The notes under the pieces: generated by a model | What the model saw: only the letters and a program-made list of their open reading frames with translations | Database searches by the model: none | What the model was told of the DNA's origin: nothing | Assembly (NCBI GenBank): GCA_013154085.1 | Contig: JAADDE010000036.1 | Span: 1 to 62,896, forward strand | Origin: Thermoproteota archaeon | GTDB lineage: Archaea > Thermoproteota > Thermoprotei_A > Sulfolobales > Ignicoccaceae | Reading direction: 5' to 3' | Length of the DNA stretch: 62,896 nucleotides | Made by a program: the position numbers and the translations under genes | Part shown: positions 1-62,896 of the stretch, one piece after another | Layout of the letters: each line of letters opens with the position of its first letter | Numbering within the stretch: the stretch's first letter is position 1

Positions 1-85
1 CTTCAAAGTAGCGCGTCCTCTTGTCATACAGCTTTAGGAGGTAGAGGTTGGGGAGCACCTCTTTAACTTCCTTCCAAACGCGCAC
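1..85 (-). CDS. Possible 5' end of a gene running out of the window
   Basis: Read on the minus strand from a GTG at 85, an open frame runs to the window edge and has natural protein composition (starts VRVWKEVKEVLPNLYLL). A GGGAG sequence lies about 5 bases before the GTG, which is the right place for a ribosome binding site, and an in-frame stop lies a little further upstream. Only 28 codons are visible, so no family can be named. An alternative minus-strand frame is also open between about 30 and 200 but has no good start. Bases 86-226 otherwise hold nothing I can call apart from the upstream region of the next gene. Confidence 0.35.
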   Translation of the reverse strand, partial: MRVWKEVKEVLPNLYLLKLYDKRTRYFE

Positions 86-226
86 ACGGGCTCCCGGCTT
101 ACTGCGCCGTCCTTAGTTAATTGCGATGAGGTCACTTGGCCGGCAGACTCGATGAAGAGCAGGTCACGGGCGCCGAGCGAACAAACTAATCTCCTCTGAG
201 AATAAACTCTATAGAGGGGAAGGGCG

Positions 227-1273
227 GTGGTGGACGTAACTCTCGTTACCCTAGGAGTCGCGGCAGTAACGCTGATACTGGTGGCCTACCTGACGCTGAG
301 CGTCTTGCCCGCCCTGGCAAAGTTCAATGATATAGCAACCGCTCTGGACTATTTAAATAACACGATGATATCTACCAACGAAAAGCTCAACACGATAGCG
401 CTCCAGCTGAACGCCACAAACACCAACCTAGAGCGCCTAAACTCTGTCGTAATCAACAACACAGAGCTGAGCGCGCGGTACTTGCCGAAGATCTATGATG
501 TCCTCAACCAGACCCACGCGACCGTCCAAAGCGCGCGGAGGCTCGCGGCGTCTCTGAGCAACCGCATCGATCTGCTCATATCAAAAATTAATATAATAAA
601 CAGCACCATCTCGAGCAAGCTGAACGCGCTCAGCGCGAAGCTGGAGCAGAACTCTGAGGAAATCAAGGGACTGCTCGCCAACGCAACCTCGGCCGTCCTC
701 GCCGGGCTGAACGAAACGAAGAAGGCCCTGCAAGCCGTCGGTTCGCGGCTGGAAGCGCTCGGCAACGACATTAAGAACCTGTCCAACATAACCCTCGAAA
801 ACAACATGATTCTGCTGAACATAAGCAGGAAGGTAGATATGTATAAGAACATGACGCTGGAGATGACCCGCCGCATAGAGGCTGTGTACTTAGAGCTGAA
901 GGGCGTTAACAGCTCCCTCAACGCGACGCTGCTGGACGTCCGCGCTGCCTTAGAGGAGCTGAGGGCCAAGCTGAGGAGCTTGGAAGCTCTGAAGAATGAA
1001 ACGAGGGCTCAGATAGAGCTGCTGAACAGCGAAATAAAGAGCCTCAAGCGGCAACTCAACGAAACGGTAAAGGTACAAGTAGAAAGGGCTAAAGCAGACC
1101 TCCTCAGAGAGCTCCGGGCCGGCGTGGCTGAGCTCCAAGACCGGGTCAGTGCGCTCGAAGCCAGGCAGAGGGCCTTGGAGGGGACTCTGGGAACCATAAT
1201 GATGCTCCAAGTGGTGCCCGTGCTGACACTCATAGTGTCGATAGCGACCTTGTACCTCATCTGGACGGCGTAA
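227..1273 (+). CDS. Coiled-coil protein with a membrane segment at each end
   Basis: Unknown function. The 348-residue product starts with a hydrophobic segment (about residues 4-30), continues with roughly 280 residues of heptad-rich, Leu/Asn/Glu/Lys-rich sequence predicted to be a long coiled coil, and ends with a second hydrophobic segment (about 320-347). The middle carries many Asn-X-Ser/Thr sequons (NNT, NAT, NET, NIT, NMT, NSS), which suggests it is exposed on the outside of the inner membrane and glycosylated. The GTG start is preceded by GAGGGGAAGGG. No enzyme motif is visible. With an anchor at both ends it could be a hairpin in one membrane or a bridge between two membranes; the second idea is inference based on the double-membrane cell plan of Ignicoccus. 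Low-complexity similarity to tropomyosin-like or chemotaxis-receptor coiled coils would be expected in searches and would mean little. Confidence 0.75.
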   Translation: MVDVTLVTLGVAAVTLILVAYLTLSVLPALAKFNDIATALDYLNNTMISTNEKLNTIALQLNATNTNLERLNSVVINNTELSARYLPKIYDVLNQTHATVQSARRLAASLSNRIDLLISKINIINSTISSKLNALSAKLEQNSEEIKGLLANATSAVLAGLNETKKALQAVGSRLEALGNDIKNLSNITLENNMILLNISRKVDMYKNMTLEMTRRIEAVYLELKGVNSSLNATLLDVRAALEELRAKLRSLEALKNETRAQIELLNSEIKSLKRQLNETVKVQVERAKADLLRELRAGVAELQDRVSALEARQRALEGTLGTIMMLQVVPVLTLIVSIATLYLIWTA

Positions 1274-1278
1274 TTTTT
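1274..1278 (+). terminator. T-tract terminator candidate
   Basis: The stop codon of the coiled-coil gene is followed at once by TTTTTG. Archaeal termination often needs only a T-tract. The next gene (tRNA-Gln) is convergent, so a terminator here is expected. No hairpin is seen. Confidence 0.4.
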
Positions 1279-1281
1279 GTG

Positions 1282-1357
1282 TGGTAGCCGGGCGGGGATT
1301 CGAACCCCGGTCACGGGGGCCAGAGCCCCGCATCCTTGGCCGCTAGACGACCCGGCT
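1282..1357 (-). tRNA. tRNA-Gln (CTG anticodon)
   Basis: The minus strand folds as a full cloverleaf of 76 bases with the CCA end encoded. The acceptor is AGCCGGG paired to CCCGGCT, the anticodon stem is CGGGG/CCCCG with loop CTCTGGC, giving anticodon CTG after U33, and the T arm contains GTTCGAATC. The AGCC acceptor start and the CTCTGG loop match archaeal tRNA-Gln. No intron is present. It would be charged indirectly through Glu-tRNA-Gln in archaea (GatDE). Confidence 0.95.
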
Positions 1358-1380
1358 CCGGTCTCGGTCCCTAAGCCGGA

Positions 1381-1391
1381 TTAAAAAGCTA
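1381..1391 (-). promoter_or_regulatory. TATA element for tRNA-Gln
   Basis: On the minus strand the sequence CTTTTTAATCC lies about 29 bases before the 5' end of the tRNA. It overlaps the stop codon of the upstream DHH gene, so the tRNA may have its own start inside the end of that gene. The T-tract could also end the DHH transcript. Confidence 0.4.
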
Positions 1392-2292
1392 TTCCCAGCG
1401 CCTCCAGAACGGTTCGAAGCTGCTCCGGCCTCATTATGGCCGAACACACTTGCTTCTTGCCTCCGACCTCCTTCACGCCCAGCTCCCGGATCTTCTCTAT
1501 CAGGTAGGAGTGGTCGAAGCTACCGCCTCTGCAGTAGACCCTTGCCTTGTCCCTACCCAAGGCTATTATTATGGTCTCGCCTTTGCCTCTCAAGCGCTTC
1601 CACAAGGAAGACGTCATTATGAGGGCTTCATCCCCCTTCACTATACAGACCTTCTTGTCCCCCAGCTCGCGGCACTCCGCCGAGGCTTCCAACTCGTCCA
1701 GGAGTTTCCTAGCCCTCTCCCGCGCCTCTATAAGCCTCCTGTCGCTGAGCAGGTCCTCGAGCGTGAGGGATATCAGCTTGCGGGTGTACTCCTTTATGCA
1801 CTCATAGTCCATGAGCTTATAGCAGGAGTTTAGGAGAGCCGCCGCCTCGATGGCGTCCTCGCCCCTTATGCCCTCCTTCCTCACTATCTCCTCCCAAAGC
1901 GGGTTTCCGCGGGGGTCGTGTAGATCTCCGGCAATGGCCACGGCGTCCCTCCAGTCGTAAGGGAGGCCGAGGTAGTCCGAGACCACCACGGACGCGCTGG
2001 GGGGCGAGTCCCCCTCTAGGGCCGGGTTCACCACCGTTCCGCAAGGGGGTTTGGGTGCCACGTGGTGGTCTATCACGACCAAGTCCTTCACGGAGGCGCA
2101 CAGCCTGGCCCAGTCCTCCGCGGGCATGGAGTAGTCCAGCACGTACAGCTTATCACCCAAAGCCTCCCTGGGCACCGCCTCGAACGACCAGCTCCCTATC
2201 CTCGGGACGTATACTGGCAGATCGAGGCGCTGGAGGAGCTTGCTGCCCGACACTATCCCGTCCGCGTCCCAGTGGGTTAGCAACTTAGCCAA
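1381..2292 (-). CDS. DHH-family phosphoesterase
   Basis: The 303-residue product carries the DHH superfamily motifs in order: HWDADG near residue 7, an Asp in LDYSMP near 53, IDHH near 74-77, and GDLHDPRG near 123. These residues bind two metal ions in RecJ, oligoribonuclease (NrnA) and archaeal GAN-type nucleases. A C-terminal region (about 220-303) with the GSFDHS and GGKKQVCSA segments is consistent with the DHHA1-type substrate-binding domain. The likely role is hydrolysis of single-stranded nucleic acid or small nucleotide phosphodiesters in the cytoplasm; the exact substrate cannot be read from sequence. The start is TTG. It lies 35 bases downstream of a small gene on the same strand and is probably the last gene of the thi4-cinA-like operon. 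Confidence 0.85.
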   Translation of the reverse strand: MAKLLTHWDADGIVSGSKLLQRLDLPVYVPRIGSWSFEAVPREALGDKLYVLDYSMPAEDWARLCASVKDLVVIDHHVAPKPPCGTVVNPALEGDSPPSASVVVSDYLGLPYDWRDAVAIAGDLHDPRGNPLWEEIVRKEGIRGEDAIEAAALLNSCYKLMDYECIKEYTRKLISLTLEDLLSDRRLIEARERARKLLDELEASAECRELGDKKVCIVKGDEALIMTSSLWKRLRGKGETIIIALGRDKARVYCRGGSFDHSYLIEKIRELGVKEVGGKKQVCSAIMRPEQLRTVLEALGIAF

Positions 2293-2326
2293 GCTTTCGA
2301 CCGGGGGGCTCCCGGGGGCCCGGGGG

Positions 2327-2575
2327 TCAAGAAACTTCGTACTTAGGCCTCCTCACCCTTGCGGAAAAGCCCGGAGCGACTTCCTTCAGCGCGTCCAAGA
2401 CCTCCGGAGCCGCGCCCATGTCGACTACCTCGACGTCTCCGTAGAGGGGGTAAACGTACACCAAGGCAGCCATCTTTCCATCTTTCATGACTATCAGCCA
2501 GTTCGCGTGCCTGGAGACGTAGAGGCCCTTCTCCCTAAGCTTCTTGGCGAGCTCCTTTGGAACGTGCTCCCTCAA
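2327..2575 (-). CDS. Small conserved-looking protein, unknown function
   Basis: An 82-residue soluble protein I do not recognise. Its ATG overlaps the stop of the upstream CinA-like gene by four bases (ATGA), so translation is probably coupled. The sequence has an N-terminal basic helix, then alternating beta-like segments (LIVMKDGKMAALVYVYPLYGD) and a C-terminal basic tail. It contains no cysteine motif, membrane segment or signal peptide. The neighbourhood (CinA-like, Thi4) hints at cofactor-related housekeeping, but this is context only. Confidence 0.65.
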   Translation of the reverse strand: MREHVPKELAKKLREKGLYVSRHANWLIVMKDGKMAALVYVYPLYGDVEVVDMGAAPEVLDALKEVAPGFSARVRRPKYEVS

Positions 2576-3339
2576 GCTCCCATCACCTCGCTGATTATTA
2601 GGTTGAGGATGTTCTTCGCTTTCCGGTGGGCCATTTCCGAGCTCTCGTCGGAGGCCAGCACACAGACCTTCACATACGGCCTGTTGCCCTCGAGCCCCGG
2701 ATGGGTCTTGATGTAAGAGTCGGGGTACATCTTCGCGACTTTCCTTATAATATCAGCTATATCGGCCTCCCTCACGTTTTCCAGCCTCTCACACGCTTCG
2801 GCCCTCCTCAACAAGCTGTCGTTCTCGAGCTCGCTTATTACATAGTCGAGCATGGCCTCGGCCTCCGCCGGGACGCCCGGAAGGGCGAAGATTTTCTTGT
2901 TGCCGAACTTTATGTAGATTCCCGGAGCAACTCCCACGGGGTTGGGTATGGGCTTGGAGGTCGAGGGCATTACTGCCATTTTAAGCCTTTCCTTAGTCAT
3001 CTCGAGTCTCATTTCCCTCACCTTCCTTTCTATCATATCCCTAGCCTTCTGGTTTATTTCGAGAGGGAGGCCCAGCGCGTAGGCCAGCGCTTCAGCGGTG
3101 ACGTCATCGTACGTGGGGCCGAGGCCTCCGGTGGTCACCACGACGTTTGCCTCGTACAAGAGCTCCTTCAGCGCCTTAGCTATGGCGTCCACGTCGTCCT
3201 TAACCTTCCTTATCTCCAGCACCTCATAGCCCATCATTGTCAGAGCTCTCGCCACCTTTTGGGAGTTCGTATCTAGGACCCTACCGATGAGTATCTCATT
3301 TCCTATAATTACTACTCCAGCCTTCCAGAAGTGGATCAA
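2572..3339 (-). CDS. CinA/MoaB-like molybdopterin-binding domain protein
   Basis: The 255-residue product has the MoCF-biosynthesis (MoaB/Mog/CinA N-terminal) fold signature: IIGNEILIGRVLDTNS at the N-terminus, TTGGLGPTYDDVTAEALA near residues 90-107, and PNPVGVAPGI with FALPGVPAE near 136-160. It corresponds to the N-terminal domain of CinA proteins without the C-terminal PncC nicotinamide-nucleotide amidase domain, which is common in archaea. CinA N-domains can act as ADP-ribose or NMN-related pyrophosphatases; which activity applies here is unknown. It overlaps the end of thi4 by four bases, so it is in the same operon. Start ATG. Confidence 0.88.
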   Translation of the reverse strand: MIHFWKAGVVIIGNEILIGRVLDTNSQKVARALTMMGYEVLEIRKVKDDVDAIAKALKELLYEANVVVTTGGLGPTYDDVTAEALAYALGLPLEINQKARDMIERKVREMRLEMTKERLKMAVMPSTSKPIPNPVGVAPGIYIKFGNKKIFALPGVPAEAEAMLDYVISELENDSLLRRAEACERLENVREADIADIIRKVAKMYPDSYIKTHPGLEGNRPYVKVCVLASDESSEMAHRKAKNILNLIISEVMGA

Positions 3340-4112
3340 GACTTCAAGTCACCCTCCACTACCCGTGCCACCTTCAGTCCCGACAGCAACATGCCGGAGA
3401 CTGCAGGTCCCATTCTGGGCAGCTTCTTCCAGCTGGCCACAGCCATGCCGGCCGCGTATAGGCCGTCTATCACCTTGCCAGTTTCCTTTACTACGAGCAC
3501 CTCGGCCCTCTCTGCCCAAGCCCCGCTTTCCCTGCTCACGTTGAGATTTAGTCCGAGCTTCTCGTCGGCGACCTTCAGTATTTCGGCTCCGTGGCCGGTC
3601 GCGTCGATCAGTGCCCTCGACTTGAAGAAGATTGGGTCCACGTGCAGCTTCGCCACGTGTATGGGAGACCAGAGCGCCACCGCACCCACGACCTTCTTCT
3701 TGCCGTTTATTTCTCTGTATATCAGATCCTCCACGTGCCAGCCCAGCAGAACCTTCGCTCCGGCCTCAACCGCTTTCCTCGCCATGCTTGAGGTCAGCGC
3801 CACTGCGTCGGTTACGTAGATGCCCTCATACTCGGTCTCCTCGAGAGGTATATCCAGATCCTTTACTACCTCCTTCACGTTGAGACCTTCGACCTCCAGC
3901 TCCTCGACAACTACCTTGTGAAATAGGGAGCCTCCCCCGTTCATGCCTCCTCCGTAGGATATCTTTCTCTCGAACACTAAGGTCTTGAATCCGGCCTTGG
4001 CTAAGTAGTAGGCCGCGGTGAGGCCCGCAGGCCCGGCCCCTACTATTATCACATCGCTCTCGGTGTATTCGTTCAGCTCGTCAACGCTCTTGCGCAGAAT
4101 TATCGAGGTCAT
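3336..4112 (-). CDS. thi4: Thi4-family thiazole synthase (sulfide-using type)
   Basis: Makes the thiazole moiety of thiamine from NAD, glycine and sulfur. The 258-residue product has the FAD/NAD-binding GAGPAGLTAAYYLA, the FERK..YGGGMNGGG segment, DATGHGAE and the C-terminal GPAVSGMLLSG. Yeast Thi4 donates sulfur from its own cysteine and is used once. In this protein the corresponding position sits in KLHVDP, with His instead of Cys, as in the catalytic methanogen enzymes that take free sulfide. That fits a sulfur-reducing host. The start at 4112 is chosen because ATG there follows GAGG at 5 bases and gives the normal length; an upstream extension of 53 codons is rejected. First gene of an operon with the CinA-like gene. 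Confidence 0.9.
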   Translation of the reverse strand: MTSIILRKSVDELNEYTESDVIIVGAGPAGLTAAYYLAKAGFKTLVFERKISYGGGMNGGGSLFHKVVVEELEVEGLNVKEVVKDLDIPLEETEYEGIYVTDAVALTSSMARKAVEAGAKVLLGWHVEDLIYREINGKKKVVGAVALWSPIHVAKLHVDPIFFKSRALIDATGHGAEILKVADEKLGLNLNVSRESGAWAERAEVLVVKETGKVIDGLYAAGMAVASWKKLPRMGPAVSGMLLSGLKVARVVEGDLKS

Positions 4113-4189
4113 AATTGCCTCGTCGAGCACAGCGGGTCCCCCAGGGAGTCTGGGAGCTAGATATTTCTTGTTTCCCGAGCCTCCTCGTA

Positions 4190-4206
4190 GCTTCAAAAAA
4201 TAGGGC
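4190..4206 (+). promoter_or_regulatory. TATA element for the beta-propeller gene
   Basis: An A/T tract (CTTCAAAAAATAGGG) is centred about 39 bases before the GTG of the beta-propeller gene, the usual spacing for short-leader archaeal genes. The divergent thi4 transcript probably starts from a separate AAATATC sequence near 4160. Confidence 0.4.
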
Positions 4207-4236
4207 TCGTTTGAGGGGCGAACGGGGCTGGAGCTG

Positions 4237-5361
4237 GTGTCTTCAATCTTCCAGCTGGAAAGGGACTTCACGTTCTACACGGACGGCGGCGCAGTAGCTC
4301 TGGACAGCGACGGGGAGCACGTGGCGATAGGGACCTCCAAGCTTTCGCCGCGCTTCCCGAGAAGCGGCGAGGAGGGGGGCCACGCCTACGTAGTCAAGAA
4401 GAAGGGGAAGGTAGTCCTCAGCTGGAGGTTTGACGCGGAGAAGGGCTTCAACTGCGCGGCTTTCAGCCCCAGCAAGGACTTCGTGATATTTGGAAACGAC
4501 GATGGGAAGCTGTACGTGTTCACGTACGACGGGGATCTGCTGAGCGCCGTTGAGGTTGACTCGCCGGTATACTCGTGCGCCTTCTCCCGCTCGGGCTCCT
4601 ACTTAGCCTTGGGCACCGAGGGCGGGAAGGTCAGCGTGCGGGATTCGAACTTCGAGCCCCTGTGGGAGTACTTGACGGAGGACAACGTGTGGGGCTTGAG
4701 CTGGTCCCCGGACGAGAGGTACGTCGCCGCCGCCAGCCACGACGGCAACGTGTACATTTTGACGAAGCCGAAGGAGGTGTGGAAAGAAGATCTGGGCAGT
4801 CCGGTGAACAGGGTGAGCTGGTGCGGGGAGCGCTTGGCGGCCGGCACGTGGGAGCCCGGAAAAGTCGTGGTGTACGAGGCCGGAAACCCGGCCTCGCCCC
4901 AGAAGCTGTGGGAGAAGAGCGTTTGGGGCAGCGTGTGGGGGCTGGAGTTTGAAGACGCGTGCAACTACCTAGCCGCCGGCTCGAGCGGCAAAGCATTCAA
5001 GGTATTTGCTCAAGACGGGAGGGAAGTCTTCTCAGCAGACCTCTTCCCGGTGGAAGACCTCTCGTGGAACAGCGCCGTGCTCGCCGTCGGAGGAGAAGGG
5101 AGGGTGGAGGTGTACAGAACCTTCCAGTGCTTGCCGCACTCCTTGCCGTCCCTCAAGCGCTTCAAGACCATAAGCTTAACGAAGCCGGACAACTTAGGCT
5201 TCGCTGAGATGTCTGAAGCCCTCTACTTACTGCTCGGCAAGCCTAAGGTGGTTAGGGTGAACGGGGAGGAGATGGGAGTAAAGGTGGTAAAAGGAAACTT
5301 CTTGTACATATTTTCGCCGTACGACGGTGAGGTGGAGGTGGAGGTAGTTGATGAGGCTTAG
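4237..5361 (+). CDS. WD40/PQQ-like beta-propeller protein
   Basis: A 374-residue cytoplasmic protein made of repeated blades: recurring patterns such as CAAFSPSKDFVIFGNDDGK, CAFSRSGSYLALGTEGGK, LSWSPDERYVAAASHDGN and LEFEDACNYLAAGSSGK show the hydrophobic-turn-GTxDG-x-V core of WD40 propellers, probably six or seven blades. There is no signal peptide. Such proteins are protein-interaction scaffolds; the partner is unknown. The start is GTG at 4237. Its 3' end overlaps the start of hisI by about 11 bases, suggesting co-transcription, although a functional link with histidine synthesis is not implied. Confidence 0.85.
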   Translation: MSSIFQLERDFTFYTDGGAVALDSDGEHVAIGTSKLSPRFPRSGEEGGHAYVVKKKGKVVLSWRFDAEKGFNCAAFSPSKDFVIFGNDDGKLYVFTYDGDLLSAVEVDSPVYSCAFSRSGSYLALGTEGGKVSVRDSNFEPLWEYLTEDNVWGLSWSPDERYVAAASHDGNVYILTKPKEVWKEDLGSPVNRVSWCGERLAAGTWEPGKVVVYEAGNPASPQKLWEKSVWGSVWGLEFEDACNYLAAGSSGKAFKVFAQDGREVFSADLFPVEDLSWNSAVLAVGGEGRVEVYRTFQCLPHSLPSLKRFKTISLTKPDNLGFAEMSEALYLLLGKPKVVRVNGEEMGVKVVKGNFLYIFSPYDGEVEVEVVDEA

Positions 5362-5737
5362 CGAGGAGAGGGCCCGGGAGGTAGCGGAGAAGCTGAACTA
5401 CAGATGGCCGGACGGGACGGTAGTGGCGGTAGTGCAGGAGTACAAGAGCGGGAGGGTTCTGATGGTAGCCTCCATGAATAAGGAGGCAGTAATAAAAACC
5501 TTGACGACCGGTATAGTCCATTATTGGAGCAAGTCGAGGAAGGAGCTCTGGGTCAAGGGGGCAACCAGCGGGCACATACAAGTCCTCGAGAGGTTCTACC
5601 ACGACTGCGACTCCGACTCGGTGCTCCTCGTAGTTAGGCAGGCTTCCCTAATGGCCTGCCACGAAGGCTACCACTCGTGCTTCCATTATAAGGTGGAGGA
5701 GGACGGGATCGAGGTCGAGGAGCCCAAGTATCAGTAG
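5351..5737 (+). CDS. hisI: Phosphoribosyl-AMP cyclohydrolase
   Basis: Third step of histidine biosynthesis: opens the adenine ring of phosphoribosyl-AMP. The 128-residue product has the HisI signature: YWSKSRKELWVKG, TSGHIQVLERFYHDCDSD with the metal-binding DCDSD, and the C-terminal CHEGYHSCF that supplies the zinc cysteines. It is the stand-alone archaeal form without a fused HisE domain. ATG at 5351 is preferred over the TTG just before it because GGAGGTAG precedes it. No other his genes are in the window. It overlaps convergently with the small gene at 5731 by 7 bases. Confidence 0.95.
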   Translation: MRLSEERAREVAEKLNYRWPDGTVVAVVQEYKSGRVLMVASMNKEAVIKTLTTGIVHYWSKSRKELWVKGATSGHIQVLERFYHDCDSDSVLLVVRQASLMACHEGYHSCFHYKVEEDGIEVEEPKYQ

Positions 5738-5883
5738 CCGATTAGGTATAGGTAGAGTGCCACCAGCGAGGCGAGGGCCACCGGCGCGGTGAGCTTGGCC
5801 AAGAGGCAGTTGTGCTGGAACATGAAGTACGTGAGGAAGAGGATTATTATGAAGGCCGCCGCCAGCTCTATCACTTCCCTCAC
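5731..5883 (-). CDS. Small two-helix membrane protein
   Basis: About 50 residues; two hydrophobic segments (roughly residues 5-22 and 27-48) joined by a short loop with HNCLLAK. The GTG start at 5883 overlaps the stop of the radical SAM gene by four bases (GTGA), a strong sign of coupled translation. No family recognised. Its position directly after an AmmeMemoRadiSam enzyme and UspA may be chance operon packing. Confidence 0.6.
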   Translation of the reverse strand: MREVIELAAAFIIILFLTYFMFQHNCLLAKLTAPVALASLVALYLYLIGY

Positions 5884-6968
5884 CACGGTGCGGTGGTCCC
5901 GTGGAACTTGCCCTTGAAGTTCAGCCTGTAGCCGCACTTGGGACAGCGGAAGTCCTCCGTGAGCTTCCAAGCAACTATGTAGAAGCCGTAGCGCTCCACC
6001 ACCAGCTCCCCGCAGTTGGGGCAGTACGTGTTCTCGTACGGATGCCCCGGCACGTTGCCTATGTAGACGTAGTGCATTCCGAGCTTTTTGGCCAGCTCAA
6101 CGTGCTTCTCCAGCGTCTCCACCGGCGTGGGCGGGACGTCCCTCATGAGGTAGTCCGGGTGGAAGCGGAGGAAGTGCATCGGAGTTTCGGGGCCCAAGAT
6201 TTCCTTTACCTTCTTGACCAGCTTCTCCGCATCTTCCAGCTTGTCGCCGTACTTCGGGACCACGAGGTCCGTCACCTCGACGAACCATCCGGCCTCTTTC
6301 ATCGCCTTCAAGCTTTCGAATATGGGCTCTGGATCCGGCACGCCCATAAACCTCCGGTAGAACTCCTTGTTGGCGTTCCCCTTGAAGTCCACCGTGGCCG
6401 CGTCCATGTACTGTCCCAGCTTCTTTATTGCCTCCGGCGTCATGTAGCCGTTGGTAACCATAGTGTTGAAGAGTCCGTGCTTCTTGGCTATCCTCGCGAC
6501 GTCGTACATGAATTCGAAATATATCGTGGGCTCGTTGTAGGTGTAGCTTATGCCGTCTGCCCCTAAATCCAGAGCGAGCTCCACCACCCTCTCGGGCTCC
6601 AAGTACTTGCCGTAGATCTGCTCCCTCCGCGCTTGGCTTATCTCCCAGTTCTGGCAGAACCGGCAGAAGAAGTTGCAACCTGCGGTTGAGATGCTGAAGA
6701 CCTTCGCCCCCGGATGGAAGTGCATTAGCGGCTTCTTCTCTATGGGATCGACGTTGGCGGCCGTCACGTAGCCGTATACGAGCGTGTAGAGCTTTCCGTT
6801 TATGTTGGCCCTTACTCCGCAGACCCCGTAGGTGTTTGGAGGGAGCTTACAGCGCCTCCAGCACAGGTCGCACTGAACCCAGCCGTTGTCCAGCTGCTTA
6901 GTTAGGTCCGGGTCTGCCTCTCTGACCCAAGGCTTGCCCAGCCACTTCTTGGCCAAATCCTCCATCAC
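5880..6968 (-). CDS. AmmeMemoRadiSam-system radical SAM enzyme
   Basis: The 362-residue product has the radical SAM cluster motif CNFFCRFC (Cys 98, 102, 105) after STAG, a SAM-binding GGxP-like segment and an overall match to the pyruvate-formate-lyase-activase-like proteins of the AmmeMemoRadiSam group. It has an N-terminal Cys-rich stretch (CDLCWRRC...C, residues 33-50) and a C-terminal zinc-ribbon-like pair (CPNCGE and CPKCGY). The substrate of this family is unknown. Another member of the set, an AMMECR1 protein, lies at 38.7-39.4 kb; a Memo gene is not in the window. The start ATG overlaps the UspA gene by four bases. Confidence 0.9.
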   Translation of the reverse strand: MMEDLAKKWLGKPWVREADPDLTKQLDNGWVQCDLCWRRCKLPPNTYGVCGVRANINGKLYTLVYGYVTAANVDPIEKKPLMHFHPGAKVFSISTAGCNFFCRFCQNWEISQARREQIYGKYLEPERVVELALDLGADGISYTYNEPTIYFEFMYDVARIAKKHGLFNTMVTNGYMTPEAIKKLGQYMDAATVDFKGNANKEFYRRFMGVPDPEPIFESLKAMKEAGWFVEVTDLVVPKYGDKLEDAEKLVKKVKEILGPETPMHFLRFHPDYLMRDVPPTPVETLEKHVELAKKLGMHYVYIGNVPGHPYENTYCPNCGELVVERYGFYIVAWKLTEDFRCPKCGYRLNFKGKFHGTTAPW

Positions 6969-7411
6969 TTACCACCCTTCCTCCTAACCACTAGGACCGG
7001 GCAGTGGGCGTGGTTGACCACGTACCTAGCCACGCTTCCCAGTATCAGAGCCTTGAGCCCGCTGAGCCCCCTGGTGCCCATCGCTATTAGGTCAACGTCC
7101 AGATCTTTCGCCGTCTCAACTATTGTCTTGCCCACGTGGCCTTCTTTGACCACTCCCTCTGCCTTAAAGCCGCGTTTCTTGAAGTACTCCACGGCTTCAT
7201 CCACTATCTTCTTCGCGTTCTCGCGAAGCTCTTGGAGGAGCTGCTCGATCAGTGCCGGCGGGGCCACGCTCTCTAAGCCCAGCTCCGCCAAGCTCGGAAT
7301 GACGTGGAGCACCACCACCTCCCACTTCTCCTTATCCAGCACGTCGGCGACGTACTCTACGGCGTACTTGCTGTACTCCGAACCGTCCACCGCGACCAGG
7401 GCCTTCCTCAA
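6965..7411 (-). CDS. Universal stress protein (UspA family)
   Basis: A 148-residue single-domain Usp. It begins KALVAVDGSEYSKYAVEY and has the ATP-binding loop GTRGLSGLKALILGSVA near residues 112-128 followed by CPVLVVRR, so it is the ATP-binding type. Start is TTG at 7411. It heads a set of overlapping genes on the minus strand (UspA, radical SAM, small membrane protein). Role: cytoplasmic stress or signalling protein, ligand ATP by family knowledge; the specific signal is unknown. Confidence 0.92.
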   Translation of the reverse strand: MRKALVAVDGSEYSKYAVEYVADVLDKEKWEVVVLHVIPSLAELGLESVAPPALIEQLLQELRENAKKIVDEAVEYFKKRGFKAEGVVKEGHVGKTIVETAKDLDVDLIAMGTRGLSGLKALILGSVARYVVNHAHCPVLVVRRKGGK

Positions 7412-7464
7412 GCCCTAAACCACCCGGGGAGCTTTGCAGAAATGGTTTTTGGGTAGGGGGCGCC

Positions 7465-7596
7465 TCAGCCGAAGGGCCTCTCCAGCAAGTACATCGCCCC
7501 GACCACGCTCAGCACGAGCGAGATCAGGGCCAGCACGAGGAGGGCAACCTCTGCCAGCGTCGCGCCCGGTCGGAAGGACTTCTTTCCGGCCACCAT
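7465..7596 (-). CDS. Tiny membrane protein downstream of the ParA-like ATPase
   Basis: A 43-residue protein with a basic N-terminus (VAGKKSFRPG) and one hydrophobic segment (about residues 16-38). An excellent ribosome binding site, GGAGGTGAT, lies 7 bases before the ATG at 7596, which supports this as a real gene. It sits 29 bases after the stop of the ParA/MinD-like gene and is very likely co-transcribed with it. It could be a membrane anchor or regulator of that ATPase; this is inference from context. Confidence 0.6.
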   Translation of the reverse strand: MVAGKKSFRPGATLAEVALLVLALISLVLSVVGAMYLLERPFG

Positions 7597-7625
7597 TAGC
7601 CAGATCACCTCCCTCCTCCTCCCGG

Positions 7626-8591
7626 CTAGTGCGTGGGGCTGAAGACTTCGCACTTTTGGGGAGGGGACCCTCCCTCCACCACCTCTTCGAGCACGTCCAC
7701 GAACTTCTTTATCAGCATTAAGGCCGGACTGGACTCCGGAGGGTAGTTCAAGGAGGCCGGCGAGGCCAATCCCTCCGCGAAGACGTCGTATAGCTTCCCG
7801 TCGAACGGTATCGCCATAGCAACCCTGCCGTTCACCTCCTTACACAGGCCCAGCGCGTACTCCTTGGCGCGGTTGAGCTCCTCCGGCGTGGGCCTTACCA
7901 TGTTTATTATGGTGCCCAAGACCGGTATGTTCTTCGTGTAGCGCTGGTGCAACTGCGCTATGAGCTGGATCATGTTGGGGTTGCTGTCGGAGAGCAGGTT
8001 AATCCAAGAGCTGGTCGTGGACAGCAAGTGCTGGTAGGTGTAGTAGGTTGCCCAGGAGGGCACGGGGTAGTCGTTGAATACTACGTCGTACTCCTTCGCC
8101 AGCTTTTCCACGGACCCCTTCATCTTTGTTACTATCTTAATCACCTTTGAGGGTTCGTTCATTTCCTCCAGCAGTCTGTTTATGTTGTCCGGAATGTCCT
8201 CTTCCGTAACCGCCGGCACGACGTAAACGGTCACCGATCCCCTCTTGCCGGTTATCACCGTCTCTTGCACTGCCTCGGTTATGTCGATTAAACCTATGAG
8301 CACTTTTACCAAGCTTGGACCGCTCTTGAGCTCCTTCAAGAGCCTCAGAGAGAGGCGCGGGCTCATTATGTCCCAGTCGATAAAGATAACGTTCTTCCCG
8401 CGGAGCACCAGCTGTACGCCGCTCTCGAGCTGGATGGTGGTCTTGCCTATGCCTCCCTTGGGAGACGAGTTTCCTATGGCGTTTGGAGCCTTCACCCTAT
8501 CCGGCAACTTGAGCTTGGTTACGTCAACCCCTCCCTCCTTAGATCTTCGCCGTAGGAATAGCAGTTTCAGCAACTTCAGCAGGTTCACCAC
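7626..8591 (-). CDS. ParA/MinD-family P-loop ATPase
   Basis: A 321-residue protein with the deviant Walker A motif PKGGIGKTT (about residues 44-52), then FIDWDIMSPRLS as the Walker A' region and VVFNDYPVPSW where ParA proteins have the Walker B Asp. An N-terminal basic, leucine-rich stretch (residues 3-18, LLKLLKLLFLRRRSK) looks like an amphipathic membrane-targeting helix, which is unusual because MinD has its targeting helix at the C-terminus. No ParB or parS is visible nearby; the only likely partner is the tiny membrane protein downstream. Probable role: nucleotide-switched positioning of some membrane complex. Start GTG. Confidence 0.85.
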   Translation of the reverse strand: MVNLLKLLKLLFLRRRSKEGGVDVTKLKLPDRVKAPNAIGNSSPKGGIGKTTIQLESGVQLVLRGKNVIFIDWDIMSPRLSLRLLKELKSGPSLVKVLIGLIDITEAVQETVITGKRGSVTVYVVPAVTEEDIPDNINRLLEEMNEPSKVIKIVTKMKGSVEKLAKEYDVVFNDYPVPSWATYYTYQHLLSTTSSWINLLSDSNPNMIQLIAQLHQRYTKNIPVLGTIINMVRPTPEELNRAKEYALGLCKEVNGRVAMAIPFDGKLYDVFAEGLASPASLNYPPESSPALMLIKKFVDVLEEVVEGGSPPQKCEVFSPTH

Positions 8592-8670
8592 CGGCCGTTC
8601 ACCTCGCTACACTCCTTCGGAATTCACTTGCAAGCGTTATGCTTTAAGCTTCTCGGAGGACGAGGAACAC

Positions 8671-9372
8671 TTAACAAGGGACCACTCGAGTGCCCACTTC
8701 GCCTCCCTCGAGCAGAGTTGCATAATTCTCAACCTTGAAGCCGTTGAACACGTAAACCTTTACCTCACCCGCTATTTTAGCCAGCTCCTCGAGCTTCTTC
8801 CTCATCCCGCCTGTGACGTCTATTCCTTCGCTTCCCTTCAGCTCTACTGAGCACGGGCTGGCCTCCCTGAGCGGGGGTCCCGAAGGCGGCCAGCTCCGGT
8901 ACACGCCTTCCACGTCCGTAGCAAGCCCCACCGCTTCCGCACCCAGCTTCTTCGCGAGCTCCACGACCAGCTCGTCGCCCGAGACCACCTTCCCGGGCGG
9001 GACTACGTTTCCTTGTATGACCGGTATCCAGCCGATCTTCAGCGCCTCCCTTATGGGCTCCACGAGGAGCTCTCCAGCCCACATGGAAGGCGTGGAGTAG
9101 GGGGCGAAGGGATCGCCGAGGGCTTCCGTAACTCTGTTGGTCATCTCGTTCATCACCCTTATTACTTCATATCCCTTATCTTTCAAGCTATACCCGCTTT
9201 CCAGTAGCTCTCTAACCTTCGGGTGCCCGAAGCTTCCCCCGCCGTGCACCACCACGAGCTCGCCGCTCTTCTTCTTCAGCACTTTCCCTATCTCCTTCAA
9301 CAGTTCTGTCCTCAAACTGTAAGGCCTCCTCTTGTCGCTTATAACGCTGCCCCCGAGCTTGAGCACGATCAA
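8671..9372 (-). CDS. Isopentenyl phosphate kinase
   Basis: Phosphorylates isopentenyl phosphate to isopentenyl diphosphate, the last step of the archaeal modified mevalonate pathway. The product (233 residues from TTG at 9372) has the amino-acid-kinase fold with KLGGSVISDK at the N-terminus, VVHGGGSFGH whose last His (about residue 50) is the family's catalytic His, GNVV near the middle and the nucleotide-binding TDVEGVYR and DVTGGMRKK segments. The TTG start is chosen because it places the first beta strand (IVLKLGGS) at the N-terminus as in characterised IPKs; an extension to 9459 looks non-coding. A UbiD-family gene for the preceding step lies 2 kb away. Confidence 0.9.
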   Translation of the reverse strand: MIVLKLGGSVISDKRRPYSLRTELLKEIGKVLKKKSGELVVVHGGGSFGHPKVRELLESGYSLKDKGYEVIRVMNEMTNRVTEALGDPFAPYSTPSMWAGELLVEPIREALKIGWIPVIQGNVVPPGKVVSGDELVVELAKKLGAEAVGLATDVEGVYRSWPPSGPPLREASPCSVELKGSEGIDVTGGMRKKLEELAKIAGEVKVYVFNGFKVENYATLLEGGEVGTRVVPC

Positions 9373-9493
9373 GCTCGCCGCCCCTTCCGGGAAGGCGCGG
9401 GGCCGATGAAGAACAGTGGGTCTGGCGAGCGGTGGCCGGGAACCCAAAGGCTGAGGCATTTGTATCCCGCCGGCCGGGGAGCGTGGGGTCCTA

Positions 9494-11539
9494 ATGACGC
9501 TCGTTGTGGGTCTCCACGGGGCTCACGACCCCTCAGTGGCAGCAGTGGTGGACGGAGAGCTTGTGTTTGCCCTTGAGGACGAGAGGGTGAATAGGTACAA
9601 GCACTCCATGCGCACGCCGGCGCTGGTCCCTCCGGGGAGGCCGAACTTCCCGGTCGTGGCAAGCCGCTCCTTGCCGGGATACTCCTTGGTACTGCTAGAA
9701 AGGTTCTTAGAGAAGGAATATGGGCTGAGAGTAAAGGATGCAGACGTCATAGCGGTTACTGGAATCAGGAGGAAGTGGTACGTCCTGGACATAGTTAGGA
9801 GGAGGCCGTGGAAGTGGAAGGCTACCTATACAGTAGGCCTGAGCTACACCGCCAGAAAGGTCTCGCCGGTAAGGTACATCTACGAGACGGAGAAGATGAT
9901 CAAAAAGGAAACTGCACTGCTGAGGAAGATGAACAGCTTTGCTAGGGAGGTGAGCTTGGCTGAGGCGGATCCCGGCTCGGCCGACGTGCTCGAAGACGAA
10001 AAGAAGGGCGTAAAGAAATACTTGAGGAAGCTCTCCTCGGCCGTCTCCACCCTCTCCCCGCTCCTTGGGATTCTCGGAAGGGGCTACTGGGAGGCGTTCT
10101 TCCCGGGCGTTGCGGAGACCGACTGGGTGCACGTAGATCATGCCAGGAAGCTCATGAAGGCCTTCTTGGGCTACGAGCTCCCGCGTGAGAAGTTCGTCGT
10201 GGTGGAGCACCACTTAGCCCACGCCGCCACTGCATACTACTTCTCCGGACACAGCACAATGACCGTGGTGACGGCCGACGGAGCCGGTGAGTACCAGTCG
10301 ACCGTGGTCTGGAGCGTAAGAGACGGAGAGTTTGAGAAGGTGCTCGAGCTGCACGTGAGGGACGGAAGCCTCGGCATCTTCTACGAAGGGGTGTCGTACT
10401 GCATAGGCTTCACCGAGTACGCCGAGGGGCCGGGAAAGGCGATGGGGCTGGCGCCCTACGGCAAGCCGAACGAGAGGTACCGGAAAGTTATGGAGAGCTT
10501 GCTGAAGGTTTACGACGAAGGCGCGGACCGGCCGTTCGAGCTCGCGCCGGCGAAGCTCCTCGAGGGCTACTACATCCCCTACCTCGAGAAGGCCGGCTGC
10601 TGCATATTCTGGAACCCGAGGGAGAGGCCCATGAACGAGGAGGCTGCAGATCTGGCCTACGAGCTTCAGCGCCGCTTCGAGGAGGCGTACCTAACCTTGA
10701 GCATGTGGGCCAAGAAGCACGTGGGCTCGCCCTACTTGGGGCTCTCCGGCGGCGTGGCCCTCAACGGAAAGGGCAATATGGTTATACACTACTCAAAGAT
10801 ATTCAGCGACGTATTCATCTTCCCCGGGGCCAACGACGCCGGCATATCGATAGGAGCCGCCGCTTGGGCCTACGAGCACGTCTTGGGCAAGAAGATGAAA
10901 AACGTGAGGATCCGGAGCGCGTACTGGGGCTTTCCCTACGGTGAGGAAGAGGTAAGGAGCGCCCTCAAGCTGGCAAAGGATTTAGGATTCAAGGTAGAGG
11001 AAGTGGGAGATGCCGCTGTCTTGGCAGAAGACTTGGTCAAGGGCAAGTTCTACGCAATATACCAAGGAAGGGCAGAGTTCGGTCCGAGAGCATTGGGCCA
11101 CCGATCCTTAGTGGCCGACCCGCGGAAGAGGGAGCACTGGGAGAGGATGAACGAAGTGAAGGGGAGGGAGTGGTGGAGGCCTCTGGCCCCCTCCTTGCTT
11201 CTGGAGGACGCCGACTACTTCTTCAAGGACCCCGTCGAAGCTCCGTTTATGATACTCATGCTGAAGTACAAAGACGAGAACAAGTGCAGAGAGGTCCCCG
11301 CTACTTGCCACGTTGACATGACCGCCAGGCCGCAGACCGTGACCCGGGAGATAGACGCTCAGTGGTACGGTTTGATAAAGGAGTTCAAGAGGCTTACTGG
11401 TATAGGCTTGATAATGAATACCAGCTTTAACATGGGCGGTGAGCCGTTGGTGGAGACGCCGGTCCAAGCGGTGCTGAGCTACGCCTTCATGTTCGGCCTC
11501 AGCGGTTTGTGGCTGGAAGGTTATTTAATAACCAAGTAG
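9494..11539 (+). CDS. NodU/CmcH-family carbamoyltransferase
   Basis: A 681-residue enzyme of the family that moves a carbamoyl group from carbamoyl phosphate via carbamoyl-AMP to a hydroxyl of a sugar or other small molecule. N-terminal ASKHA-fold domain: VVGLHGAHDPSVAAVVDG, the metal-binding HHLAHAATAYY (about residues 237-247) and TADGAGE. C-terminal domain: GRAEFGPRALGHRSLVADPR, and NTSFNMGGEPLVETP. About 100 residues longer than typical NodU because of an insertion around residues 90-210. ATG start. The acceptor is unknown; glycan genes at the far end of the window make a surface glycan possible, but nothing links them directly. Confidence 0.92.
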   Translation: MTLVVGLHGAHDPSVAAVVDGELVFALEDERVNRYKHSMRTPALVPPGRPNFPVVASRSLPGYSLVLLERFLEKEYGLRVKDADVIAVTGIRRKWYVLDIVRRRPWKWKATYTVGLSYTARKVSPVRYIYETEKMIKKETALLRKMNSFAREVSLAEADPGSADVLEDEKKGVKKYLRKLSSAVSTLSPLLGILGRGYWEAFFPGVAETDWVHVDHARKLMKAFLGYELPREKFVVVEHHLAHAATAYYFSGHSTMTVVTADGAGEYQSTVVWSVRDGEFEKVLELHVRDGSLGIFYEGVSYCIGFTEYAEGPGKAMGLAPYGKPNERYRKVMESLLKVYDEGADRPFELAPAKLLEGYYIPYLEKAGCCIFWNPRERPMNEEAADLAYELQRRFEEAYLTLSMWAKKHVGSPYLGLSGGVALNGKGNMVIHYSKIFSDVFIFPGANDAGISIGAAAWAYEHVLGKKMKNVRIRSAYWGFPYGEEEVRSALKLAKDLGFKVEEVGDAAVLAEDLVKGKFYAIYQGRAEFGPRALGHRSLVADPRKREHWERMNEVKGREWWRPLAPSLLLEDADYFFKDPVEAPFMILMLKYKDENKCREVPATCHVDMTARPQTVTREIDAQWYGLIKEFKRLTGIGLIMNTSFNMGGEPLVETPVQAVLSYAFMFGLSGLWLEGYLITK

Positions 11540-11540
11540 C

Positions 11541-12974
11541 TCAGAGTCCGTACTCGCGCCACCTCCTCTCGACCATCTCCGATATCCTCGGGTCGGGCTC
11601 GCTCCTCTCCGGCCACTCGTAGCCGCACTCCTCCTTCAGCTTCCTAGTTGCATCCACGATCATTTTGCTCCCGGCGGGCGGGAAGGGGACCGTGTGATCC
11701 AGCGCGTCGGTCACGTCGTTTGTAATTATTTCTACGTCTCTAGCCGGATCGACAGTCGAGGCTATCGCGTAGGCCACCTCACCCCAGTCGTGGACGTTTA
11801 CGTCGTGATCGACCACTATCAATATCTTGGTGAAGCTCATCTGCCCCAGCCCCAGTAGGGCGTGAGCGGCCTTCCGGGCGTGTCCGGGGTACTGCTTCTT
11901 GATTGAGACTATCGCTATTCCGTGGAAGAGGCCCTCCGGAGGCAGATTCATATCGACTATCTCGGGGACGAGCCATTTTATTATTGGCAAGAATATCCTT
12001 TCAGTGGCCTTCCCGATGTTGGCATCTTCCATCGGCGGCCTTCCGACCACGGTGCCGTAATATATGGGATCCTTCCGGGTGTACATTTCCTCCATGTGGA
12101 ATACCGGATACAAGTCCCTCGGAGTGTAGTAGCCCGTGTGGTCCCCAAAGGGGCCCTCCCAAGCAAGCTCCTCCGTGTCCACGTAGCCTATCATGAGCGC
12201 CTCCGCGTTTGCCGGCACGAGCAAGCCGTTCGCTTCGACCACCTTCACGGGGGAGCCTTTGAGGAAGCCGGCGAAGGTGTACTTATCTAGGTTGCCCGGC
12301 ACGGGGAGGGCGCCGGTGAGCAAGGTCGCGGGATCCCCGCCTATCGCAATTGCTACGGGCATCTTCTTAATTCCCAATTTTTTATACTTCCTGTAGTTCT
12401 CCGCTCCCCTCTTGTGCACCTGCCAGTGCACAACTGCCCTCTTGGGCGAGTAGAGCATTATCCGGTAAACGCCGAACGTGTGGACCTCGGTCTCTGGGTC
12501 CTTAGTTATGGTTAAGGCATAGGTCAAGTAGCGGGATGCGTCCTTCGGCCATGTCTTGAAGGAAGGCAACGAGAAGAAGTCCGGCTCCCTCTCAACTTCC
12601 ATCACCGGGCCCTTCCTAACCCTCTTCGGTAAGTACTTGCTCATCCCTATCATGTCTCCGAGGACCTTTATCTTTTCTCCGAGGCTCTTCGGCCTCGCCT
12701 TAAACGGAGCGATGAACCTCTCTCCCAGCTCTTCGAGCCTCTCGGCGCCGAGGGCCAGCTTGACGAGCTCCATGGAGCCGAAGATGTTCCCGGCGACCCT
12801 CCACTCCGGGTACCCCTTGAGCTTCTCGAAGAGCACGGCCTTGCCGTACCTCCTCCACATGAGCTTCCTTAAGATCTCCGGCACTTCCTCCACTGGATCG
12901 ACCTCAGCCTTCACCCTGGCCAGCAAGCCCTTATCATCCAAGAAGCTCAAGTACTCCCTTAGGTCCTCAAACAA
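11541..12974 (-). CDS. UbiD-family decarboxylase, candidate anhydromevalonate phosphate decarboxylase
   Basis: A 477-residue prenylated-FMN-dependent decarboxylase of the UbiD family. Conserved stretches visible: ITKDPETEVHTFGVYR, KRAVVHWQVHKRGAEN, AIGGDPATLLTGALPVPG, EGPFGDHTGYY and the C-terminal DATRKLKEECGYEWPE. In archaea such as Aeropyrum a UbiD-family enzyme decarboxylates trans-anhydromevalonate 5-phosphate to isopentenyl phosphate, the substrate of isopentenyl phosphate kinase. With that kinase 2.2 kb away, this is the best assignment, although UbiD enzymes also act on aromatic acids. TTG start at 12974, supported by a TATA element about 37 bases upstream. Confidence 0.85.
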   Translation of the reverse strand: MFEDLREYLSFLDDKGLLARVKAEVDPVEEVPEILRKLMWRRYGKAVLFEKLKGYPEWRVAGNIFGSMELVKLALGAERLEELGERFIAPFKARPKSLGEKIKVLGDMIGMSKYLPKRVRKGPVMEVEREPDFFSLPSFKTWPKDASRYLTYALTITKDPETEVHTFGVYRIMLYSPKRAVVHWQVHKRGAENYRKYKKLGIKKMPVAIAIGGDPATLLTGALPVPGNLDKYTFAGFLKGSPVKVVEANGLLVPANAEALMIGYVDTEELAWEGPFGDHTGYYTPRDLYPVFHMEEMYTRKDPIYYGTVVGRPPMEDANIGKATERIFLPIIKWLVPEIVDMNLPPEGLFHGIAIVSIKKQYPGHARKAAHALLGLGQMSFTKILIVVDHDVNVHDWGEVAYAIASTVDPARDVEIITNDVTDALDHTVPFPPAGSKMIVDATRKLKEECGYEWPERSEPDPRISEMVERRWREYGL

Positions 12975-13005
12975 GTCCGGGTACCCAGCGGCCTCCGCGA
13001 AAAGC

Positions 13006-13016
13006 TGAATTAACGC
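13006..13016. promoter_or_regulatory. Shared TATA element for divergent ubiD-like gene and hypC
   Basis: GAATTAACGC reads as GCGTTAATTC on the other strand. Its centre lies about 37 bases from the TTG of the UbiD-family gene and 38 bases from the GTG of hypC, so one near-palindromic element could serve both directions, each with a leader of about 10 bases. Confidence 0.5.
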
Positions 13017-13048
13017 TGTGGGGTCCCTGAGTTCCGGGTCTGGGGCCC

Positions 13049-13300
13049 GTGTGCTTGGGCATTCCCGCGTCCGTTAAAGAGGTCCGTGAAGACGGCACCG
13101 CAGTTGTCGACGTGTTTGGCAACGACGCCGTGGTAGATACCACTCTCGTCCCCGACGTAAAGCCCGGAGACAAGGTGATAGTCCACGCCGGCGCGATAAT
13201 AGCTAAGATGGACGAGGAGCAGTGGAGGCAGACGTACGAGATATGGAAGCAAGTGCTGGAAACCTTGGACAAGGAGTTCGAGGCCGCGCTTGAGCAATAA
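13049..13300 (+). CDS. hypC: Hydrogenase maturation chaperone HypC
   Basis: An 83-residue member of the HypC/HybG/HupF family. It starts MCLGIPASV; the Cys directly after the initiator Met is the residue that carries the Fe(CN)2CO precursor with HypD during [NiFe]-hydrogenase assembly. The middle (TTLVPDVKPGDKVIVHAG) is the OB-like barrel typical of the family. GTG start. This supports a hydrogen-oxidising lifestyle such as H2:sulfur respiration. No other hyp genes or hydrogenase subunits lie in the window. The next gene begins inside its last codons. Confidence 0.95.
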   Translation: MCLGIPASVKEVREDGTAVVDVFGNDAVVDTTLVPDVKPGDKVIVHAGAIIAKMDEEQWRQTYEIWKQVLETLDKEFEAALEQ

Positions 13301-14619
13301 AGGGCCGCGCCTTTCTCCCCTTGGGAACGCAGTGAGGAAGCTCTCTCTGGCAGAAGCGACTGCCTTAGGAATAGGAATAATAATAGGGGCAAGCATATTC
13401 TCGCTCGTAGGCGTGGGGGCGAAAATAGCCGGCTCAGATCTGCTGAATTCTTCCTCTCTGCAGCGTACGCGCTTACAGTAGCCTATTCCTATGCCAAGCT
13501 CTCGAGGGTCCTCGTCTCCAACGCCGGCCCCAGTAAGTCCTGCACGCGTTCGGCGACAGCGTCTGGGTGGGGGCCCTTGCCTTCATATACTGGTTCAGCT
13601 ACGTGGTTTCAATATCCCTATTCGCATACACCTTTGCCGGGTACTTGTTAGGAGCCTTAGGTCTGACTGCGAGCTACTTGCTGTACGGAATTGTCGAGTC
13701 GGCATTGATAGCGTTCTTCGTAGCCTTGAACTTCAAGGGCTCGCAGGCTGTTGGAGCAGCTGAGACCTTGCTTGTGGCATTCAAGCTATTCGTTCTGCTG
13801 GTGTTCATTGCGGGCGGCCTCTTCTTCGTAAATCCCGAGCGCTTGATGCCGGACCTCAGCATAAGGGGAATTGAGGGCATTCTAATTGCATCGGCTTTGT
13901 ATTTGCTGAGCTACGCGGGCTTCGGCGTCATAACCAACGCTTCCGAAGACATAGAGGACCCGGAGAAGAACGTCCCTAGGGCTATATACTTGAGCTTGCT
14001 GATATCCGCAATTATTTATGTCCTTGTGTCGGTAGTAGTAATAGGTGCTGTGCCTAGATCCCTCGTGATTAAGGCCGAGGAGTACGCTCTGGCGGTGGCG
14101 GCCAAGCCCTTCCTCCACGAGTGGGGCTTCGCGCTTGTAACGCTCGGCGCCTTGGTCTCGACCTCATCAGCCCTGAACTCGGCCCTCTACGGAGGGGCCA
14201 ACGTGGCTTACGCGCTGGCGAAGAAGGGCGTGCTGCCGAAGGCGTTCGACCGGAGGACCTGGTTCGGGGAGCCGGAGGGGCTCTACATAACGGCTGGCCT
14301 AGGCTTGTTCTTAGCACTCTTCCTCAACCTCAGCGGGATAGCAGAAGTGACTACGCTGGCGTTCATACTGATATACTTAGCAGTGGCGCTGGCTCACTGG
14401 AAGCTTAGAGAAATGACTAAAGGAGACGCCCGGATAATCGTCGCCTCAATTGCCATCTTGATGCTTTCGTTCCTGATAATAATGAGCTATTCGCTGGCCA
14501 CGAACGCTAAAGCGTTCACCGTGGCCGCCCTCTTCCTCGGGGGCGCGGTGGTGTTCGAGTGGCTCTATAGGAAGGTTACTGGGAGGGAGATGAGGGCGAG
14601 GGCTCAAATAAGAGGCTGA
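13290..14619 (+). pseudogene. APC-family amino acid permease with two frame breaks
   Basis: Three segments in three frames together make one amino acid-polyamine-organocation permease. Segment 1 (TTG at 13290 to about 13442) has the family's first helix (GIGIIIGASIFSLVGVG). Segment 2 (about 13442-13531, shifted by -1) gives AEFFLSAAYALTVAYSYAKL. Segment 3 (about 13540-14619, shifted by -1 again) contains the remaining ten or so membrane helices and runs open for about 350 codons. Both breaks look like single-base losses (near 13440-13444 and 13531-13540). The remainder is intact, so this is either a recent pseudogene or sequence error. It overlaps hypC by 11 bases. Substrate unknown. Confidence 0.8.
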
Positions 14620-14836
14620 GGGCGAGGCGGAGCAAGCACGCAAGCTTTCTGAGGTCTTCTTCCACCTCCGTCCTCTTGAGGCCTAAGTCCGGGCACGACT
14701 CGTCTTGGTACATAACTTCCCAGAACCTCTTGTCCTCAAACAGCTCCTCCTCAGAGTTCGCCACGAACGCGTGCTCCAGGAGGCCGTCCTTAAACGAGAG
14801 GACCACCAGCGGGCGGCGCCCGCAACACACGGCCAC
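14576..14836 (-). CDS. Small unknown protein in the rpo11 operon
   Basis: An 86-residue protein starting at GTG 14836, just two bases after the stop of rpo11 and preceded by GGGAG, so probably translated with it. Residues 1-40 look like a beta-alpha unit (VAVCCGRRPLVVLSFKDG) and the C-terminal half is helical and leucine-rich. It has four cysteines (two adjacent near the N-terminus) but no zinc-finger spacing. Not recognised. Its last 44 bases overlap convergently with the end of the broken permease. Confidence 0.55.
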   Translation of the reverse strand: MAVCCGRRPLVVLSFKDGLLEHAFVANSEEELFEDKRFWEVMYQDESCPDLGLKRTEVEEDLRKLACLLRLALSLLFEPSPSSPSQ

Positions 14837-14837
14837 G

Positions 14838-15128
14838 CTACTCCCGCGCTTCCTCAAGCTCCCTCACGAACTTCTCCAAATACTTTATTGCCTCATCTAT
14901 CGCCTCAAGCAACACCTTGTAGGGGTCCTCCTTGCCGTCGGTCCTTATGGTTATCCACAGCACTTGTCTGAGCGGGTGCTCCACGAGGTACAGCGCAGTG
15001 ACGCCCTTCTTCTGGGCCGCTATTTTTGTTATGAGGTTCCCGAGGGTATGGCTCTCGCCCGGTATCTTTACCCTCACCTCCCTCTCTCCCCTAACTTCGA
15101 TCTCAGGCTTCGCCAGCACCTCTACCAT
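14838..15128 (-). CDS. rpo11: RNA polymerase subunit Rpo11 (L)
   Basis: A 96-residue archaeal RNA polymerase subunit, the partner of Rpo3 in the assembly platform (equivalent to Rpb11). The diagnostic stretch VKIPGESHTLGNLITK near residues 20-35 and HPLRQVLWITIRTDG are clearly present, followed by the C-terminal dimer helix (about 65-94). ATG at 15128 is chosen because it gives the normal length; it overlaps the end of the DUF2067 gene by 7 bases. This csl4-DUF2067-rpo11 order is a known crenarchaeal housekeeping arrangement. Confidence 0.95.
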   Translation of the reverse strand: MVEVLAKPEIEVRGEREVRVKIPGESHTLGNLITKIAAQKKGVTALYLVEHPLRQVLWITIRTDGKEDPYKVLLEAIDEAIKYLEKFVRELEEARE

Positions 15129-15736
15129 GTCCCTTCGGCCTCCCTCAGCGTCTCCGATAGGCGCTTTATTATTCTCCTCCATTCCTCTCTCACCTCATAC
15201 TTAAAGTCGCCGGGCTCAATGAAGCCCTCCCGCTCCATCGCTTCTACGACAGCTCCGGGCGGCAGCGAGTAGGCCGCGCTCAAGACCGCCACGGCCTTCT
15301 TGGCGGAGTGGGGAAGGCGGAACCGAACCACCTCATCTTCCATAGCTTCCCTCATCTTTTTCATTACTTCAACGACCTCAGAAAACGGCGCGTCTGAGAT
15401 TAAGGTGTTGTCCTCCAGCCTCGCGGAGTAGCCCAAGAGCCTCAAAGCCTCCACGAGAGCATCTACCGGCACCGTGACCTTGGCCAGCTTCGGGAGCTCC
15501 TCTATTGATACCTTCGTGTAGGGCATTGCTGCGCTCTCTATTTCCCTCTTCAGCTCCTCTATCTCATACCTTAGGGACTTCAGCTCGTACGGGAAGCCCA
15601 GCGCTTCTATTATCAGCTTGTTCCCCTCGACCTCGCCCTTGAGCCACCTGACGCTGACCTCTTCCGTTATTTTGTTGAGGAGCTCATAGCACGCCTCCTC
15701 GTTAACGCACTTAATGACGAACCTTCTTATCTTCAT
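15122..15736 (-). CDS. DUF2067-type archaeal protein
   Basis: A 204-residue soluble protein between csl4 and rpo11. It matches what I know of the archaeal DUF2067 family in position and size: an N-terminal beta-rich part (RRFVIKC..EEACYELLNKI), a helix rich in Glu/Lys (about 55-75), and a C-terminal part with SAYSLPPGAVVEAMEREGFI. Function unknown; its fixed place next to exosome and polymerase genes suggests RNA metabolism. It begins with ATG at 15736, inside the last 26 bases of csl4. Confidence 0.7.
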   Translation of the reverse strand: MKIRRFVIKCVNEEACYELLNKITEEVSVRWLKGEVEGNKLIIEALGFPYELKSLRYEIEELKREIESAAMPYTKVSIEELPKLAKVTVPVDALVEALRLLGYSARLEDNTLISDAPFSEVVEVMKKMREAMEDEVVRFRLPHSAKKAVAVLSAAYSLPPGAVVEAMEREGFIEPGDFKYEVREEWRRIIKRLSETLREAEGTW

Positions 15737-16322
15737 GTTTCTGATCCCTCTTCTTGGGTCTCTTCGCCTTAAGCACGTAGTCCGGCGAGACGAGCCTCTC
15801 CTCCACGCGCCCGCAGTAGGGGCACTGGAGCTGGTTCTCTATCTTGTACAACGGATGGCCGCAGTTCCCGCAGTATGCCAAGATCACTCCCAGCCTAGGC
15901 CCCTTCAATGTGAGCTGGTACGGCGGTCCGGCCAGCACCTTCACCTTTACCAAGTCTCCAGGTCTAACGGCGTCGTACAAGCTGTTTACCGGCTTGCCCA
16001 CTTGGCTTATGTGGAGGACTGCGCTGTACGCCCGGGCACTCAAGACCTCTTCCATGTTCCTGGCAACTCTCAGCTGAGCCAGCTCGTTCCTCATTGCAAC
16101 CACCTCGCCGTAGACTATCTCCTTAGGCTGAAGGAGCTTCTTCTCGGCGTTCGGTCCTCTAACCTCTACGAGGTAGTTCAGCATGTCTATCTTGACCGTC
16201 CCCGGGATGCTGGCCCTCACCAGCCCGTCGTCCTCGTAAGTCCCCGGTCCCGGCGCCAGCTCCTCTATCACGCACAGCGGGTCGCCGGGGACTACCTTAT
16301 CCCCGTTCTTCACAAACGGCAT
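15711..16322 (-). CDS. csl4: Exosome RNA-binding subunit Csl4
   Basis: A 203-residue cap subunit of the archaeal exosome. Order of domains: N-terminal region (MPFVKNGDKVVPGDPLCVIEELAPG), S1 domain in the middle (YGEVVAMRN...VLHISQVG...GDLVKVKVL, about 75-145), and a C-terminal zinc ribbon with CGNCG and CPYCG (about 158-180) followed by a basic tail. This is the classical Csl4 layout. Start ATG at 16322 is chosen because the upstream extension has no family similarity. It overlaps DUF2067 by 26 bases, an unusually long overlap for a conserved gene pair. Confidence 0.93.
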   Translation of the reverse strand: MPFVKNGDKVVPGDPLCVIEELAPGPGTYEDDGLVRASIPGTVKIDMLNYLVEVRGPNAEKKLLQPKEIVYGEVVAMRNELAQLRVARNMEEVLSARAYSAVLHISQVGKPVNSLYDAVRPGDLVKVKVLAGPPYQLTLKGPRLGVILAYCGNCGHPLYKIENQLQCPYCGRVEERLVSPDYVLKAKRPKKRDQKHEDKKVRH

Positions 16323-16373
16323 CTCGGGCCCCCTAAGGGCGGCCTGCGGCAACGAAATAAGGGGACTGGGAGC

Positions 16374-16817
16374 ATGAAGGTGAAGCTGAGGAATCCTACA
16401 TTTGTGGACGCGCGCCAGATATACGAGATAGAGAGGCGCTCGTTCGAGCACCCGCACCCGTTCTTGGTGATACTGAGCGAGGTTACCTTGCACAGCGACA
16501 CCAGCTTGGTGGCGGAGGTGGGAGGCAGGGTCGTGGGCTACGCCTTGGCCGCGAAGGAGGTGGGGAGGAAGCTCCACCTACTCAACTTGGCTGTTCACCC
16601 GGACTACCGGAGAATGGGAATAGGCAAGTTACTCCTTCAGTCCTTGGAGAAGCTGGCTAAAAGGAAGGGCTTGAAGGAAATATACTTAGAGGTTGAGGAA
16701 GACAACGAGGTTGCCAAGAGCTTGTACAAGAAGCTGGGCTACGTTGAAAAGGGAAGAATTAAGGAGTACTACCCCTGGGGCAAGAACGCCATAGTTATGG
16801 TCAAGAAGATATCTTAA
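16374..16817 (+). CDS. RimI/Ard1-like N-terminal acetyltransferase
   Basis: A 147-residue GNAT-fold enzyme. The acetyl-CoA-binding loop RRMGIGKLLL (about 82-91) and the LAVHPDYR strand before it are typical, as is the LEVEEDNEVAKSLYKKLGY segment. It matches the archaeal Ard1/RimI proteins that acetylate protein N-termini. ATG at 16374 follows GGGGACTGGGAGC. It is divergent from csl4 and overlaps convergently by 17 bases with the next gene. Confidence 0.92.
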   Translation: MKVKLRNPTFVDARQIYEIERRSFEHPHPFLVILSEVTLHSDTSLVAEVGGRVVGYALAAKEVGRKLHLLNLAVHPDYRRMGIGKLLLQSLEKLAKRKGLKEIYLEVEEDNEVAKSLYKKLGYVEKGRIKEYYPWGKNAIVMVKKIS

Positions 16818-17244
16818 TGCCCGCCTCCTCAGCTATCCTCGTCAAGCCGGGGAACGGGCAAGATCCCTTGGCCTTAACCCCCTCCGGCCTGACCTCCGCC
16901 TCGAAGCTCCCAGAGGTCCCTCCCGCCTCCACGAAGAGGCGGGGGCTGACGTGGGAGCGGGCCACGCTGAGGAAGCCTTCGCCTATGCACTTCCTAAGCT
17001 TCAAGGCACCTTCCCCGAACATCTCCCTCCAGAGCTCCTCGGGCGCGCGGGTGGTCAAGTAAACCTCGGTAACCTTCTCGGTGCACCTCACCTCGGCCAG
17101 GGGGCCCTCCGCGTCCAGCGCTTGGATCGCCTTCACTCCGCCGCCTTCTAGGAAGTCCACGAACTCTAGGTACTTTTTCATTATTTCGATTATTTCTCCG
17201 GGCTCTGCCTTGCAAGCGAGCACCCTAGGGCCCAGCATCCTCAA
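16801..17244 (-). CDS. Unknown 147-residue protein
   Basis: Not recognised. The protein starts with a beta-like segment (GPRVLACKAEPGEI), has a helix with EIMKKYLEFVDFLEGGG and ends EEAGIKISS. It contains four spaced cysteines without clear metal-site spacing, and no membrane segment. A real gene is supported by codon-like composition and tight fit between neighbours; the start could be ATG at 17244 or 17238. Function cannot be inferred from context. Confidence 0.6.
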   Translation of the reverse strand: MRMLGPRVLACKAEPGEIIEIMKKYLEFVDFLEGGGVKAIQALDAEGPLAEVRCTEKVTEVYLTTRAPEELWREMFGEGALKLRKCIGEGFLSVARSHVSPRLFVEAGGTSGSFEAEVRPEGVKAKGSCPFPGLTRIAEEAGIKISS

Positions 17245-17304
17245 GCTCCGCGCGGAAGGCCTCAGAGTTCCTTATAATGCTCCCACGGTAGGTGCGCGCG
17301 GCTG

Positions 17305-18231
17305 ATGCCTATTGTGTGGGTGGGCGACGCTATAGGCAACACGCCGGCCGTTCTGTTAAGAAAGGTTTTGAAAGGTCCCGGTAAGGTCATGTTGAAGCTC
17401 GAGTTCATGAATCCGAGCGGAAGCATAAAGGACCGCCCCGCCCTCTTCATGATTCTCGAGGCGGAGAGGGCGGGCCTTCTTAAGCCCGGCTCCACCATAG
17501 TGGAGCCCTCCTCGGGCAACACGGCGCTCTCGCTGGCAATGCTCGCCGCTGCCAGGGGCTACAAGATGGTGGCGGTGGTGCCCGAAGGAACGAGCGACCA
17601 GAAGGTTAAGCTCATGAAGCTCTTGGGCGCAGAGGTGATCTTCTCGAAGGCCGGCGTTCCCTTGGGCCACCCGGACCACCACTACACCTTGGCCCAGAGG
17701 CTTGCAAAAGAGAACGGGTGGGTGATGCTGGACCAGTACAAGAATGAAGCCAACATAAAAGCCCATTACACCACGACGGGGCCGGAGGTGCTGAGGCAGG
17801 CTAAGGAGCTTATGGGCGGAATAGATGCCTTTGTGGCCGGAATAGGGACGGGGGGCACGATAATAGGCGTGGGCAGGTACTTGAAGGAGAGGCTCGGCGA
17901 CGTGAAAATAGTAGCTGTAATTCCTAAGGGAACGAAAATAGGCGAGGTCTTCGGAATAGAGGGATCGCGCTTGAAGCACGCGATAGAGGGGCTGACGGCA
18001 ATGCCCGTGAGCACGCTGGTTCAGAAGCATAAGGACGTCATTGACGAAGTCATAGAAGTTGACGACGACAGCGCCTTCGAGCTCGCCAAGAGGCTGGCGG
18101 CCGAAGAGGGGCTTCTGGTGGGCCTGAGCGCCGGGGCGAACGTGGCCGGCGCTCTGAAGCTGGCCGAGGAGGGTCTGAGGGTCGCCACAGTCGCGCCCGA
18201 CGGCGCCATTAGGTACTTGGACCGGCTCTGA
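17305..18231 (+). CDS. PLP-dependent cysteine synthase family protein
   Basis: A 308-residue fold-type II PLP enzyme. The lysine that binds PLP is in NPSGSIKDRPA (Lys 42). The substrate loop EPSSGNTALSLAM (about 67-79), the phosphate-binding GIGTGGTIIGVGRYL (about 179-193) and GLSAGANVAGALKLA near the C-terminus match O-acetylserine or O-phosphoserine sulfhydrylases. It would make cysteine from an activated serine and sulfide. Which activated serine it uses cannot be read safely. ATG start. It overlaps convergently with the V4R gene by 23 bases. Confidence 0.9.
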   Translation: MPIVWVGDAIGNTPAVLLRKVLKGPGKVMLKLEFMNPSGSIKDRPALFMILEAERAGLLKPGSTIVEPSSGNTALSLAMLAAARGYKMVAVVPEGTSDQKVKLMKLLGAEVIFSKAGVPLGHPDHHYTLAQRLAKENGWVMLDQYKNEANIKAHYTTTGPEVLRQAKELMGGIDAFVAGIGTGGTIIGVGRYLKERLGDVKIVAVIPKGTKIGEVFGIEGSRLKHAIEGLTAMPVSTLVQKHKDVIDEVIEVDDDSAFELAKRLAAEEGLLVGLSAGANVAGALKLAEEGLRVATVAPDGAIRYLDRL

Positions 18232-18718
18232 CCTCGAACTCGCAGTGCGGATCCCCTTTGGCCTCGCACCTCAGCTCCTTCACGTCCACCCTCCTCTCCC
18301 AAGACCCCTCCAGCCAGCCGGCCAAGAAGCCCGCCACCGCCGAGTCTACGGGCTTCCTCTTACCTTTCAAGGAAGATCCAAATAACAAGCCCCTTCCGCG
18401 CACTAGGAGCTTCTCTCCCTCTCTAACCACTTGCAACTCCTCGGCGTAGCCGTAGTCCTTGAGCATCTTAAGTGCCGCGTCCAGCGCCTCCTCAGCCTTC
18501 AAGATCCCCTCTCTCCTCAGCTCCTTGGCGCGCTCCTTCGCCACCTTCTTGATTATGTTATAAATGAATGCGTTGGCTGTCCCTATAACCTTCTCGAGGC
18601 CCTCGTAGAGCGCGACAACCATCTTTCTATCAGCCATTATAATTCCCTTTTCCAATTCTTTCTCTATGCGTTTAAGATCTGTAATGCTGATGTTCATATT
18701 TTTAACAACCTCGGACAT
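18209..18718 (-). CDS. V4R (4-vinyl reductase) domain protein
   Basis: A 169-residue protein. The C-terminal half carries the V4R signature: VAGFLAGWLEGSW followed by CEAKGDPHCEFEV. The N-terminal part has two long helices. V4R domains bind hydrophobic ligands and occur in regulators and in bacteriochlorophyll enzymes; here it is a stand-alone sensor-like protein of unknown ligand. The start at 18718 is decided by the promoter: a strong TATA sequence lies 38 bases upstream and would fall inside a longer reading from 18769. Confidence 0.8.
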   Translation of the reverse strand: MSEVVKNMNISITDLKRIEKELEKGIIMADRKMVVALYEGLEKVIGTANAFIYNIIKKVAKERAKELRREGILKAEEALDAALKMLKDYGYAEELQVVREGEKLLVRGRGLLFGSSLKGKRKPVDSAVAGFLAGWLEGSWERRVDVKELRCEAKGDPHCEFEVRAGPST

Positions 18719-18749
18719 GTTCTTAACCCGTGAGGGTCCACAAACACGT

Positions 18750-18762
18750 ATATTTAAATTTT
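18750..18762 (-). promoter_or_regulatory. TATA box for the V4R gene
   Basis: AAATTTAAATATA on the minus strand, centred about 38 bases before the ATG at 18718. This predicts a leader of about 10 bases and sets the start codon of the gene. Confidence 0.6.
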
Positions 18763-18854
18763 TCTGCACGGTGACCGGATCAGCTTTTTAGCTTTGAGGG
18801 CGAGGGGGCGCTGGACCACTTAATTTCCTCCTCCGTCGGGGAGGGTAGGAAGCC

Positions 18855-20012
18855 ATGCCGGCCAACTTGACTCCCGAAGCCCAAGCGAAGCTGGCAGAGT
18901 ACTCAGAGGCGAAAACCGTAGAGGCCAAGATAAAGGCCTTAGAGGAGTTCTTGAAGGTCGCCCCGAAGCACAAGGGCGCTGAGAACTTGCTCTACTGGGC
19001 CCGGAGGAGGCTGGCCGAGCTCAAGGAGCAGCTGGAGACGGAGAGGAGGAAGAAGAAGGGAGGGCGCAACCCGTTCGTAGTAGAGAAGGAGGGAGCAGCC
19101 CAAGTGGTGCTCTTCGGAATCCCCAACTCGGGAAAGAGCAGCATAATTGCCGCCACCACGAGAGCTAAGGTGGAAATTTCGCCCAGGCCCTACACCACCC
19201 TCGTGCCCGCTGTGGGGATGATGCCATATGAGGACATCCACTTCCAGCTCGTGGAGGCTCCGGGAGTGGCGCCCGGAGTTGGATGGCTCCACCGGAGCGT
19301 CGGGCTCGTTAGGAACGCGGACCTCGTAGCGCTGGTGCTGGACTTGAGCTTGAATCCAATCAAGCAGTACAAGTACTTGAAGGAACTGCTGGAAGAAAGC
19401 GGAGTGGTTTTGAAGAAGCCCGAGGGAAGGGTCGAGATAAACAGAGAGAGGGCCGGCGGCATAAAGGTCGTAATAATGGGCGAGCTGGTGGACGGAGACG
19501 TCGATGAAGTGAAGAACATGCTGAGGGCTTACAGGATACACAGTGCTACGGTTAAGATCTTCGGCAAAGTGAGCATGGACGACGTGGAGAAGGCTATACT
19601 GGGCACCCACCAGTACAAGCCGTCTGTCATAATACTGAACAAGGCAGACGTGCCGGGAGCGGAGGAGAAGGTAAAAGAGTTCTTAAAAGAGTACGGGGGC
19701 GAGGCCCCTGTTCTGGTGGTCTCAGCTAAGGAGAGGAGGGGGCTGGAGGAGCTCGGGCCGACCTTCTTTAAGGTTCTGGAGTTGGTGAGGGTGTACACGA
19801 AGAGGCCCAACGGACCCAAGGCGGACAAGCCGCTGATACTGAAGAAGGGGGCCACCGTGGAGGACGTGGCAAGATCTATTCATTCGAGAATGGTTGAAGG
19901 GTTCAAGTTCGCCAAGGTTTGGGGACCCTCCGCCAAGTACCCGGGGGAGAGGGTAGGGCTGGAGCACGAGGTGGCGGACGGGGACGTGGTGGAGATACAC
20001 TACAAGGGTTAG
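18855..20012 (+). CDS. DRG/OBG-type GTPase with TGS domain
   Basis: A 385-residue GTPase of the DRG group. N-terminal helical region (1-75), G domain with G1 GIPNSGKSS (about 88-96), G2/G3 region PYTTLVPAVGMM and VEAPGVAPGVG (where DRG proteins have DTPG), G4 NKAD (about 262-265) and G5 SAKERRG, then a C-terminal TGS domain (about 305-385) ending VADGDVVEIHYKG. Archaeal DRG proteins associate with ribosomes or RNA. The G3 motif reads EAPG rather than DTPG, a change worth noting. ATG start. Confidence 0.92.
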   Translation: MPANLTPEAQAKLAEYSEAKTVEAKIKALEEFLKVAPKHKGAENLLYWARRRLAELKEQLETERRKKKGGRNPFVVEKEGAAQVVLFGIPNSGKSSIIAATTRAKVEISPRPYTTLVPAVGMMPYEDIHFQLVEAPGVAPGVGWLHRSVGLVRNADLVALVLDLSLNPIKQYKYLKELLEESGVVLKKPEGRVEINRERAGGIKVVIMGELVDGDVDEVKNMLRAYRIHSATVKIFGKVSMDDVEKAILGTHQYKPSVIILNKADVPGAEEKVKEFLKEYGGEAPVLVVSAKERRGLEELGPTFFKVLELVRVYTKRPNGPKADKPLILKKGATVEDVARSIHSRMVEGFKFAKVWGPSAKYPGERVGLEHEVADGDVVEIHYKG

Positions 20013-21097
20013 GGCAACAAGTACCTCAAGGCCTTCAAGAACAAGAGCGCGAACTTCTTGACTCTCATCTCGCCAATTATTTCCCTAACGCTCCTCAAGT
20101 GGTTGTCGTACTCGCTTATCCTCCACTCCTCCCCGTCGAGCTCCGAGAAGAGCCTCTCGTAAAACCTCTGAGGCGCCCCGTGGAGCAACCTAGCCACGGC
20201 CGTCTCGGCATAGAGCCTCGGCACTATTTTGTACGCCTTGATGGGCCTATTCAAGTTCCCCGGGAGCTTCTTCGCCACGTCGAGGGAGGGATAAAGGCCT
20301 CCGCCGGTGACGGGCTTGTTCAGCCCGGCCGCGTCGCCGGCGCTACAGACGGCCCTCAAGCACGGGGCCAAGACTGGAGGACCAGTCTGTATTACTCCCC
20401 CGTACCGCTTAACCGCCTCTCCCTCCACCAGCCCCCTCCTCCTGGCGACCTCCAGCGTAGAGGAGAGCAGCTTCTCCACGTTATACCCTCTGACCGCGGC
20501 AGTGCCCACCACAGCTTTCTCCTCCAGCATCACGACCCACGCGAAGAAGCCCGGAGCCAGCGCCTTGTCGAACCATACCTCCACCCTTCCCGGGTGCGCC
20601 GCCCTTCCCCTCACCTCAACGTTGAGGCCGTACAACCTCCTCGGCCTAGCAGCTATCCCCAGCCTCGAGGAGAGCTCGGCCCTCCAGCCCTCTGCGAGGA
20701 AGACTCTGTCGAAGCTCTGACCGTGCACAGAGCCCTTCGGCGTGACATCCGTGATCAGCTTCACCCTCCACTCAACTCCCATAGATAGGGCTGTCTCGAG
20801 CATCTCCTCTTCTAGCCTCTTCCGGTCCAGCCTGACGGCGAAGTCCTTGGGTCCCTTGAGCGTTACCCCCTTGCCGGAAGGAAGGCCTATGAAGAATTCG
20901 CTCAAGTCTCCTTCCTTAACCGACTTGCTGACGTAGCTCCCAAGCTCCTCCCACACCCTGCCGGAAACTATGCCGGTGCAGTGCTCCGGAACGCCGACCT
21001 CCTCATGTTCCTCGAACAGCGTCACCTTCGCAGCTCTCGAGAGCTTTATGGAGGTCGCAAGGCCCGCGAAGCCCGCGCCCACGACAGCTACCCTCAC
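20009..21097 (-). CDS. Geranylgeranyl reductase-like flavoprotein
   Basis: An FAD-dependent oxidoreductase of the GGR family that saturates isoprenoid chains of archaeal lipids. Dinucleotide-binding VAVVGAGFAGLATSIKLS at the N-terminus, the family motif EHCTGIVS near residue 40 (GGRs have a conserved Cys-x-G here), APGFFAWVV near the middle and CSAGDAAGLNKPVTGGGLYPS in the C-terminal FAD segment. About 362 residues from GTG 21097, chosen because GGTGGAG lies just upstream and the Rossmann strand follows at once; 21106 and 21124 are alternatives. It overlaps the GTPase gene end by four bases. Substrate specificity is inferred. Confidence 0.82.
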   Translation of the reverse strand: MRVAVVGAGFAGLATSIKLSRAAKVTLFEEHEEVGVPEHCTGIVSGRVWEELGSYVSKSVKEGDLSEFFIGLPSGKGVTLKGPKDFAVRLDRKRLEEEMLETALSMGVEWRVKLITDVTPKGSVHGQSFDRVFLAEGWRAELSSRLGIAARPRRLYGLNVEVRGRAAHPGRVEVWFDKALAPGFFAWVVMLEEKAVVGTAAVRGYNVEKLLSSTLEVARRRGLVEGEAVKRYGGVIQTGPPVLAPCLRAVCSAGDAAGLNKPVTGGGLYPSLDVAKKLPGNLNRPIKAYKIVPRLYAETAVARLLHGAPQRFYERLFSELDGEEWRISEYDNHLRSVREIIGEMRVKKFALLFLKALRYLLP

Positions 21098-21147
21098 CGT
21101 CTCCACCGAAAAATAAGCTCGCACAATGGTTAGAAAGGGGGGTCTAG

Positions 21148-21759
21148 GTGCTCTCCGGCCTAACGACCAAGTACGTCCGCCTCCGACGGCCGCTGGTGGC
21201 CGGCATACTGGCCCCGAGCACGGCGGACAAAGTGGTCAGAGAGGGAATAATGAGCTACTTGGAGGTTATACCAGCCAAAAAGGCATTGGCGTCCACGTAC
21301 TTCCCCTTCGGATATCAAATGAAGGGCGATGTAGCTATAGCTCCGATGCTCTTTCCCGGAAAGAGCGCAGAGGTCTTGGGGACCCTCAGAGCAAGGGGAA
21401 ACGTGCTGGTAATTTCTGAGCCAATAATGAAAGATGGAGTTTACGTCTTCAGCGGGATTATGCTGGCCTTTGAGACTCAGTTTATAGGCAACATGGCTTG
21501 GCACGTGGCCAAGGCAGGCTACCCTCCGCTCTCCGAGGGCAGGGAGCCCCTCTACCGCTCCCCTCCGCTCTTAGCAACCTTGGAGTCCGTCGTTAGCGGC
21601 GAGGGATTGTACGTCCACAGCTCTGAGGTGGTGCCTATAAGCGTGGACTCGCTGGCACCCGTCCCTTTAGCTCTGCTGGGCCTAGCCTCTTGGAGGAGGG
21701 GGAGGCTTGCTGCCCGTAAAGAGGGTGAGGAAGGACGCGAAGATCCCGGAGAGGGCTAA
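21148..21759 (+). CDS. Unknown protein upstream of dUTPase
   Basis: A 203-residue protein that I do not recognise. It is rich in small hydrophobic and proline residues with segments such as GIMSYLEVIPAKKALASTYFPFGY and FSGIMLAFETQFIGNMAWHV, and ends in a charged tail. GTG at 21148 follows AAAGGGGGG. The last 53 bases overlap the start of the dUTPase gene in another frame, so the charged tail may be a by-product of that overlap. Probably soluble or membrane-associated; no motif allows a function to be named. Confidence 0.55.
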   Translation: MLSGLTTKYVRLRRPLVAGILAPSTADKVVREGIMSYLEVIPAKKALASTYFPFGYQMKGDVAIAPMLFPGKSAEVLGTLRARGNVLVISEPIMKDGVYVFSGIMLAFETQFIGNMAWHVAKAGYPPLSEGREPLYRSPPLLATLESVVSGEGLYVHSSEVVPISVDSLAPVPLALLGLASWRRGRLAARKEGEEGREDPGEG

Positions 21760-22120
21760 CCCGTGGGACGCCGGGCTTGACCTACACGCCGCCGAGGAGG
21801 TGTCGGTGCGCCCGGGGGAGATAAAGGCGGTCCCGACCGGAATAGCCGTGGCGATACCGCGCGGCTTCGTGGGAATAATTAAGGATAGGTCGTCGCGGGC
21901 CCTCAAGGGCCTCCACACGCTGGCCGGCGTCATCGATCCGGGATATAGGGACGAGCTCAAGGTAGTTGTTGCCAACTTAAGCAACAAGGAAGTTCTTATA
22001 AAGAAGGGCGAGAGGTTCGCACAGCTCTTGATCGTCCCAGTGGCTTACTTAGAGCCGGCTGAAGTTGAAGAGCTTCCCCCAAACGACGGGAGGAGGGGAG
22101 GCTTCGGCTCGACCGGGTGA
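21707..22120 (+). CDS. dut: dUTP diphosphatase
   Basis: A 137-residue trimeric-type dUTPase that removes dUTP and supplies dUMP. All five motifs are visible: DAGLDLHAA, KDRSSRALKG, GVIDPGYRDEL, ERFAQLLIVP and the C-terminal GRRGGFGSTG. The TTG start at 21707 follows GGAGG and gives the family-typical N-terminus (LPVKRVRKDAKIPERA). It overlaps the upstream gene by 53 bases and is likely co-transcribed with it. Confidence 0.95.
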   Translation: MLPVKRVRKDAKIPERANPWDAGLDLHAAEEVSVRPGEIKAVPTGIAVAIPRGFVGIIKDRSSRALKGLHTLAGVIDPGYRDELKVVVANLSNKEVLIKKGERFAQLLIVPVAYLEPAEVEELPPNDGRRGGFGSTG

Positions 22121-22179
22121 GGAGGTGGTCCGGGTCGCGAGGGGTGAGCGGGCCTTTTGGCCCCCCTAGCCGACGGCCC

Positions 22180-22980
22180 TTACTTGCCGAACCTCCTCTG
22201 CCTCCTCTGATAGTCCCTAATCGCGCGTAAGATGTCTATCCTCCTTATCTCGGGCCAGTATATGTTCGCGAAGTAGAGCTCGCTGTAAGCGGACTGCCAG
22301 AGCAAGAAGTTGCTTATCCTTTCCTCCCCGCTGGTCCTAATTATCAAGTCCGGGTCGGGGAGGTCTTGGGTGTACAAGTGCTTAGTTATGGTTTCTTCGT
22401 CTATCTCGTCCGGCTCCAGCTCTCCGCGCTTCACCTTCCTCGCTATTTCCCTCACGGCGTCCACTATCTCCTGCCTCCCGCCGTAGCATACTGCTATGTT
22501 AATGACTCTGTCGCCGTAATCCTTCGTAACTTCCATGACTTCCTCGGCCGCTTTCCTCAAGTGCTCCGGCCACAGATTGCACCTCCCTATCACCCTCACC
22601 TTCACCCTGTTTTTGTGGACTATGGGTTCCTTCGCCAGCTCCAAGAGGCCCCCGGCTATTAGCTCGTAGAGCTTCTCCCGCTCCTCCGGGCTCCGCCTAA
22701 TGCAGTTCTCCGTAGACATTGCAAATACAGTAACTACTTCTATTCCCAGATCGAGGAGCCATGTGAGGACCTCCCTCATCTTCTTGTAACCTTCCTTGTG
22801 GCCGAGCCACTCCTTCAGCCCCTTCATGCGGGCCCAGCGCCGGTTTCCATCCGGAATTATGCCAACGTGACGGGGGAGGTGCTCTCTGGAGCTCAGTATT
22901 TCTGCTTCCAGCTTTTTCTCGTACAAGCTGTACAGCGGTTTGGCGGCCGTCGAGAAGGCTCGCCACAGCCTCAGCGACAT
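22180..22980 (-). CDS. uppS: cis-Prenyltransferase (undecaprenyl diphosphate synthase family)
   Basis: About 266 residues from ATG 22980. Condenses isopentenyl diphosphate with cis geometry to make the long dolichol-type lipid carrier used in protein glycosylation. Motifs: HVGIIPDGNRRWAR (Asp about 44 binds the diphosphate), TVFAMSTENCIRRS, GDRVINIAVCYGGRQEI, and PDLIIRTSGEERISNFLLWQSAYSE with the RxSxE.R..NF signature. A TATA-like CTATTTAAT lies about 60 bases upstream. A slightly earlier TTG is an alternative start. Connects with the glycan genes at the end of the window. Confidence 0.93.
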   Translation of the reverse strand: MSLRLWRAFSTAAKPLYSLYEKKLEAEILSSREHLPRHVGIIPDGNRRWARMKGLKEWLGHKEGYKKMREVLTWLLDLGIEVVTVFAMSTENCIRRSPEEREKLYELIAGGLLELAKEPIVHKNRVKVRVIGRCNLWPEHLRKAAEEVMEVTKDYGDRVINIAVCYGGRQEIVDAVREIARKVKRGELEPDEIDEETITKHLYTQDLPDPDLIIRTSGEERISNFLLWQSAYSELYFANIYWPEIRRIDILRAIRDYQRRQRRFGK

Positions 22981-23115
22981 CGGCGCGGCTCTAGCTGGCA
23001 ACGCATTGGCTCCCGTCTCCGCTCGTAGTCTTACGCAGATTAAATAGTGATAAGGTAATGAACGGGAGTCAACGCAGGTCGCTGGTAGGAAGGTGCGTGG
23101 TGGCGGGGCCCCGCT

Positions 23116-23192
23116 TGGTAGCGGGGGGTGGATTTGAACCACCGACCTCGGGGTTATGAGCCCCGCGGGCTACCAGGCTGCCCTACCCCGCT
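23116..23192 (-). tRNA. Initiator tRNA-Met (CAT)
   Basis: Full cloverleaf of 77 bases with encoded CCA. The 5' AGCGGGG pairs with CCCCGCT, giving the A1-U72 pair of archaeal initiators. The anticodon stem CGGGG/CCCCG contains the three consecutive G-C pairs of initiator tRNAs and the loop is CTCATAA, anticodon CAT. T arm GGTTCAAATCC. No intron. Confidence 0.95.
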
Positions 23193-23228
23193 AGGTCTCC
23201 CCGCCGCAGTTCCGTCACCGCACGGGCC

Positions 23229-23240
23229 TAATAAATTTAT
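23229..23240 (-). promoter_or_regulatory. TATA element for initiator tRNA
   Basis: GATAAATTTATTAGG on the minus strand lies about 43 bases before the tRNA and directly after the stop of the pilin-like gene. It is nearly palindromic (AAATTTATT) and A/T-rich in a GC-rich setting. Confidence 0.4.
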
Positions 23241-24049
23241 CACATAACGCCTATCGGGACGAGCACCCTGGTTACGACCCCTCCTACGGTTACCTCGACA
23301 GCTAGAGAATCGAGCACCAGAGCGTTTACGTTGGGGCACCACACCAAGAGGGTCCACGTGCCGGAGGATATCGTGACCGTCCCGTAGGCCGGGAGCCGGG
23401 CGAAGGTGCCGTTTATCGGATAGTATATCGCGGCCACGTCTCCCTTTAGGTTTCTGAAAGCGGCGTTGGTAGAGGTATACTGCACCTCGGTCTCCACCAA
23501 GGTCGGCGCTGGCTGGAAGACCGTCACGTAACCCGGGAGCACGGTCGCCCACGGGTCAGCGGCCGCGTTGCCGTATCTTCCGACCCCCAAGTTGAGGGAC
23601 GTCGCTAGGTCCACGCTGCCGGTTCCCGGTAGCGCGTTGCACCGGCCTAGGAAGAGCGCTCCCGGCGGCGGGGCATCAGCGTCGTCCGCGATGGCCCTCG
23701 CGTTGCCGTAATAGCCGAAGGCACACATCCCGGGTTCCTCCAAAGCATAGGGGACGAAGGACGTTATCGAGCAGAGCGCCGCGCCACCTCCCTTCACCAC
23801 CACGGAGCTCACGGAAGCGCCGCCTTGGGTGGTGTACTGCAACGCAACGAAGACCCCTAATCCGCTGCACCGCCCGCCGTAGCAGTCGGCCCAGAACGTT
23901 TGAACCGAGGAAGGCATGAGGGGCTTCGTGAACTGGAACTCGGCCAGAGAGGCCATCAAGTTGGCGGTCCATACATAGAGTACGGCAGTCAAGAGCACAG
24001 AAATCGCGATCAATATGAGCTCTGATACTATGGGGGATATGCCCTTCAC
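23240..24049 (-). CDS. Type IV pilin/archaellin-like surface protein
   Basis: A 269-residue protein with a class III signal peptide: short basic start MKG, then ISPIVSELILIAISVLLTAV, the hydrophobic helix that forms the core of archaeal type IV filaments; a prepilin peptidase of the PibD type would cut after Gly 3. The rest (about 40-269) is beta-rich, with seven cysteines, high Gly/Ala/Val/Pro and little charge, as expected for an extracellular domain. Ignicoccus hospitalis carries adhesion fibres made of a type-IV-pilin-like protein; whether this gene is that one or a minor pilin cannot be decided here. No pilus ATPase or platform gene is adjacent. Confidence 0.85.
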   Translation of the reverse strand: MKGISPIVSELILIAISVLLTAVLYVWTANLMASLAEFQFTKPLMPSSVQTFWADCYGGRCSGLGVFVALQYTTQGGASVSSVVVKGGGAALCSITSFVPYALEEPGMCAFGYYGNARAIADDADAPPPGALFLGRCNALPGTGSVDLATSLNLGVGRYGNAAADPWATVLPGYVTVFQPAPTLVETEVQYTSTNAAFRNLKGDVAAIYYPINGTFARLPAYGTVTISSGTWTLLVWCPNVNALVLDSLAVEVTVGGVVTRVLVPIGVM

Positions 24050-24082
24050 TATCTGGGCCCTTGAGGAGGAGGGCTAAGGATG

Positions 24083-25267
24083 TTAAATAGTGTGCATCTG
24101 GACCGTCCTCTCCTGCTTGGCGCGGTAGCTCGTCCCGGCCCTCTCCCACATGACTTTGTCTACTGCCTTTATGAAGTCCTCCATCGTTATCTTCTTTCTT
24201 CCCGACCTTATTGCGTTGTAACCGGCTTCTGTAACTATGGCCTTTAAGTCCGCGCCGGTAGCGCCCTCAGTCATCTCCGCTATCTTCTCTAGGTCAACAT
24301 CCTCGGCCAGCTTCATGTTCCTCGTGTGTATTTGGAGGATCTCCAGCCTCCCCTTCTTATCCGGCGGCGGAATGTAGACTATCCTGTCGAACCTTCCGGG
24401 CCTCAGTATGGCAGGGTCGAGAATGTCTAAGCGGTTCGTAGCGGCTATTACGGCTACCCCTTGAAGGGGGTTGAAGCCATCGAGCTCCGCTAGGAGCTGC
24501 ATGAGCGTCCTCTGGACCTCCCTCTCGCCGGAGGTGCCCATCTCTATCCTCTTTGCTGCTATCGCGTCTATTTCGTCAATGAATATTATGCTGGGAGCCT
24601 TCTTCCTGGCGAGGTTGAACACTTCCCTCACTATCCTAGCTCCCTCGCCGATGAACTTGTTGACCAGCTCGCTGCCGACGACCCTTATGAAGGTAGCTCC
24701 GACCTCGCCGGCCACGGCTCTGGCTATGAGGGTCTTACCGCAGCCGGGGGGACCGTACAGCAGAACTCCCTTGAGCGGCTCGACGCCCATCTCCTCGAAC
24801 AGCTTAGGATTCTTGAGGGGGAGCTCGACCACCTCCCTGACCTCTTCCAGCTGCTCCTTCAAGCCGCCCACGTCGCTGTACCGGGTCTTGGGTCTTTCAA
24901 CAACTTCCATTGCCTTTACGTATGGGTCTTCCATACCTCTCAATACCTCAACTATGCTAGAGCCGCGCTGGTTCACCGCCACGCTTATGCCGGGCCGGAG
25001 CGATTCCTTCGGAATCTTGGAGCTTACCTCAACTACCAAGACCGGGCCGGCGCTGGACTTGACTACGGCCCTCCCGTCGGGGAGGACGTCCAGGAGCGTC
25101 GCCTCGATGAGCGGAGGATTCGTGAGCTTGTTCACCTCGCTCCTCCAGTATTCCAGCTCCGACTTTACCCTCCTCAGCTCTTTGTTGAGCCTGTTTATCT
25201 TCCTCCGGAGGAGCTCTATCTCGTCGACTTCTTCGTGGTGTCTGTCATCCACGTTGAACGCGGACAC
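24083..25267 (-). CDS. pan: Proteasome-activating nucleotidase PAN
   Basis: A 394-residue AAA+ ATPase that unfolds substrates for the 20S proteasome. Order: N-terminal coiled coil (about 15-48), OB domain (about 52-110), AAA module with Walker A GPPGCGKT (172-179), pore loop in [10 protein letters not shown], Walker [10 protein letters not shown], and the second region of homology [20 protein letters not shown]. The C-terminus ends TVQMHTI and does not show the hydrophobic-Tyr-X (HbYX) motif that docks PAN to the proteasome and opens its gate. GTG start; a TATA-like CATACTTAAG lies about 44 bases upstream. It is divergent from the ribosomal protein operon. Confidence 0.95.
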
Positions 25268-25362
25268 TTCCAGTTCCCGTCGTCACTGTAGGCCGGAGAG
25301 AGGGCTTAAGTATGGGAGCTCCGGATGACGAAAAGAGTACCCCGCCGCCGCTCCCAAAGGAG

Positions 25363-25370
25363 CTTTATTA
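25363..25370 (+). promoter_or_regulatory. TATA box of the S19 ribosomal operon
   Basis: CTTTATTA centred about 40 bases before the GTG of rps19, in an otherwise GC-rich region. It is the only good promoter-like sequence before the five-gene operon. Confidence 0.5.
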
Positions 25371-25406
25371 GAACCTTCTGGCACCGCGCCCCCGGGGTTA
25401 CGCGAA

Positions 25407-25826
25407 GTGGAAATCCCGGCGGCGTGGAAGAAGTTCCGATATAGAGGTAAAACTCTCGAGGAGTTGCTTGAGATGCCGCTAGACGAGTTCATAGAGCTAC
25501 TGCCCGCCCGTCAGAGGAGGAGCCTGAAGAGGGGCTTCACCGACCCTCAGAGGAGGCTGCTGGAGAAGGTGCTTAAGGCAAGGAAAGAGATGGAAAAAGG
25601 AAAGAAAGTCAAAATAAGGACCCACGTAAGGGACATGGTAATCCTGCCAATAATGGTAGGGCTCACCATAGAGGTCTACAACGGCAAGGAATTCGTGCCC
25701 GTAAAGATAGTGCCGGAGATGATCGGCCACTACCTCGGCGAGTTCAGCCACACGACGGCTATAGTCAAGCACGGCGAGCCCGGCCTGAAGGCAACTAGGA
25801 GCAGCCTCTTCGTGGCCGCCAAGTGA
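25407..25826 (+). CDS. rps19: Ribosomal protein uS19
   Basis: A 139-residue small-subunit protein. The signature [20 protein letters not shown] and [26 protein letters not shown] is unmistakable. It has the archaeal N-terminal extension (about 40 residues). GTG start at 25407. First gene of the operon S19-L22-S3-L29-Rnp1; L2 and L23, which usually precede it in archaea, are absent here. Confidence 0.97.
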
Positions 25827-25837
25827 GGTGGTTTGTC

Positions 25838-26317
25838 ATGCCTACGTGGCATTATTCCACCGACATAGCTGAGAAGTATCCCGAGAAGACTGCTAAAGCG
25901 ATGATCTGGGACGCTCCGATCTCGCCCAAGGAGGCGACCGAGGTGGCCAGAGAGCTACGCGGCAAGGGGCTGGAAGACGCAATTAAGTACTTGAAGAAGG
26001 TAATAAAAATGGAAGAACCCGTGCCGCTCAGGAGGTACAACCGGAAGGTGGCCCACAAGAGGGGGCTCGGCGCGAAGGCCAAGGTGGCCTCGGGCCGCTA
26101 TCCGGTCAAGACCGCTAAGTACTTCTTGAAGCTGTTAACCAACGTCAGGGCAAACGCTGAAGGAAAGGGGCTGGAGGTGGAGAAGCTCAAAATAGTCCAC
26201 ATAGCGTCTCACAAGGGAATGACCATAAAGAGGTGGATGCCGAGGGCATACGGGAGGGCTACGCCGGAGTTCGAGAAGAGAACACACTTAGAGGTAATTG
26301 TCATGGAGGTGGAGTGA
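25838..26317 (+). CDS. rpl22: Ribosomal protein uL22
   Basis: A 159-residue large-subunit protein that lines the exit tunnel. It contains KEATEVARELRGK, GRYPVKTAKYFLKLL and the tunnel loop MTIKRWMPRAYGRAT. ATG at 25838 is chosen because GAGGTGG lies 7 bases upstream; a GTG five codons earlier is less likely. It follows rps19 by 11 bases. Confidence 0.97.
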   Translation: MPTWHYSTDIAEKYPEKTAKAMIWDAPISPKEATEVARELRGKGLEDAIKYLKKVIKMEEPVPLRRYNRKVAHKRGLGAKAKVASGRYPVKTAKYFLKLLTNVRANAEGKGLEVEKLKIVHIASHKGMTIKRWMPRAYGRATPEFEKRTHLEVIVMEVE

Positions 26318-26318
26318 C

Positions 26319-27020
26319 GTGAGCGTGGCAAAGAAGAACATAAGGAGGTACTTCCTCGAGCAGGCGCTTACTCAAGTAAAGGTTGACGAGTACTTGGCAT
26401 ACAAGTTCCACAGCGTAGGCTACAGCAAGGTGGAGCTCCAGAGAACCCCGATGGGAACTAGGGTTATCATCTATGCAGAGAGGTCCGGCGCGATAATAGG
26501 CAGAAGGGGGCAGACGATAAGGCAGATCACAAAGGTCTTGGAGGAGTGGTTCGGCATACCCAACCCACAGATAACGGTCGTAAAGGTCGACGAACCTGAG
26601 CTGGACGCCAGAGTGATGGCCTTCAGGCTGGCAAACGCGTTGCAGAGGGGCTTCCACTTCCGCAGAGCCGCTTACACCACGCTCCGCAGAATAATGGGCG
26701 CCGGAGCGGTTGGCGCTCAAGTCAGGGTGGCCGGCAAGCTGAGGGGAGAGAGGGCGCGGTTCGAAAAGTACATCGCCGGAAAGGTGTACAAGAGCGGCAA
26801 CCAAGTGGTGCGCTTAACCGAGCGCGCAATCGCGCACGTGCTCCTAAAGGTCGGCGTTGAGGGCGTGGAGGTCATAATATCCAAGGTTAGCCCCGAAGAG
26901 AAGCCGGACGACGCGGTAAGGATTAAGGAGCCGGAGGAAGTGGCAGAAGTAATAAGCAAGATTAGGGAGGAAATGGCGCAAGCTCAAGAGGGAGAGCAGG
27001 AGGTACAAGGAGGTGAGTAG
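26319..27020 (+). CDS. rps3: Ribosomal protein uS3
   Basis: About 233 residues. The KH domain is visible with SGAIIGRRGQTIRQITKVLEE, followed by the S3 C-terminal domain (RRIMGAGAVGAQVRVAGKLRGERAR) and a Glu-rich C-terminal tail of about 40 residues. The start GTG 26319 lies right after the stop of rpl22 and is preceded by GGAGGTGG. Confidence 0.97.
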   Translation: MSVAKKNIRRYFLEQALTQVKVDEYLAYKFHSVGYSKVELQRTPMGTRVIIYAERSGAIIGRRGQTIRQITKVLEEWFGIPNPQITVVKVDEPELDARVMAFRLANALQRGFHFRRAAYTTLRRIMGAGAVGAQVRVAGKLRGERARFEKYIAGKVYKSGNQVVRLTERAIAHVLLKVGVEGVEVIISKVSPEEKPDDAVRIKEPEEVAEVISKIREEMAQAQEGEQEVQGGE

Positions 27021-27022
27021 CC

Positions 27023-27247
27023 GTGCCAATGCTGAAGGCTGAGGACATAAGGAAGATGAGCCCCGAAGAGAGGCTGAAGAAGCTCCAAGAGCTCAAGAGG
27101 GAATTGATAAAACTGAGGTACCAAGCAAAGATGGGCCACATAGACAACCCCGCCCGGATCAGGATAATAAGGAGGACCATCGCTAGGATACTGACCGTGA
27201 TTAGGGAAGAAGAGCTGGGTATTAGGAGACCCGCCAAGAAGGAGTGA
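27023..27247 (+). CDS. rpl29: Ribosomal protein uL29
   Basis: A 74-residue two-helix large-subunit protein. RKMSPEERLKKLQELKRELIKL and the conserved NPARIRIIRRTIARILT are diagnostic. GTG at 27023 with GGAGGTGA upstream; ATG at 27029 is an alternative. It lies three bases after rps3. Confidence 0.96.
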   Translation: MPMLKAEDIRKMSPEERLKKLQELKRELIKLRYQAKMGHIDNPARIRIIRRTIARILTVIREEELGIRRPAKKE

Positions 27248-27253
27248 GGATTC

Positions 27254-27529
27254 TTGAAAATAACGCCGAAGAACTTAATTTACCACAACCTCGTCGGGCT
27301 TCGGATCAAGGTAAAAGTCCACCCCGACGCGGGCATCGAGGGCCTCGAAGGAAAGGTCGTGGGAGAAACCAAGAATTTCCTTTTTGTTGACGCTGAAGGG
27401 AGCGTCAAGAAGGTTCAGAAGCTCGGGTACTTCGAATTCACCTTACCGGATGGAAGGAAGGTCGTTGTCAGCAGTGAGGCCATAAGGGGGAGGCCGGAGG
27501 AGCGCTTGAAGAGGTTCTTGAAAGCGTGA
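27254..27529 (+). CDS. rnp1: RNase P protein component 1 (Rpp29/Pop4)
   Basis: A 91-residue protein subunit of RNase P, which matures tRNA 5' ends. The Sm-like barrel is visible: LVGLRIKVKVHPDAGIEGLEGKVVGET and KLGYFEFTLPDGRKVVVSS. TTG start at 27254 after GTGAGGA. In most archaea this gene sits between L29 and S17; here S17, L14, L24 and the rest of the operon do not follow. Confidence 0.93.
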   Translation: MKITPKNLIYHNLVGLRIKVKVHPDAGIEGLEGKVVGETKNFLFVDAEGSVKKVQKLGYFEFTLPDGRKVVVSSEAIRGRPEERLKRFLKA

Positions 27530-27569
27530 GCACAAATCCCCTAAGGCGCGAAGCCCTTGGGGCTACGAG

Positions 27570-27974
27570 TTGAAGCGCTCCCTCAAGTTCCCTTCCGAAG
27601 CAAAGGACTGCACGGAGTGCGTCTACTATTCGGAAATACTCAAGTACTGCTTAAAGTTCAAGAAGAAGATAGAAGATCCGAAGCTTCCACCGTGCAAGCC
27701 CAAGGGCTACTTCATTTACAAGAGGCTCGACAGGGACACGCTGCTCGGCGAGCTGTGCATCCACGACATAGCGGTGCTCAGCCGAGTGATACCGCTGAAG
27801 CCCGGAGTACGGATAGGCGAGATACTGGACACTCTGGAAAAAGTGGGGTGTAAGCCTATAGAGAGCAAGAGGGTTGGAGACTCCTCCACGCTCTACCTCT
27901 CATGCCCTTGCACAGTAAAGGTCGAGCTGAAGTGTACTAAGGACGTGTGCATGTACAAAGTGTTGCCGAAGTGA
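27570..27974 (+). CDS. Cysteine-motif protein, unknown function
   Basis: A 134-residue protein with an N-terminal cysteine knuckle: DCTECVYYSEILKYC (C-x2-C-x9-C) and another Cys 14 residues later in PPCKPKG, a spacing suited to one zinc ion or an Fe-S centre. Four or five further cysteines are in the C-terminal part (VGCKP, LSCPCTVKVELKC, DVCMY). The C-terminal domain (about 55-134) looks like a small alpha-beta ligand domain. A very similar cysteine knuckle occurs in the gene at 45319. Start TTG at 27570. The following gene starts at its stop codon. Confidence 0.65.
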   Translation: MKRSLKFPSEAKDCTECVYYSEILKYCLKFKKKIEDPKLPPCKPKGYFIYKRLDRDTLLGELCIHDIAVLSRVIPLKPGVRIGEILDTLEKVGCKPIESKRVGDSSTLYLSCPCTVKVELKCTKDVCMYKVLPK

Positions 27975-28543
27975 GAGCCTTGAAGGGCCTCCCCAGCGCG
28001 CTAATACTTCCTTTCAATTTGTTCTTCTCGCTTAAGCACGAGTTCTACTCGATAGTAAGCGGAAAGGAGGCATACCTCGTCGCGTCACCGTTCATCGTGA
28101 AGGCCTTTTGCCGAGCCGAACCTCTCTTGCTCTCCGTGCCTCCGGGCAGCTTGGTGACCTACGAGGAGGAAGCGATCGAAGTAGGGGCTTGCATAGCCGA
28201 CGAGTACTTCTGGTTCGAGGGCTGGAGGCTGGGGTGGGAAGTGGGCCGCGTGCCCGAGTGGCTCCGGGAGGACAGCCTAAAGGCCGGTTTCCGGGTAGGG
28301 AAGGGAAGGTTCGTAGTACCGATCTCCGGCGCGGCTGGCGAGGTCGAGCTGCTGAGGCCGTGGCACCCGGCGGCGAGGGCGCTGGAAGAGGGGGAGCCGT
28401 GCGAGGGCGGAAGAGGCGAGGGAGTGCCTCTGGCCGCGTGCGGGGGCTCCGACCTTCTCGTGGACGGCGGTGAGATGATATACTTAGGCAGAGTAGATCC
28501 TTGGCGGGCCCTCCCGGTCGTGGCGTACGCCTCAAGGCTGTGA
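27971..28543 (+). CDS. Unknown protein translationally coupled to the cysteine-motif gene
   Basis: About 190 residues from GTG 27971, which overlaps the previous stop by four bases (GTGA). The N-terminal half is hydrophobic but not clearly membrane-spanning (ALILPFNLFFSLKHEFYSIVSG). The middle has many aromatic and acidic residues (CIADEYFWFEGWRLGWEVG) and a Gly-rich stretch lies near 140-165. I recognise no family. The two genes 27570 and 27971 appear to form one unit and may work together. Confidence 0.6.
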   Translation: MRALKGLPSALILPFNLFFSLKHEFYSIVSGKEAYLVASPFIVKAFCRAEPLLLSVPPGSLVTYEEEAIEVGACIADEYFWFEGWRLGWEVGRVPEWLREDSLKAGFRVGKGRFVVPISGAAGEVELLRPWHPAARALEEGEPCEGGRGEGVPLAACGGSDLLVDGGEMIYLGRVDPWRALPVVAYASRL

Positions 28544-28589
28544 GGAGCGCACGTCAGGCTGAGTCGGTGAGGAGGATTGGCCTTGCCGA

Positions 28590-28651
28590 GCCGGCTCAGC
28601 TACCGTGAGGCACCTCACCCCTCGGTGCTGAGAGGAGTCTCTTCACCGCCG
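28590..28651 (-). ncRNA. Candidate C/D box small RNA guiding 23S rRNA methylation
   Basis: On the minus strand the order of boxes and spacers fits an archaeal C/D RNA: C box GTGAAGA (28646-28640), 14 bases, D'-like CCGA (28625-28622), 3 bases, C'-like GTGAGG (28618-28613), 13 bases, D box CTGA (28599-28596). Flanks GAGCGGC and GCCGGCTC can form a terminal stem with one bulge. The D guide contains CCTCACGGTA, complementary to UACCGUGAGG, part of the very conserved 23S rRNA stretch AGUACCGUGAGGGAAAGG. The minus-strand reading of the TATA element at 28673 is about 25 bases upstream. Weak points: D' and C' are not consensus. No expression evidence. Confidence 0.42.
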
Positions 28652-28672
28652 CTCCGGAGTCAAACAAATTCT

Positions 28673-28680
28673 CTTTATAC
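28673..28680. promoter_or_regulatory. TATA box of 4-hydroxybutyryl-CoA dehydratase, possibly bidirectional
   Basis: CTTTATAC is centred 37 bases before the GTG of the dehydratase gene; the reverse strand reads GTATAAAG and sits at the right distance for the candidate small RNA. The leader would be about 10 bases and includes GGTGAG before the start codon. The 169-base gap 28544-28712 holds this element, the candidate small RNA and two short palindromes (GAGCCGGCTC and GTGAGGCACCTCAC). Confidence 0.55.
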
Positions 28681-28712
28681 CCGTCACTCGTTTTCCGGCC
28701 GGTGAGACTCCT

Positions 28713-30245
28713 GTGGGACTGCGCAGACCGGAGCAGTACATAGAGGCGATCAGAGAAAAGAGCAGAAGAGCCCAGATCTACGTCTTCGGCGAGAGGGTTG
28801 AGGACGTCACAAAGCATCCCTTCACTATGCCGGCTGTAAAGGCGTTCGAGTGGACCTACAAGGCCCCTTGGGACCCGGACTTCTACGACGAAGAGATGGG
28901 AGTCCACCTAGCCAAGGCGTACTCTCCTTTCATAAACGAAGAGGTTAACCGGTTCAATCACATTCATCAGAGCACTAAGGACTTAGCCATCAAAGTTAAG
29001 TACTTCCGCAAGCTCTCGCACAAGGCCGGATCGTGCTTCCAGAGATGCGTCGGCTGGGACGCGATAAACACCATAAGCATAGTCTCTTATGACATAGACA
29101 AGTGGTACGAGAAGAAAGGAGAGAGGCCGGAGCACTTCGAGCACTTCGGGACGTACTACGAGAGGTTCTTGAAGTTCTTGAAGTACGTCCAGAAGGAAGA
29201 CATAGCGCTGGCCGGGGTCATGACGGACGCCAAGGGAGTCAGGTCCTTGAGGCCGCACCAGCAACCCAACAAAGACGTCTACGTCCACGTTAAGGAGGTC
29301 ACCGACGAGGGCATAGTTGTAAGGGGAGCAAAGGCAAACATAACTGGAGTCATAGCAACAGAAGAAATGATAGTAATGCCTACGAGGGCCATGACTGAGG
29401 CCGACAAGGACTTCGCGGTCGCCTTCGCCGTCCCCGTAGACGCGGAGGGGGTTACTATGGTGGTTGGGAGGTACACCAACGACGCCCGCCGCTTCGAAGA
29501 GCCCAAGGTAGACATCCTCCCGGGCGTGTTCCCGGCCGAGGCCATAGTAATCTTCGACGACGTCTTCGTTCCTTGGGAGAGGGTGTTCATGTTCAGAGAG
29601 TACCAGTTCGCCGCCCAGCTCGTGGAGATATTCTCCAGCTACCACCGCCAGGCTTACGGCGGATGCAAGCCCGGCCTAGCGGACGTCATAATAGGCGGAG
29701 CATACCACTTGGCGAAGCAGATGGACGTGGCTAACAAATGCCATATAAAGGAGAAGCTGACGGAAATGATCTTCCTAGCAGAGGCCATGCACGCCGGAGG
29801 CCTCGCGGCGGCTTGGGAGGGCAAGAAGGCCCCTTCGGGCACATACTACGTTGACCAGATGATGGCAAACGTAACAAAGCAGATGGTAACCAGATTCCCG
29901 TACGAGATAGCGCGCCTCGCACACGACATAGCCGGCGGGATAATAGGCACCTTGCCCCCCTACAAGGACTTCATAAGCGAGAAGATAGGCAAGTATCTGC
30001 AAGAGTACCTCCAGTGCCTCCCGGACTACCCAGCCGAGTGGAGGTTCCGCGTGCTCAGGCTATTGGAGAACCTAACGCTCAGCGTGGAGTTCCTAATAGA
30101 GAGCGTGCACGGAGCCGGAAGCCCGGAGGCGCAGAGGATCTGGATGAGGAGGTTCTACCCGTTGGAAGAGATGGAGGACGTGGCATTGAGGCTGGCCGGC
30201 ATAAATCCAGAGGAAAAGCCGGAGAGGAAGAAGAAGTCTCAGTAG
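28713..30245 (+). CDS. abfD: 4-Hydroxybutyryl-CoA dehydratase
   Basis: Radical-type dehydratase that converts 4-hydroxybutyryl-CoA to crotonyl-CoA, the key step of the regeneration half of the dicarboxylate/4-hydroxybutyrate CO2-fixation cycle. The 510-residue product has the [4Fe-4S] ligands known from the Clostridium enzyme: Cys 108 and Cys 112 in SCFQRC, and His 311 and Cys 318 in HRQAYGGC. The flavin-binding acyl-CoA-dehydrogenase-like fold is seen in PTRAMTEADKDFAVAFAVP and DDVFVPWERVFM. GTG at 28713 with a clear TATA box and GGTGAG. A stand-alone gene; its 3' end overlaps pyrC by 7 bases convergently. Expected to be highly expressed and cytoplasmic. Confidence 0.97.
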   Translation: MGLRRPEQYIEAIREKSRRAQIYVFGERVEDVTKHPFTMPAVKAFEWTYKAPWDPDFYDEEMGVHLAKAYSPFINEEVNRFNHIHQSTKDLAIKVKYFRKLSHKAGSCFQRCVGWDAINTISIVSYDIDKWYEKKGERPEHFEHFGTYYERFLKFLKYVQKEDIALAGVMTDAKGVRSLRPHQQPNKDVYVHVKEVTDEGIVVRGAKANITGVIATEEMIVMPTRAMTEADKDFAVAFAVPVDAEGVTMVVGRYTNDARRFEEPKVDILPGVFPAEAIVIFDDVFVPWERVFMFREYQFAAQLVEIFSSYHRQAYGGCKPGLADVIIGGAYHLAKQMDVANKCHIKEKLTEMIFLAEAMHAGGLAAAWEGKKAPSGTYYVDQMMANVTKQMVTRFPYEIARLAHDIAGGIIGTLPPYKDFISEKIGKYLQEYLQCLPDYPAEWRFRVLRLLENLTLSVEFLIESVHGAGSPEAQRIWMRRFYPLEEMEDVALRLAGINPEEKPERKKKSQ

Positions 30246-31441
30246 AACTCGCCGGCGAAGTACCTCATTTTTCCCCTCACCACCGTAGCCACCACCTCCC
30301 CCCAGAGCTCCATGCCCTCGAACGGACTGTACTTCGCCTTAGTCTCGAACTCCCAAGGCTCCACCCTCCACCTGGAGTTTAAGTCGACCACGGTAAAGGA
30401 CGCCAGAAAGCCGCTCTCCAGCCTCCCCAGCCTTAAGCCCAAGAGATCCGCAGGAAGCTCGGAGTACGCCTTTACTACCTTCTCCAAACTCATCACACCC
30501 CTCTTGTAGAGGGTGAGCAACGACGGCAGGGCGGTCTCCAGCCCCGGGAAGCCCGGAGGGCATTCGGGGAAGGGAAGCTCCTTCTCCCAGATGGCGTGGG
30601 GAGCATGGTCGGTCGCCACAATAGCTTCGTCTTCCAAGAACAGCTCTAGTAGCTCGGCCCTCCGCGCTTCGTCCCTCAAGGGGGGATTCACCTTGGCCTT
30701 GCACTTCTTCCTCCTCTCGACCTCGTTTGTGAGGAGCAGGTGGTGGGGGGTTACGTCGTAGGAGAAGCCGAGATCCTTCGCCTTGCGGACCCCTTCCGGG
30801 GTGCTGACGTGTGTGAAGTGGACCTTCTTGAAGCTTCTGAAAAGCTCCATGGCCTTTGGCTCCGCTTCGGGGGAGCGGGAGAATGCCCTCTCCCCGGGCT
30901 CGGGGCTCTCCTTCACGTAGTCCGGGTGCTCCGGGTGAACCACCACGAGGCCCTCGTATCCCTCGAGCACGTGGAGCTTGTCGTAGTCCTCCGGATACAC
31001 CTTGAAGCCTACGGCGAGCCGCGACATCAGCTTCACCTCTTCCGGGGAGCCGGGAACTCCGGCGTAGGCGTAGCAGTCCACCAAGCACTTCTTCCCGAGC
31101 TCCTCCACCTTAAGCTTCAAGTTCTCTGGAGTGTTGACCTTCGGCAACGTGTTGGGCATGTCCGCGACCGCCACGACCCCGCCGCGGAGGGCCGCCCGCG
31201 AGCCGGTGCGCGGGTCCTCCTTGTGGGAGAGGAGCAAGCCCCTCAAGTGGACGTGGATGTCGACCATTCCCGGCAGGGCGACGGTTCCCCCCATCTCCAG
31301 ACACACCTCGCAGTCGCACGGCGCGGCGGGGCCGCGGACCTCTAGGACCTCTCCTCTGGAGAGGAGCGTGGCCTCCGTCAGCTCTCCCTTATAGAAGATC
31401 GTCCCCTTGTACCCTGTCCCGCACGGACTCCGCGACGTCAC
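30239..31441 (-). CDS. pyrC: Dihydroorotase
   Basis: Third step of pyrimidine synthesis: ring closure of carbamoyl aspartate. About 400 residues. The amidohydrolase metal site is visible: DIHVHLRG (first two His), GFKVYPEDYDKLH with the lysine that is carboxylated, VVHPEHPDYV, HFTHVSTPEG and ATDHAPH (Asp). It matches the type I enzymes. The start is uncertain: GTG 31441 is the only usual start codon between the long frame and the first conserved strand, and it overlaps the upstream gene by 53 bases. No other pyr genes are here. Confidence 0.92.
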   Translation of the reverse strand: MTSRSPCGTGYKGTIFYKGELTEATLLSRGEVLEVRGPAAPCDCEVCLEMGGTVALPGMVDIHVHLRGLLLSHKEDPRTGSRAALRGGVVAVADMPNTLPKVNTPENLKLKVEELGKKCLVDCYAYAGVPGSPEEVKLMSRLAVGFKVYPEDYDKLHVLEGYEGLVVVHPEHPDYVKESPEPGERAFSRSPEAEPKAMELFRSFKKVHFTHVSTPEGVRKAKDLGFSYDVTPHHLLLTNEVERRKKCKAKVNPPLRDEARRAELLELFLEDEAIVATDHAPHAIWEKELPFPECPPGFPGLETALPSLLTLYKRGVMSLEKVVKAYSELPADLLGLRLGRLESGFLASFTVVDLNSRWRVEPWEFETKAKYSPFEGMELWGEVVATVVRGKMRYFAGEFY

Positions 31442-31871
31442 CGGCCTCTTCCGGGCTGACCCCCCTAACGCGGGGCTTGATAACGCAGTTAGTTCCATCA
31501 ACCTTGGCCACCGCGTCCCACGGAGCCCTGCAGAGGCCGCTCATCATTCCCGCCACCAGCCCCCTCTCGAACTGGCAACCGGTGCTGAAGCCCGGGGCGT
31601 CCTTGATCAGCACTGCTCCGTCCAGCACCTCGCCCTCGAGGCCTATCCACTTCAGCAGCTCCGGCACCTTCTGGATGGCCTCCGGCGGCTCGAAGTGCTT
31701 CATAAAGGCGTTTCTGGATACCCTAGCGCCCACCTCCCAGCCGACCTCGTAGAGCACGAGCGACGCCGTTATTTCGTCTATCCTCTTGCTCATTTTGTCG
31801 TACAGCAACACGGGTAGGTCCACCGGCAACAGGAGGGCCCGGAGCTTGCCCATCTTTATCAAGCACGCCAC
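31389..31871 (-). CDS. Unknown protein, possibly a degenerate V4R-like domain
   Basis: A 160-residue protein upstream of pyrC on the same strand. The stretch APGFSTGCQFERGLVAGMMSG followed by VDGTNCVIKP resembles the Cys/Arg-Gly/Ala-Gly pattern at the end of V4R ligand-binding domains, which supports a weak assignment to that fold. N-terminal half: helix with YDKMSKRIDEITASLVLYEVGW. Start ATG at 31871 or 31853. Alternative: an unrelated archaeal family. The overlap with pyrC suggests co-transcription. Confidence 0.5.
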   Translation of the reverse strand: MACLIKMGKLRALLLPVDLPVLLYDKMSKRIDEITASLVLYEVGWEVGARVSRNAFMKHFEPPEAIQKVPELLKWIGLEGEVLDGAVLIKDAPGFSTGCQFERGLVAGMMSGLCRAPWDAVAKVDGTNCVIKPRVRGVSPEEAGDVAESVRDRVQGDDLL

Positions 31872-31898
31872 TCACGAAAAAGCTCCGCATGAGGTTTA

Positions 31899-32315
31899 TC
31901 AGCAGTAGAAGAAGTGCAGGAGGAGCATCAAGCTCTCCAGTATATCCCGGAAGGCCACCACTCCAACGGGCCTTCCCTTGTCGTCAACTACCGGCAAATG
32001 TCTTACGTTCGCATCTTTCATTATCTTTATAGCTTCCATTATGTCAGTTTTTGCCTTCACGCTTATTGGATCTTCAGTCATTACGTCCCTAGCCTTCAGC
32101 TTAACTCCCTCCTCGCCTTGGCTGAGGGCGTAAAGCAGATCCCTCTCAGTTACTATTCCGACCAGCTTGTCGTCCTCTATCACGAGCGCTGAGCCGTAGC
32201 CGTGCTCGAGCATCTTCTTAGCGACGCTCACCACGTCCTCGTCCGGGTCTACCACCAACGGCGGCGTGGTCATTATGTCGTCCACGGTTAGTGGGATCTT
32301 CCTCCTACGCCTCAT
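31899..32315 (-). CDS. Two-CBS-domain protein
   Basis: A 138-residue protein made of a pair of CBS domains: VDDIMTTPPLVVDPDEDVV...LVIEDDKLVGIVTERDLL and ARDVMTEDPISVKAKTDIM...LPVVDDKGRPVGVVAFRDIL. Such pairs bind adenosine nucleotides (AMP, ATP or SAM) and regulate other proteins. A basic N-terminus (MRRRRK) and a hydrophobic C-terminal end (LMLLLHFFYC) are present. ATG 32315 is chosen over longer readings because a TATA element lies about 37 bases upstream and GGGAAGGGG precedes it. Confidence 0.92.
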   Translation of the reverse strand: MRRRRKIPLTVDDIMTTPPLVVDPDEDVVSVAKKMLEHGYGSALVIEDDKLVGIVTERDLLYALSQGEEGVKLKARDVMTEDPISVKAKTDIMEAIKIMKDANVRHLPVVDDKGRPVGVVAFRDILESLMLLLHFFYC

Positions 32316-32345
32316 CGGCCCCTTCCCGCTCCCGTTGGCGCGGAC

Positions 32346-32357
32346 AAGGTTATTTGG
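32346..32357 (-). promoter_or_regulatory. TATA element for the CBS gene
   Basis: CCAAATAACC on the minus strand, about 37 bases before the ATG at 32315. It decides the start codon of the CBS-domain gene. Confidence 0.5.
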
Positions 32358-32412
32358 TGGACGGCCGATCGAGTTATCAGCTACCTCCCGGTAAAGCATA
32401 GGGAACGCCGCC

Positions 32413-32970
32413 TTGAGAAGAGAAGCCTTCTCTTTGTTGTTAATATCCTTGGTTGCGCTGGCCCAGCCTTGGGCCGTGCCGGGATTCAAGGCCGTTTACG
32501 AGTACGAGGCCAACGCCACCGGCATGCTGGCGCTACAAGCGAAGCACACCAAGGGCATAGCTATCTACGAGATACTCAACATAACCGAAGATAAGATATA
32601 TATTAATATTACAATAAAGGCAAAGGTGACAATGCTCAACGGGAGGCAGAAGGACTTCGTCAAGAGCATGGTCACGCCTATACCGCGTGACAAATCGTTC
32701 ATCTTCTTAACCAATGAGAGTTTGAACACGCTAAAGCGGGAGGCAAACCTCACGTGCGTTGGCTACATATGTACGGCGAAGCTCAACAATACCCTTCCTC
32801 TAGCCAACGGACTCACTATGAAGGTGTATACAGAGAACACCTATAACTTGAAAGAAATGCTACTCCAAAGGTCCTTCGTTCACACGGAAGTCTACACAAC
32901 GACTGGAGGGAGATTGCTGGGCAAGCTGGACAACAAGACTGAGCTGATCAAAGCGGGTATCGGCCGGTGA
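32413..32970 (+). CDS. Secreted or membrane-anchored protein of unknown function
   Basis: A 185-residue protein with an N-terminal signal peptide (basic RRE, then a hydrophobic stretch to about residue 18, cleavage near ALAQPWA). The mature part is beta-rich with repeated Asn-X-Ser/Thr sequons (NAT, NIT, NES, NLT, NNT, NKT) and two cysteines close together (CVGYIC) that could form a disulfide. This suggests an exported glycoprotein in the inter-membrane space or outer surface. TTG start. The last 23 bases overlap purF convergently. Confidence 0.7.
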   Translation: MRREAFSLLLISLVALAQPWAVPGFKAVYEYEANATGMLALQAKHTKGIAIYEILNITEDKIYINITIKAKVTMLNGRQKDFVKSMVTPIPRDKSFIFLTNESLNTLKREANLTCVGYICTAKLNNTLPLANGLTMKVYTENTYNLKEMLLQRSFVHTEVYTTTGGRLLGKLDNKTELIKAGIGR

Positions 32971-34207
32971 AGCACCCCATGCAGACCTTCAAGGGCAACA
33001 TCTTTTCCAGCTCCTCGGGAGGGAGCCAGTCTATGCTCTTAGCGCCTATGTACTTTGCTATCTCCTCGTTGCTCATCTGAGCCGCTATCAGCTGGTCCGC
33101 CGGAGGCACCTCGACGCCGTAGGGGCAGTGGCTCACGAGCTTCGGGCTACCTATCAGCACGTCTACGCTGACTGCACCTACCTTGTTCTTCAAGGTTTGG
33201 ATCACCGTCTTCAGCGTCAGGCCCCTAACCACGCTGTCATCTATTATCAATGCCCTCTTCCTCCGGAAGGTGCTCCTTATCGGGTTGAGCTTGAGCTGCA
33301 CTCCCACCACCCTCTCCATCAAGTCCGGCTTGATTGCCGTCCTCGCCTTCCTCCCGGTCGCCACGAAGCCCAGCCGGTAGTCCTTCTTGGCCTCCTTAGC
33401 GTAGCCTATAGCAAAGGGTATTGCGGTCTCGGGTACGCCGACCACGACGTCAACGTCCTTGGGGTAGAGCTGAGCTAACCTCTTGCCTATCTCCTCCCTT
33501 ATTTGATATACCTCGACGCCGTCTATCACCGAGTCCGGCCTGGCGTTGTAGATGTACTCGAACGCGCAAACTACCTTATTGCTGGGGGCTACCTCGACCT
33601 CTTCGAAGAGAAGCTGGGATGCGTAGAAGCCCTTCCCAGGGTCTAGGTCCTTTTTCAAGTCAGCTCCTATGACGTCGAAGGCGCTACTCTCGGACGCGAA
33701 CACCGCCATGTCGAAGCCGAAGCCTCCCAGTTGCAGGGGTCTCAGGCCCGGCGGGGAGCGGTAGGCCAAGAGCTCCCCCGAAGCCGTGAGCGCCAGCATG
33801 CTGAAGGCTCCTTTTATGCCCTTCAGCAGCTCTTTGAGGAGCTCGCCCCCTTCGAGGCCTTGGGACTTGAGCTCGGCCAGCCGAGCGGCCACTTCCCGAG
33901 GGTCAGCGTTGAACAGCCTTCCGTCTAGGACCACCGCGACCTCCGACGGCTCCTCCACGTACGCGTGGTAGCCCGGAGAGGTGCTCCACACTCCGCCTAT
34001 GGCGGCCCAGCCTCCGAGCTTGGTGGCCTGCGGCAGTACCTCGTCAACGAAGCCCTTCCCGCACACCCACTCTATCCTCTCGCCGTCGGAGACGTAGAGG
34101 CAAGCCTCCTCTTGCCCTCTGTGCTGAAGGGCGAGCAACGAGTAGTAGGCAAACCTCGCGACGCTCCAGGCTGGGTCGAACGCCAGCGCTCCGGCAACTC
34201 CGGCCAC
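32948..34207 (-). CDS. purF: Amidophosphoribosyltransferase PurF lacking the catalytic cysteine
   Basis: First step of purine synthesis (PRPP to phosphoribosylamine). The 419-residue product aligns with PurF through its length: HRGQEE near residue 29, YRSPPGLRPLQLGG, FASESSAFD, the PRPP signature LIIDDSVVRGLT and four Fe-S-type cysteines (VVCAFEYIYNARPDS, SHCPYG, CMGCFTG). However the N-terminus reads MAGVAGAL where the family has Met-Cys-Gly: the nucleophile Cys 1 is Ala. Other glutaminase residues also differ (GGVWST in place of the usual HVRYST, LDGRLFN for HNGNLVN). The glutaminase half therefore looks inactive; the enzyme may use free ammonia. GTG start; no alternative start restores the Cys. 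Confidence 0.9.
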   Translation of the reverse strand: MAGVAGALAFDPAWSVARFAYYSLLALQHRGQEEACLYVSDGERIEWVCGKGFVDEVLPQATKLGGWAAIGGVWSTSPGYHAYVEEPSEVAVVLDGRLFNADPREVAARLAELKSQGLEGGELLKELLKGIKGAFSMLALTASGELLAYRSPPGLRPLQLGGFGFDMAVFASESSAFDVIGADLKKDLDPGKGFYASQLLFEEVEVAPSNKVVCAFEYIYNARPDSVIDGVEVYQIREEIGKRLAQLYPKDVDVVVGVPETAIPFAIGYAKEAKKDYRLGFVATGRKARTAIKPDLMERVVGVQLKLNPIRSTFRRKRALIIDDSVVRGLTLKTVIQTLKNKVGAVSVDVLIGSPKLVSHCPYGVEVPPADQLIAAQMSNEEIAKYIGAKSIDWLPPEELEKMLPLKVCMGCFTGRYPL

Positions 34208-34247
34208 TTCCTTGCCCCGACCCCCTCCGCTCCGAGGAGCTTAAATT

Positions 34248-35738
34248 TCAGTCCTTGCTGAGGGAGAATATCGCGCGGTAGCCGGCCAGCTCGGAGCAAG
34301 CGTTGAAGCCGCCGATCTCAAGCTGGTCCCTCAGCGCCCAGAGCACGCGCAGTGGGTCGATCCACCCCCTCCTAGCTCCCTCCTGCTCGTACAAGCATCC
34401 TAAGGTCAGAAGCACCAGCTTGGCTACCGTGGCCGGGGGCAACAAGCCCGCCTTGTAGCGCTTGTAGCAGTCCTCGCACAGCATGATCCTTAGGAGCTCC
34501 TCCGACTTTTCCAAGAACGACTCCGGAGTGTATATCTCCTCCAGCTCAAGCAGGTTCTTGCTCAGGAACTCGTCTATCCTCTTCAAGTACGTCTCTGGGT
34601 CGATCCTCAGATGCCTTCCGCAGACGGCGCACTGGGGCCGGAAGTGGGACTTCTTTACGAGCTCCTTCCACTTGCATTCGCTTTCTTCCTTCTCCACGAC
34701 CCTTATCATCCTGATCCCGAGTCCTAGAGAGTCGATCTTCCTCTGGACGGGGCACGCGCGGACGCACGCGTTGCACCCCACACAAGCTGCCGGCAAGTGA
34801 AGCAACATAGAGGTAGTCATAGTTGGAGACTTGAGCATTAAGGACCTCGTCGGACAAGCCTCAGAGCAAGCAGTGCACGCGTCGCAGAGGCGCGGGTCCA
34901 CATATACCTCAAACTTGGGATCCAAGGAATAGGACATCTTTATCGCTACCAGCGGCGACAGGTCGTCCGGAAGAGAGTGCTGGCAAGGAGCGGGTTCCTT
35001 CTTTGATGGCGAGATGCATCCCTTAGCGTCGCAGAACTCCCAGCCCAGTACCTTCGTGAAGTAGTCGACTACTATCTGGGCCCTAATTGGTATTCCGAGG
35101 AGCACAAGCGTTCTGTCGGTGAAGTCCTCGGGGGTGAGCTGTAGCGGAGCTTTCCAGACGACCCTCTCGGCGACCTCCGCCTTAGAGGGGGGTATTGCGC
35201 CGAGGAGCTCGTTCGGCGCCAGGCCGGGCATGTCCAAGCTGTAGAGGGGGCAAGCGGCCACGCAGAGGCCGCACGATATGCACTTGTCCGGGTCTATCGA
35301 GACGCGGCCCGCCTTGAGCCTTATGGCATCGGTAGGGCAGACCAGCTTGCACTGAACGCACTTCGGAGACGCGCAAGCAAAGGTGTTCTCCGGCAGGGCG
35401 ACCCACCTGCCCCTTATCCCCCTCTTGACTATTGCTTGGATCGCCTCCCTTCGGGTTACCTTCCCGGAGGGCCTCTCGAACTTTATCGCGTAGTAGGGAG
35501 TCCAGTGCTCGGCCAGCTCCGCTAAGGTCTTGACCACCTCCTCCGGACAGCCCTTGTGGCACAAGAAGAGCCGGTACCAGAAGCCCTCTGCTGCCTCGCG
35601 GGCCGCCTCCACGAGCTTCTCCGGAGGCCCCACAACGACGACGCTGCCCCTCTTCAAGGCCTCCTTCAAATCCCCCTTAAGCTTGGGGTAGTTGGAGAAC
35701 AGCGTGTCCCTCTCTTCGAGCAGCAGAACCTCAACCAT
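34248..35738 (-). CDS. Polyferredoxin-like protein with four [4Fe-4S] motifs
   Basis: About 496 residues. Four cluster motifs appear as two pairs: CVQCKLVCPTDA and CISCGLCVAACP, then CDACTACSEACP and CVGCNACVRACP. Extra cysteine pairs lie further on (CAVCGRH, CEDCYKRY), which may bind zinc or another cluster. The N-terminal 100 residues hold a Rossmann-like nucleotide or corrinoid-style fold (VVVVGPPEKLVEAAREAAEG). No membrane segments. It resembles electron-transfer subunits attached to dehydrogenases or hydrogenases, but no partner subunit is adjacent, so its electron partner is unknown. ATG at 35738; longer frames run through tRNA-Pro and are rejected. Confidence 0.85.
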   Translation of the reverse strand: MVEVLLLEERDTLFSNYPKLKGDLKEALKRGSVVVVGPPEKLVEAAREAAEGFWYRLFLCHKGCPEEVVKTLAELAEHWTPYYAIKFERPSGKVTRREAIQAIVKRGIRGRWVALPENTFACASPKCVQCKLVCPTDAIRLKAGRVSIDPDKCISCGLCVAACPLYSLDMPGLAPNELLGAIPPSKAEVAERVVWKAPLQLTPEDFTDRTLVLLGIPIRAQIVVDYFTKVLGWEFCDAKGCISPSKKEPAPCQHSLPDDLSPLVAIKMSYSLDPKFEVYVDPRLCDACTACSEACPTRSLMLKSPTMTTSMLLHLPAACVGCNACVRACPVQRKIDSLGLGIRMIRVVEKEESECKWKELVKKSHFRPQCAVCGRHLRIDPETYLKRIDEFLSKNLLELEEIYTPESFLEKSEELLRIMLCEDCYKRYKAGLLPPATVAKLVLLTLGCLYEQEGARRGWIDPLRVLWALRDQLEIGGFNACSELAGYRAIFSLSKD

Positions 35739-35790
35739 CTGCGCTCGCGGCGTGGGCGAAGGCGCCGCTAATATTCGGTAGGACCCTAAA

Positions 35791-35801
35791 GATTTAAAAG
35801 C
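35791..35801. promoter_or_regulatory. TATA element for tRNA-Pro and possibly the polyferredoxin gene
   Basis: GATTTAAAAGC centred about 34 bases before tRNA-Pro on the plus strand, the same spacing as the TATA element before tRNA-Lys. On the minus strand it reads CTTTTAAATC, about 58 bases before the polyferredoxin ATG, leaving a 30-base leader. Confidence 0.5.
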
Positions 35802-35830
35802 CCTTCGAAGCTCCCGCCACGGGACTGAGA

Positions 35831-35944
35831 GGGCCCGTCGTCTAGCCTGGACTAGGATGCGGGGTACGCCGGACGTCCCCGCGAGGGAACGGCGCCCGAC
35901 TCGGGTCCCCGTGGCCCCGGGTTCAAATCCCGGCGGGCCCACCA
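35831..35944 (+). tRNA. tRNA-Pro (CGG) with a non-canonical intron
   Basis: Acceptor GGGCCCG/CGGGCCC, T arm CCGGG-TTCAAAT-CCCGG, anticodon stem CGGGG/CCCCG and encoded CCA. The 3' part of the anticodon loop reads TCGGGT, giving anticodon CGG after U33. Between stem and loop lies a 35-base insertion (35865-35899 or 35866-35900, the two cannot be told apart) that can form its own CGCCG/CGGCG stem, as archaeal tRNA introns do. The intron is thus near position 31-33, not at the usual 37/38. The spliced tRNA is 79 bases. Confidence 0.88.
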
Positions 35945-35984
35945 CTCAAAAGCCCCGTCCCGTTCCCTTCACGGGCCCATACCT

Positions 35985-36710
35985 TTGGAACCACCCCGTT
36001 TTGTTGTGGACGAGATAGCGAAGAAGATAGCCGGGGAAATCGCCCTCTCCGAGGACCCGGGCTCCACCTTGAAGAAGTGGAGGGAGCTCTTCGACGTGGG
36101 TGTTCGAGAGCTGGCGAAGAACATGAAGGTTTCCCCAAGCGTCATAAGCGATTATGAAAAGAACAAGAGAGTTCCCGGCAGCAAGTACATCAGAAAGTAC
36201 GTTAAGGCACTTATCGAAATAGACAGGACCAGAGGGTGGAAGGTGGTCAACTCGCTTGCCCAGATAATGTTTGGAATAAAGAGCAAGGCTCTCGACATCT
36301 ACGAGTACAAGAGAAGCGTGAAGCTGGAGGACGTGGTGCACGCGAGCCACGGCTACGTGGTCAATTCGTTCTTCGACCCGCACGAATCCATCTATGGGTT
36401 CATAATATTAGACAGCTTGAAGAGCATCGAGGAGCTGGACTCTAAGGACTTTATGACGCTTATGGCCATGTCATATAAAAAGGCCTTAGTTTTTACAAAG
36501 GTCGGCACTGGGCGCCCCTCCTTAGTGGCCATAAGGATATCCCAGATTAAGCCTGCCACGGTGGTCCTGCACAGGCCGGTGAAGCTCGACAGGCTGGCCT
36601 TGAGGATAGCTGAAAAAGAGGGCATAGCGCTCATCGTATCCATGCTGGACAGCCCAGAGGAGCTGGCGGAGAAGCTGAGAATGCTGGACGTTCAGCAACC
36701 GTTCTCTTGA
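35985..36710 (+). CDS. HTH (Xre-type) transcriptional regulator, COG1709-like
   Basis: A 241-residue DNA-binding protein. The Cro/CI-type helix-turn-helix spans about residues 38-65 (RELAKNMKVSPSVISDYEKNKRVPGS). The C-terminal 130 residues form an alpha-beta ligand or dimerisation domain (VEDV-like start, VAIRISQIKPATVVLHRPV, ALIVSMLDSPEELAEKL). This is the architecture of the archaeal COG1709 regulators found next to various genes; targets are unknown. TTG at 35985 only 40 bases after tRNA-Pro; GTG at 36006 is an alternative. It overlaps NAC convergently by 19 bases. Confidence 0.85.
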   Translation: MEPPRFVVDEIAKKIAGEIALSEDPGSTLKKWRELFDVGVRELAKNMKVSPSVISDYEKNKRVPGSKYIRKYVKALIEIDRTRGWKVVNSLAQIMFGIKSKALDIYEYKRSVKLEDVVHASHGYVVNSFFDPHESIYGFIILDSLKSIEELDSKDFMTLMAMSYKKALVFTKVGTGRPSLVAIRISQIKPATVVLHRPVKLDRLALRIAEKEGIALIVSMLDSPEELAEKLRMLDVQQPFS

Positions 36711-37075
36711 AGCTTCAATATGGCCTCTGCAATGTCGCCTCCCGTGCTCTTCAAAGCCTCCCTCGCCTTCTCCTCGCTGCAACCGGTCTCCTCTGCCACC
36801 ATCTTCACGTCCTCTTCGGTGAGCTCCAGCTCTTCCTTCTTCTCAGCCTCCTTCTTCTCCTTAATTACGTCCTTAGGAGCAATTATTTGGTAGGCCTTGG
36901 GCTGGCCGGGAACTTCCAGCTCCAAGACTGTCGGTTCGATGAGGATTATCCTCTCCTCACTTCCCTCTATTATTACCCTCTCTACCCCCTCCAGCTGGTA
37001 GACCTTGAGGCCGGTCTTCTTCAGCAATTTTTCGAGCGCTTTGCCGCTGAGCCCGAACGGGAGCACCACGACCAC
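36692..37075 (-). CDS. nac: Nascent polypeptide-associated complex protein
   Basis: Archaeal NAC, a homodimeric ribosome-bound chaperone. 127 residues. NAC domain at about 20-75 (VERVIIEGSEERIILIEP...VLELEVPGQPKAYQIIA), a Lys/Glu-rich linker, and a C-terminal UBA domain (about 88-125, LTEEDVKMVAEETGCSEEKAREALKSTGGDIAEAILKL). The start is GTG at 37075 or one of the next in-frame GTGs. Divergent from aCPSF2 with a minus-strand TATA-like CTTATCTATACC about 41 bases upstream. Confidence 0.93.
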   Translation of the reverse strand: MVVVLPFGLSGKALEKLLKKTGLKVYQLEGVERVIIEGSEERIILIEPTVLELEVPGQPKAYQIIAPKDVIKEKKEAEKKEELELTEEDVKMVAEETGCSEEKAREALKSTGGDIAEAILKLQENGC

Positions 37076-37133
37076 CCCGTTTAATTATCTTCGGTCTCAG
37101 ACCCGGGAGGGTATAGATAAGCGGTGATGAGAC

Positions 37134-38420
37134 ATGAGCGTAGAGATAACGTTCTTAGGCGGAGCTAGGGAGGTCGGAAGAGCCGCGTACTGGGTGAAGG
37201 ACGGAAAGGCGAGCCTGCTCCTAGACTACGGCGTCAGCTTCGACGAGGAGGACCGGCCGATCTTCCCGGAGTACGTGTCGCCAAAGGAGCTGGGAGCGGT
37301 GGTGCTGAGCCACGCCCACCTGGATCACTCTGGAGCCCTTCCTATGCTGTACACAGCAATAAGGAAGCCTCTCTACATGACTAAGCTTACTAAGGAGCTG
37401 ACGTCCATACTCATTAACGACTTCCTAAAGCTTTCCGGATACTACGTGACGTACGGCGACACCGAGGTTAAGGAGATGATGGAGTCCGTGAGGACTCTGG
37501 AGTACCGGAGGACCGTGGAGATTCCCGAGGCTGGGGGCACGAACTTGACGTTCTACGATGCCGGGCACATACCGGGCAGCGCGATGGTTAAGCTGGAGCT
37601 TCCCAGCGGGGTGAGGTTGCTCTACACCGGCGACGTGAGGCTCAGCGAGACCCAACTTCTAGCCGGAGCCGACGTCAGCGGTTTGGAGGCCGACGTCCTC
37701 TTGATAGAGGCCACCTACGGGAAGACGGATCACCCGCCGCGGGAAAACGTCGAAGCGCTGTTCGTAAGCGACGTCAGAGAGGTAATCCAGAGCGGCGGCA
37801 CGGTGCTGGTCCCCGCCTTCGGAGTCGGAAGGGGCCAAGAGATACTTGCCGTGCTTGCCGATCACGAGATCGACGGAGACGTCTACTTGGACGGGATGGT
37901 CAGGAACGTGGCTGAGCTTCTTATTCAAGGCGAAAACAAGAAGTTCCTCAAAAATCCGGAGATGCTCGAGAAGGCCTACGAAGAAGCTAGGGTGGTCAAG
38001 GGCTGGCAAGACAGGAGGCGCGTGTGGAGGAGGAAGGGCGTAATAATCGCCTCAGCCGGCATGCTAAGAGGAGGGCCGGCGCTGTATTACGCTAGAAAAA
38101 TGCAGAGCATAGAGAGGGACGCAATATTTCTGGTCTCCTTCCAAGCGCCCGGAACTCCCGGCAGAAGGCTCGTCGAGGAGGGAAGGGTTGAGCAGGGAGG
38201 GCCGCTTGTGAGCGCCCGGGTCCAGTGGTTCGACTTCTCCAGCCACGCCGGCGCTGGAGAGCTACTTGAGATAGTGCGCTCCGTGAGGGGGCTGAAGAAG
38301 GTAGTGGTAGTGCACTCCGAAGAGAAAACGGCGCTGAGCTTCGCCGAGAGGGTTAGAGAGGAGACGGGCTTAGACGTGATAGTTCCGAAGCCGCTGGAGA
38401 CGATAAAAATAGAGATCTAA
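37134..38420 (+). CDS. Beta-CASP metallo-beta-lactamase ribonuclease (aCPSF2-like)
   Basis: A 428-residue RNA-processing nuclease. Zinc motif SHAHLDHSGALP (about 61-72), further ligands in DAGHIPGSAM and YTGDVR, then the beta-CASP region (about 200-350) and the terminal motifs SAGMLRGGPA, FDFSSHAGAGEL and VVVHSEEKTA. No N-terminal KH domains, so it is the short archaeal CPSF/RNase J-related form. ATG at 37134 follows GGTGATGAGAC. Expected to act in mRNA 3' end processing or decay in the cytoplasm. It overlaps the next gene convergently by four bases. Confidence 0.93.
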   Translation: MSVEITFLGGAREVGRAAYWVKDGKASLLLDYGVSFDEEDRPIFPEYVSPKELGAVVLSHAHLDHSGALPMLYTAIRKPLYMTKLTKELTSILINDFLKLSGYYVTYGDTEVKEMMESVRTLEYRRTVEIPEAGGTNLTFYDAGHIPGSAMVKLELPSGVRLLYTGDVRLSETQLLAGADVSGLEADVLLIEATYGKTDHPPRENVEALFVSDVREVIQSGGTVLVPAFGVGRGQEILAVLADHEIDGDVYLDGMVRNVAELLIQGENKKFLKNPEMLEKAYEEARVVKGWQDRRRVWRRKGVIIASAGMLRGGPALYYARKMQSIERDAIFLVSFQAPGTPGRRLVEEGRVEQGGPLVSARVQWFDFSSHAGAGELLEIVRSVRGLKKVVVVHSEEKTALSFAERVREETGLDVIVPKPLETIKIEI

Positions 38421-38671
38421 GCGTTTTTGTAGAGCGGCTTCTTTACCTCGTAGAGCTCCACGTTGAGCTCCTCGGCCCCGAGCTTTTCCTTTATGTTTGA
38501 GAGCACTTGGTCCAGCTCCTCGGTTTTGACTATTATAACGTACATCCTCCTAGTGATGACTTTTACCTTACTGTAGTCCGGAGCCTTGGTAACTTTTATC
38601 TTCCTCACATTCTTAGTCTTGTCCAGAACTCTGCTCTCGAGCTCTTGGTAGTCCTTCAAGAGCACCGGCAC
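38417..38671 (-). CDS. Unknown 84-residue protein
   Basis: A small basic soluble protein with a beta-alpha-beta look: VRKIKVTKAPDYSKVKVITR, VIIVKTEELDQVLSNIKEKLG, LNVELYEVKKPLY. It resembles small ferredoxin-fold or ribosome-associated proteins in layout but I recognise no family. ATG start. It lies 33 bases downstream of the AMMECR1 gene on the same strand and may be its operon partner. Confidence 0.6.
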   Translation of the reverse strand: MPVLLKDYQELESRVLDKTKNVRKIKVTKAPDYSKVKVITRRMYVIIVKTEELDQVLSNIKEKLGAEELNVELYEVKKPLYKNA

Positions 38672-38704
38672 TGCGCTTCCCCGGTCGCGGGAGCGTCAGG
38701 GAAG

Positions 38705-39358
38705 TTAAAGCCTTCTCGAACACCTCTCCACGAACTCCCTCTTCAAGTCCCTCTCCACTACGGGACCGCGGGGCTCCACCTCTGTCCACGTCCGCCCCCG
38801 GTACAAGATCGCCTCCGTGTCGTCGTAGAGCCAGCAGTCGGGGGGTAGTCCAGCTTTCACGCACGTCTCTGATATGAACGTCTCCGGGTCCCAGCAGTAC
38901 TCCACCGGCACCTCCGGAAGCAGTACCCCCGAGAAGGGACCTCTCCTTATGATAATCCCGGTCTCGCCTATCCTTATGTGCGGTAGCGCCTCCCTAGCGG
39001 GCTTGTACAGCGTGTGGTCGCCCAAGACGCTGACCTCCACGACTATGGAATCGAGCTCCTCCGGCCTGACCGGCGGAAACCTCGGATCTTGCGTGGCGGC
39101 GGATATGGCCACGTCCCTTACGGTCTCCGCCAAGGGCTTGATTGGCTCCACGTATCCAATGCATCCCCTCAGCTCTCTTTCAGGATAGGTGAGAAGCGTG
39201 ACGAAAGCGGCTCCTTTCTTCATGAGCTTCGGAGGTGCTCGAACCTCCGGCACGCGGCCGGTCCTCAAGAAGGTCTCGATAGTTTCCCTAGCCAGCCTCA
39301 CGAGGAACTCGCCGTCTTCTTGGGTAAGCTCGTCCAAACGAATTATCACTCCGCCCAC
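38705..39358 (-). CDS. AMMECR1-domain protein
   Basis: A 217-residue protein with the AMMECR1 hallmark ELRGCIGYVEPIKPLAETV (about 68-86), AATQDPRFPPVRPEELDS and EYCWDPETFISETCVKAGLPPDCW. Function unknown. AMMECR1, Memo and a radical SAM enzyme often occur together (AmmeMemoRadiSam); the radical SAM member is at 5.9-7.0 kb in this window. GTG start at 39358. The 95-base gap upstream (39359-39453) contains a possible AGCCGA/TCGGCT hairpin but nothing I can name. Confidence 0.92.
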   Translation of the reverse strand: MGGVIIRLDELTQEDGEFLVRLARETIETFLRTGRVPEVRAPPKLMKKGAAFVTLLTYPERELRGCIGYVEPIKPLAETVRDVAISAATQDPRFPPVRPEELDSIVVEVSVLGDHTLYKPAREALPHIRIGETGIIIRRGPFSGVLLPEVPVEYCWDPETFISETCVKAGLPPDCWLYDDTEAILYRGRTWTEVEPRGPVVERDLKREFVERCSRRL

Positions 39359-39453
39359 CGAAGGCGGTGCCGCAGAAGGGGGCTATGTGTTAGGTAGCCG
39401 ATGACTGGAGGCCGTCGGCTGAAACTGGTGAGGAGCCCGCGCAGGTAGGGAGG

Positions 39454-40107
39454 CTACTCCGGGTACTTCCCCTCGACGACGAAGACCGTCTGGCTGGCCA
39501 CGTGCACGCTGTGGTCGGCCGCCCTCTCCAGGAACTTTATGGAGAGCGCCTCAACCACGGCGCAGGGCACGCTCTCGTAGCTCTTCATTATTTCGCTTAA
39601 GAACTTGTGGTAGAGCTCGTCAACATCATCGTCCCTCGAGATGACCTTCATGGCCTTTATAACATCTAAGGTCTTTATTGATTCTATGCTGTCCTCCATC
39701 ATTTGCTTGACCAGAGGGGCCAGCTCCCGGAAGTACCGGGCGTCGCAGTTTATGTCCAAAGCTTCCACCCTCGCAAAGGCGGCAAGCGCGTCGTAGGCGT
39801 AGCGGCCGAAGCGCAGGAAGGCGTAGCCCAGCTCCATGAAGGCCTTGACCTTCCTCAGATCTTGAGCGACGGGCTGATATCGGGCAATTATTTCGAGAGC
39901 CAGCTCGTCTATCTCTTCCCTTATCTTGCGGAGTTCAACTACCCTTCTCTTGACTTCTTCCCTCATGGCGCTTGCCTTCTTTTCTTCTATTGCTTCCACC
40001 GAGAGCTTGAATGCATCCATGCTCTTGTCCGCGGCCTCCGCCACCAGCTTCTCCAGCTCCTTGAGCCCTATCTCCACCAGCCTCAACAACGGTTCCCAAG
40101 ACCGCAC
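39454..40107 (-). CDS. PhoU-like helical protein
   Basis: A 217-residue all-helical protein of the PhoU or DUF47 type: long amphipathic helices with repeats of charged residues (EEKKASAMREEVKRRVVELRKIREEIDELA) and the PhoU-like LERAADHSVHVASQTVFVVEGK near the C-terminus. PhoU proteins regulate phosphate transport or signalling; no pst genes are here. The start is uncertain: GTG 40107 lies only 20 bases from the A/T-rich element at 40121-40131, so GTG 40077 may be the true start. Divergent from ilvC. Confidence 0.82.
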   Translation of the reverse strand: MRSWEPLLRLVEIGLKELEKLVAEAADKSMDAFKLSVEAIEEKKASAMREEVKRRVVELRKIREEIDELALEIIARYQPVAQDLRKVKAFMELGYAFLRFGRYAYDALAAFARVEALDINCDARYFRELAPLVKQMMEDSIESIKTLDVIKAMKVISRDDDVDELYHKFLSEIMKSYESVPCAVVEALSIKFLERAADHSVHVASQTVFVVEGKYPE

Positions 40108-40120
40108 AAAGGCAGTTGAC

Positions 40121-40131
40121 CGAAAAATTTA
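40121..40131 (+). promoter_or_regulatory. TATA element for ilvC
   Basis: GAAAAATTTAG centred about 41 bases before the ATG of ilvC. The reverse strand reads CTAAATTTTTC and could also serve the divergent PhoU-like gene. Confidence 0.45.
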
Positions 40132-40167
40132 GTCCCCCGTCGTGGGCTCAAAGAGCGAGGTGTGCCT

Positions 40168-41154
40168 ATGGCACGCATATGGAGGGACGAAGAGGTGTCC
40201 CTAGAGCCTCTGAGAGGCAAGAAAGTTGCCATAATAGGCTACGGCTCGCAGGGAAGGGCTTGGGCACTGAACATTAGGGACAGCGGCGTGGAGGTCGTGG
40301 TCGGCCTGAGGCCCGGCGGAAAGAGCTGGGAGCAAGCGCAGAAGGACGGGTTCGAACCCAAGCCCATACCGGAAGCCGCCAGAGAGGGCGACGTTATAGC
40401 GCTCCTAATCCCAGACATGGCCCAGCCGGAGGTGTACGAGAAGTACGTGGAGCCCAACTTGAAGGAGGGAGACACCTTAGTGTTCGCCCACGGCTTTAAC
40501 ATTCATTACGGACTCATCAAACCTCCGAAGACTGTTGACGTAGTTATGGTAGCTCCGAAGAGCCCGGGTCCGAAGGTCCGGGAGGCCTACTTGCAGGGCA
40601 AGGGCGTGCCCGCCTTGGTTGCGGTACACCAAGACTACACCGGCAAGGCTTGGGACACCGTACTCGCGCTGGCGAAGGCCTTGGGGAGCACGAGGGCCGG
40701 CGTTCTGAAGACCACTTTCAAAGAGGAGACCGAGACCGACTTGATAGGAGAGCAGACGGTCTTGGTGGGGGGATTGATGGAACTACTACTCAAGGGCTTT
40801 GAAAACTTGGTGGAGCTGGGCTACCAGCCCGAGCTGGCCTACTTCGAGGCCATAAACGAGGCCAAGCTCATAATGGACTTAATCTGGCAGTACGGCTTCT
40901 ACGGAATGCTCCAGAGGGTGAGCGACACGGCGAAGTACGGCGGCTTGACCGTAGGACCGAAGGTAATAGACGAGCATGTTAAGGAGAACATGAAGAAGGC
41001 CGCTGAGAGAGTAATAAGCGGGGAGTTTGCTAAGGAATGGGTGGAAGAGTACAAGAAGGGAATGCCCAACTTGAAGAAGCTGATGGAGCAAGTGAAGGAG
41101 CACCAAGCCGAAAAGGTGGGCGCAGAGCTCAGAAGGCTTATGGGCTTGGAGTAA
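40168..41154 (+). CDS. ilvC: Ketol-acid reductoisomerase
   Basis: Second common step of branched-chain amino acid synthesis. About 328 residues, class I. The Rossmann motif [13 protein letters not shown], cofactor loop [13 protein letters not shown], catalytic site region [10 protein letters not shown] and [15 protein letters not shown], and the magnesium ligands in [16 protein letters not shown] are visible. ATG at 40168 is chosen because GAGGTG lies 5 bases upstream; GTG 40162 is the alternative. It is alone: ilvB, ilvN and ilvD are not in the window. Followed by a T-tract. Confidence 0.97.
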
Positions 41155-41159
41155 TTTTT
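41155..41159 (+). terminator. T-tract terminator candidate after ilvC
   Basis: TTTTT directly after the TAA of ilvC, without a hairpin, the same arrangement as after the coiled-coil gene and glnK. Confidence 0.4.
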
Positions 41160-41275
41160 CATATTATTCCGGCCCCGGAAGCTATTGTGTAAACATAGTA
41201 CAGTGCGTAGAGCGTTATAATGAGCGCAGCAAAGAGCTGAAGGTATACCAGAATTTTAAGCACTTCTCTGTCCAT
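41159..41275 (-). CDS. 38-residue membrane protein downstream of the ATPase subunit I gene
   Basis: A short gene reading MDREVLKILVYLQ, then a hydrophobic stretch to the C-terminus: one membrane helix with a charged, cytoplasm-facing start. It begins 42 bases downstream of atpI on the same strand. I do not recognise it; a small accessory subunit of the membrane part of the ATPase is possible by position only. A T-tract between atpI and this gene argues for partial independence. ATG start at 41275; evidence is composition and placement. Confidence 0.5.
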   Translation of the reverse strand: MDREVLKILVYLQLFAALIITLYALYYVYTIASGAGII

Positions 41276-41310
41276 GACTTTACCCTAAGGTTGGACCCTC
41301 GTGAAGAAAC

Positions 41311-41315
41311 AAAAA
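41311..41315 (-). terminator. T-tract after atpI
   Basis: On the minus strand TTTTTGTTTC follows within three bases of the atpI stop codon. It could end the atpI transcript or allow partial read-through to the 38-residue gene. Confidence 0.35.
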
Positions 41316-41317
41316 CT

Positions 41318-43282
41318 TTACTCAATGATCACTGGTGCGTGCTGAACTGCGGGCTCGAAGAGCTTTCCGCGGTCGTTGTAGAACTTCGTGAACCACTCGT
41401 AGAAGTGGAGCCTTAAGTTGTGTATGAAGCTCACCAGACCCTCCAGCATTATTACCATAATGTTCGCCAGCACGTAGAGTATGGCCAACAGCACCGGTCC
41501 TCCGATCTCGCCTATCACTTGGAACGCGAAGACGAGACCCCAGTGCGCCAGCGCCAGCGCCATAATCCTGACGTATGATATTATGTTGCTTACCACAAGC
41601 AGGAAGTTGTCGAACATTTCCATGCCTATTATGCTGGCCTCTGCCTTTCCGTGCTCGTGCTCAAGCTCCAGCTTTATGCCGTAGCCCCTCCACAGTAGCG
41701 CGAGGATGAATATTATGAAGAGCGGTCCTATGTAACCGGTGCGCAAGTTGAACATCCACGTGTTGAAGAACTCGCCGGTAAGGTACATCATTTGCTCAAT
41801 GTTGCTTCCGAAGCCGCTGGCAATGAAGCCCGCGGCGAACGGCGCGCCTGCTGTGAGGTACATCAGCATGAACGGGAAGACGTAGTGTATGGCCTTCCAC
41901 GTCCGGCCGAACCTCACCTCATTGATGAGCCCTATTATGAATCCTATCAAGATGTGGAAGTAGCCTATTGTTATGCTCAGCAGTACGTACTTGATTACGG
42001 TGTCGCCCAAGTGCTCCAGTCCGAAGCTGAGCGGCGGCACCATGCCCAGCGAATGCCACAGCCACATGGCCGGGTCGATGTAGCTCTCGCCTATCAGCGG
42101 CCCGAAGAACTCCGCCGAGAGGAAGCCCGTTATTATCGACGCCGTGCCCACCAGCATCATTACGCGGCCTAGGAACTCGGTGCCCTTGGTGAACCTCTTC
42201 ACGCCGAAGGGCTTGAACACGGCTAGGGCCCAGCCCTTTCTGTGTAGCAGGCCCCAGCCGAAGATCACTAGGACCAGCGCGTGGCCCCAGTCGGGGAACA
42301 TGAACATATAGATGAAGGGGAGCGTGAACGCCATTATCGCGGCCGGCACGAACTCGCGGGGATCGGGCGGGCCGTATATGTTCTCTACGTCGTAGGCCGT
42401 CTTGGCCGCGCTACCCTCGACCCTCACGTAGGTGGGCGGCTTCTCTGTGTCGTAGTCCACCACGTGTACCAGGGCGAAGCCCACCTCGGCCACGTATTCC
42501 TTAATCACTTTCAGTGTCCTCTTGAAGAAGCTCTCGGGAACGTATCCCTCAAGATAGATGAAGTACTCGCTCTCTCTGCCCTTAGCGAACACTTGGAGGG
42601 CGTTCTTGACCGTCAGCAGTAGGCCGTAGGTGCTACTTATTTCCAGCTCGTAGTCGCTGGCCCAAGCCCTGGCTTCCTCAAAGACCATCTTTTTCTCTTC
42701 CTCTAAGAGCTTTATTATTTCGATAGCAAGCTTTCTGACCACCTCGGCGCTCAGCTTCAGTGCTTCCTTCGTAGCCAAGTCAACAACTGCCATATCCTTC
42801 TTGACCTCGTCCGGTATCTCTTGGCTGACTATGAGACCGAAGGCCTCCTTGAGCTTCTCTATCACGTCCTTGGGCAGAGCCAGAGGCTTGCTTATTATCG
42901 TGCTCACGTCGAATATCTTCGCCTCAATTTCCTTTATCTTGTTGGCGAACCGCTCGAACTCTTGCTCGATCTTCTTTGCCCTCTCGATGGCCTTCTTAGC
43001 TGCTTCTTCCCAGCTCTTGGCCTTAAGCGGCTCCGCGAACTCCGGCTCTATGCTCAGCTCGAAGAAGTCGAAGTAATGTTCAAGCTTGCTCAAGTGGTCG
43101 TTTATCACGAGCAGGTCGCGGCGGGCCCACTCGATGGGCTTGCCGAACTCGACCTTTATGTCTGCGGGCTCGTAGCTACCCAGCTTCACTATCTGCTCGA
43201 CGAGCTTGTCTGCCTTGTCTTTAGGAACCAGCATCCTTACTTTGTACATCCTGTCTGGAAACAGCGCTGCTTTGATGCTCAC
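41318..43282 (-). CDS. atpI: A-type ATP synthase subunit I (a)
   Basis: A 654-residue membrane subunit that forms the ion half-channel with the proteolipid ring. The N-terminal 290 residues are soluble and helical (peripheral stalk contacts, several coiled stretches between 60 and 220), and the C-terminal part (about 300-640) has seven or eight membrane helices including MFPDWGHALVLVIFGWGLL and IMALALAHWGLVFAFQVIG, where the conserved Arg (YVRIMALALAHWG) lies. Other ATPase subunits are not adjacent, so the operon is split. In Ignicoccus hospitalis the ATPase has been located in the outer cell membrane. ATG start with GTGACGTGAGC upstream. Confidence 0.95.
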   Translation of the reverse strand: MSIKAALFPDRMYKVRMLVPKDKADKLVEQIVKLGSYEPADIKVEFGKPIEWARRDLLVINDHLSKLEHYFDFFELSIEPEFAEPLKAKSWEEAAKKAIERAKKIEQEFERFANKIKEIEAKIFDVSTIISKPLALPKDVIEKLKEAFGLIVSQEIPDEVKKDMAVVDLATKEALKLSAEVVRKLAIEIIKLLEEEKKMVFEEARAWASDYELEISSTYGLLLTVKNALQVFAKGRESEYFIYLEGYVPESFFKRTLKVIKEYVAEVGFALVHVVDYDTEKPPTYVRVEGSAAKTAYDVENIYGPPDPREFVPAAIMAFTLPFIYMFMFPDWGHALVLVIFGWGLLHRKGWALAVFKPFGVKRFTKGTEFLGRVMMLVGTASIITGFLSAEFFGPLIGESYIDPAMWLWHSLGMVPPLSFGLEHLGDTVIKYVLLSITIGYFHILIGFIIGLINEVRFGRTWKAIHYVFPFMLMYLTAGAPFAAGFIASGFGSNIEQMMYLTGEFFNTWMFNLRTGYIGPLFIIFILALLWRGYGIKLELEHEHGKAEASIIGMEMFDNFLLVVSNIISYVRIMALALAHWGLVFAFQVIGEIGGPVLLAILYVLANIMVIMLEGLVSFIHNLRLHFYEWFTKFYNDRGKLFEPAVQHAPVIIE

Positions 43283-43315
43283 GTCACTTCTCCCTATCTC
43301 GCCACGAGGAATTCA

Positions 43316-43325
43316 TTTTATAAAG
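43316..43325. promoter_or_regulatory. Shared TATA element between atpI and pcn
   Basis: TTTTATAAAG is almost its own reverse complement. Its centre lies 38 bases from the atpI ATG and about 63 from the preferred pcn start, so one element may drive both divergent genes. It rules out the longest possible pcn start (43333). Confidence 0.55.
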
Positions 43326-43383
43326 ACTGAGCTTGTCCCGCCACGCTCATAACTTTGTAGCTAGCTATCGGTTGGCGGAAAGA

Positions 43384-44133
43384 GCCTTGAAAATAGTGTA
43401 TCCAGAGGCGAAGATATTTCAAAGTCTGATCGATGCCATAGGAAAAATAGTTGACGAGGTAGCCATGACCGCGACGCCGGAAGGAGTCGAGATGAAAGCT
43501 ATGGATCCGGCACAAGTGGTAATGGTAAAGGTGTGGATACCCTCAGAGGCCTTCAGCGAGTACGAGGTAGAGGAGGAGGAAAAGCTGGGCTTCAACATAG
43601 GAGACGTGCTCAAGTTCTTTCGAAGGGCGAAGAAAGGCTACAAGCTGGAGCTCGGAACAGAGGAAGGCGGCTCTAAGATAGAGATAGTACTTGAAGGAGC
43701 CCTCATTAAGAGGTACGTCATACCGAACTTGGACGTTTTGGCTGAGGACTTGCCAGATTTGAGCAACTTAGACTTTAAGGTTAGGGCCCTCCTCTTGGCC
43801 TCAGTTATAAAGGACGCAATAAAAGATATCGAAGTGGTGAGTGACACGATAATAATAGAAGCGCCTAACACCGACACACTGGAGTTCAAAGGCCTCGGCG
43901 CGGCCGAGACTGTGACGCGGGTCACCACCGCGTCCTCAGCGTTGCTCGAGCTGGAGGTCCAAGAACCTTCAAAGGCAGCGTATGATCTGAATTACTTGAA
44001 GCACATAGCTGGGCTGACCAAGGTTTCCGATAACGTAGAGCTGAGGTTTGGAACAGACATGCCGCTGTTGCTGAAGTTTAGCATACTGGCGGGAGGAGAG
44101 GCGGAGTACGTGGTGGCCCCACAAGCCTTATAA
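43384..44133 (+). CDS. pcn: DNA sliding clamp PCNA
   Basis: Sliding clamp for replicative polymerase and repair enzymes. About 249 residues from TTG 43384, which gives the normal archaeal start KIVYPEAKIFQSLIDAIGKI. Also visible: MKAMDPAQVVMVKVWIP, the interdomain connector region after VIPNLDVLAEDLPDL, and the C-terminal LKFSILAGGEAEYVVAPQAL. Crenarchaea often have three PCNA paralogues forming a heterotrimer; only one is here. TTG 43372 is an alternative start. Confidence 0.95.
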   Translation, partial: ALKIVYPEAKIFQSLIDAIGKIVDEVAMTATPEGVEMKAMDPAQVVMVKVWIPSEAFSEYEVEEEEKLGFNIGDVLKFFRRAKKGYKLELGTEEGGSKIEIVLEGALIKRYVIPNLDVLAEDLPDLSNLDFKVRALLLASVIKDAIKDIEVVSDTIIIEAPNTDTLEFKGLGAAETVTRVTTASSALLELEVQEPSKAAYDLNYLKHIAGLTKVSDNVELRFGTDMPLLLKFSILAGGEAEYVVAPQAL

Positions 44134-44137
44134 AAAC

Positions 44138-44539
44138 CTATACTTCATACATGGATCTGTCGGCAGATCCCATTATTACTTTCTGCGCCTCCAGCTCCTT
44201 AACAATGAAATCGAAGGCCTTCTTGGGGTCTGTGTGATGGCCACACGAGTACACGTCTACCGTAGCGAAGGCGAACTCCGGCCACGTGTGTATCGTTATG
44301 TGGCTCTCCAGCACTATCGCGACGACGCTCACGCCCTCACCCATCTTCCACGACTTAACGTCGAGGAGCGTCATGTTTCCTATCTCTGCAGCCTTGATCA
44401 CCAGCCTCCTCAAGTACTCCTCGTCGCGCAACTTCTCTGGGTTGCATCCGTAGAGGTTTCCGTAGTAGTGCTTGCCGAATACCTTCCTCTTCTCGGCGTT
44501 CTTAGCTACGGTTTTAGTTGCCTCCCTTGTGGCCATCAT
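44138..44539 (-). CDS. Pyruvoyl-dependent decarboxylase: crenarchaeal arginine decarboxylase or AdoMet decarboxylase
   Basis: A 133-residue proenzyme of the SpeD family for polyamine synthesis. Self-cleavage at Glu-Ser in [12 protein letters not shown] turns the Ser into the pyruvoyl cofactor; the catalytic Cys is in [11 protein letters not shown]. In crenarchaea two paralogues exist, one of which changed to arginine decarboxylase. The N-terminal extension with [11 protein letters not shown] and the [20 protein letters not shown] segment resemble what I recall of the arginine-decarboxylating form, so I favour that, but AdoMet decarboxylase is a real alternative. ATG at 44539 (or 44536), 38-41 bases from a TATA element. 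Confidence 0.85.
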
Positions 44540-44576
44540 GGCATAACCCCATTCGGGAAGGGGGGGACCGTGAGAC

Positions 44577-44584
44577 CTTATATC
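44577..44584. promoter_or_regulatory. Shared TATA element between the pyruvoyl decarboxylase and an unknown gene
   Basis: CTTATATC reads GATATAAG on the other strand. It lies about 41 bases from the decarboxylase ATG and 39 from the ATG at 44619, so its position is symmetrical for the two divergent genes. Confidence 0.5.
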
Positions 44585-44618
44585 TGAAACTCCTCAAAGG
44601 GCAGACGGGCCTCAAGGC

Positions 44619-45305
44619 ATGAGTACGGACTCACAACGTCACGATACGAAGCACGCAGTGCTGGTAGTAGACCCTTTCTTGAGGCGCAGTTTAGATGAGC
44701 TGACCAAGGAGAATGCCATCGAAGGGTTCAAGGGAGCCACTACCCTCTCTCTGACCTACTCCACCATACTTCAAGGAGAAGAGGACCGGGGGCTCGTGGT
44801 CCTCTCGGACGCGCAGTACCTCAGCGAGAGCGTCATAGAGCTGAAGGTCAGAGGCTTGAGGAAGATAATATTACTCGACGTGGCCACGGCGTTGAAACCG
44901 GGCGTTAAGATTGCTAAGATATACCCGGTCTATGCATCCGCGTCGAGGGCCTGTGAGGGCGTCTCCGTGCCCCCCGTACCCAGCATATCCCTCCTAAACA
45001 GAATCGTGGAGCTGTTGAGTCCGGAGCGCGAGGTGCTGGCATTCACCACGCGTCTCCCTTATCAAGACGTCTTGATGATAGACGTGATAAAGAAGAAGGG
45101 GTTCGACGTAATAGACAAGAACTCAGCACTCCTCTACGAAGTCTGCCAAGGGAAGATGGAATGTGTGGTTCTGGACGTGGTGGACTCTAACTTAAGCAAG
45201 GGAGTTGAAAGGGACAGCGTGTGGGACGAGGGGGGTAAGTACTACTCTTCCCTCCTCTCAACGCTTGCAGAGGCGCTTAACAAATTACTTTCTTCGAAGT
45301 TGTAA
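44619..45305 (+). CDS. Unknown 228-residue protein divergent from the polyamine gene
   Basis: Not recognised. Alternating strands and helices (HAVLVVDPFLRRSLDEL, GLVVLSDAQYLSESVIEL, RKIILLDVATALKPGVKIAKIYPVY) suggest an alpha-beta Rossmann-like fold with no nucleotide-binding loop I can name. No membrane segments. It is followed 14 bases later by a small cysteine-motif gene, so the two probably form an operon. ATG 44619. Confidence 0.6.
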   Translation: MSTDSQRHDTKHAVLVVDPFLRRSLDELTKENAIEGFKGATTLSLTYSTILQGEEDRGLVVLSDAQYLSESVIELKVRGLRKIILLDVATALKPGVKIAKIYPVYASASRACEGVSVPPVPSISLLNRIVELLSPEREVLAFTTRLPYQDVLMIDVIKKKGFDVIDKNSALLYEVCQGKMECVVLDVVDSNLSKGVERDSVWDEGGKYYSSLLSTLAEALNKLLSSKL

Positions 45306-45318
45306 ACGGGGAAACGAC

Positions 45319-45579
45319 TTGAAAATAAACTTCAAGCTGGACGTAAATAAAATTAGAGAGAACTTGGAGAAAGCCGTCGCTACCCGCGGGACCCGAAGAA
45401 GGGTCAGAGGGGAGAGGATACCGAGCTACTTGAGGAAGTGCAAGTACTGCAAGTACATAGAGCTGATATACTGCAAATTCCATACTGTAACTATACACCC
45501 CGAATCGAGGGCCTGTCCCGCCTTCGTATTGCGTGAAGAGTTCAGCGAGCGCAGGGAGGAGGAGGGCGGCCTTATCTGA
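45319..45579 (+). CDS. Small cysteine-knuckle protein
   Basis: An 86-residue basic protein. Cysteines are arranged CKYCKYIELIYC (C-x2-C-x7-C) followed by a fourth Cys 14 residues later in RACPAF, likely to bind one metal ion. Upstream of it is an Arg-rich stretch (ATRGTRRRVRGERIPSYLRK) that suggests nucleic acid binding. The motif closely resembles that of the gene at 27570. TTG start at 45319 is inferred from context; reading further upstream runs through the previous gene. Probably co-transcribed with the gene at 44619. Confidence 0.6.
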   Translation: MKINFKLDVNKIRENLEKAVATRGTRRRVRGERIPSYLRKCKYCKYIELIYCKFHTVTIHPESRACPAFVLREEFSERREEEGGLI

Positions 45580-45686
45580 CCGCAAAGTTGTACAATTTTC
45601 AATTATTCCTTCTGAACATTGTTTGCAGACTTCGTGAGAAATAGTGAAAGTTTGTTCGGTCTAAGCGGGAGTTCGGTGAACGGTAA

Positions 45687-46913
45687 GTGGCGGGTGGCGT
45701 GAACCCCGGCGACACCGCGTGGTTGCTGACGGCATCATCTATGGTACTGTTCATGAGCGTACCCGGCCTCGCGCTGTTCTACGGAGGGCTGGTGAGGTCA
45801 AGAAACGTGCTCAGTACAATGTTCCACGTGTTTGCGGCGTTCAGCATAGCCTTCCTCGCGTGGGTGATAGTGGGCTTCAGCATAGCCTTCGGCGACAGCT
45901 TAGGAGGACTTCTGGGTAATCCCTTCCAGTTCTTCGGAAGCTATCCGACGCGGTTTCCAGAAGTCTGGCCCGGAACGAGCGTGCCCAGCCTAATCTACGT
46001 GGGCTTCCAAGGGGTCTTCGCCGCCATAGCCACAGCGATCATAGCCTCGGCACTGGCCGAGAGAGGAAGGGCCGACGCGTGGATGCTGTTCTCGTTGCTC
46101 TGGGTGTTGCTGGTCTACAGCGTAATAGCCCACTGGGTGTGGGGCGGAGGATGGCTGAGCGCCCTGGGAGCTCTGGACTTCGCCGGCGGCATGGTAGTGC
46201 ACATAAGCTCCGGCTTCTCTGCATTAGTACTGAGCTTTGTAGTAGGAAAGAGAAAATTCGTAAAGAATGTGGAGGTGATACCCCACAACATCCCCTTGGT
46301 GCTCGTGGGCACCGGCATACTGTGGTTCGGCTGGCTGGCGTTCAACGGCGGCAGCGCCGTCGCGGCCAACGCTGATGCAGCGCTGGCTTGGCTGGTCACC
46401 GCAGTCGCGGCTGCCGCCGGAGGGCTTGCGTGGGACCTGGTGAGCCTCAAGGACACGGGCAGGCACAGCACCGTCGCCTTCGCCTCCGGAGTGGTTGCTG
46501 GCTTGGTCGCGATCACTCCGGCCTCCGGCTTCGTAGACCCCCTTTCGGCGATAGTTATAGGCGCAGTAGCCGGCGTGCTGAGCTACTATATGGTCAACTT
46601 CAGGATAAAGAAGGGCTGGGACGAGACGCTTGACGCTTGGGCGGTGCACGGGATGAGCGGCGTCTGGGGCTCCATCGCGACCGGAATATTCGCCAACCCC
46701 GACGTCTCCAGCGCTTCCGGCCTCCTATACGGAAACCTGTGGCAGATGGTGCCCCAAGTGGTCGGGACTGTGGCGAGCATAGTCTACGCTGTGATCGTCA
46801 CCTACGTGCTGGCGAAGATTGTTGACGCGCTGATAGGATGGAGGGTGCCGGAGGAGGTGGAAAAGGTGGGCCTGGACTTGCCCGAGCTCAATGAAGAGGC
46901 ATACAACTTGTGA
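45687..46913 (+). CDS. amt: Ammonium transporter Amt
   Basis: A 408-residue membrane protein with eleven helices. Conserved features: N-terminal PGDTAWLLTASSMVLFMSVPGLALFYGGLVR, WVWGGGWLSALGALDFAGGMVVHISSG with the first pore His, NADAALAWLVTAVAAAAGGLAWD, and DTLDAWAVHGMSGVWGS-like segment (ETLDAWAVHGMSG) with the second His. Takes up ammonium or ammonia for assimilation. GTG 45687 is chosen; GTG 45699 is possible. The 107-base A/T-rich gap before it probably holds its promoter. It forms an operon with glnK. Confidence 0.96.
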   Translation: MAGGVNPGDTAWLLTASSMVLFMSVPGLALFYGGLVRSRNVLSTMFHVFAAFSIAFLAWVIVGFSIAFGDSLGGLLGNPFQFFGSYPTRFPEVWPGTSVPSLIYVGFQGVFAAIATAIIASALAERGRADAWMLFSLLWVLLVYSVIAHWVWGGGWLSALGALDFAGGMVVHISSGFSALVLSFVVGKRKFVKNVEVIPHNIPLVLVGTGILWFGWLAFNGGSAVAANADAALAWLVTAVAAAAGGLAWDLVSLKDTGRHSTVAFASGVVAGLVAITPASGFVDPLSAIVIGAVAGVLSYYMVNFRIKKGWDETLDAWAVHGMSGVWGSIATGIFANPDVSSASGLLYGNLWQMVPQVVGTVASIVYAVIVTYVLAKIVDALIGWRVPEEVEKVGLDLPELNEEAYNL

Positions 46914-46926
46914 GGGGTGATGGGAA

Positions 46927-47259
46927 GTGAAGATGGTTATAGCATTCATTAGGCCCGAGAAGCTTGAGGATGTAAAGGCAGAGCTCGAAAAGGTTGGTAT
47001 ATATCCAATGACTGTGGTGGAAGTCAAGGGAAGGGGTACCCAGAAGGGCATCGAGATAAAGTACCGCGGCGTTCCGGTGAAGATAGATCTAATACCTAAG
47101 GTGCAGTTGGAGCTTATTTTGGAGGACGAAGAAGTGGAAAAGGCAATAAGAGCCATCGTTAAGGCCGCGTATACCGGCAAGCCCGGCGACGGGAGGATAG
47201 TGGTCATTCCTATAGAGAGGAACATAAAGATAAGGGATTATTACGAAAAGCTCAAGTAG
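46927..47259 (+). CDS. glnK: PII signal transduction protein GlnK
   Basis: A 110-residue PII protein that blocks Amt when nitrogen is plentiful by inserting its T loop into the channel. VIAFIRPEKLEDVKAELEKVGI, VKGRGTQKG at the start of the T loop, PKVQLELILEDEEVEKAI and TGKPGDGRIVVIPIERNIKIR near the C-terminus match the PROSITE-type PII features for ATP and 2-oxoglutarate binding. The T loop (IEIKYRGVPV) keeps a Tyr in the usual place. GTG 46927 or ATG 46933. Fourteen bases after amt. Confidence 0.95.
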   Translation: MKMVIAFIRPEKLEDVKAELEKVGIYPMTVVEVKGRGTQKGIEIKYRGVPVKIDLIPKVQLELILEDEEVEKAIRAIVKAAYTGKPGDGRIVVIPIERNIKIRDYYEKLK

Positions 47260-47264
47260 TTTTT
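47260..47264 (+). terminator. T-tract terminator after glnK
   Basis: TTTTT directly after the TAG of glnK, before the promoter region of the next gene (CTTTAACC near 47272). Confidence 0.4.
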
Positions 47265-47305
47265 CCTAACTTTAACCCCCCGTTTAACCGTCCAAGGGCG
47301 AGGGC

Positions 47306-48385
47306 GTGAAGAAGTTTCTCATAGAGACCGCCGTGCTGACGTTGCAAGGGCTGGTGGAGGCCCTCGTCGGCTACCTGTGGTCCCTCGCCTCGCCTATCCT
47401 TAAGGAACACCCCGCCGTGCTGGCTGCTATGCCGGGGCTCGCGGAGGACAGGGGAGCGATATACGGGTCGCTGGCGGCCAAGTACTCTACGATGCTGTAC
47501 GTGGGTGAGGCCTCCAATGCCAAGGACTTGCTAAGGTCCAAGATAACGTATGCGGCCATAGTCTTGGGCGTGCTGGGCGGCTTGTACGTGATAGCGTTGA
47601 GCTCTATCGTTTCAAACCCGCTCGAGCCCTTCCTCTACTTCTTGGTATCCCGCGGAATAATATTGGTCGTTCTCTTGCCGATTACTGCCTATCTCTGCTA
47701 CTTTGCTTTCCTGCGCGGCCTCGACGTAGATCTGACAGTAGTATCAGTAGTTACTGTGGTCGCCGACCTGCTCAGTGCGATAGCTATATTCCTAAGCTTC
47801 GACGTGCTGGGAGTGCCTTTTATAATTGCCATGACAATCATAACACTCCACGCCATATCGGTCGTCGGCATTAAGAATGCCCTCAAAATGAAAAAGGAAT
47901 ACACGACCTCGACTCTTCTGGCCTCGACCATTTCCACGCTTGCGGGCTTGAGCTTGGTCGGCGGCGGAGCTCAGGGAATACCGCTCTTGCTCTCTGTCGC
48001 TCCCTTGGTTATGGCATTGAACGGCTCCGCCTCCATGAACTTTGCCTCATGGCTGGGCACGGCGCTGGCGCTGGGTGAGGTTGACGCGTCAAAGCCGTTC
48101 AATAAGAAGGTGTTGCTCGTAGCGATTAGAATTAGCGCAGAGGTGATCGTGGCAACGTGGATATCTCTCGTGCCCGCAGTCATGGTTTACGGCATTAAAG
48201 CTTGGGAGGTTGCCACGCTGGCCACGCTACTCTTAAGGATCGCGACGCCCCTCCTGGCCGTCGTTATAGCGTCCAGAAGCTACTTGAGGGGGTGGGATCC
48301 GGACTTAATCACCATACCCATACTGTCGAGCACGAGCGACTTGGTGTCTGCTAACGTACTGCTACTGTCATATTACATCCTCTGA
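47306..48385 (+). CDS. MgtE/SLC41-like divalent cation transporter
   Basis: A 359-residue membrane protein with about ten helices in two related halves. Each half of this family carries a conserved core: here PAVLAAMPGLAEDRGAIYGSLAAKYST in the first half and SGSASMNF-like APLVMALNGSASMNFASWLGTALALGE in the second, plus the terminal WDPDLITIPILSSTSDLVSANVLLLSYYIL that resembles the MgtE DPDNFVIPL...DL motif. It lacks the cytoplasmic N and CBS domains of bacterial MgtE. Likely moves Mg2+ or another divalent ion. GTG start at 47306. Confidence 0.8.
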   Translation: MKKFLIETAVLTLQGLVEALVGYLWSLASPILKEHPAVLAAMPGLAEDRGAIYGSLAAKYSTMLYVGEASNAKDLLRSKITYAAIVLGVLGGLYVIALSSIVSNPLEPFLYFLVSRGIILVVLLPITAYLCYFAFLRGLDVDLTVVSVVTVVADLLSAIAIFLSFDVLGVPFIIAMTIITLHAISVVGIKNALKMKKEYTTSTLLASTISTLAGLSLVGGGAQGIPLLLSVAPLVMALNGSASMNFASWLGTALALGEVDASKPFNKKVLLVAIRISAEVIVATWISLVPAVMVYGIKAWEVATLATLLLRIATPLLAVVIASRSYLRGWDPDLITIPILSSTSDLVSANVLLLSYYIL

Positions 48386-49392
48386 AGCGGCCTGTAGGTA
48401 ACGGCAGTCCTCCCGTAAAAGGTGAGCCTTTGCGCAAACCAGCTGGCTGTTGACGATCTAAAAGCATCGAGCACAACCTCCTTCGGCTTGGCCTCTAAGA
48501 TGTAATACTCTGTATCGTCGAGATCGGCGTGGTCGCTGAAACCGACCCTCCACGCGTTGGGACCGACCTTCTGGCTCAAGACGAACCTCCAGCCGTCGAG
48601 TACGACCTTGTTGCCCGCTACCCTCTCACGCCCGAACTTGTTGAAGTGGGCGAACCTCACGTACCAGCCGGCCCTTTCCACCTCAGCTCCTTCGGCATCG
48701 CCCACCCGAAAGTATTCTCCAAAGCGGTACCCGAGGTCTTCCAGATCCTTCAAGATTCCGTATGTTCTGCGGTCCACGAGGAAGGGGGCGTCTATTCCGT
48801 AGAGGCGGAGAAGCTCCATTACCTCTTGGATCTTTCCGTGGTACGCGTAGATGTGCACCGGCCCTTCTGCGAGCAAGTGCTGAACGAGCCTCGCGAGCTC
48901 CTCCTCCATGATTCCTTTGTAGGTTCTCCGGCACATGCTACAGCCGTACGTCACGTCAACCACTAAGGCATCTAGGTCTTTCATAATGGGAGTTCTGGAG
49001 CCGGGCTCTTTGAAGTCGCCGGTGTAGCCGAAGAGGTTCCCCTCATCGTCCTCCACAAGAACTTGCACTGATCCTGGTATGTGGGTTGCCTTAATGAAGG
49101 TAATTTTTTCATAGCCGCCCCGCTTATTGTTCAGCGGCACCTTGAAGCTCTCTCCAGGATTCATAAGCTTTATCTTCCTGTTCGGCTTGAGGGATTTTAA
49201 GTGCTTCAGGAACACAAAGGTTTCGGGGGTCATCAGCACGTAAGACTGGTAGCTCAAGCTCTTTCCTATGTCCAGAGTGTGGTCGGAGTGGGCGTGCGTT
49301 ACCACCCTAACCTTCCTCCTCGCCGCGAAGCCGTCTGCGCAGACGTGGTCGCCCAGCAGCACCGCACCGCTTCCGGTTACCGTGGCCCTCAT
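48373..49392 (-). CDS. Metallo-beta-lactamase-fold nuclease, Artemis/SNM1-like
   Basis: A 339-residue protein. Metal motif THAHSDHTLD (about 33-42), then THIPGSVQVLVED, YTGDFKEPG and near the end VGFSDHADLDDTEYYI, the arrangement of the beta-CASP-like exonuclease group (archaeal mRNA 3'-processing exonuclease-like proteins). Cysteines in YGCSMCRRTYKG are unusual for the family. Likely acts on nucleic acids; DNA or RNA cannot be decided. Start ATG 49392. Overlaps the cation transporter convergently by 13 bases. Confidence 0.88.
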   Translation of the reverse strand: MRATVTGSGAVLLGDHVCADGFAARRKVRVVTHAHSDHTLDIGKSLSYQSYVLMTPETFVFLKHLKSLKPNRKIKLMNPGESFKVPLNNKRGGYEKITFIKATHIPGSVQVLVEDDEGNLFGYTGDFKEPGSRTPIMKDLDALVVDVTYGCSMCRRTYKGIMEEELARLVQHLLAEGPVHIYAYHGKIQEVMELLRLYGIDAPFLVDRRTYGILKDLEDLGYRFGEYFRVGDAEGAEVERAGWYVRFAHFNKFGRERVAGNKVVLDGWRFVLSQKVGPNAWRVGFSDHADLDDTEYYILEAKPKEVVLDAFRSSTASWFAQRLTFYGRTAVTYRPLQRM

Positions 49393-49431
49393 GATCTTCG
49401 GGCCTTCTCGGGCAGAGGAGCCTAATATTGC

Positions 49432-50028
49432 TCAGCGGAGAAGGGGCAAACTCTTCACTTGGGGGGTTCCCTTGAAGGGAATAACCAGCACGTCGATTCC
49501 ATCGCCCGAGAGGCTGTCCCTGGAGGTGGCCACAGTTATGCTCTCTACAGCCAATTTTTCTGCCTCTTCCAAGCTCATGCCTTCATTATACTCTTTGTCG
49601 AGGAGGGCCATCGCTAGGGGGGCTCCCGTGCCCACGGCAGAGTAGCTCTCCTCGACGACCGAGCCCACCGGGTCGAGCACGAATATCCTAGGCTCGTCGT
49701 CGTAGCCCCCGAACACGGTTTCGGTCAGCAACGGGAACAGCTTATTGGAGTACAAGATTAGGCCCAACAGCCTGGCGGCCGACCTTACCTTCATCCTTCT
49801 CTTGTTGCTGAGCTCGTAGTAGCGGACCTCGTTCTCTAGGGCGCGCGCGATGGCTTGCATGTCCGCGTAGAGGCCGGCGCAGGCCATGCCCATGCGTTCT
49901 CCCACCCGGAATACCTTCCTTGCCGCCTTGCTCATTATGAATCCTCCGTAGGTCATTCTCTTCTCCGCCGCCAGTACGACTCCGTCCTTGACCTTTATTC
50001 CGACAGCGGTGGCGCCGGGACCTGCCAA
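49432..50028 (-). CDS. psmB: Proteasome beta subunit lacking the catalytic threonine
   Basis: A 198-residue 20S beta subunit. Alignment on the invariant Asp/Glu 17, Arg 19 and Lys 33 pattern (DGVVLAAEKR...SKAARK) places Ala where catalytic Thr 1 should be: the N-terminus reads GPGATAVGI instead of G-TTTVGI. Crenarchaea are known to carry one such non-processed beta subunit (Sulfolobus has PATAIG at this place) together with an active one encoded elsewhere, so this is probably the structural partner. The SGDG motif near the C-terminus is intact. ATG start. Confidence 0.93.
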   Translation of the reverse strand: MAGPGATAVGIKVKDGVVLAAEKRMTYGGFIMSKAARKVFRVGERMGMACAGLYADMQAIARALENEVRYYELSNKRRMKVRSAARLLGLILYSNKLFPLLTETVFGGYDDEPRIFVLDPVGSVVEESYSAVGTGAPLAMALLDKEYNEGMSLEEAEKLAVESITVATSRDSLSGDGIDVLVIPFKGTPQVKSLPLLR

Positions 50029-50066
50029 ATCTCAGCCACCGAGGTCCGCGGGCGGTGGGGGAATAA

Positions 50067-50984
50067 TTACCAGACGCCCGTGCGCAGGTAGCGGAAGGCC
50101 GTGAAGCCGGCTATGTATCCTTGGGCGGCCGCGACGAGTATCCTCTTGGGGGCGGGGGTTATGTCGCCGGCCGCCAAGACTCCTTTAACGTTCGTCCTCA
50201 TCTTATCATCAACGACTATTTCCCTTCCCTTCATTTCAACGCCGAGGTTCTTGATCCAGTCCAGCTTAGGGGGCTCGAAGCCTATTGAAATTATTAGCTC
50301 GTCTAAGGGAAGTATCGTCTCGCCGCCGTCCTTATGAGTTACCCTCAGCGCTACGGCCTTCCCGTCCTTCACTATTATCTCTTGAGGAATGCTGTTCAGA
50401 ACGGTCTTTACTCCGGCCTCGAGCATCTTCTCGACGCTTCTCTTGGGGGCCCTGAACTGGTCTCTCCGGTGAACTATTACTACTATCGCTCCGGCCTTGG
50501 CCAAGGCTGTAGCTGTGTCGACGGCCGTGTCGCCGCCGCCCACCACCACTACCCTCTTGCCCTTGAACTCCTTCGGATCTTTGACCACGTAGTGTACATT
50601 GGGCGCGTCCTCGTTCGGCAAGCCGAGCCTGCGCGGCTTGCCCAATATGCCGGTTGCTATTATAATTACCCTACCTTCATAGACACTACCGCTCTCCGTT
50701 ATTACTACAAATTTTTCCTCTTCCTTCTTCACCTCGGTAACGCGCCTCCCCTCTTCAACTTCTATCCCAAAGAATTCAACCATCTGCTCGAAGGCTTTAG
50801 CAATCTCTATTGCGTCTTTTCCGTCGAACCCCGGATAGTTTTCGACCGGCTTCCAAGCGTAGGAGTATACAGTCGCCATTACCCTCTCTGCCTCCAAGAC
50901 GAGCGGGCTTGCGCCGTACTGTTTGAGCGTGGCAGCTGCCGTTAAGCCGGCCGGACCGCCGCCGATGATCAGCGCGTCCCTCAA
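50067..50984 (-). CDS. TrxR-like ferredoxin/NAD(P)H oxidoreductase without the CxxC motif
   Basis: About 305 residues. FAD motif ALIIGGGPAGLTAAATLK, NAD(P)H motif VVVVGGGDTAVDTATALA with HRRD (basic residues favour NADPH), and AAGDITPAPKRILVAAAQGYIAG for FAD. Thioredoxin reductases have CxxC before the NAD(P)H domain; here that region (GKPRRLGLPNEDAPNVHYVVK) has no cysteine, as in ferredoxin:NADP reductases of the YumC type and related archaeal enzymes. Likely links ferredoxin or another carrier with NAD(P)H. TTG at 50984 overlaps the upstream stop (TTGA); GTG 51002 is the alternative. Confidence 0.88.
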   Translation of the reverse strand: MRDALIIGGGPAGLTAAATLKQYGASPLVLEAERVMATVYSYAWKPVENYPGFDGKDAIEIAKAFEQMVEFFGIEVEEGRRVTEVKKEEEKFVVITESGSVYEGRVIIIATGILGKPRRLGLPNEDAPNVHYVVKDPKEFKGKRVVVVGGGDTAVDTATALAKAGAIVVIVHRRDQFRAPKRSVEKMLEAGVKTVLNSIPQEIIVKDGKAVALRVTHKDGGETILPLDELIISIGFEPPKLDWIKNLGVEMKGREIVVDDKMRTNVKGVLAAGDITPAPKRILVAAAQGYIAGFTAFRYLRTGVW

Positions 50985-51829
50985 CCCACGTTCCCCCCAC
51001 ACAGGACGGAGGCTAGGTCATTAAGGCCCACGTAGCTGGCTATCAGCCCGTAGAACGAGGAGCAGGGGGAGGGCTCCAAGGGGTTGTAGAGGTGATAACA
51101 GGCTGACGGCAACCACTCAGCCTTGCCGATTCCCTTAAGTATACACTGAGCCTTGCCCGTCAAGGGGCTGTCCGAGGGCTGAGGAAGCAACGTCAGGACG
51201 TAGTGCGCATAGGCCATCGTAGTCAGCCTTGATGCCAGATTCGCCATAGTCACGGCCCTTCTGGCCAGCTCCTCATTGAAGTCGCCCGGCAAGTTGTTTA
51301 TTGTATTATTTATAGTATTACTCAGGTTCAGCATGGTCTTGTAGGAGTGGACGTAGACGACCCTAGTTGAGTTTATGCACGTAGCCGTCGTGCAGGATGC
51401 CTTGTAAAGGGAGAAGGCCGCCGCCACTCCGAAGTTGCCCAAAGCCCTTGAGTAGTCCACATAGTCGTTCAAGCTTTCGAAGTGATAGAACTTCAGGAGG
51501 TGCTGGACCAGCTGAACGTAGTAGAGGGACGAAACGTAGTGCGCCAGCGCCGTGTCGTAAACCCCGTTTAGGTACAGCAAGTGGCCCGCTCTGTAGAGCC
51601 TCCTCGCCTCCTCCAAGTACTTAGATGCTGCCTCGTAGAGCACCTTCTGGTAGCCAGACTGAGGCTTGAGAAGCACCATTTCTGTCGCAAGCTTTTCCAC
51701 GTAAACCTTGTTTAAGTTGTCGTAGCTCAGCGCCAGCCCTTCGTCCACTTCTATGCCCAGAGGCTTATCTGGTTGGCACGCCGCGAAGATTATTGCGGCC
51801 ATCATTAAGAGTGCCAGCGAGGCCCGCAA
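50981..51829 (-). CDS. Exported helical protein, possible lipoprotein
   Basis: About 282 residues from TTG 51829. The N-terminus is a signal sequence (RASLALLMMAAIIFAACQPD) with a Cys after Ala-Ala, which could be a lipoprotein-type site. The mature part is mostly helical with repeated patterns like LEEARRLYRAGHLLYLNGVYDTALAHY, TPR-like in flavour, plus sequons (NST, NLS, NNT) and six or seven cysteines near the C-terminus that could form disulfides. Function unknown. It is coupled to the following flavoprotein gene by a four-base overlap and follows the methyltransferase by 17 bases. Confidence 0.65.
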   Translation of the reverse strand: MRASLALLMMAAIIFAACQPDKPLGIEVDEGLALSYDNLNKVYVEKLATEMVLLKPQSGYQKVLYEAASKYLEEARRLYRAGHLLYLNGVYDTALAHYVSSLYYVQLVQHLLKFYHFESLNDYVDYSRALGNFGVAAAFSLYKASCTTATCINSTRVVYVHSYKTMLNLSNTINNTINNLPGDFNEELARRAVTMANLASRLTTMAYAHYVLTLLPQPSDSPLTGKAQCILKGIGKAEWLPSACYHLYNPLEPSPCSSFYGLIASYVGLNDLASVLCGGNVG

Positions 51830-51846
51830 GACCGTTGCCCCTGTGC

Positions 51847-52785
51847 TCAGCCTTTCGAGCCTGTATAAGCGGTGCACACGTAGCGGGCCAAGCTCCTGTG
51901 GACCCTCATCACGTGGCACTTGTTCAGCCGCAACGGGAGTCCTCGGAGGAGATCCCCGACCTCCACGGAAGTGGACGCGGCAAAGACCACCCAAGAGCTT
52001 GGCTTGAGGACTCTCGAGGCCTCGCTCAAGAACTCCCGAAGGAGCTCCTCCGCGCCGTGAGCCAAGCTGACGACGCTTCTTCCGTAGGGAGGATCGGTGG
52101 CTATCGCGTGAAAGGCTGAAGAGCGGAACGGCAACGAGGCGGAGTCCTCCAGCACGTGCTCGCACGTTAGCTTGAGGTATTCGGTGTTTATCTTGGAGCC
52201 GTAAGCCATGCTGGGGTCCAAGTCCGCGCAGTAAGGAACGGCTCCCACCCGCGCCGCCTCGTGGGCTATTGAGCCGGTGCCGCAGAAGGGGTCCAACAGC
52301 CTTTCTCCTTCCTTCACGCGGGCCAAGTTAACCATGGCCCTCGCCAGCAGAGGATCCATGGACCCCGGAGAGAAGAAAGGGCCGCGCGGGCTCTTGCCGC
52401 GAAGCCTCTTAGCCGGATCTTTGGAGATTATGTAAAATCCTTCTGTGGCTATGGCATATATCTTGTCTTCGCCCTCGGGCAACTTGACGGAGACTTCGGG
52501 GACCTCGAAGCCCCCGAGCTTCCTCTTCCTAATCCTTCCGGCACACTCCTCGAACCAGCTACAAGAGGTCTCGTCGCATATCGCGCACACCTTACCCATC
52601 TCCTTTATGAATGCGCTCCTCTTCATCGTTATTTTTGAACATTCATAGTTGCCCTCTGCGAGCACCAAGTTGTAGTGGACGGACAGCGTTCGGAGAGGAC
52701 AAGAGTATGCCTCGTGGAGCGCCTCCAGCTCCTCCAGAGGCAGAGTTCGGTGCGTCCCGGAGGTCAGGAAGTAAAGGACTTCCAA
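51847..52785 (-). CDS. tRNA guanine-N2 methyltransferase, Trm11/TrmG10-like
   Basis: A 312-residue SAM-dependent methyltransferase. The SAM loop is LLDPFCGTGSIAHEAAR (about 163-179) and the catalytic motif is TDPPYGRS (about 227-234), the D/N-P-P-Y form used for amino-group methylation of guanine. The N-terminal 130 residues include a short THUMP-like RNA-binding part and four cysteines (CAICDETSCSWFEEC) that may hold zinc. Likely makes m2G at position 10 or a nearby site of tRNA. TTG, GTG or ATG start near 52785; it overlaps the flavoprotein gene upstream by 22 bases. Confidence 0.88.
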   Translation of the reverse strand: MEVLYFLTSGTHRTLPLEELEALHEAYSCPLRTLSVHYNLVLAEGNYECSKITMKRSAFIKEMGKVCAICDETSCSWFEECAGRIRKRKLGGFEVPEVSVKLPEGEDKIYAIATEGFYIISKDPAKRLRGKSPRGPFFSPGSMDPLLARAMVNLARVKEGERLLDPFCGTGSIAHEAARVGAVPYCADLDPSMAYGSKINTEYLKLTCEHVLEDSASLPFRSSAFHAIATDPPYGRSVVSLAHGAEELLREFLSEASRVLKPSSWVVFAASTSVEVGDLLRGLPLRLNKCHVMRVHRSLARYVCTAYTGSKG

Positions 52786-53471
52786 GGCTTCTCAGCCTTC
52801 TCCTCCTCTTTCTTAGCAACGTCCTCGAGCCACGGCCTCAGTTCCTTTTCGAACCAGTTGAAGAGGCTCGGGTCGTACCACTTCTCCACCCTCTCTCCCC
52901 TCATTGCCTTTATCATCATTACCACAGACCTCCCCACGTTTAAGGCATCGGTGACGAAGGCTCTGTTTTCCAGCGCGTCCCTGAGGTCGTTCGTATATGC
53001 CATGCTCCAAGGAGGTATTATTGTTCCCATGGAGTTTAAAATAGACATAAGCTGCGCCACCGCAAACATAGATCCCGTGTCGTTTCCGGTGGCTATTATT
53101 CCGACCACCTTCCCGTCCAGCCAGCTCTTGCCGTCTATGTGTATCATGTTCTCCAGTGCCGTTAGTCTGTCAATTACGTTCTTCATCACGGCGCTCGGCG
53201 AGTACCAATAAACCGGAGTCGCGAACACTATTCCGTCCGCTTCTAAGATCGCGTCATAGACCTTCTTCATGTCGTCCTTTATTATGCACGGGTACCTACA
53301 AGCCTTCACGTCCTCGGAGACGCAACCGAGGCAGGGCTTCAGGCTCAGCTCGTATAGGTGGAGCCACTCCGTCTCAGCCCCGTACCTCTCAGCAGCCTTT
53401 AAGGCCAGCATGAGGCCCTTGAACGAATTACCGTACCTCCTCGGCGAGCCCAAAAGGCCTAGCACTTTCAA
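52764..53471 (-). CDS. Iron-sulfur flavoprotein (NADPH-dependent FMN reductase family)
   Basis: A 235-residue flavodoxin-like protein. FMN loop GSPRRYGNSFKGL at the N-terminus, then the compact cysteine motif CLGCVSEDVKACRYPC (about 47-62) that binds a [4Fe-4S] cluster in iron-sulfur flavoproteins, and ATPVYWYSPSAVMKNVIDR in the FMN site. Electron transfer to an unknown acceptor; family members protect against oxygen or reduce quinone-like compounds. TTG start at 53471, supported by a TATA-like GATTAATTTC about 37 bases upstream. Confidence 0.9.
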   Translation of the reverse strand: MKVLGLLGSPRRYGNSFKGLMLALKAAERYGAETEWLHLYELSLKPCLGCVSEDVKACRYPCIIKDDMKKVYDAILEADGIVFATPVYWYSPSAVMKNVIDRLTALENMIHIDGKSWLDGKVVGIIATGNDTGSMFAVAQLMSILNSMGTIIPPWSMAYTNDLRDALENRAFVTDALNVGRSVVMMIKAMRGERVEKWYDPSLFNWFEKELRPWLEDVAKKEEEKAEKPWKSFTS

Positions 53472-53502
53472 GCTTCCGACCTCCCGCGGGCCGTGGGCGG
53501 GG

Positions 53503-53513
53503 AGAAATTAATC
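53503..53513 (-). promoter_or_regulatory. TATA element for the iron-sulfur flavoprotein gene
   Basis: GATTAATTTCT on the minus strand, centred 37 bases before the TTG at 53471. Confidence 0.5.
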
Positions 53514-53562
53514 GCCGATGATGAGCGTGGGCTACTAGAGCTGAAAACGGATGAAGGTGCGA

Positions 53563-53577
53563 CCTCGGGGCCCGAGG
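53563..53577 (-). terminator. Hairpin just after lysZ
   Basis: CCTCGGGCCCCGAGG folds into a 5-6 bp GC stem directly after the lysZ stop codon on the minus strand, followed by a pyrimidine-rich stretch with TTTT about 20 bases on. It may stop or stabilise the lysZ transcript before the flavoprotein promoter. Confidence 0.4.
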
Positions 53578-53578
53578 C

Positions 53579-54370
53579 TTACACTATCCACGTGCCCTCT
53601 CCTTTCTTTATACAAGAGAGGGGCGACTCCTTCGTGCCGTCGCATATTATTACCTTCGTTCCCTCCTTTGCGACCCTTCCAGCCATGATTATCTTTATGT
53701 TCATTCCCGGTCCCACGCGCTTCGCGAAGTCCTCAGCCTCTGAGGACTTGATTTCCCTCACCACCTCGCCGTCGATCAGCACCCCAGGGACGTCGGTAAG
53801 CAGTACCAAGTACTCTGCCTTTACGGCCTTTGCTATTTCGGCCGCCATCTGGTCCCCATTGACGTTGAGCAACTCTCCTTCAGTGCCGAGGGCTATGGGG
53901 GCGACCACTGGAGTTATGCCCATGTCTAGAAGCGTCCTCAAGAGCTCGGGCCTCACTTCCTTTATCTTGCCCGTCAGGCCGCCGGGTATGACTCTCTTCA
54001 CTTCCCTCTCGCCGACCTTCTCCCTGACAATGACTTTCTTCTTCCTTTCCGCAATTACTGTAGGACCATCGGCGCCGGTTATGCCGGCGGCTCTTCCTCC
54101 TTCTGCGCTTATCATTGATACTATTTTCTTGTTCAGCAAGCCGCCCAGCACGGCCACAAACACTTCCAGCTCCTTCTCGTCCGTGTAACGGAACTTTATT
54201 CCAGAGGCGGAAACCTTGAACTGCGGCTCCATGCCCATTCTCTTCTCCCATTCATCCACGAGGTCGCCGCCTCCGTGAACGAAGATTACGTCGTTTCTCT
54301 TCGCTATGTCCTTTACTATGTTCTTCATGTTGTTCATTAATGTCCTCCCGCCCGCTTTGACCACTATCAC
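53579..54370 (-). CDS. lysZ: [LysW]-aminoadipate/[LysW]-glutamate kinase
   Basis: An amino-acid-kinase-fold enzyme of 263 residues that phosphorylates the side chain carboxyl of alpha-aminoadipate or glutamate bound to the carrier protein LysW, in crenarchaeal lysine and arginine synthesis. VVKAGGRTL at the N-terminus, FVHGGGDLVDEW, the crenarchaeal substrate region GIKFRYTDEKELEVF, NVNGDQMAAEIA and LTDVPGVL are visible. It resembles ArgB but has the LysZ-type substrate loop. GTG start. The rest of the lys/arg cluster is not here. Shares a TATA region with tRNA-Lys. Confidence 0.93.
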   Translation of the reverse strand: MIVVKAGGRTLMNNMKNIVKDIAKRNDVIFVHGGGDLVDEWEKRMGMEPQFKVSASGIKFRYTDEKELEVFVAVLGGLLNKKIVSMISAEGGRAAGITGADGPTVIAERKKKVIVREKVGEREVKRVIPGGLTGKIKEVRPELLRTLLDMGITPVVAPIALGTEGELLNVNGDQMAAEIAKAVKAEYLVLLTDVPGVLIDGEVVREIKSSEAEDFAKRVGPGMNIKIIMAGRVAKEGTKVIICDGTKESPLSCIKKGEGTWIV

Positions 54371-54401
54371 AGCAAGACGCCTCCGTCTGCCGTTGCGCGG
54401 A

Positions 54402-54412
54402 AAAATTTAAAA
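54402..54412. promoter_or_regulatory. Shared TATA element between lysZ and tRNA-Lys
   Basis: AAAATTTAAAA lies 34 bases before the tRNA and, read the other way (TTTTAAATTTT), 37 bases before the lysZ GTG. Its near-perfect symmetry fits both directions. Confidence 0.55.
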
Positions 54413-54440
54413 CGGCTTAAGCGCCCCACTCGCGGAGGCT

Positions 54441-54547
54441 GGGCCCGTAGCTCAGCATGGTAGAGCGGCGGGCTCTTAACCCGTAGAGGCGGGGCTTGGC
54501 CCGTTCCGCCGCGGAAGTCCCGGGTTCAAATCCCGGCGGGCCCGCCA
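54441..54547 (+). tRNA. tRNA-Lys (CTT) with an intron in the variable region
   Basis: Acceptor GGGCCCG/CGGGCCC, D arm GCTC-AGCATGGTA-GAGC, anticodon stem GCGGG/CCCGT with loop CTCTTAA (anticodon CTT), T arm CCGGG-TTCAAAT-CCCGG, CCA encoded. A 30-base insertion follows the anticodon stem and folds into its own hairpin (GGCGG...CCGCC). Removing it gives a normal 77-base tRNA. Exact ends cannot be fixed within two bases: 54485-54514, 54486-54515 or 54487-54516; the last gives the usual AGGTC variable loop. An intron there, not at 37/38, is non-canonical. Confidence 0.88.
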
Positions 54548-54603
54548 CAAGAGCCCCGGGCTCCTATTTACCTCCCCTCGGCTCCGACCTCTGGACCCGA
54601 GCC

Positions 54604-55860
54604 TTGAGGGTGGCCGTCGTAGGACTCGGATACGTGGGCCTTCCGCTCGCGGTGGCTCTGGCGTCGAAGGGCTTCGAAGTGATTGGCATTGACATAGACG
54701 AAGAAAAGGTAAAGAAGGTAAACGAAGGGGTTCCGCCCATTGAGGAGCCCGGCCTACCAGAGATGCTCGCAGAGGTCGTCGAGAGGAAAAAGCTGAGAGC
54801 CACGACGAATTACGATGAAATCAAGAATGTTGACGCAATTATAATTGCAGTCCCCACGCCGGTTAAGGAAGGAAAGGCGGACCTCAGCTTCTTGGAGAGC
54901 GCGCTAACAGAGATAGGGAAGAGGCTGAGAAGGGGACAGTTAGTAATAATAGAGTCGACGATACCTCCGGGCACCACTCAAGGCTTGGCCAAGGAGGTGC
55001 TCGAGAGGGTCAGCGGGCTCCGGCACGGAGAGTTCAAGCTGGCACATGCGCCGGAGAGGCTGGCTCCGGGCAAGGCTATGACCGAGCTGTTCACAGTAAC
55101 TAAGCTCGTCGGCGGCGTAACGCCCGAAGACGCGGAGGCCGCGGCTGAGCTGTACCGGAAGCTCACTTCCGGGGGCGTAATCACAACAAGCGCGATAAAT
55201 GCGGAGATGAGCAAGCTGGCAGAGAACACCTACAGGGACTTAAACATAGCGTTCGCGAACGCGCTGGCCATCTTAGCAGAGAAGCTGGGGGCGGACGTGT
55301 GGGAGGTGATAAGACTCGCCAACACGCACCCCCGCGTTAACGTACACCTCCCGGGCCCCGGAGTGGGCGGGCCGTGCCTAACTAAGGACCCCTACATGCT
55401 GGCCTACCCAATGGAGGGATTGCCGAGAGACTTGATCATAATCGGTAGGAAGATAAATGAAAGCATGCCGCAGCACTTCGCGGAGCTCGTGAGGGAGCTG
55501 GCCGAGCCGGGGAGCAAGGTAGCGCTCTTGGGCTTGGCGTACAAAGGGGGTGTGGACGACATAAGGGAAAGCCCCACCTTGAAGATATACGAGCTCCTCA
55601 AGGACGACTACGAGGTAAGCGTGCACGATCCCTACGTGAAGCAGTCGCCAATACCTTTCACCAACGACCTCGAGGAAGCTGTCAAGGGGGCCAGCTTGAT
55701 AGCTGTCGTCACAGACCACCCAGACTACAAGGAGCTCGACTGGGAGAAGCTGGCTGGACTCGTGAAGGAAAAGAAGGTTTTGGACGGGAGGAAAATCATA
55801 AATAAGGAGGAGGCAGTAAAGCACGGCTTCGAGTACAGGGCGCTGGGCGTGGGACTGTGA
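54604..55860 (+). CDS. wecC: UDP-N-acetyl-D-mannosaminuronate dehydrogenase (WecC type)
   Basis: Oxidises a UDP-sugar (UDP-ManNAc by context) to its uronic acid with NAD. About 418 residues. Rossmann motif VAVVGLGYVGLPLAVALA, VPTPVKEGKADLS, ESTIPPGTT, AHAPERLAPG, AENTYRDLNIAFANALA and the catalytic Cys in GVGGPCLTKDPYM. The next gene is the matching 2-epimerase. TTG at 54604, chosen because it puts the Rossmann strand at the N-terminus and because a TATA-like CCTATTTACC lies about 42 bases upstream; the longer frame runs through tRNA-Lys. Likely supplies ManNAcA for surface glycans or N-glycans. Confidence 0.92.
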   Translation: MRVAVVGLGYVGLPLAVALASKGFEVIGIDIDEEKVKKVNEGVPPIEEPGLPEMLAEVVERKKLRATTNYDEIKNVDAIIIAVPTPVKEGKADLSFLESALTEIGKRLRRGQLVIIESTIPPGTTQGLAKEVLERVSGLRHGEFKLAHAPERLAPGKAMTELFTVTKLVGGVTPEDAEAAAELYRKLTSGGVITTSAINAEMSKLAENTYRDLNIAFANALAILAEKLGADVWEVIRLANTHPRVNVHLPGPGVGGPCLTKDPYMLAYPMEGLPRDLIIIGRKINESMPQHFAELVRELAEPGSKVALLGLAYKGGVDDIRESPTLKIYELLKDDYEVSVHDPYVKQSPIPFTNDLEEAVKGASLIAVVTDHPDYKELDWEKLAGLVKEKKVLDGRKIINKEEAVKHGFEYRALGVGL

Positions 55861-56939
55861 TTGCGGTCGTGGTGGGGACGAGGCCAGAGATAATTAAAAT
55901 GGCACCCGTAATCCTCGAGCTCCAAGAGCGGGGCCTGGACTTCACCTTCGTCCACACGGGCCAGCACCACGACTACGAGATGTCGAAGATATTCATAGAA
56001 GAGCTGGGCTTGCCGGAACCGCACTACAGCTTTGTGCTCAGGGGAGAGAGCCCTGGAGAGCAGATAGGCGAGATGATAATACACTTGGACAAGGTTGCTA
56101 AGGTCAAGAAGCCCGACGTCGTCGCCGTTCAAGGGGATACCAACAGCATGGTTGCCGCTGCAATAGCGGCCCTCAAGGTAGGGGCGGACGTGGCTCATGT
56201 GGAGGCGGGCTTGAGGAGCTACGACTGGAGGATGCCGGAGGAGCACAACCGGAGGATGATAGACCACATATCTAAGTACCTCTTCGCGCCCACAGAAGAG
56301 GCGAAGAGGAACCTCGAAGAGGAGCATGTGTATGGAGAGATCTACGTTACCGGCAATACGATCATAGACGCCTTGGATAGGTACCTAAGCGTGGCCGAAG
56401 AGAGGAGCAGAGAGGTTCTGGAATCCATTCCCTTCGACGAGTTCGGCCTCGTAACCTTTCATCGCGCTGAGAACGTGGACGACCCCCAGACGCTGAAGGA
56501 CTTCGTCCGCATACTGGAGAGGAGCCCTATACCGCTGGTATATCCAGTCCACCCGCGAACGAGGAAGAGGCTCTTTGAGTTCGGCTTGTGGGAGAAGGTT
56601 AAGGAAATAAAGCACGTGAAGCTCATGGAGCCCTTGGGGTATCTGGAATTCATAGGCGTGCTCAAGGAATCGCTAATAGTGCTCTCGGACTCCGGAGGCC
56701 TCCAGGAAGAGGTGACCCACCCTAAGATAAGGAAGCACATCCTCGTGCTTAGGACCTCAACAGAGCGGCCGGAGGCGGTCAAAGCCGGCTTCGCGTTCGT
56801 GGTCGGCACGAACCCCGTCGTGGTTCTTTCCACCCTTGAGCGCGTTCTGGAGGAGAAACCCCAGCTACCGGAAACGTCGCCGTTCGGAGACGGAAAGGCT
56901 TCAAGGAGGATAGTGGATGTCTTGGAGGGAGCTGGATGA
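55857..56939 (+). CDS. wecB: UDP-N-acetylglucosamine 2-epimerase
   Basis: A 360-residue GT-B-fold enzyme that makes UDP-ManNAc from UDP-GlcNAc. GTRPEIIKMAPVI at the N-terminus, GQHHDYEM, VQGDTNSMVAAAIAAL, HVEAGLRSYDWRMPEEHNRR, TFHRAENVDD and SDSGGLQEEVTHP are all present. GTG start overlapping the wecC stop by four bases, so coupled. Together with wecC this forms the standard route to UDP-ManNAcA. Confidence 0.95.
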   Translation: MIAVVVGTRPEIIKMAPVILELQERGLDFTFVHTGQHHDYEMSKIFIEELGLPEPHYSFVLRGESPGEQIGEMIIHLDKVAKVKKPDVVAVQGDTNSMVAAAIAALKVGADVAHVEAGLRSYDWRMPEEHNRRMIDHISKYLFAPTEEAKRNLEEEHVYGEIYVTGNTIIDALDRYLSVAEERSREVLESIPFDEFGLVTFHRAENVDDPQTLKDFVRILERSPIPLVYPVHPRTRKRLFEFGLWEKVKEIKHVKLMEPLGYLEFIGVLKESLIVLSDSGGLQEEVTHPKIRKHILVLRTSTERPEAVKAGFAFVVGTNPVVVLSTLERVLEEKPQLPETSPFGDGKASRRIVDVLEGAG

Positions 56940-57196
56940 GGGTGTGCATGAAAGTTGTTGAGGTGAAAGGAGAATGCGCGGCCGGCTACGAGCCCGGCGA
57001 CGAAATATGCTTCGAAGGCTTCAAGCTAGTTTCCTTCACCAAACCGGTGTGCATGCACTTGCTCGCCGCAGCACATCACGTCGTGTACGCTATGCTTAAG
57101 GGCATAAAGCCGGAGGAGATGGGGTATGAGGGCGGTCTGCTGAGGTGCCCGGACCCGGTGAAGGGAAGCGTTATGGTGAGGCTGGAAAGGCGCTGA
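56936..57196 (+). CDS. TIGR04076-type small cysteine protein
   Basis: An 86-residue protein matching my knowledge of the TIGR04076 family: VKGECAAGYEPGDEICFEG, CMHLLAAAHHVVYAMLKG, and a terminal CPDPVKGSVMVRLER. Five cysteines are spread over the chain. Function unknown. ATG overlaps the wecB stop by four bases (ATGA), so it belongs to the same operon, but the family occurs in many contexts and need not act on glycans. Confidence 0.7.
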   Translation: MRVCMKVVEVKGECAAGYEPGDEICFEGFKLVSFTKPVCMHLLAAAHHVVYAMLKGIKPEEMGYEGGLLRCPDPVKGSVMVRLERR

Positions 57197-57450
57197 TGGC
57201 AGAGAGCTTAGCGCTGGCTGTATCATCTATTGTCCACCCAGCTCTGGCTGTACCGGCTACATTCTTGGCCGTATGGTACGGCTACTCCAAGCTGATGTTT
57301 TATGGTATTTTTGAGGGGAACCGCGGCCGGCTGGCGGCGTTTGCGATCTCTTTGATTCCTGCGGTTCCTTGGTCCCTCAGCAGTCACGGAGTGCTGTTCG
57401 GCGCGTTATTGGCGTTCATATATTGGGTGAGACTGTGGAGGCTACCCTAA
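57196..57450 (+). CDS. Small membrane protein in the glycan operon
   Basis: An 84-residue protein with two or three hydrophobic segments (about 8-32, 45-62, 64-82). ATG overlaps the previous stop by one base (TGATG). It is sandwiched between a cysteine protein and a glycosyltransferase and could be a membrane component for that transferase; this is context only. No family recognised. Confidence 0.6.
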   Translation: MAESLALAVSSIVHPALAVPATFLAVWYGYSKLMFYGIFEGNRGRLAAFAISLIPAVPWSLSSHGVLFGALLAFIYWVRLWRLP

Positions 57451-58445
57451 TGTACCAGATAAGGAGGCCCTTCGGCGGTGCTTACCTGCACTTGCTGAAT
57501 AACGTGATCGCCGCCAGTCGCGCGGGCTTTGATGTATTCGTGGACTTGGATGAGGACATGCTAAATCACGTGATAGCTGACCTCAAATTCTTAGGGCTTG
57601 AGGTTAGAGTTGAGAGGGCTGAGAAGCCGAGAGGGCTGAGGTATGCCCGGGCCATCTCGCTGAAGTACGATGCTAAGTTGTTGAGGATGGGCGTGGATGT
57701 GCTTGAACTTAACTCCATGCCCCTATGGTTGGCCGCCGAAGGGGCCTCCGGAGCTAAGGGAGCGCTTAGGTACGGAGCGAACTTGATTAGGGACGTGATA
57801 GTCAGAGCCCTCGCGTACGCCTCGAAGACTGTCGTAACCGTTAGCAGGAGGGCCGCTCAGTTGCTGAAGAGAGATCTAGGACTGCATGCAATTTCTGTCC
57901 CGAACCAGCCTCTTCCCGGTTTTGGGAAGAGCGTGGGCGCCGGAGACAAGATATGCTTTCCCTCTTCCTACTACTACAGCTATCAAGGTTTAGACGTATT
58001 CATCAGGGCTGTTAAGAAGCTAGGAATAGAGGACAAGGTTCTATTAATAGGGAAGGCAAAAGTCGGCGGAGTTGAGAGCGCAGTAGCTTTCGGCCTCCGA
58101 GAGCTGGCAGAGGTATACTCCAGATGCCTCGCCATAGTTTCGCCTCACAGAGACACCACGCCGGTCCCGTTCTTCGGCTCCCCCACGAAGGTCGTTGACG
58201 CCCTCGCTACGAACAAGTACTTGATTGCGTCTGATCTTCCAAGCATCAGGGAAACCATAGAAAGGAACCTAAAATCCGGGTGGAACTGTGTAAAGTTCGT
58301 GAAGCCCGGCGACGTGCACTCCTTAGGAGAGGCTCTGGAAGAGGTGCTCCGCACTGAGCCCTCATGCCGATACGAGCTCAAAGAAGGGCCGATAACGGAG
58401 CTCTGGAAGGACCTTTATAGGAACTTTGCAAGCAAGTCTGCGTAA
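57450..58445 (+). CDS. Glycosyltransferase, GT-B type
   Basis: A 331-residue protein. The N-terminal domain has GGAYLHLLNNVIAASRAGFDVFVD; the C-terminal domain has KICFPSSYYYSYQGLDVFIRAVKKLG, VLLIGKAKVGG and SPHRDTTPVPFFGSPTKVVDALATNKYLIASDLPSIRETI, the strand order and nucleotide-sugar site of family 4-like GT-B enzymes, with the E-x7-E region reduced. Sugar and acceptor unknown. ATG at 57450 overlaps the previous stop (TAATG) and GGAGG lies 8 bases upstream. Convergent with the next glycosyltransferase by 31 bases. Confidence 0.8.
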   Translation: MYQIRRPFGGAYLHLLNNVIAASRAGFDVFVDLDEDMLNHVIADLKFLGLEVRVERAEKPRGLRYARAISLKYDAKLLRMGVDVLELNSMPLWLAAEGASGAKGALRYGANLIRDVIVRALAYASKTVVTVSRRAAQLLKRDLGLHAISVPNQPLPGFGKSVGAGDKICFPSSYYYSYQGLDVFIRAVKKLGIEDKVLLIGKAKVGGVESAVAFGLRELAEVYSRCLAIVSPHRDTTPVPFFGSPTKVVDALATNKYLIASDLPSIRETIERNLKSGWNCVKFVKPGDVHSLGEALEEVLRTEPSCRYELKEGPITELWKDLYRNFASKSA

Positions 58446-59371
58446 CGCTTGCTCAGCTCCCTCCTGTCGAAGTGAAGCTCCGCCACCTCCCTCGCCCTCT
58501 TACCCATAGCTTCCGCGTCCCTCAGGCACTCCCTCAGGCCCTCCCTTACGTAGCGCTTCTCAGAAACGTAAACCCCTATGTCGTACCTCTCGAGGAGCCT
58601 CTGGAGCTCTGAGCTAGGCGGGCCGTAGGCGAATATGCAGAGTCCCAGCGCCATGTAGTCGTAGGTCTTCAGCGGTACGGTCATGCGGTAGGTCGAGCCC
58701 TCCCAAGGCCGGGGAACCGCCCCCACCTTGGAATCGCAGGCCACGCTCGGGAGGCGCTCGTAGCTGACCTGCCCTATGCCCCCCAAGCGCTCGGAGCCCG
58801 GGCCCACCAGCTTCAGCTCCACGCCCTCCGCCCTACACGCCTCTCTCAGCGGGTCGAGAGGTAAGTACGGGTTTCGGAAATCCGCAATCACCAGTACCCG
58901 GTCCTCTCTTTCGGAGCGCTCGCACTTCAACAGCTCGGTATCCGTGCCGTTCTCAATTACATAAACCTTCTTTTTCAAGAGTCTCTCATAATGCTTGGCG
59001 ATGCTTTCTGTCGTGGCAACCACAAGATCGCTCCTGCGCAAGGCGTCCAAGTACTTCTGGACGAGAGGTAAGGCGAGCAACCTCTTTAAGGTGTTTGACT
59101 CCTTAACATAGACGTCCCAAGGATCCCTCACGTCGGCGAAGGTGAGCCTCGAATTCACGGTCGCGGCCACGTAGGCCGGAGGCACGCTGAAGAGCGCCTT
59201 CTCGGCAACCACCCGCATCCTCTTGGCATACGCAAGCCTGGTCTGCGGAAGCTCCACCACCTCGACCTCGACGCCCCGCCTGGAGAGCTCGTCCGCCAAG
59301 TACCTCATTCTCAAGCGTGCGGGAGAGCTGGGGCCCCTGGCCGCATAGACCACCGCAAGTCTCGCCGTCAC
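58415..59371 (-). CDS. Glycosyltransferase family 4-like protein
   Basis: A 318-residue GT-B protein. N-terminal part: LAVVYAARGPSSPARLRMRYLADELSRRGVEVEVVELP. Middle: VYVIENGTDTELLKC, a typical GT4 donor-domain entry, and VLVIADFRNPYLPLDPL. C-terminal: VGAVPRPWEGSTYRMTVPLKTYDYMALGLCIFAYGPPSSELQRLL, where GT4 enzymes recognise the nucleotide sugar (often UDP or GDP). GTG start. Probably adds a sugar to the lipid-linked or surface glycan made with the Wec genes; donor and acceptor cannot be named. Confidence 0.88.
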   Translation of the reverse strand: MTARLAVVYAARGPSSPARLRMRYLADELSRRGVEVEVVELPQTRLAYAKRMRVVAEKALFSVPPAYVAATVNSRLTFADVRDPWDVYVKESNTLKRLLALPLVQKYLDALRRSDLVVATTESIAKHYERLLKKKVYVIENGTDTELLKCERSEREDRVLVIADFRNPYLPLDPLREACRAEGVELKLVGPGSERLGGIGQVSYERLPSVACDSKVGAVPRPWEGSTYRMTVPLKTYDYMALGLCIFAYGPPSSELQRLLERYDIGVYVSEKRYVREGLRECLRDAEAMGKRAREVAELHFDRRELSKRYADLLAKFL

Positions 59372-59407
59372 CTCTGTCCCTCACAAAGGCTTCCTAAAGA
59401 GACGGTG

Positions 59408-60565
59408 ATGAGGATGCGTGCTCTGGTCTTGTTGACCCTGGTCGCAGTAGCAGTAAGCGCTCTTGATCCATACTTTGTAGAGAAGAAGCTGAACGAGACA
59501 GTCGAGTACTTCTTGAGCGCTCAGCAACCGTGCGGGGCCTTCTTCGACTGCACGCCCAATTACTGGAGGCGCGACGCGTTCATCGCCTACTTCCTCTATC
59601 CGGAGCACCCGCTGGTCTTCGAGAGCTCGGTCAGATTTGTGGAGTACGTGTACTTAGACTACTACAGCTTATGGAACATCTTGAACCCCTCTACCACTAT
59701 CTACACTTGGTGGCCTCTCTTCGACGTGCTGGCAATACTGTCTGCCGGAAAGTCCACAGACCTGGTAGTTGCCGTAGAGAACATAATAGATAAGAACTTC
59801 GATGAGTATGGACTGAAGACCTCCCCTTCGCGGAACTACCAGAACTACTTCGGCAAAATCCCGTACGACTTAATGAGCACCTCCTTGGCCCTTTTGATAG
59901 CAAAGAAGAGTGAAGTGGTGGACGGCAACCTTGCATTCGCCAAGTTCAATTCCACCCTTCATGAAGAGTTCTGGAGATACGTGCTGAGCTACATTAGAGG
60001 CGAGATATCCGCTCCGCTGGCGACCGACTACGTCCGAGCGCTGTTGGCACTCCTCTCACTGGGATTTGAGTGGATGAGGGGGCCCGTGTGCAAGGCTCTG
60101 GACGAGAGCTACTTCCAGCAGATATACGAGAGCTACTTGGACATGGAGCCGGTGAGCTTGAGCTCGCCGGCACTGGAGGTGCTCGGCGAAGAGGCGCTAA
60201 TTTGCGCCTCGCTGGGCTACTTGGACGGCTCCTACGCACTGAAGGTCGTTGACTGGGCGCTTCAGTCGTACGCTATAAACAACGCCGGCGCGTGGCCCTC
60301 TTCAGAGTTCGCCGTCTCCCTATACACTACCCTGCTCGGCGGGCAGTCGAAGGCGTTCGCTCTGGTGTCCGTCGACCAGCTGCCCGGCACTCAAGACAGC
60401 TCCGCGGAGCTCCTCGTTATAACGCAGCCCCCTCAAACCGTGACAAAGTACATGCCGGTAACCATGTACACGACAAAGGCCGACAACACCATAAGCGTCG
60501 TAGGACTGCCCGGGGTGCCCCTCTTGGCTCCCTTCTTCTTCAAAAGGATGAGGAAGAAGAATTAG
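59408..60565 (+). CDS. Exported alpha-helical protein with C-terminal membrane anchor
   Basis: About 385 residues. Signal peptide of 18-20 residues (RMRALVLLTLVAVAVSAL), then an all-helical body in which aromatic-rich repeats (NYWRRDAFIAYFLYPEHPLVFESS, YFQQIYESYL) recall alpha/alpha-toroid folds, and at the end a hydrophobic stretch (about 357-377) followed by RMRKKN, a typical stop-transfer signal. Two cysteines (QPCGAFFDC) could pair. The substrate is unknown; by context it may act on glycans or be a glycoprotein itself. ATG 59408 or 59414; GTG 59405 is possible. Confidence 0.72.
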   Translation: MRMRALVLLTLVAVAVSALDPYFVEKKLNETVEYFLSAQQPCGAFFDCTPNYWRRDAFIAYFLYPEHPLVFESSVRFVEYVYLDYYSLWNILNPSTTIYTWWPLFDVLAILSAGKSTDLVVAVENIIDKNFDEYGLKTSPSRNYQNYFGKIPYDLMSTSLALLIAKKSEVVDGNLAFAKFNSTLHEEFWRYVLSYIRGEISAPLATDYVRALLALLSLGFEWMRGPVCKALDESYFQQIYESYLDMEPVSLSSPALEVLGEEALICASLGYLDGSYALKVVDWALQSYAINNAGAWPSSEFAVSLYTTLLGGQSKAFALVSVDQLPGTQDSSAELLVITQPPQTVTKYMPVTMYTTKADNTISVVGLPGVPLLAPFFFKRMRKKN

Positions 60566-62781
60566 TAGTACATAGAGAACAGCACTTTCATGCTCTTGTA
60601 CGCCCTTTCCCAAGTAGCTAGGCACCCGACCTCGCCCTCCTTGAGCAACTTCCCCAACTGCTCGACCTCCTCCCTCCAGCCCTTCGCTTGCTCCGACAGC
60701 GTAACCACGTTGCCCTCAACCTTGGGCGAGTATCTAGAACACAGTTTCAAACACTTCTCCGTCGCTCCGCTATCGTATATCTCCACCTTCTTGTAGTCAT
60801 ATACTCTTATGCTGACCTCTCCGTCCGTGTGAACCTCTATCAGCTCCTTTTCTATATCCTTCTTGTTGAGAGATGTATATACTACAGTGGCCAGAGCTTT
60901 GGGAAACGCTATCGACGCCGACCACACGTCGGTATCTAAGATGTCAGCGTTGTCCGGCTCCGCAAACACCGCCGAGCCCTTGAGGGGCTCTCTATCCTCA
61001 AAGAGGGCGAGGGCGTAGTCTATGAAGTGGCACCCTTCGCCTAAGTATCTGCCCCCCTCGGCCGGATCGTACACCCAGTGGTCGCGCCTCAGCTTGCCGG
61101 CCGCCACCCTGTAAACGAGCGTTGAGGCCCTCCCCTCTACGACCTCCTTGAGCAACGCGGTTATGGGCGAGCACCGCCGGTTGAAGCCGACCACGACGAC
61201 CTTCTTTGTCTCCCTCACCAGCTTGTCTATTTCTTCGAGCTGTTCGGGAGTGAGCACCGGAGGCTTTTCGACGTATATCAAACGGGCCCTCGACCTCATC
61301 AGCGCGTCGCGGAGCATCGGGTAGTGCTGGCTGTGCCGGGTTGCGATTATGATTATGTCTTCCTCCTTTTCCAGTATTTCTTGGTAGTTCGTAGTAGCGA
61401 ACTTGAATCCTTTGGAGAGGAGCTCTTTGGCCTTGAGGGGGTTTGTGACAGCAACGCCGTTGAGCTCGTAGTATTCCTTAACCAAGGGATAAAGCACGCC
61501 GGACGCGAAGCTACCAAATCCTATGAACGATACCGTCGGACGCGTGCCCTTTCTGATCACCTCTCCCGGCGCTCCCCTCTCTATGCTGAACACGACAACT
61601 CCTCTGTCCTTGAGGTACTTCTCGGGTTCGTACGCAATCAGCGCCGTCAGGCCCTCCACCCTACCCTCCAGCAAGTCTTGGTATGCCTTGGGCGCCTCGT
61701 CTATGGGATATGCGGGGCCCACGACGCCCCTTAGGTCCACAGAGCCCGACGCCAACAACCTCAAGTACTCTTTCATATTTCTTTCCTCAGTCCACTTGAC
61801 GAAGCCTATGGGATAGTCGATTCCGCCCAGCTCGTAAACGGGATCGTAGCGTCCAGGTCCGTAGGAGACTGAAATTAGTATCTCGGCGTCCTTCAAGTAC
61901 ATTCTCGTGCGGTCGAACTGGGTGGGGAAGGCTCCCAGTATTACAACCCTCCCCCTGTGCCTGATCATGTCCAGAGCCAAGTCCATCAAGCCGGGCTTGT
62001 CGGATGAGGCAGCTATGATCACGGCATCGGCGCCGAATCCCTCGGTGAGCTCGAGCACCTTCTGATGCGGATCAACCTGGGTGCTGTTGTACGCGATTAT
62101 ACCCTTTGAGCGCGCTAGCTCGACCCTCTTGTCGTCGATATCAAAGCCTAATACCCTTAAGTTGTACGCCTTTGCAATCTGGGCGGCCAAGTTCCCTATC
62201 AGCCCCAAACCGATCACGACGACGCTGTCTCCCTGTTGCAGGGAAGCTCTGCGGATTCCTTGGAGCGCTATTGACCCGAGAGCCACGGTAGAGGCCTCCT
62301 TCATGTCAAGGCCGCGGGGCACCGGCACCACGAGCCTCCGGGGGACCGCGTTGAGCTCCGCGTGGTTCGCGAAGCCTGCACCCGCGGCCGCTACGGCGTC
62401 TCCGGCGCTGAGGTCTATCACTCCCTCCCCCTTCCCAATCACATAACCGGAAATGCTGTAACCGCTGAACCTGCCTCTTACGGTAAGCTCCTTGGCCTTG
62501 TTGTAGTACTTCAGCAACTCCTTTATTCCGCCTTCACGGAGCTTCTGGAGAGCCAGCTTAGCGTAGTAGGGGTTCTCGAGCACCAGCCTGACGGGTCTGG
62601 GAAGGGGCAACTTGCTGAGGACCCATCCGTCCTTGCTCTTCTTGGCGCGCAGAGAAGCCAGCTCCGTGCCGGCGCTTATAGCGGAGTACGAGGTCGCGAT
62701 GAGTACTGACTTCTCCGAGACGTGCGGAGGTGGCAGCTCCTCAACGACTACTTTCGTGCCCTTGAAGACTACGGCCTTCAT
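60562..62781 (-). CDS. Two-domain oxidoreductase: MDR dehydrogenase fused to Gfo/Idh/MocA dehydrogenase
   Basis: A 739-residue fusion. Residues 1-385 are a medium-chain dehydrogenase with the NAD loop VVVIGLGLIGNLAAQIAKAY and the SGYVIGKGEGVIDLSAGD segment, but the N-terminal zinc ligands are replaced (AISAGTELASL), so the zinc-free type. Residues 405-739 are a Gfo/Idh/MocA domain with VSFIGFGSFASGVLYP and the catalytic-type EKPPVLT. This bi-domain enzyme is known from bacterial and archaeal surface-polysaccharide clusters; it may act on a nucleotide sugar or cyclic sugar intermediate. ATG start overlaps the upstream gene by four bases (ATGA). Confidence 0.88.
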   Translation of the reverse strand: MKAVVFKGTKVVVEELPPPHVSEKSVLIATSYSAISAGTELASLRAKKSKDGWVLSKLPLPRPVRLVLENPYYAKLALQKLREGGIKELLKYYNKAKELTVRGRFSGYSISGYVIGKGEGVIDLSAGDAVAAAGAGFANHAELNAVPRRLVVPVPRGLDMKEASTVALGSIALQGIRRASLQQGDSVVVIGLGLIGNLAAQIAKAYNLRVLGFDIDDKRVELARSKGIIAYNSTQVDPHQKVLELTEGFGADAVIIAASSDKPGLMDLALDMIRHRGRVVILGAFPTQFDRTRMYLKDAEILISVSYGPGRYDPVYELGGIDYPIGFVKWTEERNMKEYLRLLASGSVDLRGVVGPAYPIDEAPKAYQDLLEGRVEGLTALIAYEPEKYLKDRGVVVFSIERGAPGEVIRKGTRPTVSFIGFGSFASGVLYPLVKEYYELNGVAVTNPLKAKELLSKGFKFATTNYQEILEKEEDIIIIATRHSQHYPMLRDALMRSRARLIYVEKPPVLTPEQLEEIDKLVRETKKVVVVGFNRRCSPITALLKEVVEGRASTLVYRVAAGKLRRDHWVYDPAEGGRYLGEGCHFIDYALALFEDREPLKGSAVFAEPDNADILDTDVWSASIAFPKALATVVYTSLNKKDIEKELIEVHTDGEVSIRVYDYKKVEIYDSGATEKCLKLCSRYSPKVEGNVVTLSEQAKGWREEVEQLGKLLKEGEVGCLATWERAYKSMKVLFSMYY

Positions 62782-62896
62782 CTCTTTTCAGCCTCCTTCC
62801 ACTCCTTGACCAAGCGCTCCAGCTCTTTTTCAAACTCTTTCTCTAGCTCTGGTAGCGGAACCGGGCGGGGCTTCTTCTTCAGCGTCATGAGGGCCC
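62778..62896 (-). CDS. C-terminal part of a gene running past the window end
   Basis: The minus-strand frame ends at 62778 overlapping the start of the two-domain oxidoreductase (ATGA). The visible end is a short Pro-rich basic stretch and an amphipathic Glu/Lys helix (ELEKEFEKELERLVKEW). An ATG at 62888 could begin a 36-residue protein, but the frame is open upstream to the edge, so this may be the tail of a longer gene. No family can be named. Confidence 0.5.
   Translation of the reverse strand, partial: ALMTLKKKPRPVPLPELEKEFEKELERLVKEWKEAEKR

Follow-up and report, generated by a model that had tools for sequence, protein, structure and literature searches.

The window, meaning the whole 62,896-nucleotide stretch of DNA that was analysed, comes from an Ignicoccaceae draft genome of 57 contigs that is 82% complete. 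On its minus strand, at 32948-34207, lies an open reading frame with a GTG start codon whose 419-amino-acid product, a paralogue of PurF, begins M-A-G-V-A-G-A-L; gene and product are called purF' and PurF' here. Directly upstream, at 34248-35945 (-), is a multi-[4Fe-4S] ferredoxin-like ORF that occupies the same position in each of the four genomes examined from the genus, with identity falling to 31% and with a different wider gene order in genome G002. The window also encodes an HpaB-family protein at 28713-30245 (+), which we take to be a candidate 4-hydroxybutyryl-CoA dehydratase of the carbon-fixation cycle, and a PCNA-family sliding clamp at 43333-44133 (+).

The window protein has the two-domain architecture of canonical PurF (EC 2.4.2.14; E. 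coli, B. subtilis and Arabidopsis GPRAT2), and its best matches among solved structures are B. subtilis PurF chains (E about 3e-66). The Pfam Pribosyltran domain scored above its cut-off; the glutamine amidotransferase domain did not. Unlike canonical PurF, it falls below the curated equivalog cut-off of the TIGR01134 purF model (240.8 against 350 bits). An AlphaFold model built from two sequences was discarded (pLDDT 31.6). Residue positions were assigned from an alignment of the window protein with E. coli PurF and 207 archaeal sequences, and the Fe-S-type cysteines, aligned to B. subtilis PurF, are listed with their conservation among 85 PurF' sequences:

32948..34207, minus strand: purF', encoding the 419-aa PurF paralogue without glutaminase residues (ORF; TIGR01134, Pfam)
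34202..34204, minus strand: Ala2 codon, in the place of the catalytic Cys1 (alignment)
33986..33988, minus strand: Trp74, in the place of Arg73, the glutamine-carboxylate anchor in E. coli PurF (alignment)
33923..33925, minus strand: Asp95, in the place of Asn101 (alignment)
33566..33568, minus strand: Fe-S-type cysteine C214 (kept in 79/85 PurF')
33275..33367, minus strand: PRTase flexible loop, FVATGRKARTAIKP...QLKLNPIR, with the Arg332 and Lys349 equivalents kept and KNRY and Phe334 lost (alignment)
33215..33253, minus strand: PRPP-binding loop, ALIIDDSVVRGLT (alignment)
33125..33127, minus strand: Fe-S-type cysteine C361 (kept in 85/85 PurF')
32972..32983, minus strand: Fe-S-type pair C409-x-x-C412 (each kept in 85/85 PurF')

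The alignment confirmed the claim of the initial annotation that alanine stands in the place of Cys1. Its second claim, that two further glutaminase-site segments are altered, is borne out by Trp74 and Asp95. Ser75 aligns to Tyr74 of E. coli PurF, so that Cys1, Arg73, Tyr74 and Asn101 of the canonical enzyme are all missing from the window protein; the Gly102 equivalent is kept, and the alignment at position 127 is uncertain. The phosphoribosyltransferase (PRTase) signature and the four Fe-S-type cysteines had been described as intact. This holds for the PRPP loop (DDSVVRGLT) and for C214, C361, C409 and C412, which match conserved cysteine positions in B. subtilis PurF, and the PPi loop is also shared with canonical PurF. 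The flexible loop, however, reads ATGRKARTA where canonical PurF has KNRYxGRTF and differs at residues 326-331; the PRTase half thus departs in part from the canonical form. The equivalents of Y258, P302, T304, R332, K349, D366, D367, R371, G372 and T374 are all present. In E. coli PurF, Arg73, Thr333, Lys349, Arg371 and Thr374 (PMC7953260) and Tyr258 (PMC7056826) are ligand contacts.

Because the genome is a draft, the altered N-terminus might be an artefact of a wrong start, a sequencing error or the decay of a pseudogene. A hidden upstream start that restores Met-Cys-Gly was rejected, as the frame holds 11 in-frame codons (APRSGGGRGKE) between the upstream stop and the GTG, none of them for cysteine. 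The same Ala-Gly N-terminus was found in three further genomes of the genus (71-85% identity; two of them single-contig assemblies), which rules out a sequencing error and means that this protein lacks the cysteine in all four genus genomes examined. The reading frame is intact, and within the genus PurF' is about as conserved as PurF. With identical residues in four genomes, the artefact explanation is already refuted by the homologues, and its probability is practically nil.

The initial annotation had also proposed looking for a second PurF in the genome. A profile search of the window's own genome with Pribosyltran identified one: a PurF-like ORF of 438 aa on contig 11, in which a propeptide (MQGQELL) is followed by CGVAAAPW, including the cysteine. 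This protein carries GHVRYST, the NGNI segment and DDSIVRGTT, exceeds the TIGR01134 cut-off with 381.6 bits, and is 35% identical to the window protein. The window protein is a paralogue and not the only PurF of the cell. As purD and purL are encoded in the genome as well, de novo purine synthesis looks to be present. The suggestion that another protein might supply ammonia to PurF' also gains a natural candidate from the complete canonical PurF on contig 11.

Proteins of this type have been described before. Brown et al. (2011, Biol Direct 6:63; PMC3261824) defined a PurF' cluster of Crenarchaeota and reported that the crenarchaea studied that have purine synthesis possess one PurF with an N-terminal cysteine and one PurF' without it, often with Ala or Val in its place, the two genes lying close to each other and to other purine genes. 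The window protein differs from this PurF' in nothing essential and is a member of the type: it has no N-terminal cysteine, and a canonical PurF is encoded in the same genome. It lies inside the PurF' clade of the phylogeny presented below, whose match to the published cluster we infer from the description of that cluster. One difference is that purF, purF', purD and purL are scattered in the window's genus. Methanocorpusculum Mlab_0150, which has Ser at Cys1, is likewise a PurF duplicate without the nucleophile; by its description (PMC3261824) it arose by a recent duplication in one euryarchaeon, outside the old PurF' clade.

Brown et al. proposed ammonia-dependent PurF' activity as one possibility needing a test, and the idea of the initial annotation that the window protein uses free ammonia is the same hypothesis (PMC3261824). 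No later experimental study of PurF' was found in the open-access literature. The main text of PMC3261824 contains no residue-level account of PRPP-site retention, no strict co-occurrence in a large genome set and no purD adjacency; all three are new here. Their value lies in a better-defined question, which together they make directly testable.

According to the ammonia hypothesis, PurF' would be a stand-alone PRPP aminotransferase that makes phosphoribosylamine (PRA) from free NH3, in parallel to PurF. The retained PRTase residues fit this, as does the ability of Cys1-to-Ala mutants of E. coli PurF to use ammonia (Mei and Zalkin, as cited in PMC3261824). The initial annotation had further pointed to amt-glnK in the same window. 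The pair is indeed present, at 45687-47259 (+) (Pfam Ammonium_transp 394.7 bits, P-II 86.5 bits), but the argument drawn from it is weak: 11 kb separate the pair from purF', and PurF', being spread over many families, is not tied to this neighbourhood. The conservation, gene-order and distribution data that follow make this hypothesis less likely than the partner role proposed below.

To describe conservation across the family, 85 PurF' proteins, 82 PurFs of PurF'-bearing lineages (partner PurFs) and 41 PurFs of genomes with one convincing PurF were aligned; what is counted are individual sequences, which in many cases are related, so they do not represent independent events. Neither Cys1 nor Arg73 occurs in any of the 85 PurF' sequences, position 1 being occupied by Ala (38), Ser (13), Thr (9), Gly (7), Pro (7) and others. 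His71, Tyr74 and Thr76 are not conserved among them, and in 71 an acidic residue (Asp or Glu) takes the place of Asn101. In the partner PurFs, Cys1, Arg73 and Asn101 are kept in 81/82 and Asp127 in 82/82. Ser or Thr as a substitute Ntn nucleophile in the 22 PurF' proteins that have one of them at position 1 was considered and rejected, because Arg73 is missing there too. The loss of the active site throughout the family (nucleophile and glutamine-anchoring Arg in all, oxyanion Asn in nearly all) gives strong support to the conclusion that PurF' has lost glutamine hydrolysis.

The PRPP side of PurF' is far better preserved: Y258 is found in 84/85 sequences, R261, P302, R332 and K349 in 85/85, and within the PRPP loop D366, D367 and G372 in 85/85 and T374 in 83/85. 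Sites that do not vary among partner PurFs are kept by PurF' at 5/21 positions of the glutaminase half and at 17/26 of the PRTase half (Fisher p = 0.008). These alignments strongly suggest that PurF' has retained PRPP binding. A further set of residues (G193, G196, F197, G300, L348 and P404) is near-invariant in PurF' specifically, which argues that the protein is constrained for something specific, unlike a decaying copy. Two losses on the PRTase side suggest that some PurF' proteins may bind without catalysing: R371, invariant in PurF and present as Arg in the window protein, is kept in only 31/85 PurF', and Phe334 is found in 0/85 PurF' against 123/123 PurF. The absence of R371 from most members speaks against a free-standing ammonia enzyme.

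A PRPP pocket in which part of the catalytic signature (R371, F334) is missing would suit a sensor, given that the binding sites of nucleotide inhibitors of PurF overlap the PRPP site (PMC7056826). PurF' might accordingly be a regulatory pseudoenzyme, comparable to HisZ, that forms a complex with PurF, senses PRPP or AMP/GMP in its pocket and tunes PurF activity. Strict pairing with PurF is in keeping with such a role; the presence of K349, R332 and D366/D367 in all 85 sequences is more than nucleotide binding alone would need, and a regulatory role appears rather improbable. In Thermoproteaceae-like genomes the partner PurF lacks K349 and PurF' has it. Complementary decay, in which PurF' took over the PRTase chemistry, was rejected as something this pattern proves, because K349 is also absent from 21/41 PurFs of genomes without PurF'.

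Gene order ties purF' both to purF and to purD. At 63/77 loci, purF is followed by purF' on the same strand within less than 200 bp, and the median distance from the purF stop to the purF' start is 5 bp (62 loci). One locus of the window's order (L058, family f11) reads purQ-purL-purF-purF'-purD-purM. Where all three genes are present at a locus (n=76), purD adjoins purF' in 69 cases and purF in none; among the 14 loci with purF and purF' separated or in inverted order, 12 have purD beside purF'. In one lineage purD has moved away and purF-purF' are still together. In the window's genus purF and purF' are far apart and neither adjoins purD. The tandem arrangement of purF' with purF is a further point against a parallel ammonia enzyme.

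These arrangements suggest that PurF' is probably linked to PurD. In genomes without PurF', however, purF usually adjoins purD, so the association may be inherited gene order, and gene order alone is no proof of contact between PurF' and PurD. In purine operons purF' stands with purF on one side and purD on the other, a position that also bears on a further explanation, that PurF' uses PRPP for some other acceptor in purine or related metabolism, in a reaction unrelated to PRA formation. The residues invariant only in PurF' (G300, P404), which include some in the PPi loop, could be read in this way, and no functional test of PurF' was found in the open-access literature; against such a reaction stand the operon position and the joint presence and absence of PurF' and PurF, and we consider it distinctly improbable.

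Among 197 genomes of the order, 77 had PurF-type matches, and 73 of these 77 had at least two; the four with a single match are 56-77% complete. When the survey was restricted to near-complete genomes (>=90% completeness, <=5% contamination; n=118), both paralogues were found in 53, neither in 65 and one alone in 0. The 65 genomes without any PurF-type protein point to repeated loss of purine synthesis within the order. That PurF' is never lost alone in near-complete genomes of the order has as its natural reading that PurF' would be non-redundant. Enzymes acting in parallel should sometimes be lost singly, in ammonia-rich or ammonia-poor lineages, and the absence of such cases is a third point against the ammonia hypothesis. 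Joint loss of genes of the same pathway indicates a shared pathway, not contact. In other families of the phylum, many have PurF/PurF' pairs and others a single PurF. Genome G372 was rejected as an example of PurF without PurF', because its PurF lies on an 8.8-kb contig, has a flexible loop like that of a different family, f23, and looks like contamination.

A quick maximum-likelihood tree placed 33 PurF' rows, the window protein among them, in one clade (SH-aLRT 100), while the partner PurFs are spread over several lineages. In this tree, PurF' proteins that are close relatives have partner PurFs from different lineages, a pattern that speaks against tight co-evolution of an interface between the two. 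In genome G031 (locus L064), PurF and PurF' each cluster with their counterparts from a different family, f50, and in G011, a relative from G031's own family, purF and purF' are about 6 kb apart; this suggests that the G031 pair may have been transferred jointly.

The explanation that we favour, with a confidence a little short of even, is that PurF' is an old purF paralogue that joins PurF in PRA formation, as a partner that binds PRPP but does not hydrolyse glutamine, with PRA going to PurD. Canonical PurF would hydrolyse glutamine, PurF' would bind PRPP within a joint PurF-PurF' assembly, the assembly would make PRA, and PRA would be passed from it to PurD. This partner role is preferred to the stand-alone ammonia enzyme and to the regulatory pseudoenzyme because PurF' combines loss of the glutaminase with retention of the PRPP site and is never lost alone. 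At the level of sequence, it builds on a single origin, joint presence and absence, tandem genes, and purD beside purF' in most relatives. From these observations we infer that PurF and PurF' might associate physically, that the PurF' site might catalyse and not just bind, and that PRA might be handed to PurD.

PurF is taught as a single, self-contained enzyme. The long retention of PurF', with neither protein found without the other in near-complete genomes of the order, would mean that purine synthesis there depends on a second protein at its first step. A bolder and more doubtful version of the partner role is that much of the Thermoproteota has an obligate two-subunit enzyme, in which PurF would provide ammonia from glutamine and PurF' would form PRA or hold it for PurD. 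If true, this would be the first heteromeric PurF known to us, and it might explain how so labile an intermediate can persist in hyperthermophiles. The histidine pathway offers a parallel, as HisZ, an inactive paralogue, is the obligate partner of short HisG in a PRPP-using first step. PurF' would resemble HisZ as an inactive paralogue retained beside its partner in such a step. HisZ, however, is derived from a tRNA synthetase and has no PRPP site, whereas PurF' is derived from PurF itself and keeps the site.

The survey also encountered a separate PurF-like family of about 515 aa (MLGGLFGV..., with an IDDSIRRGTQ loop), whose N-terminus has no cysteine, in families f24 and f16. Its loci are L174 (G374), L175 (G213), L176 (G414) and L177 (G294). 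Canonical PurF was looked for in G374 and G414 and none was found, and in these two genomes the protein of about 515 aa may be the sole PurF.
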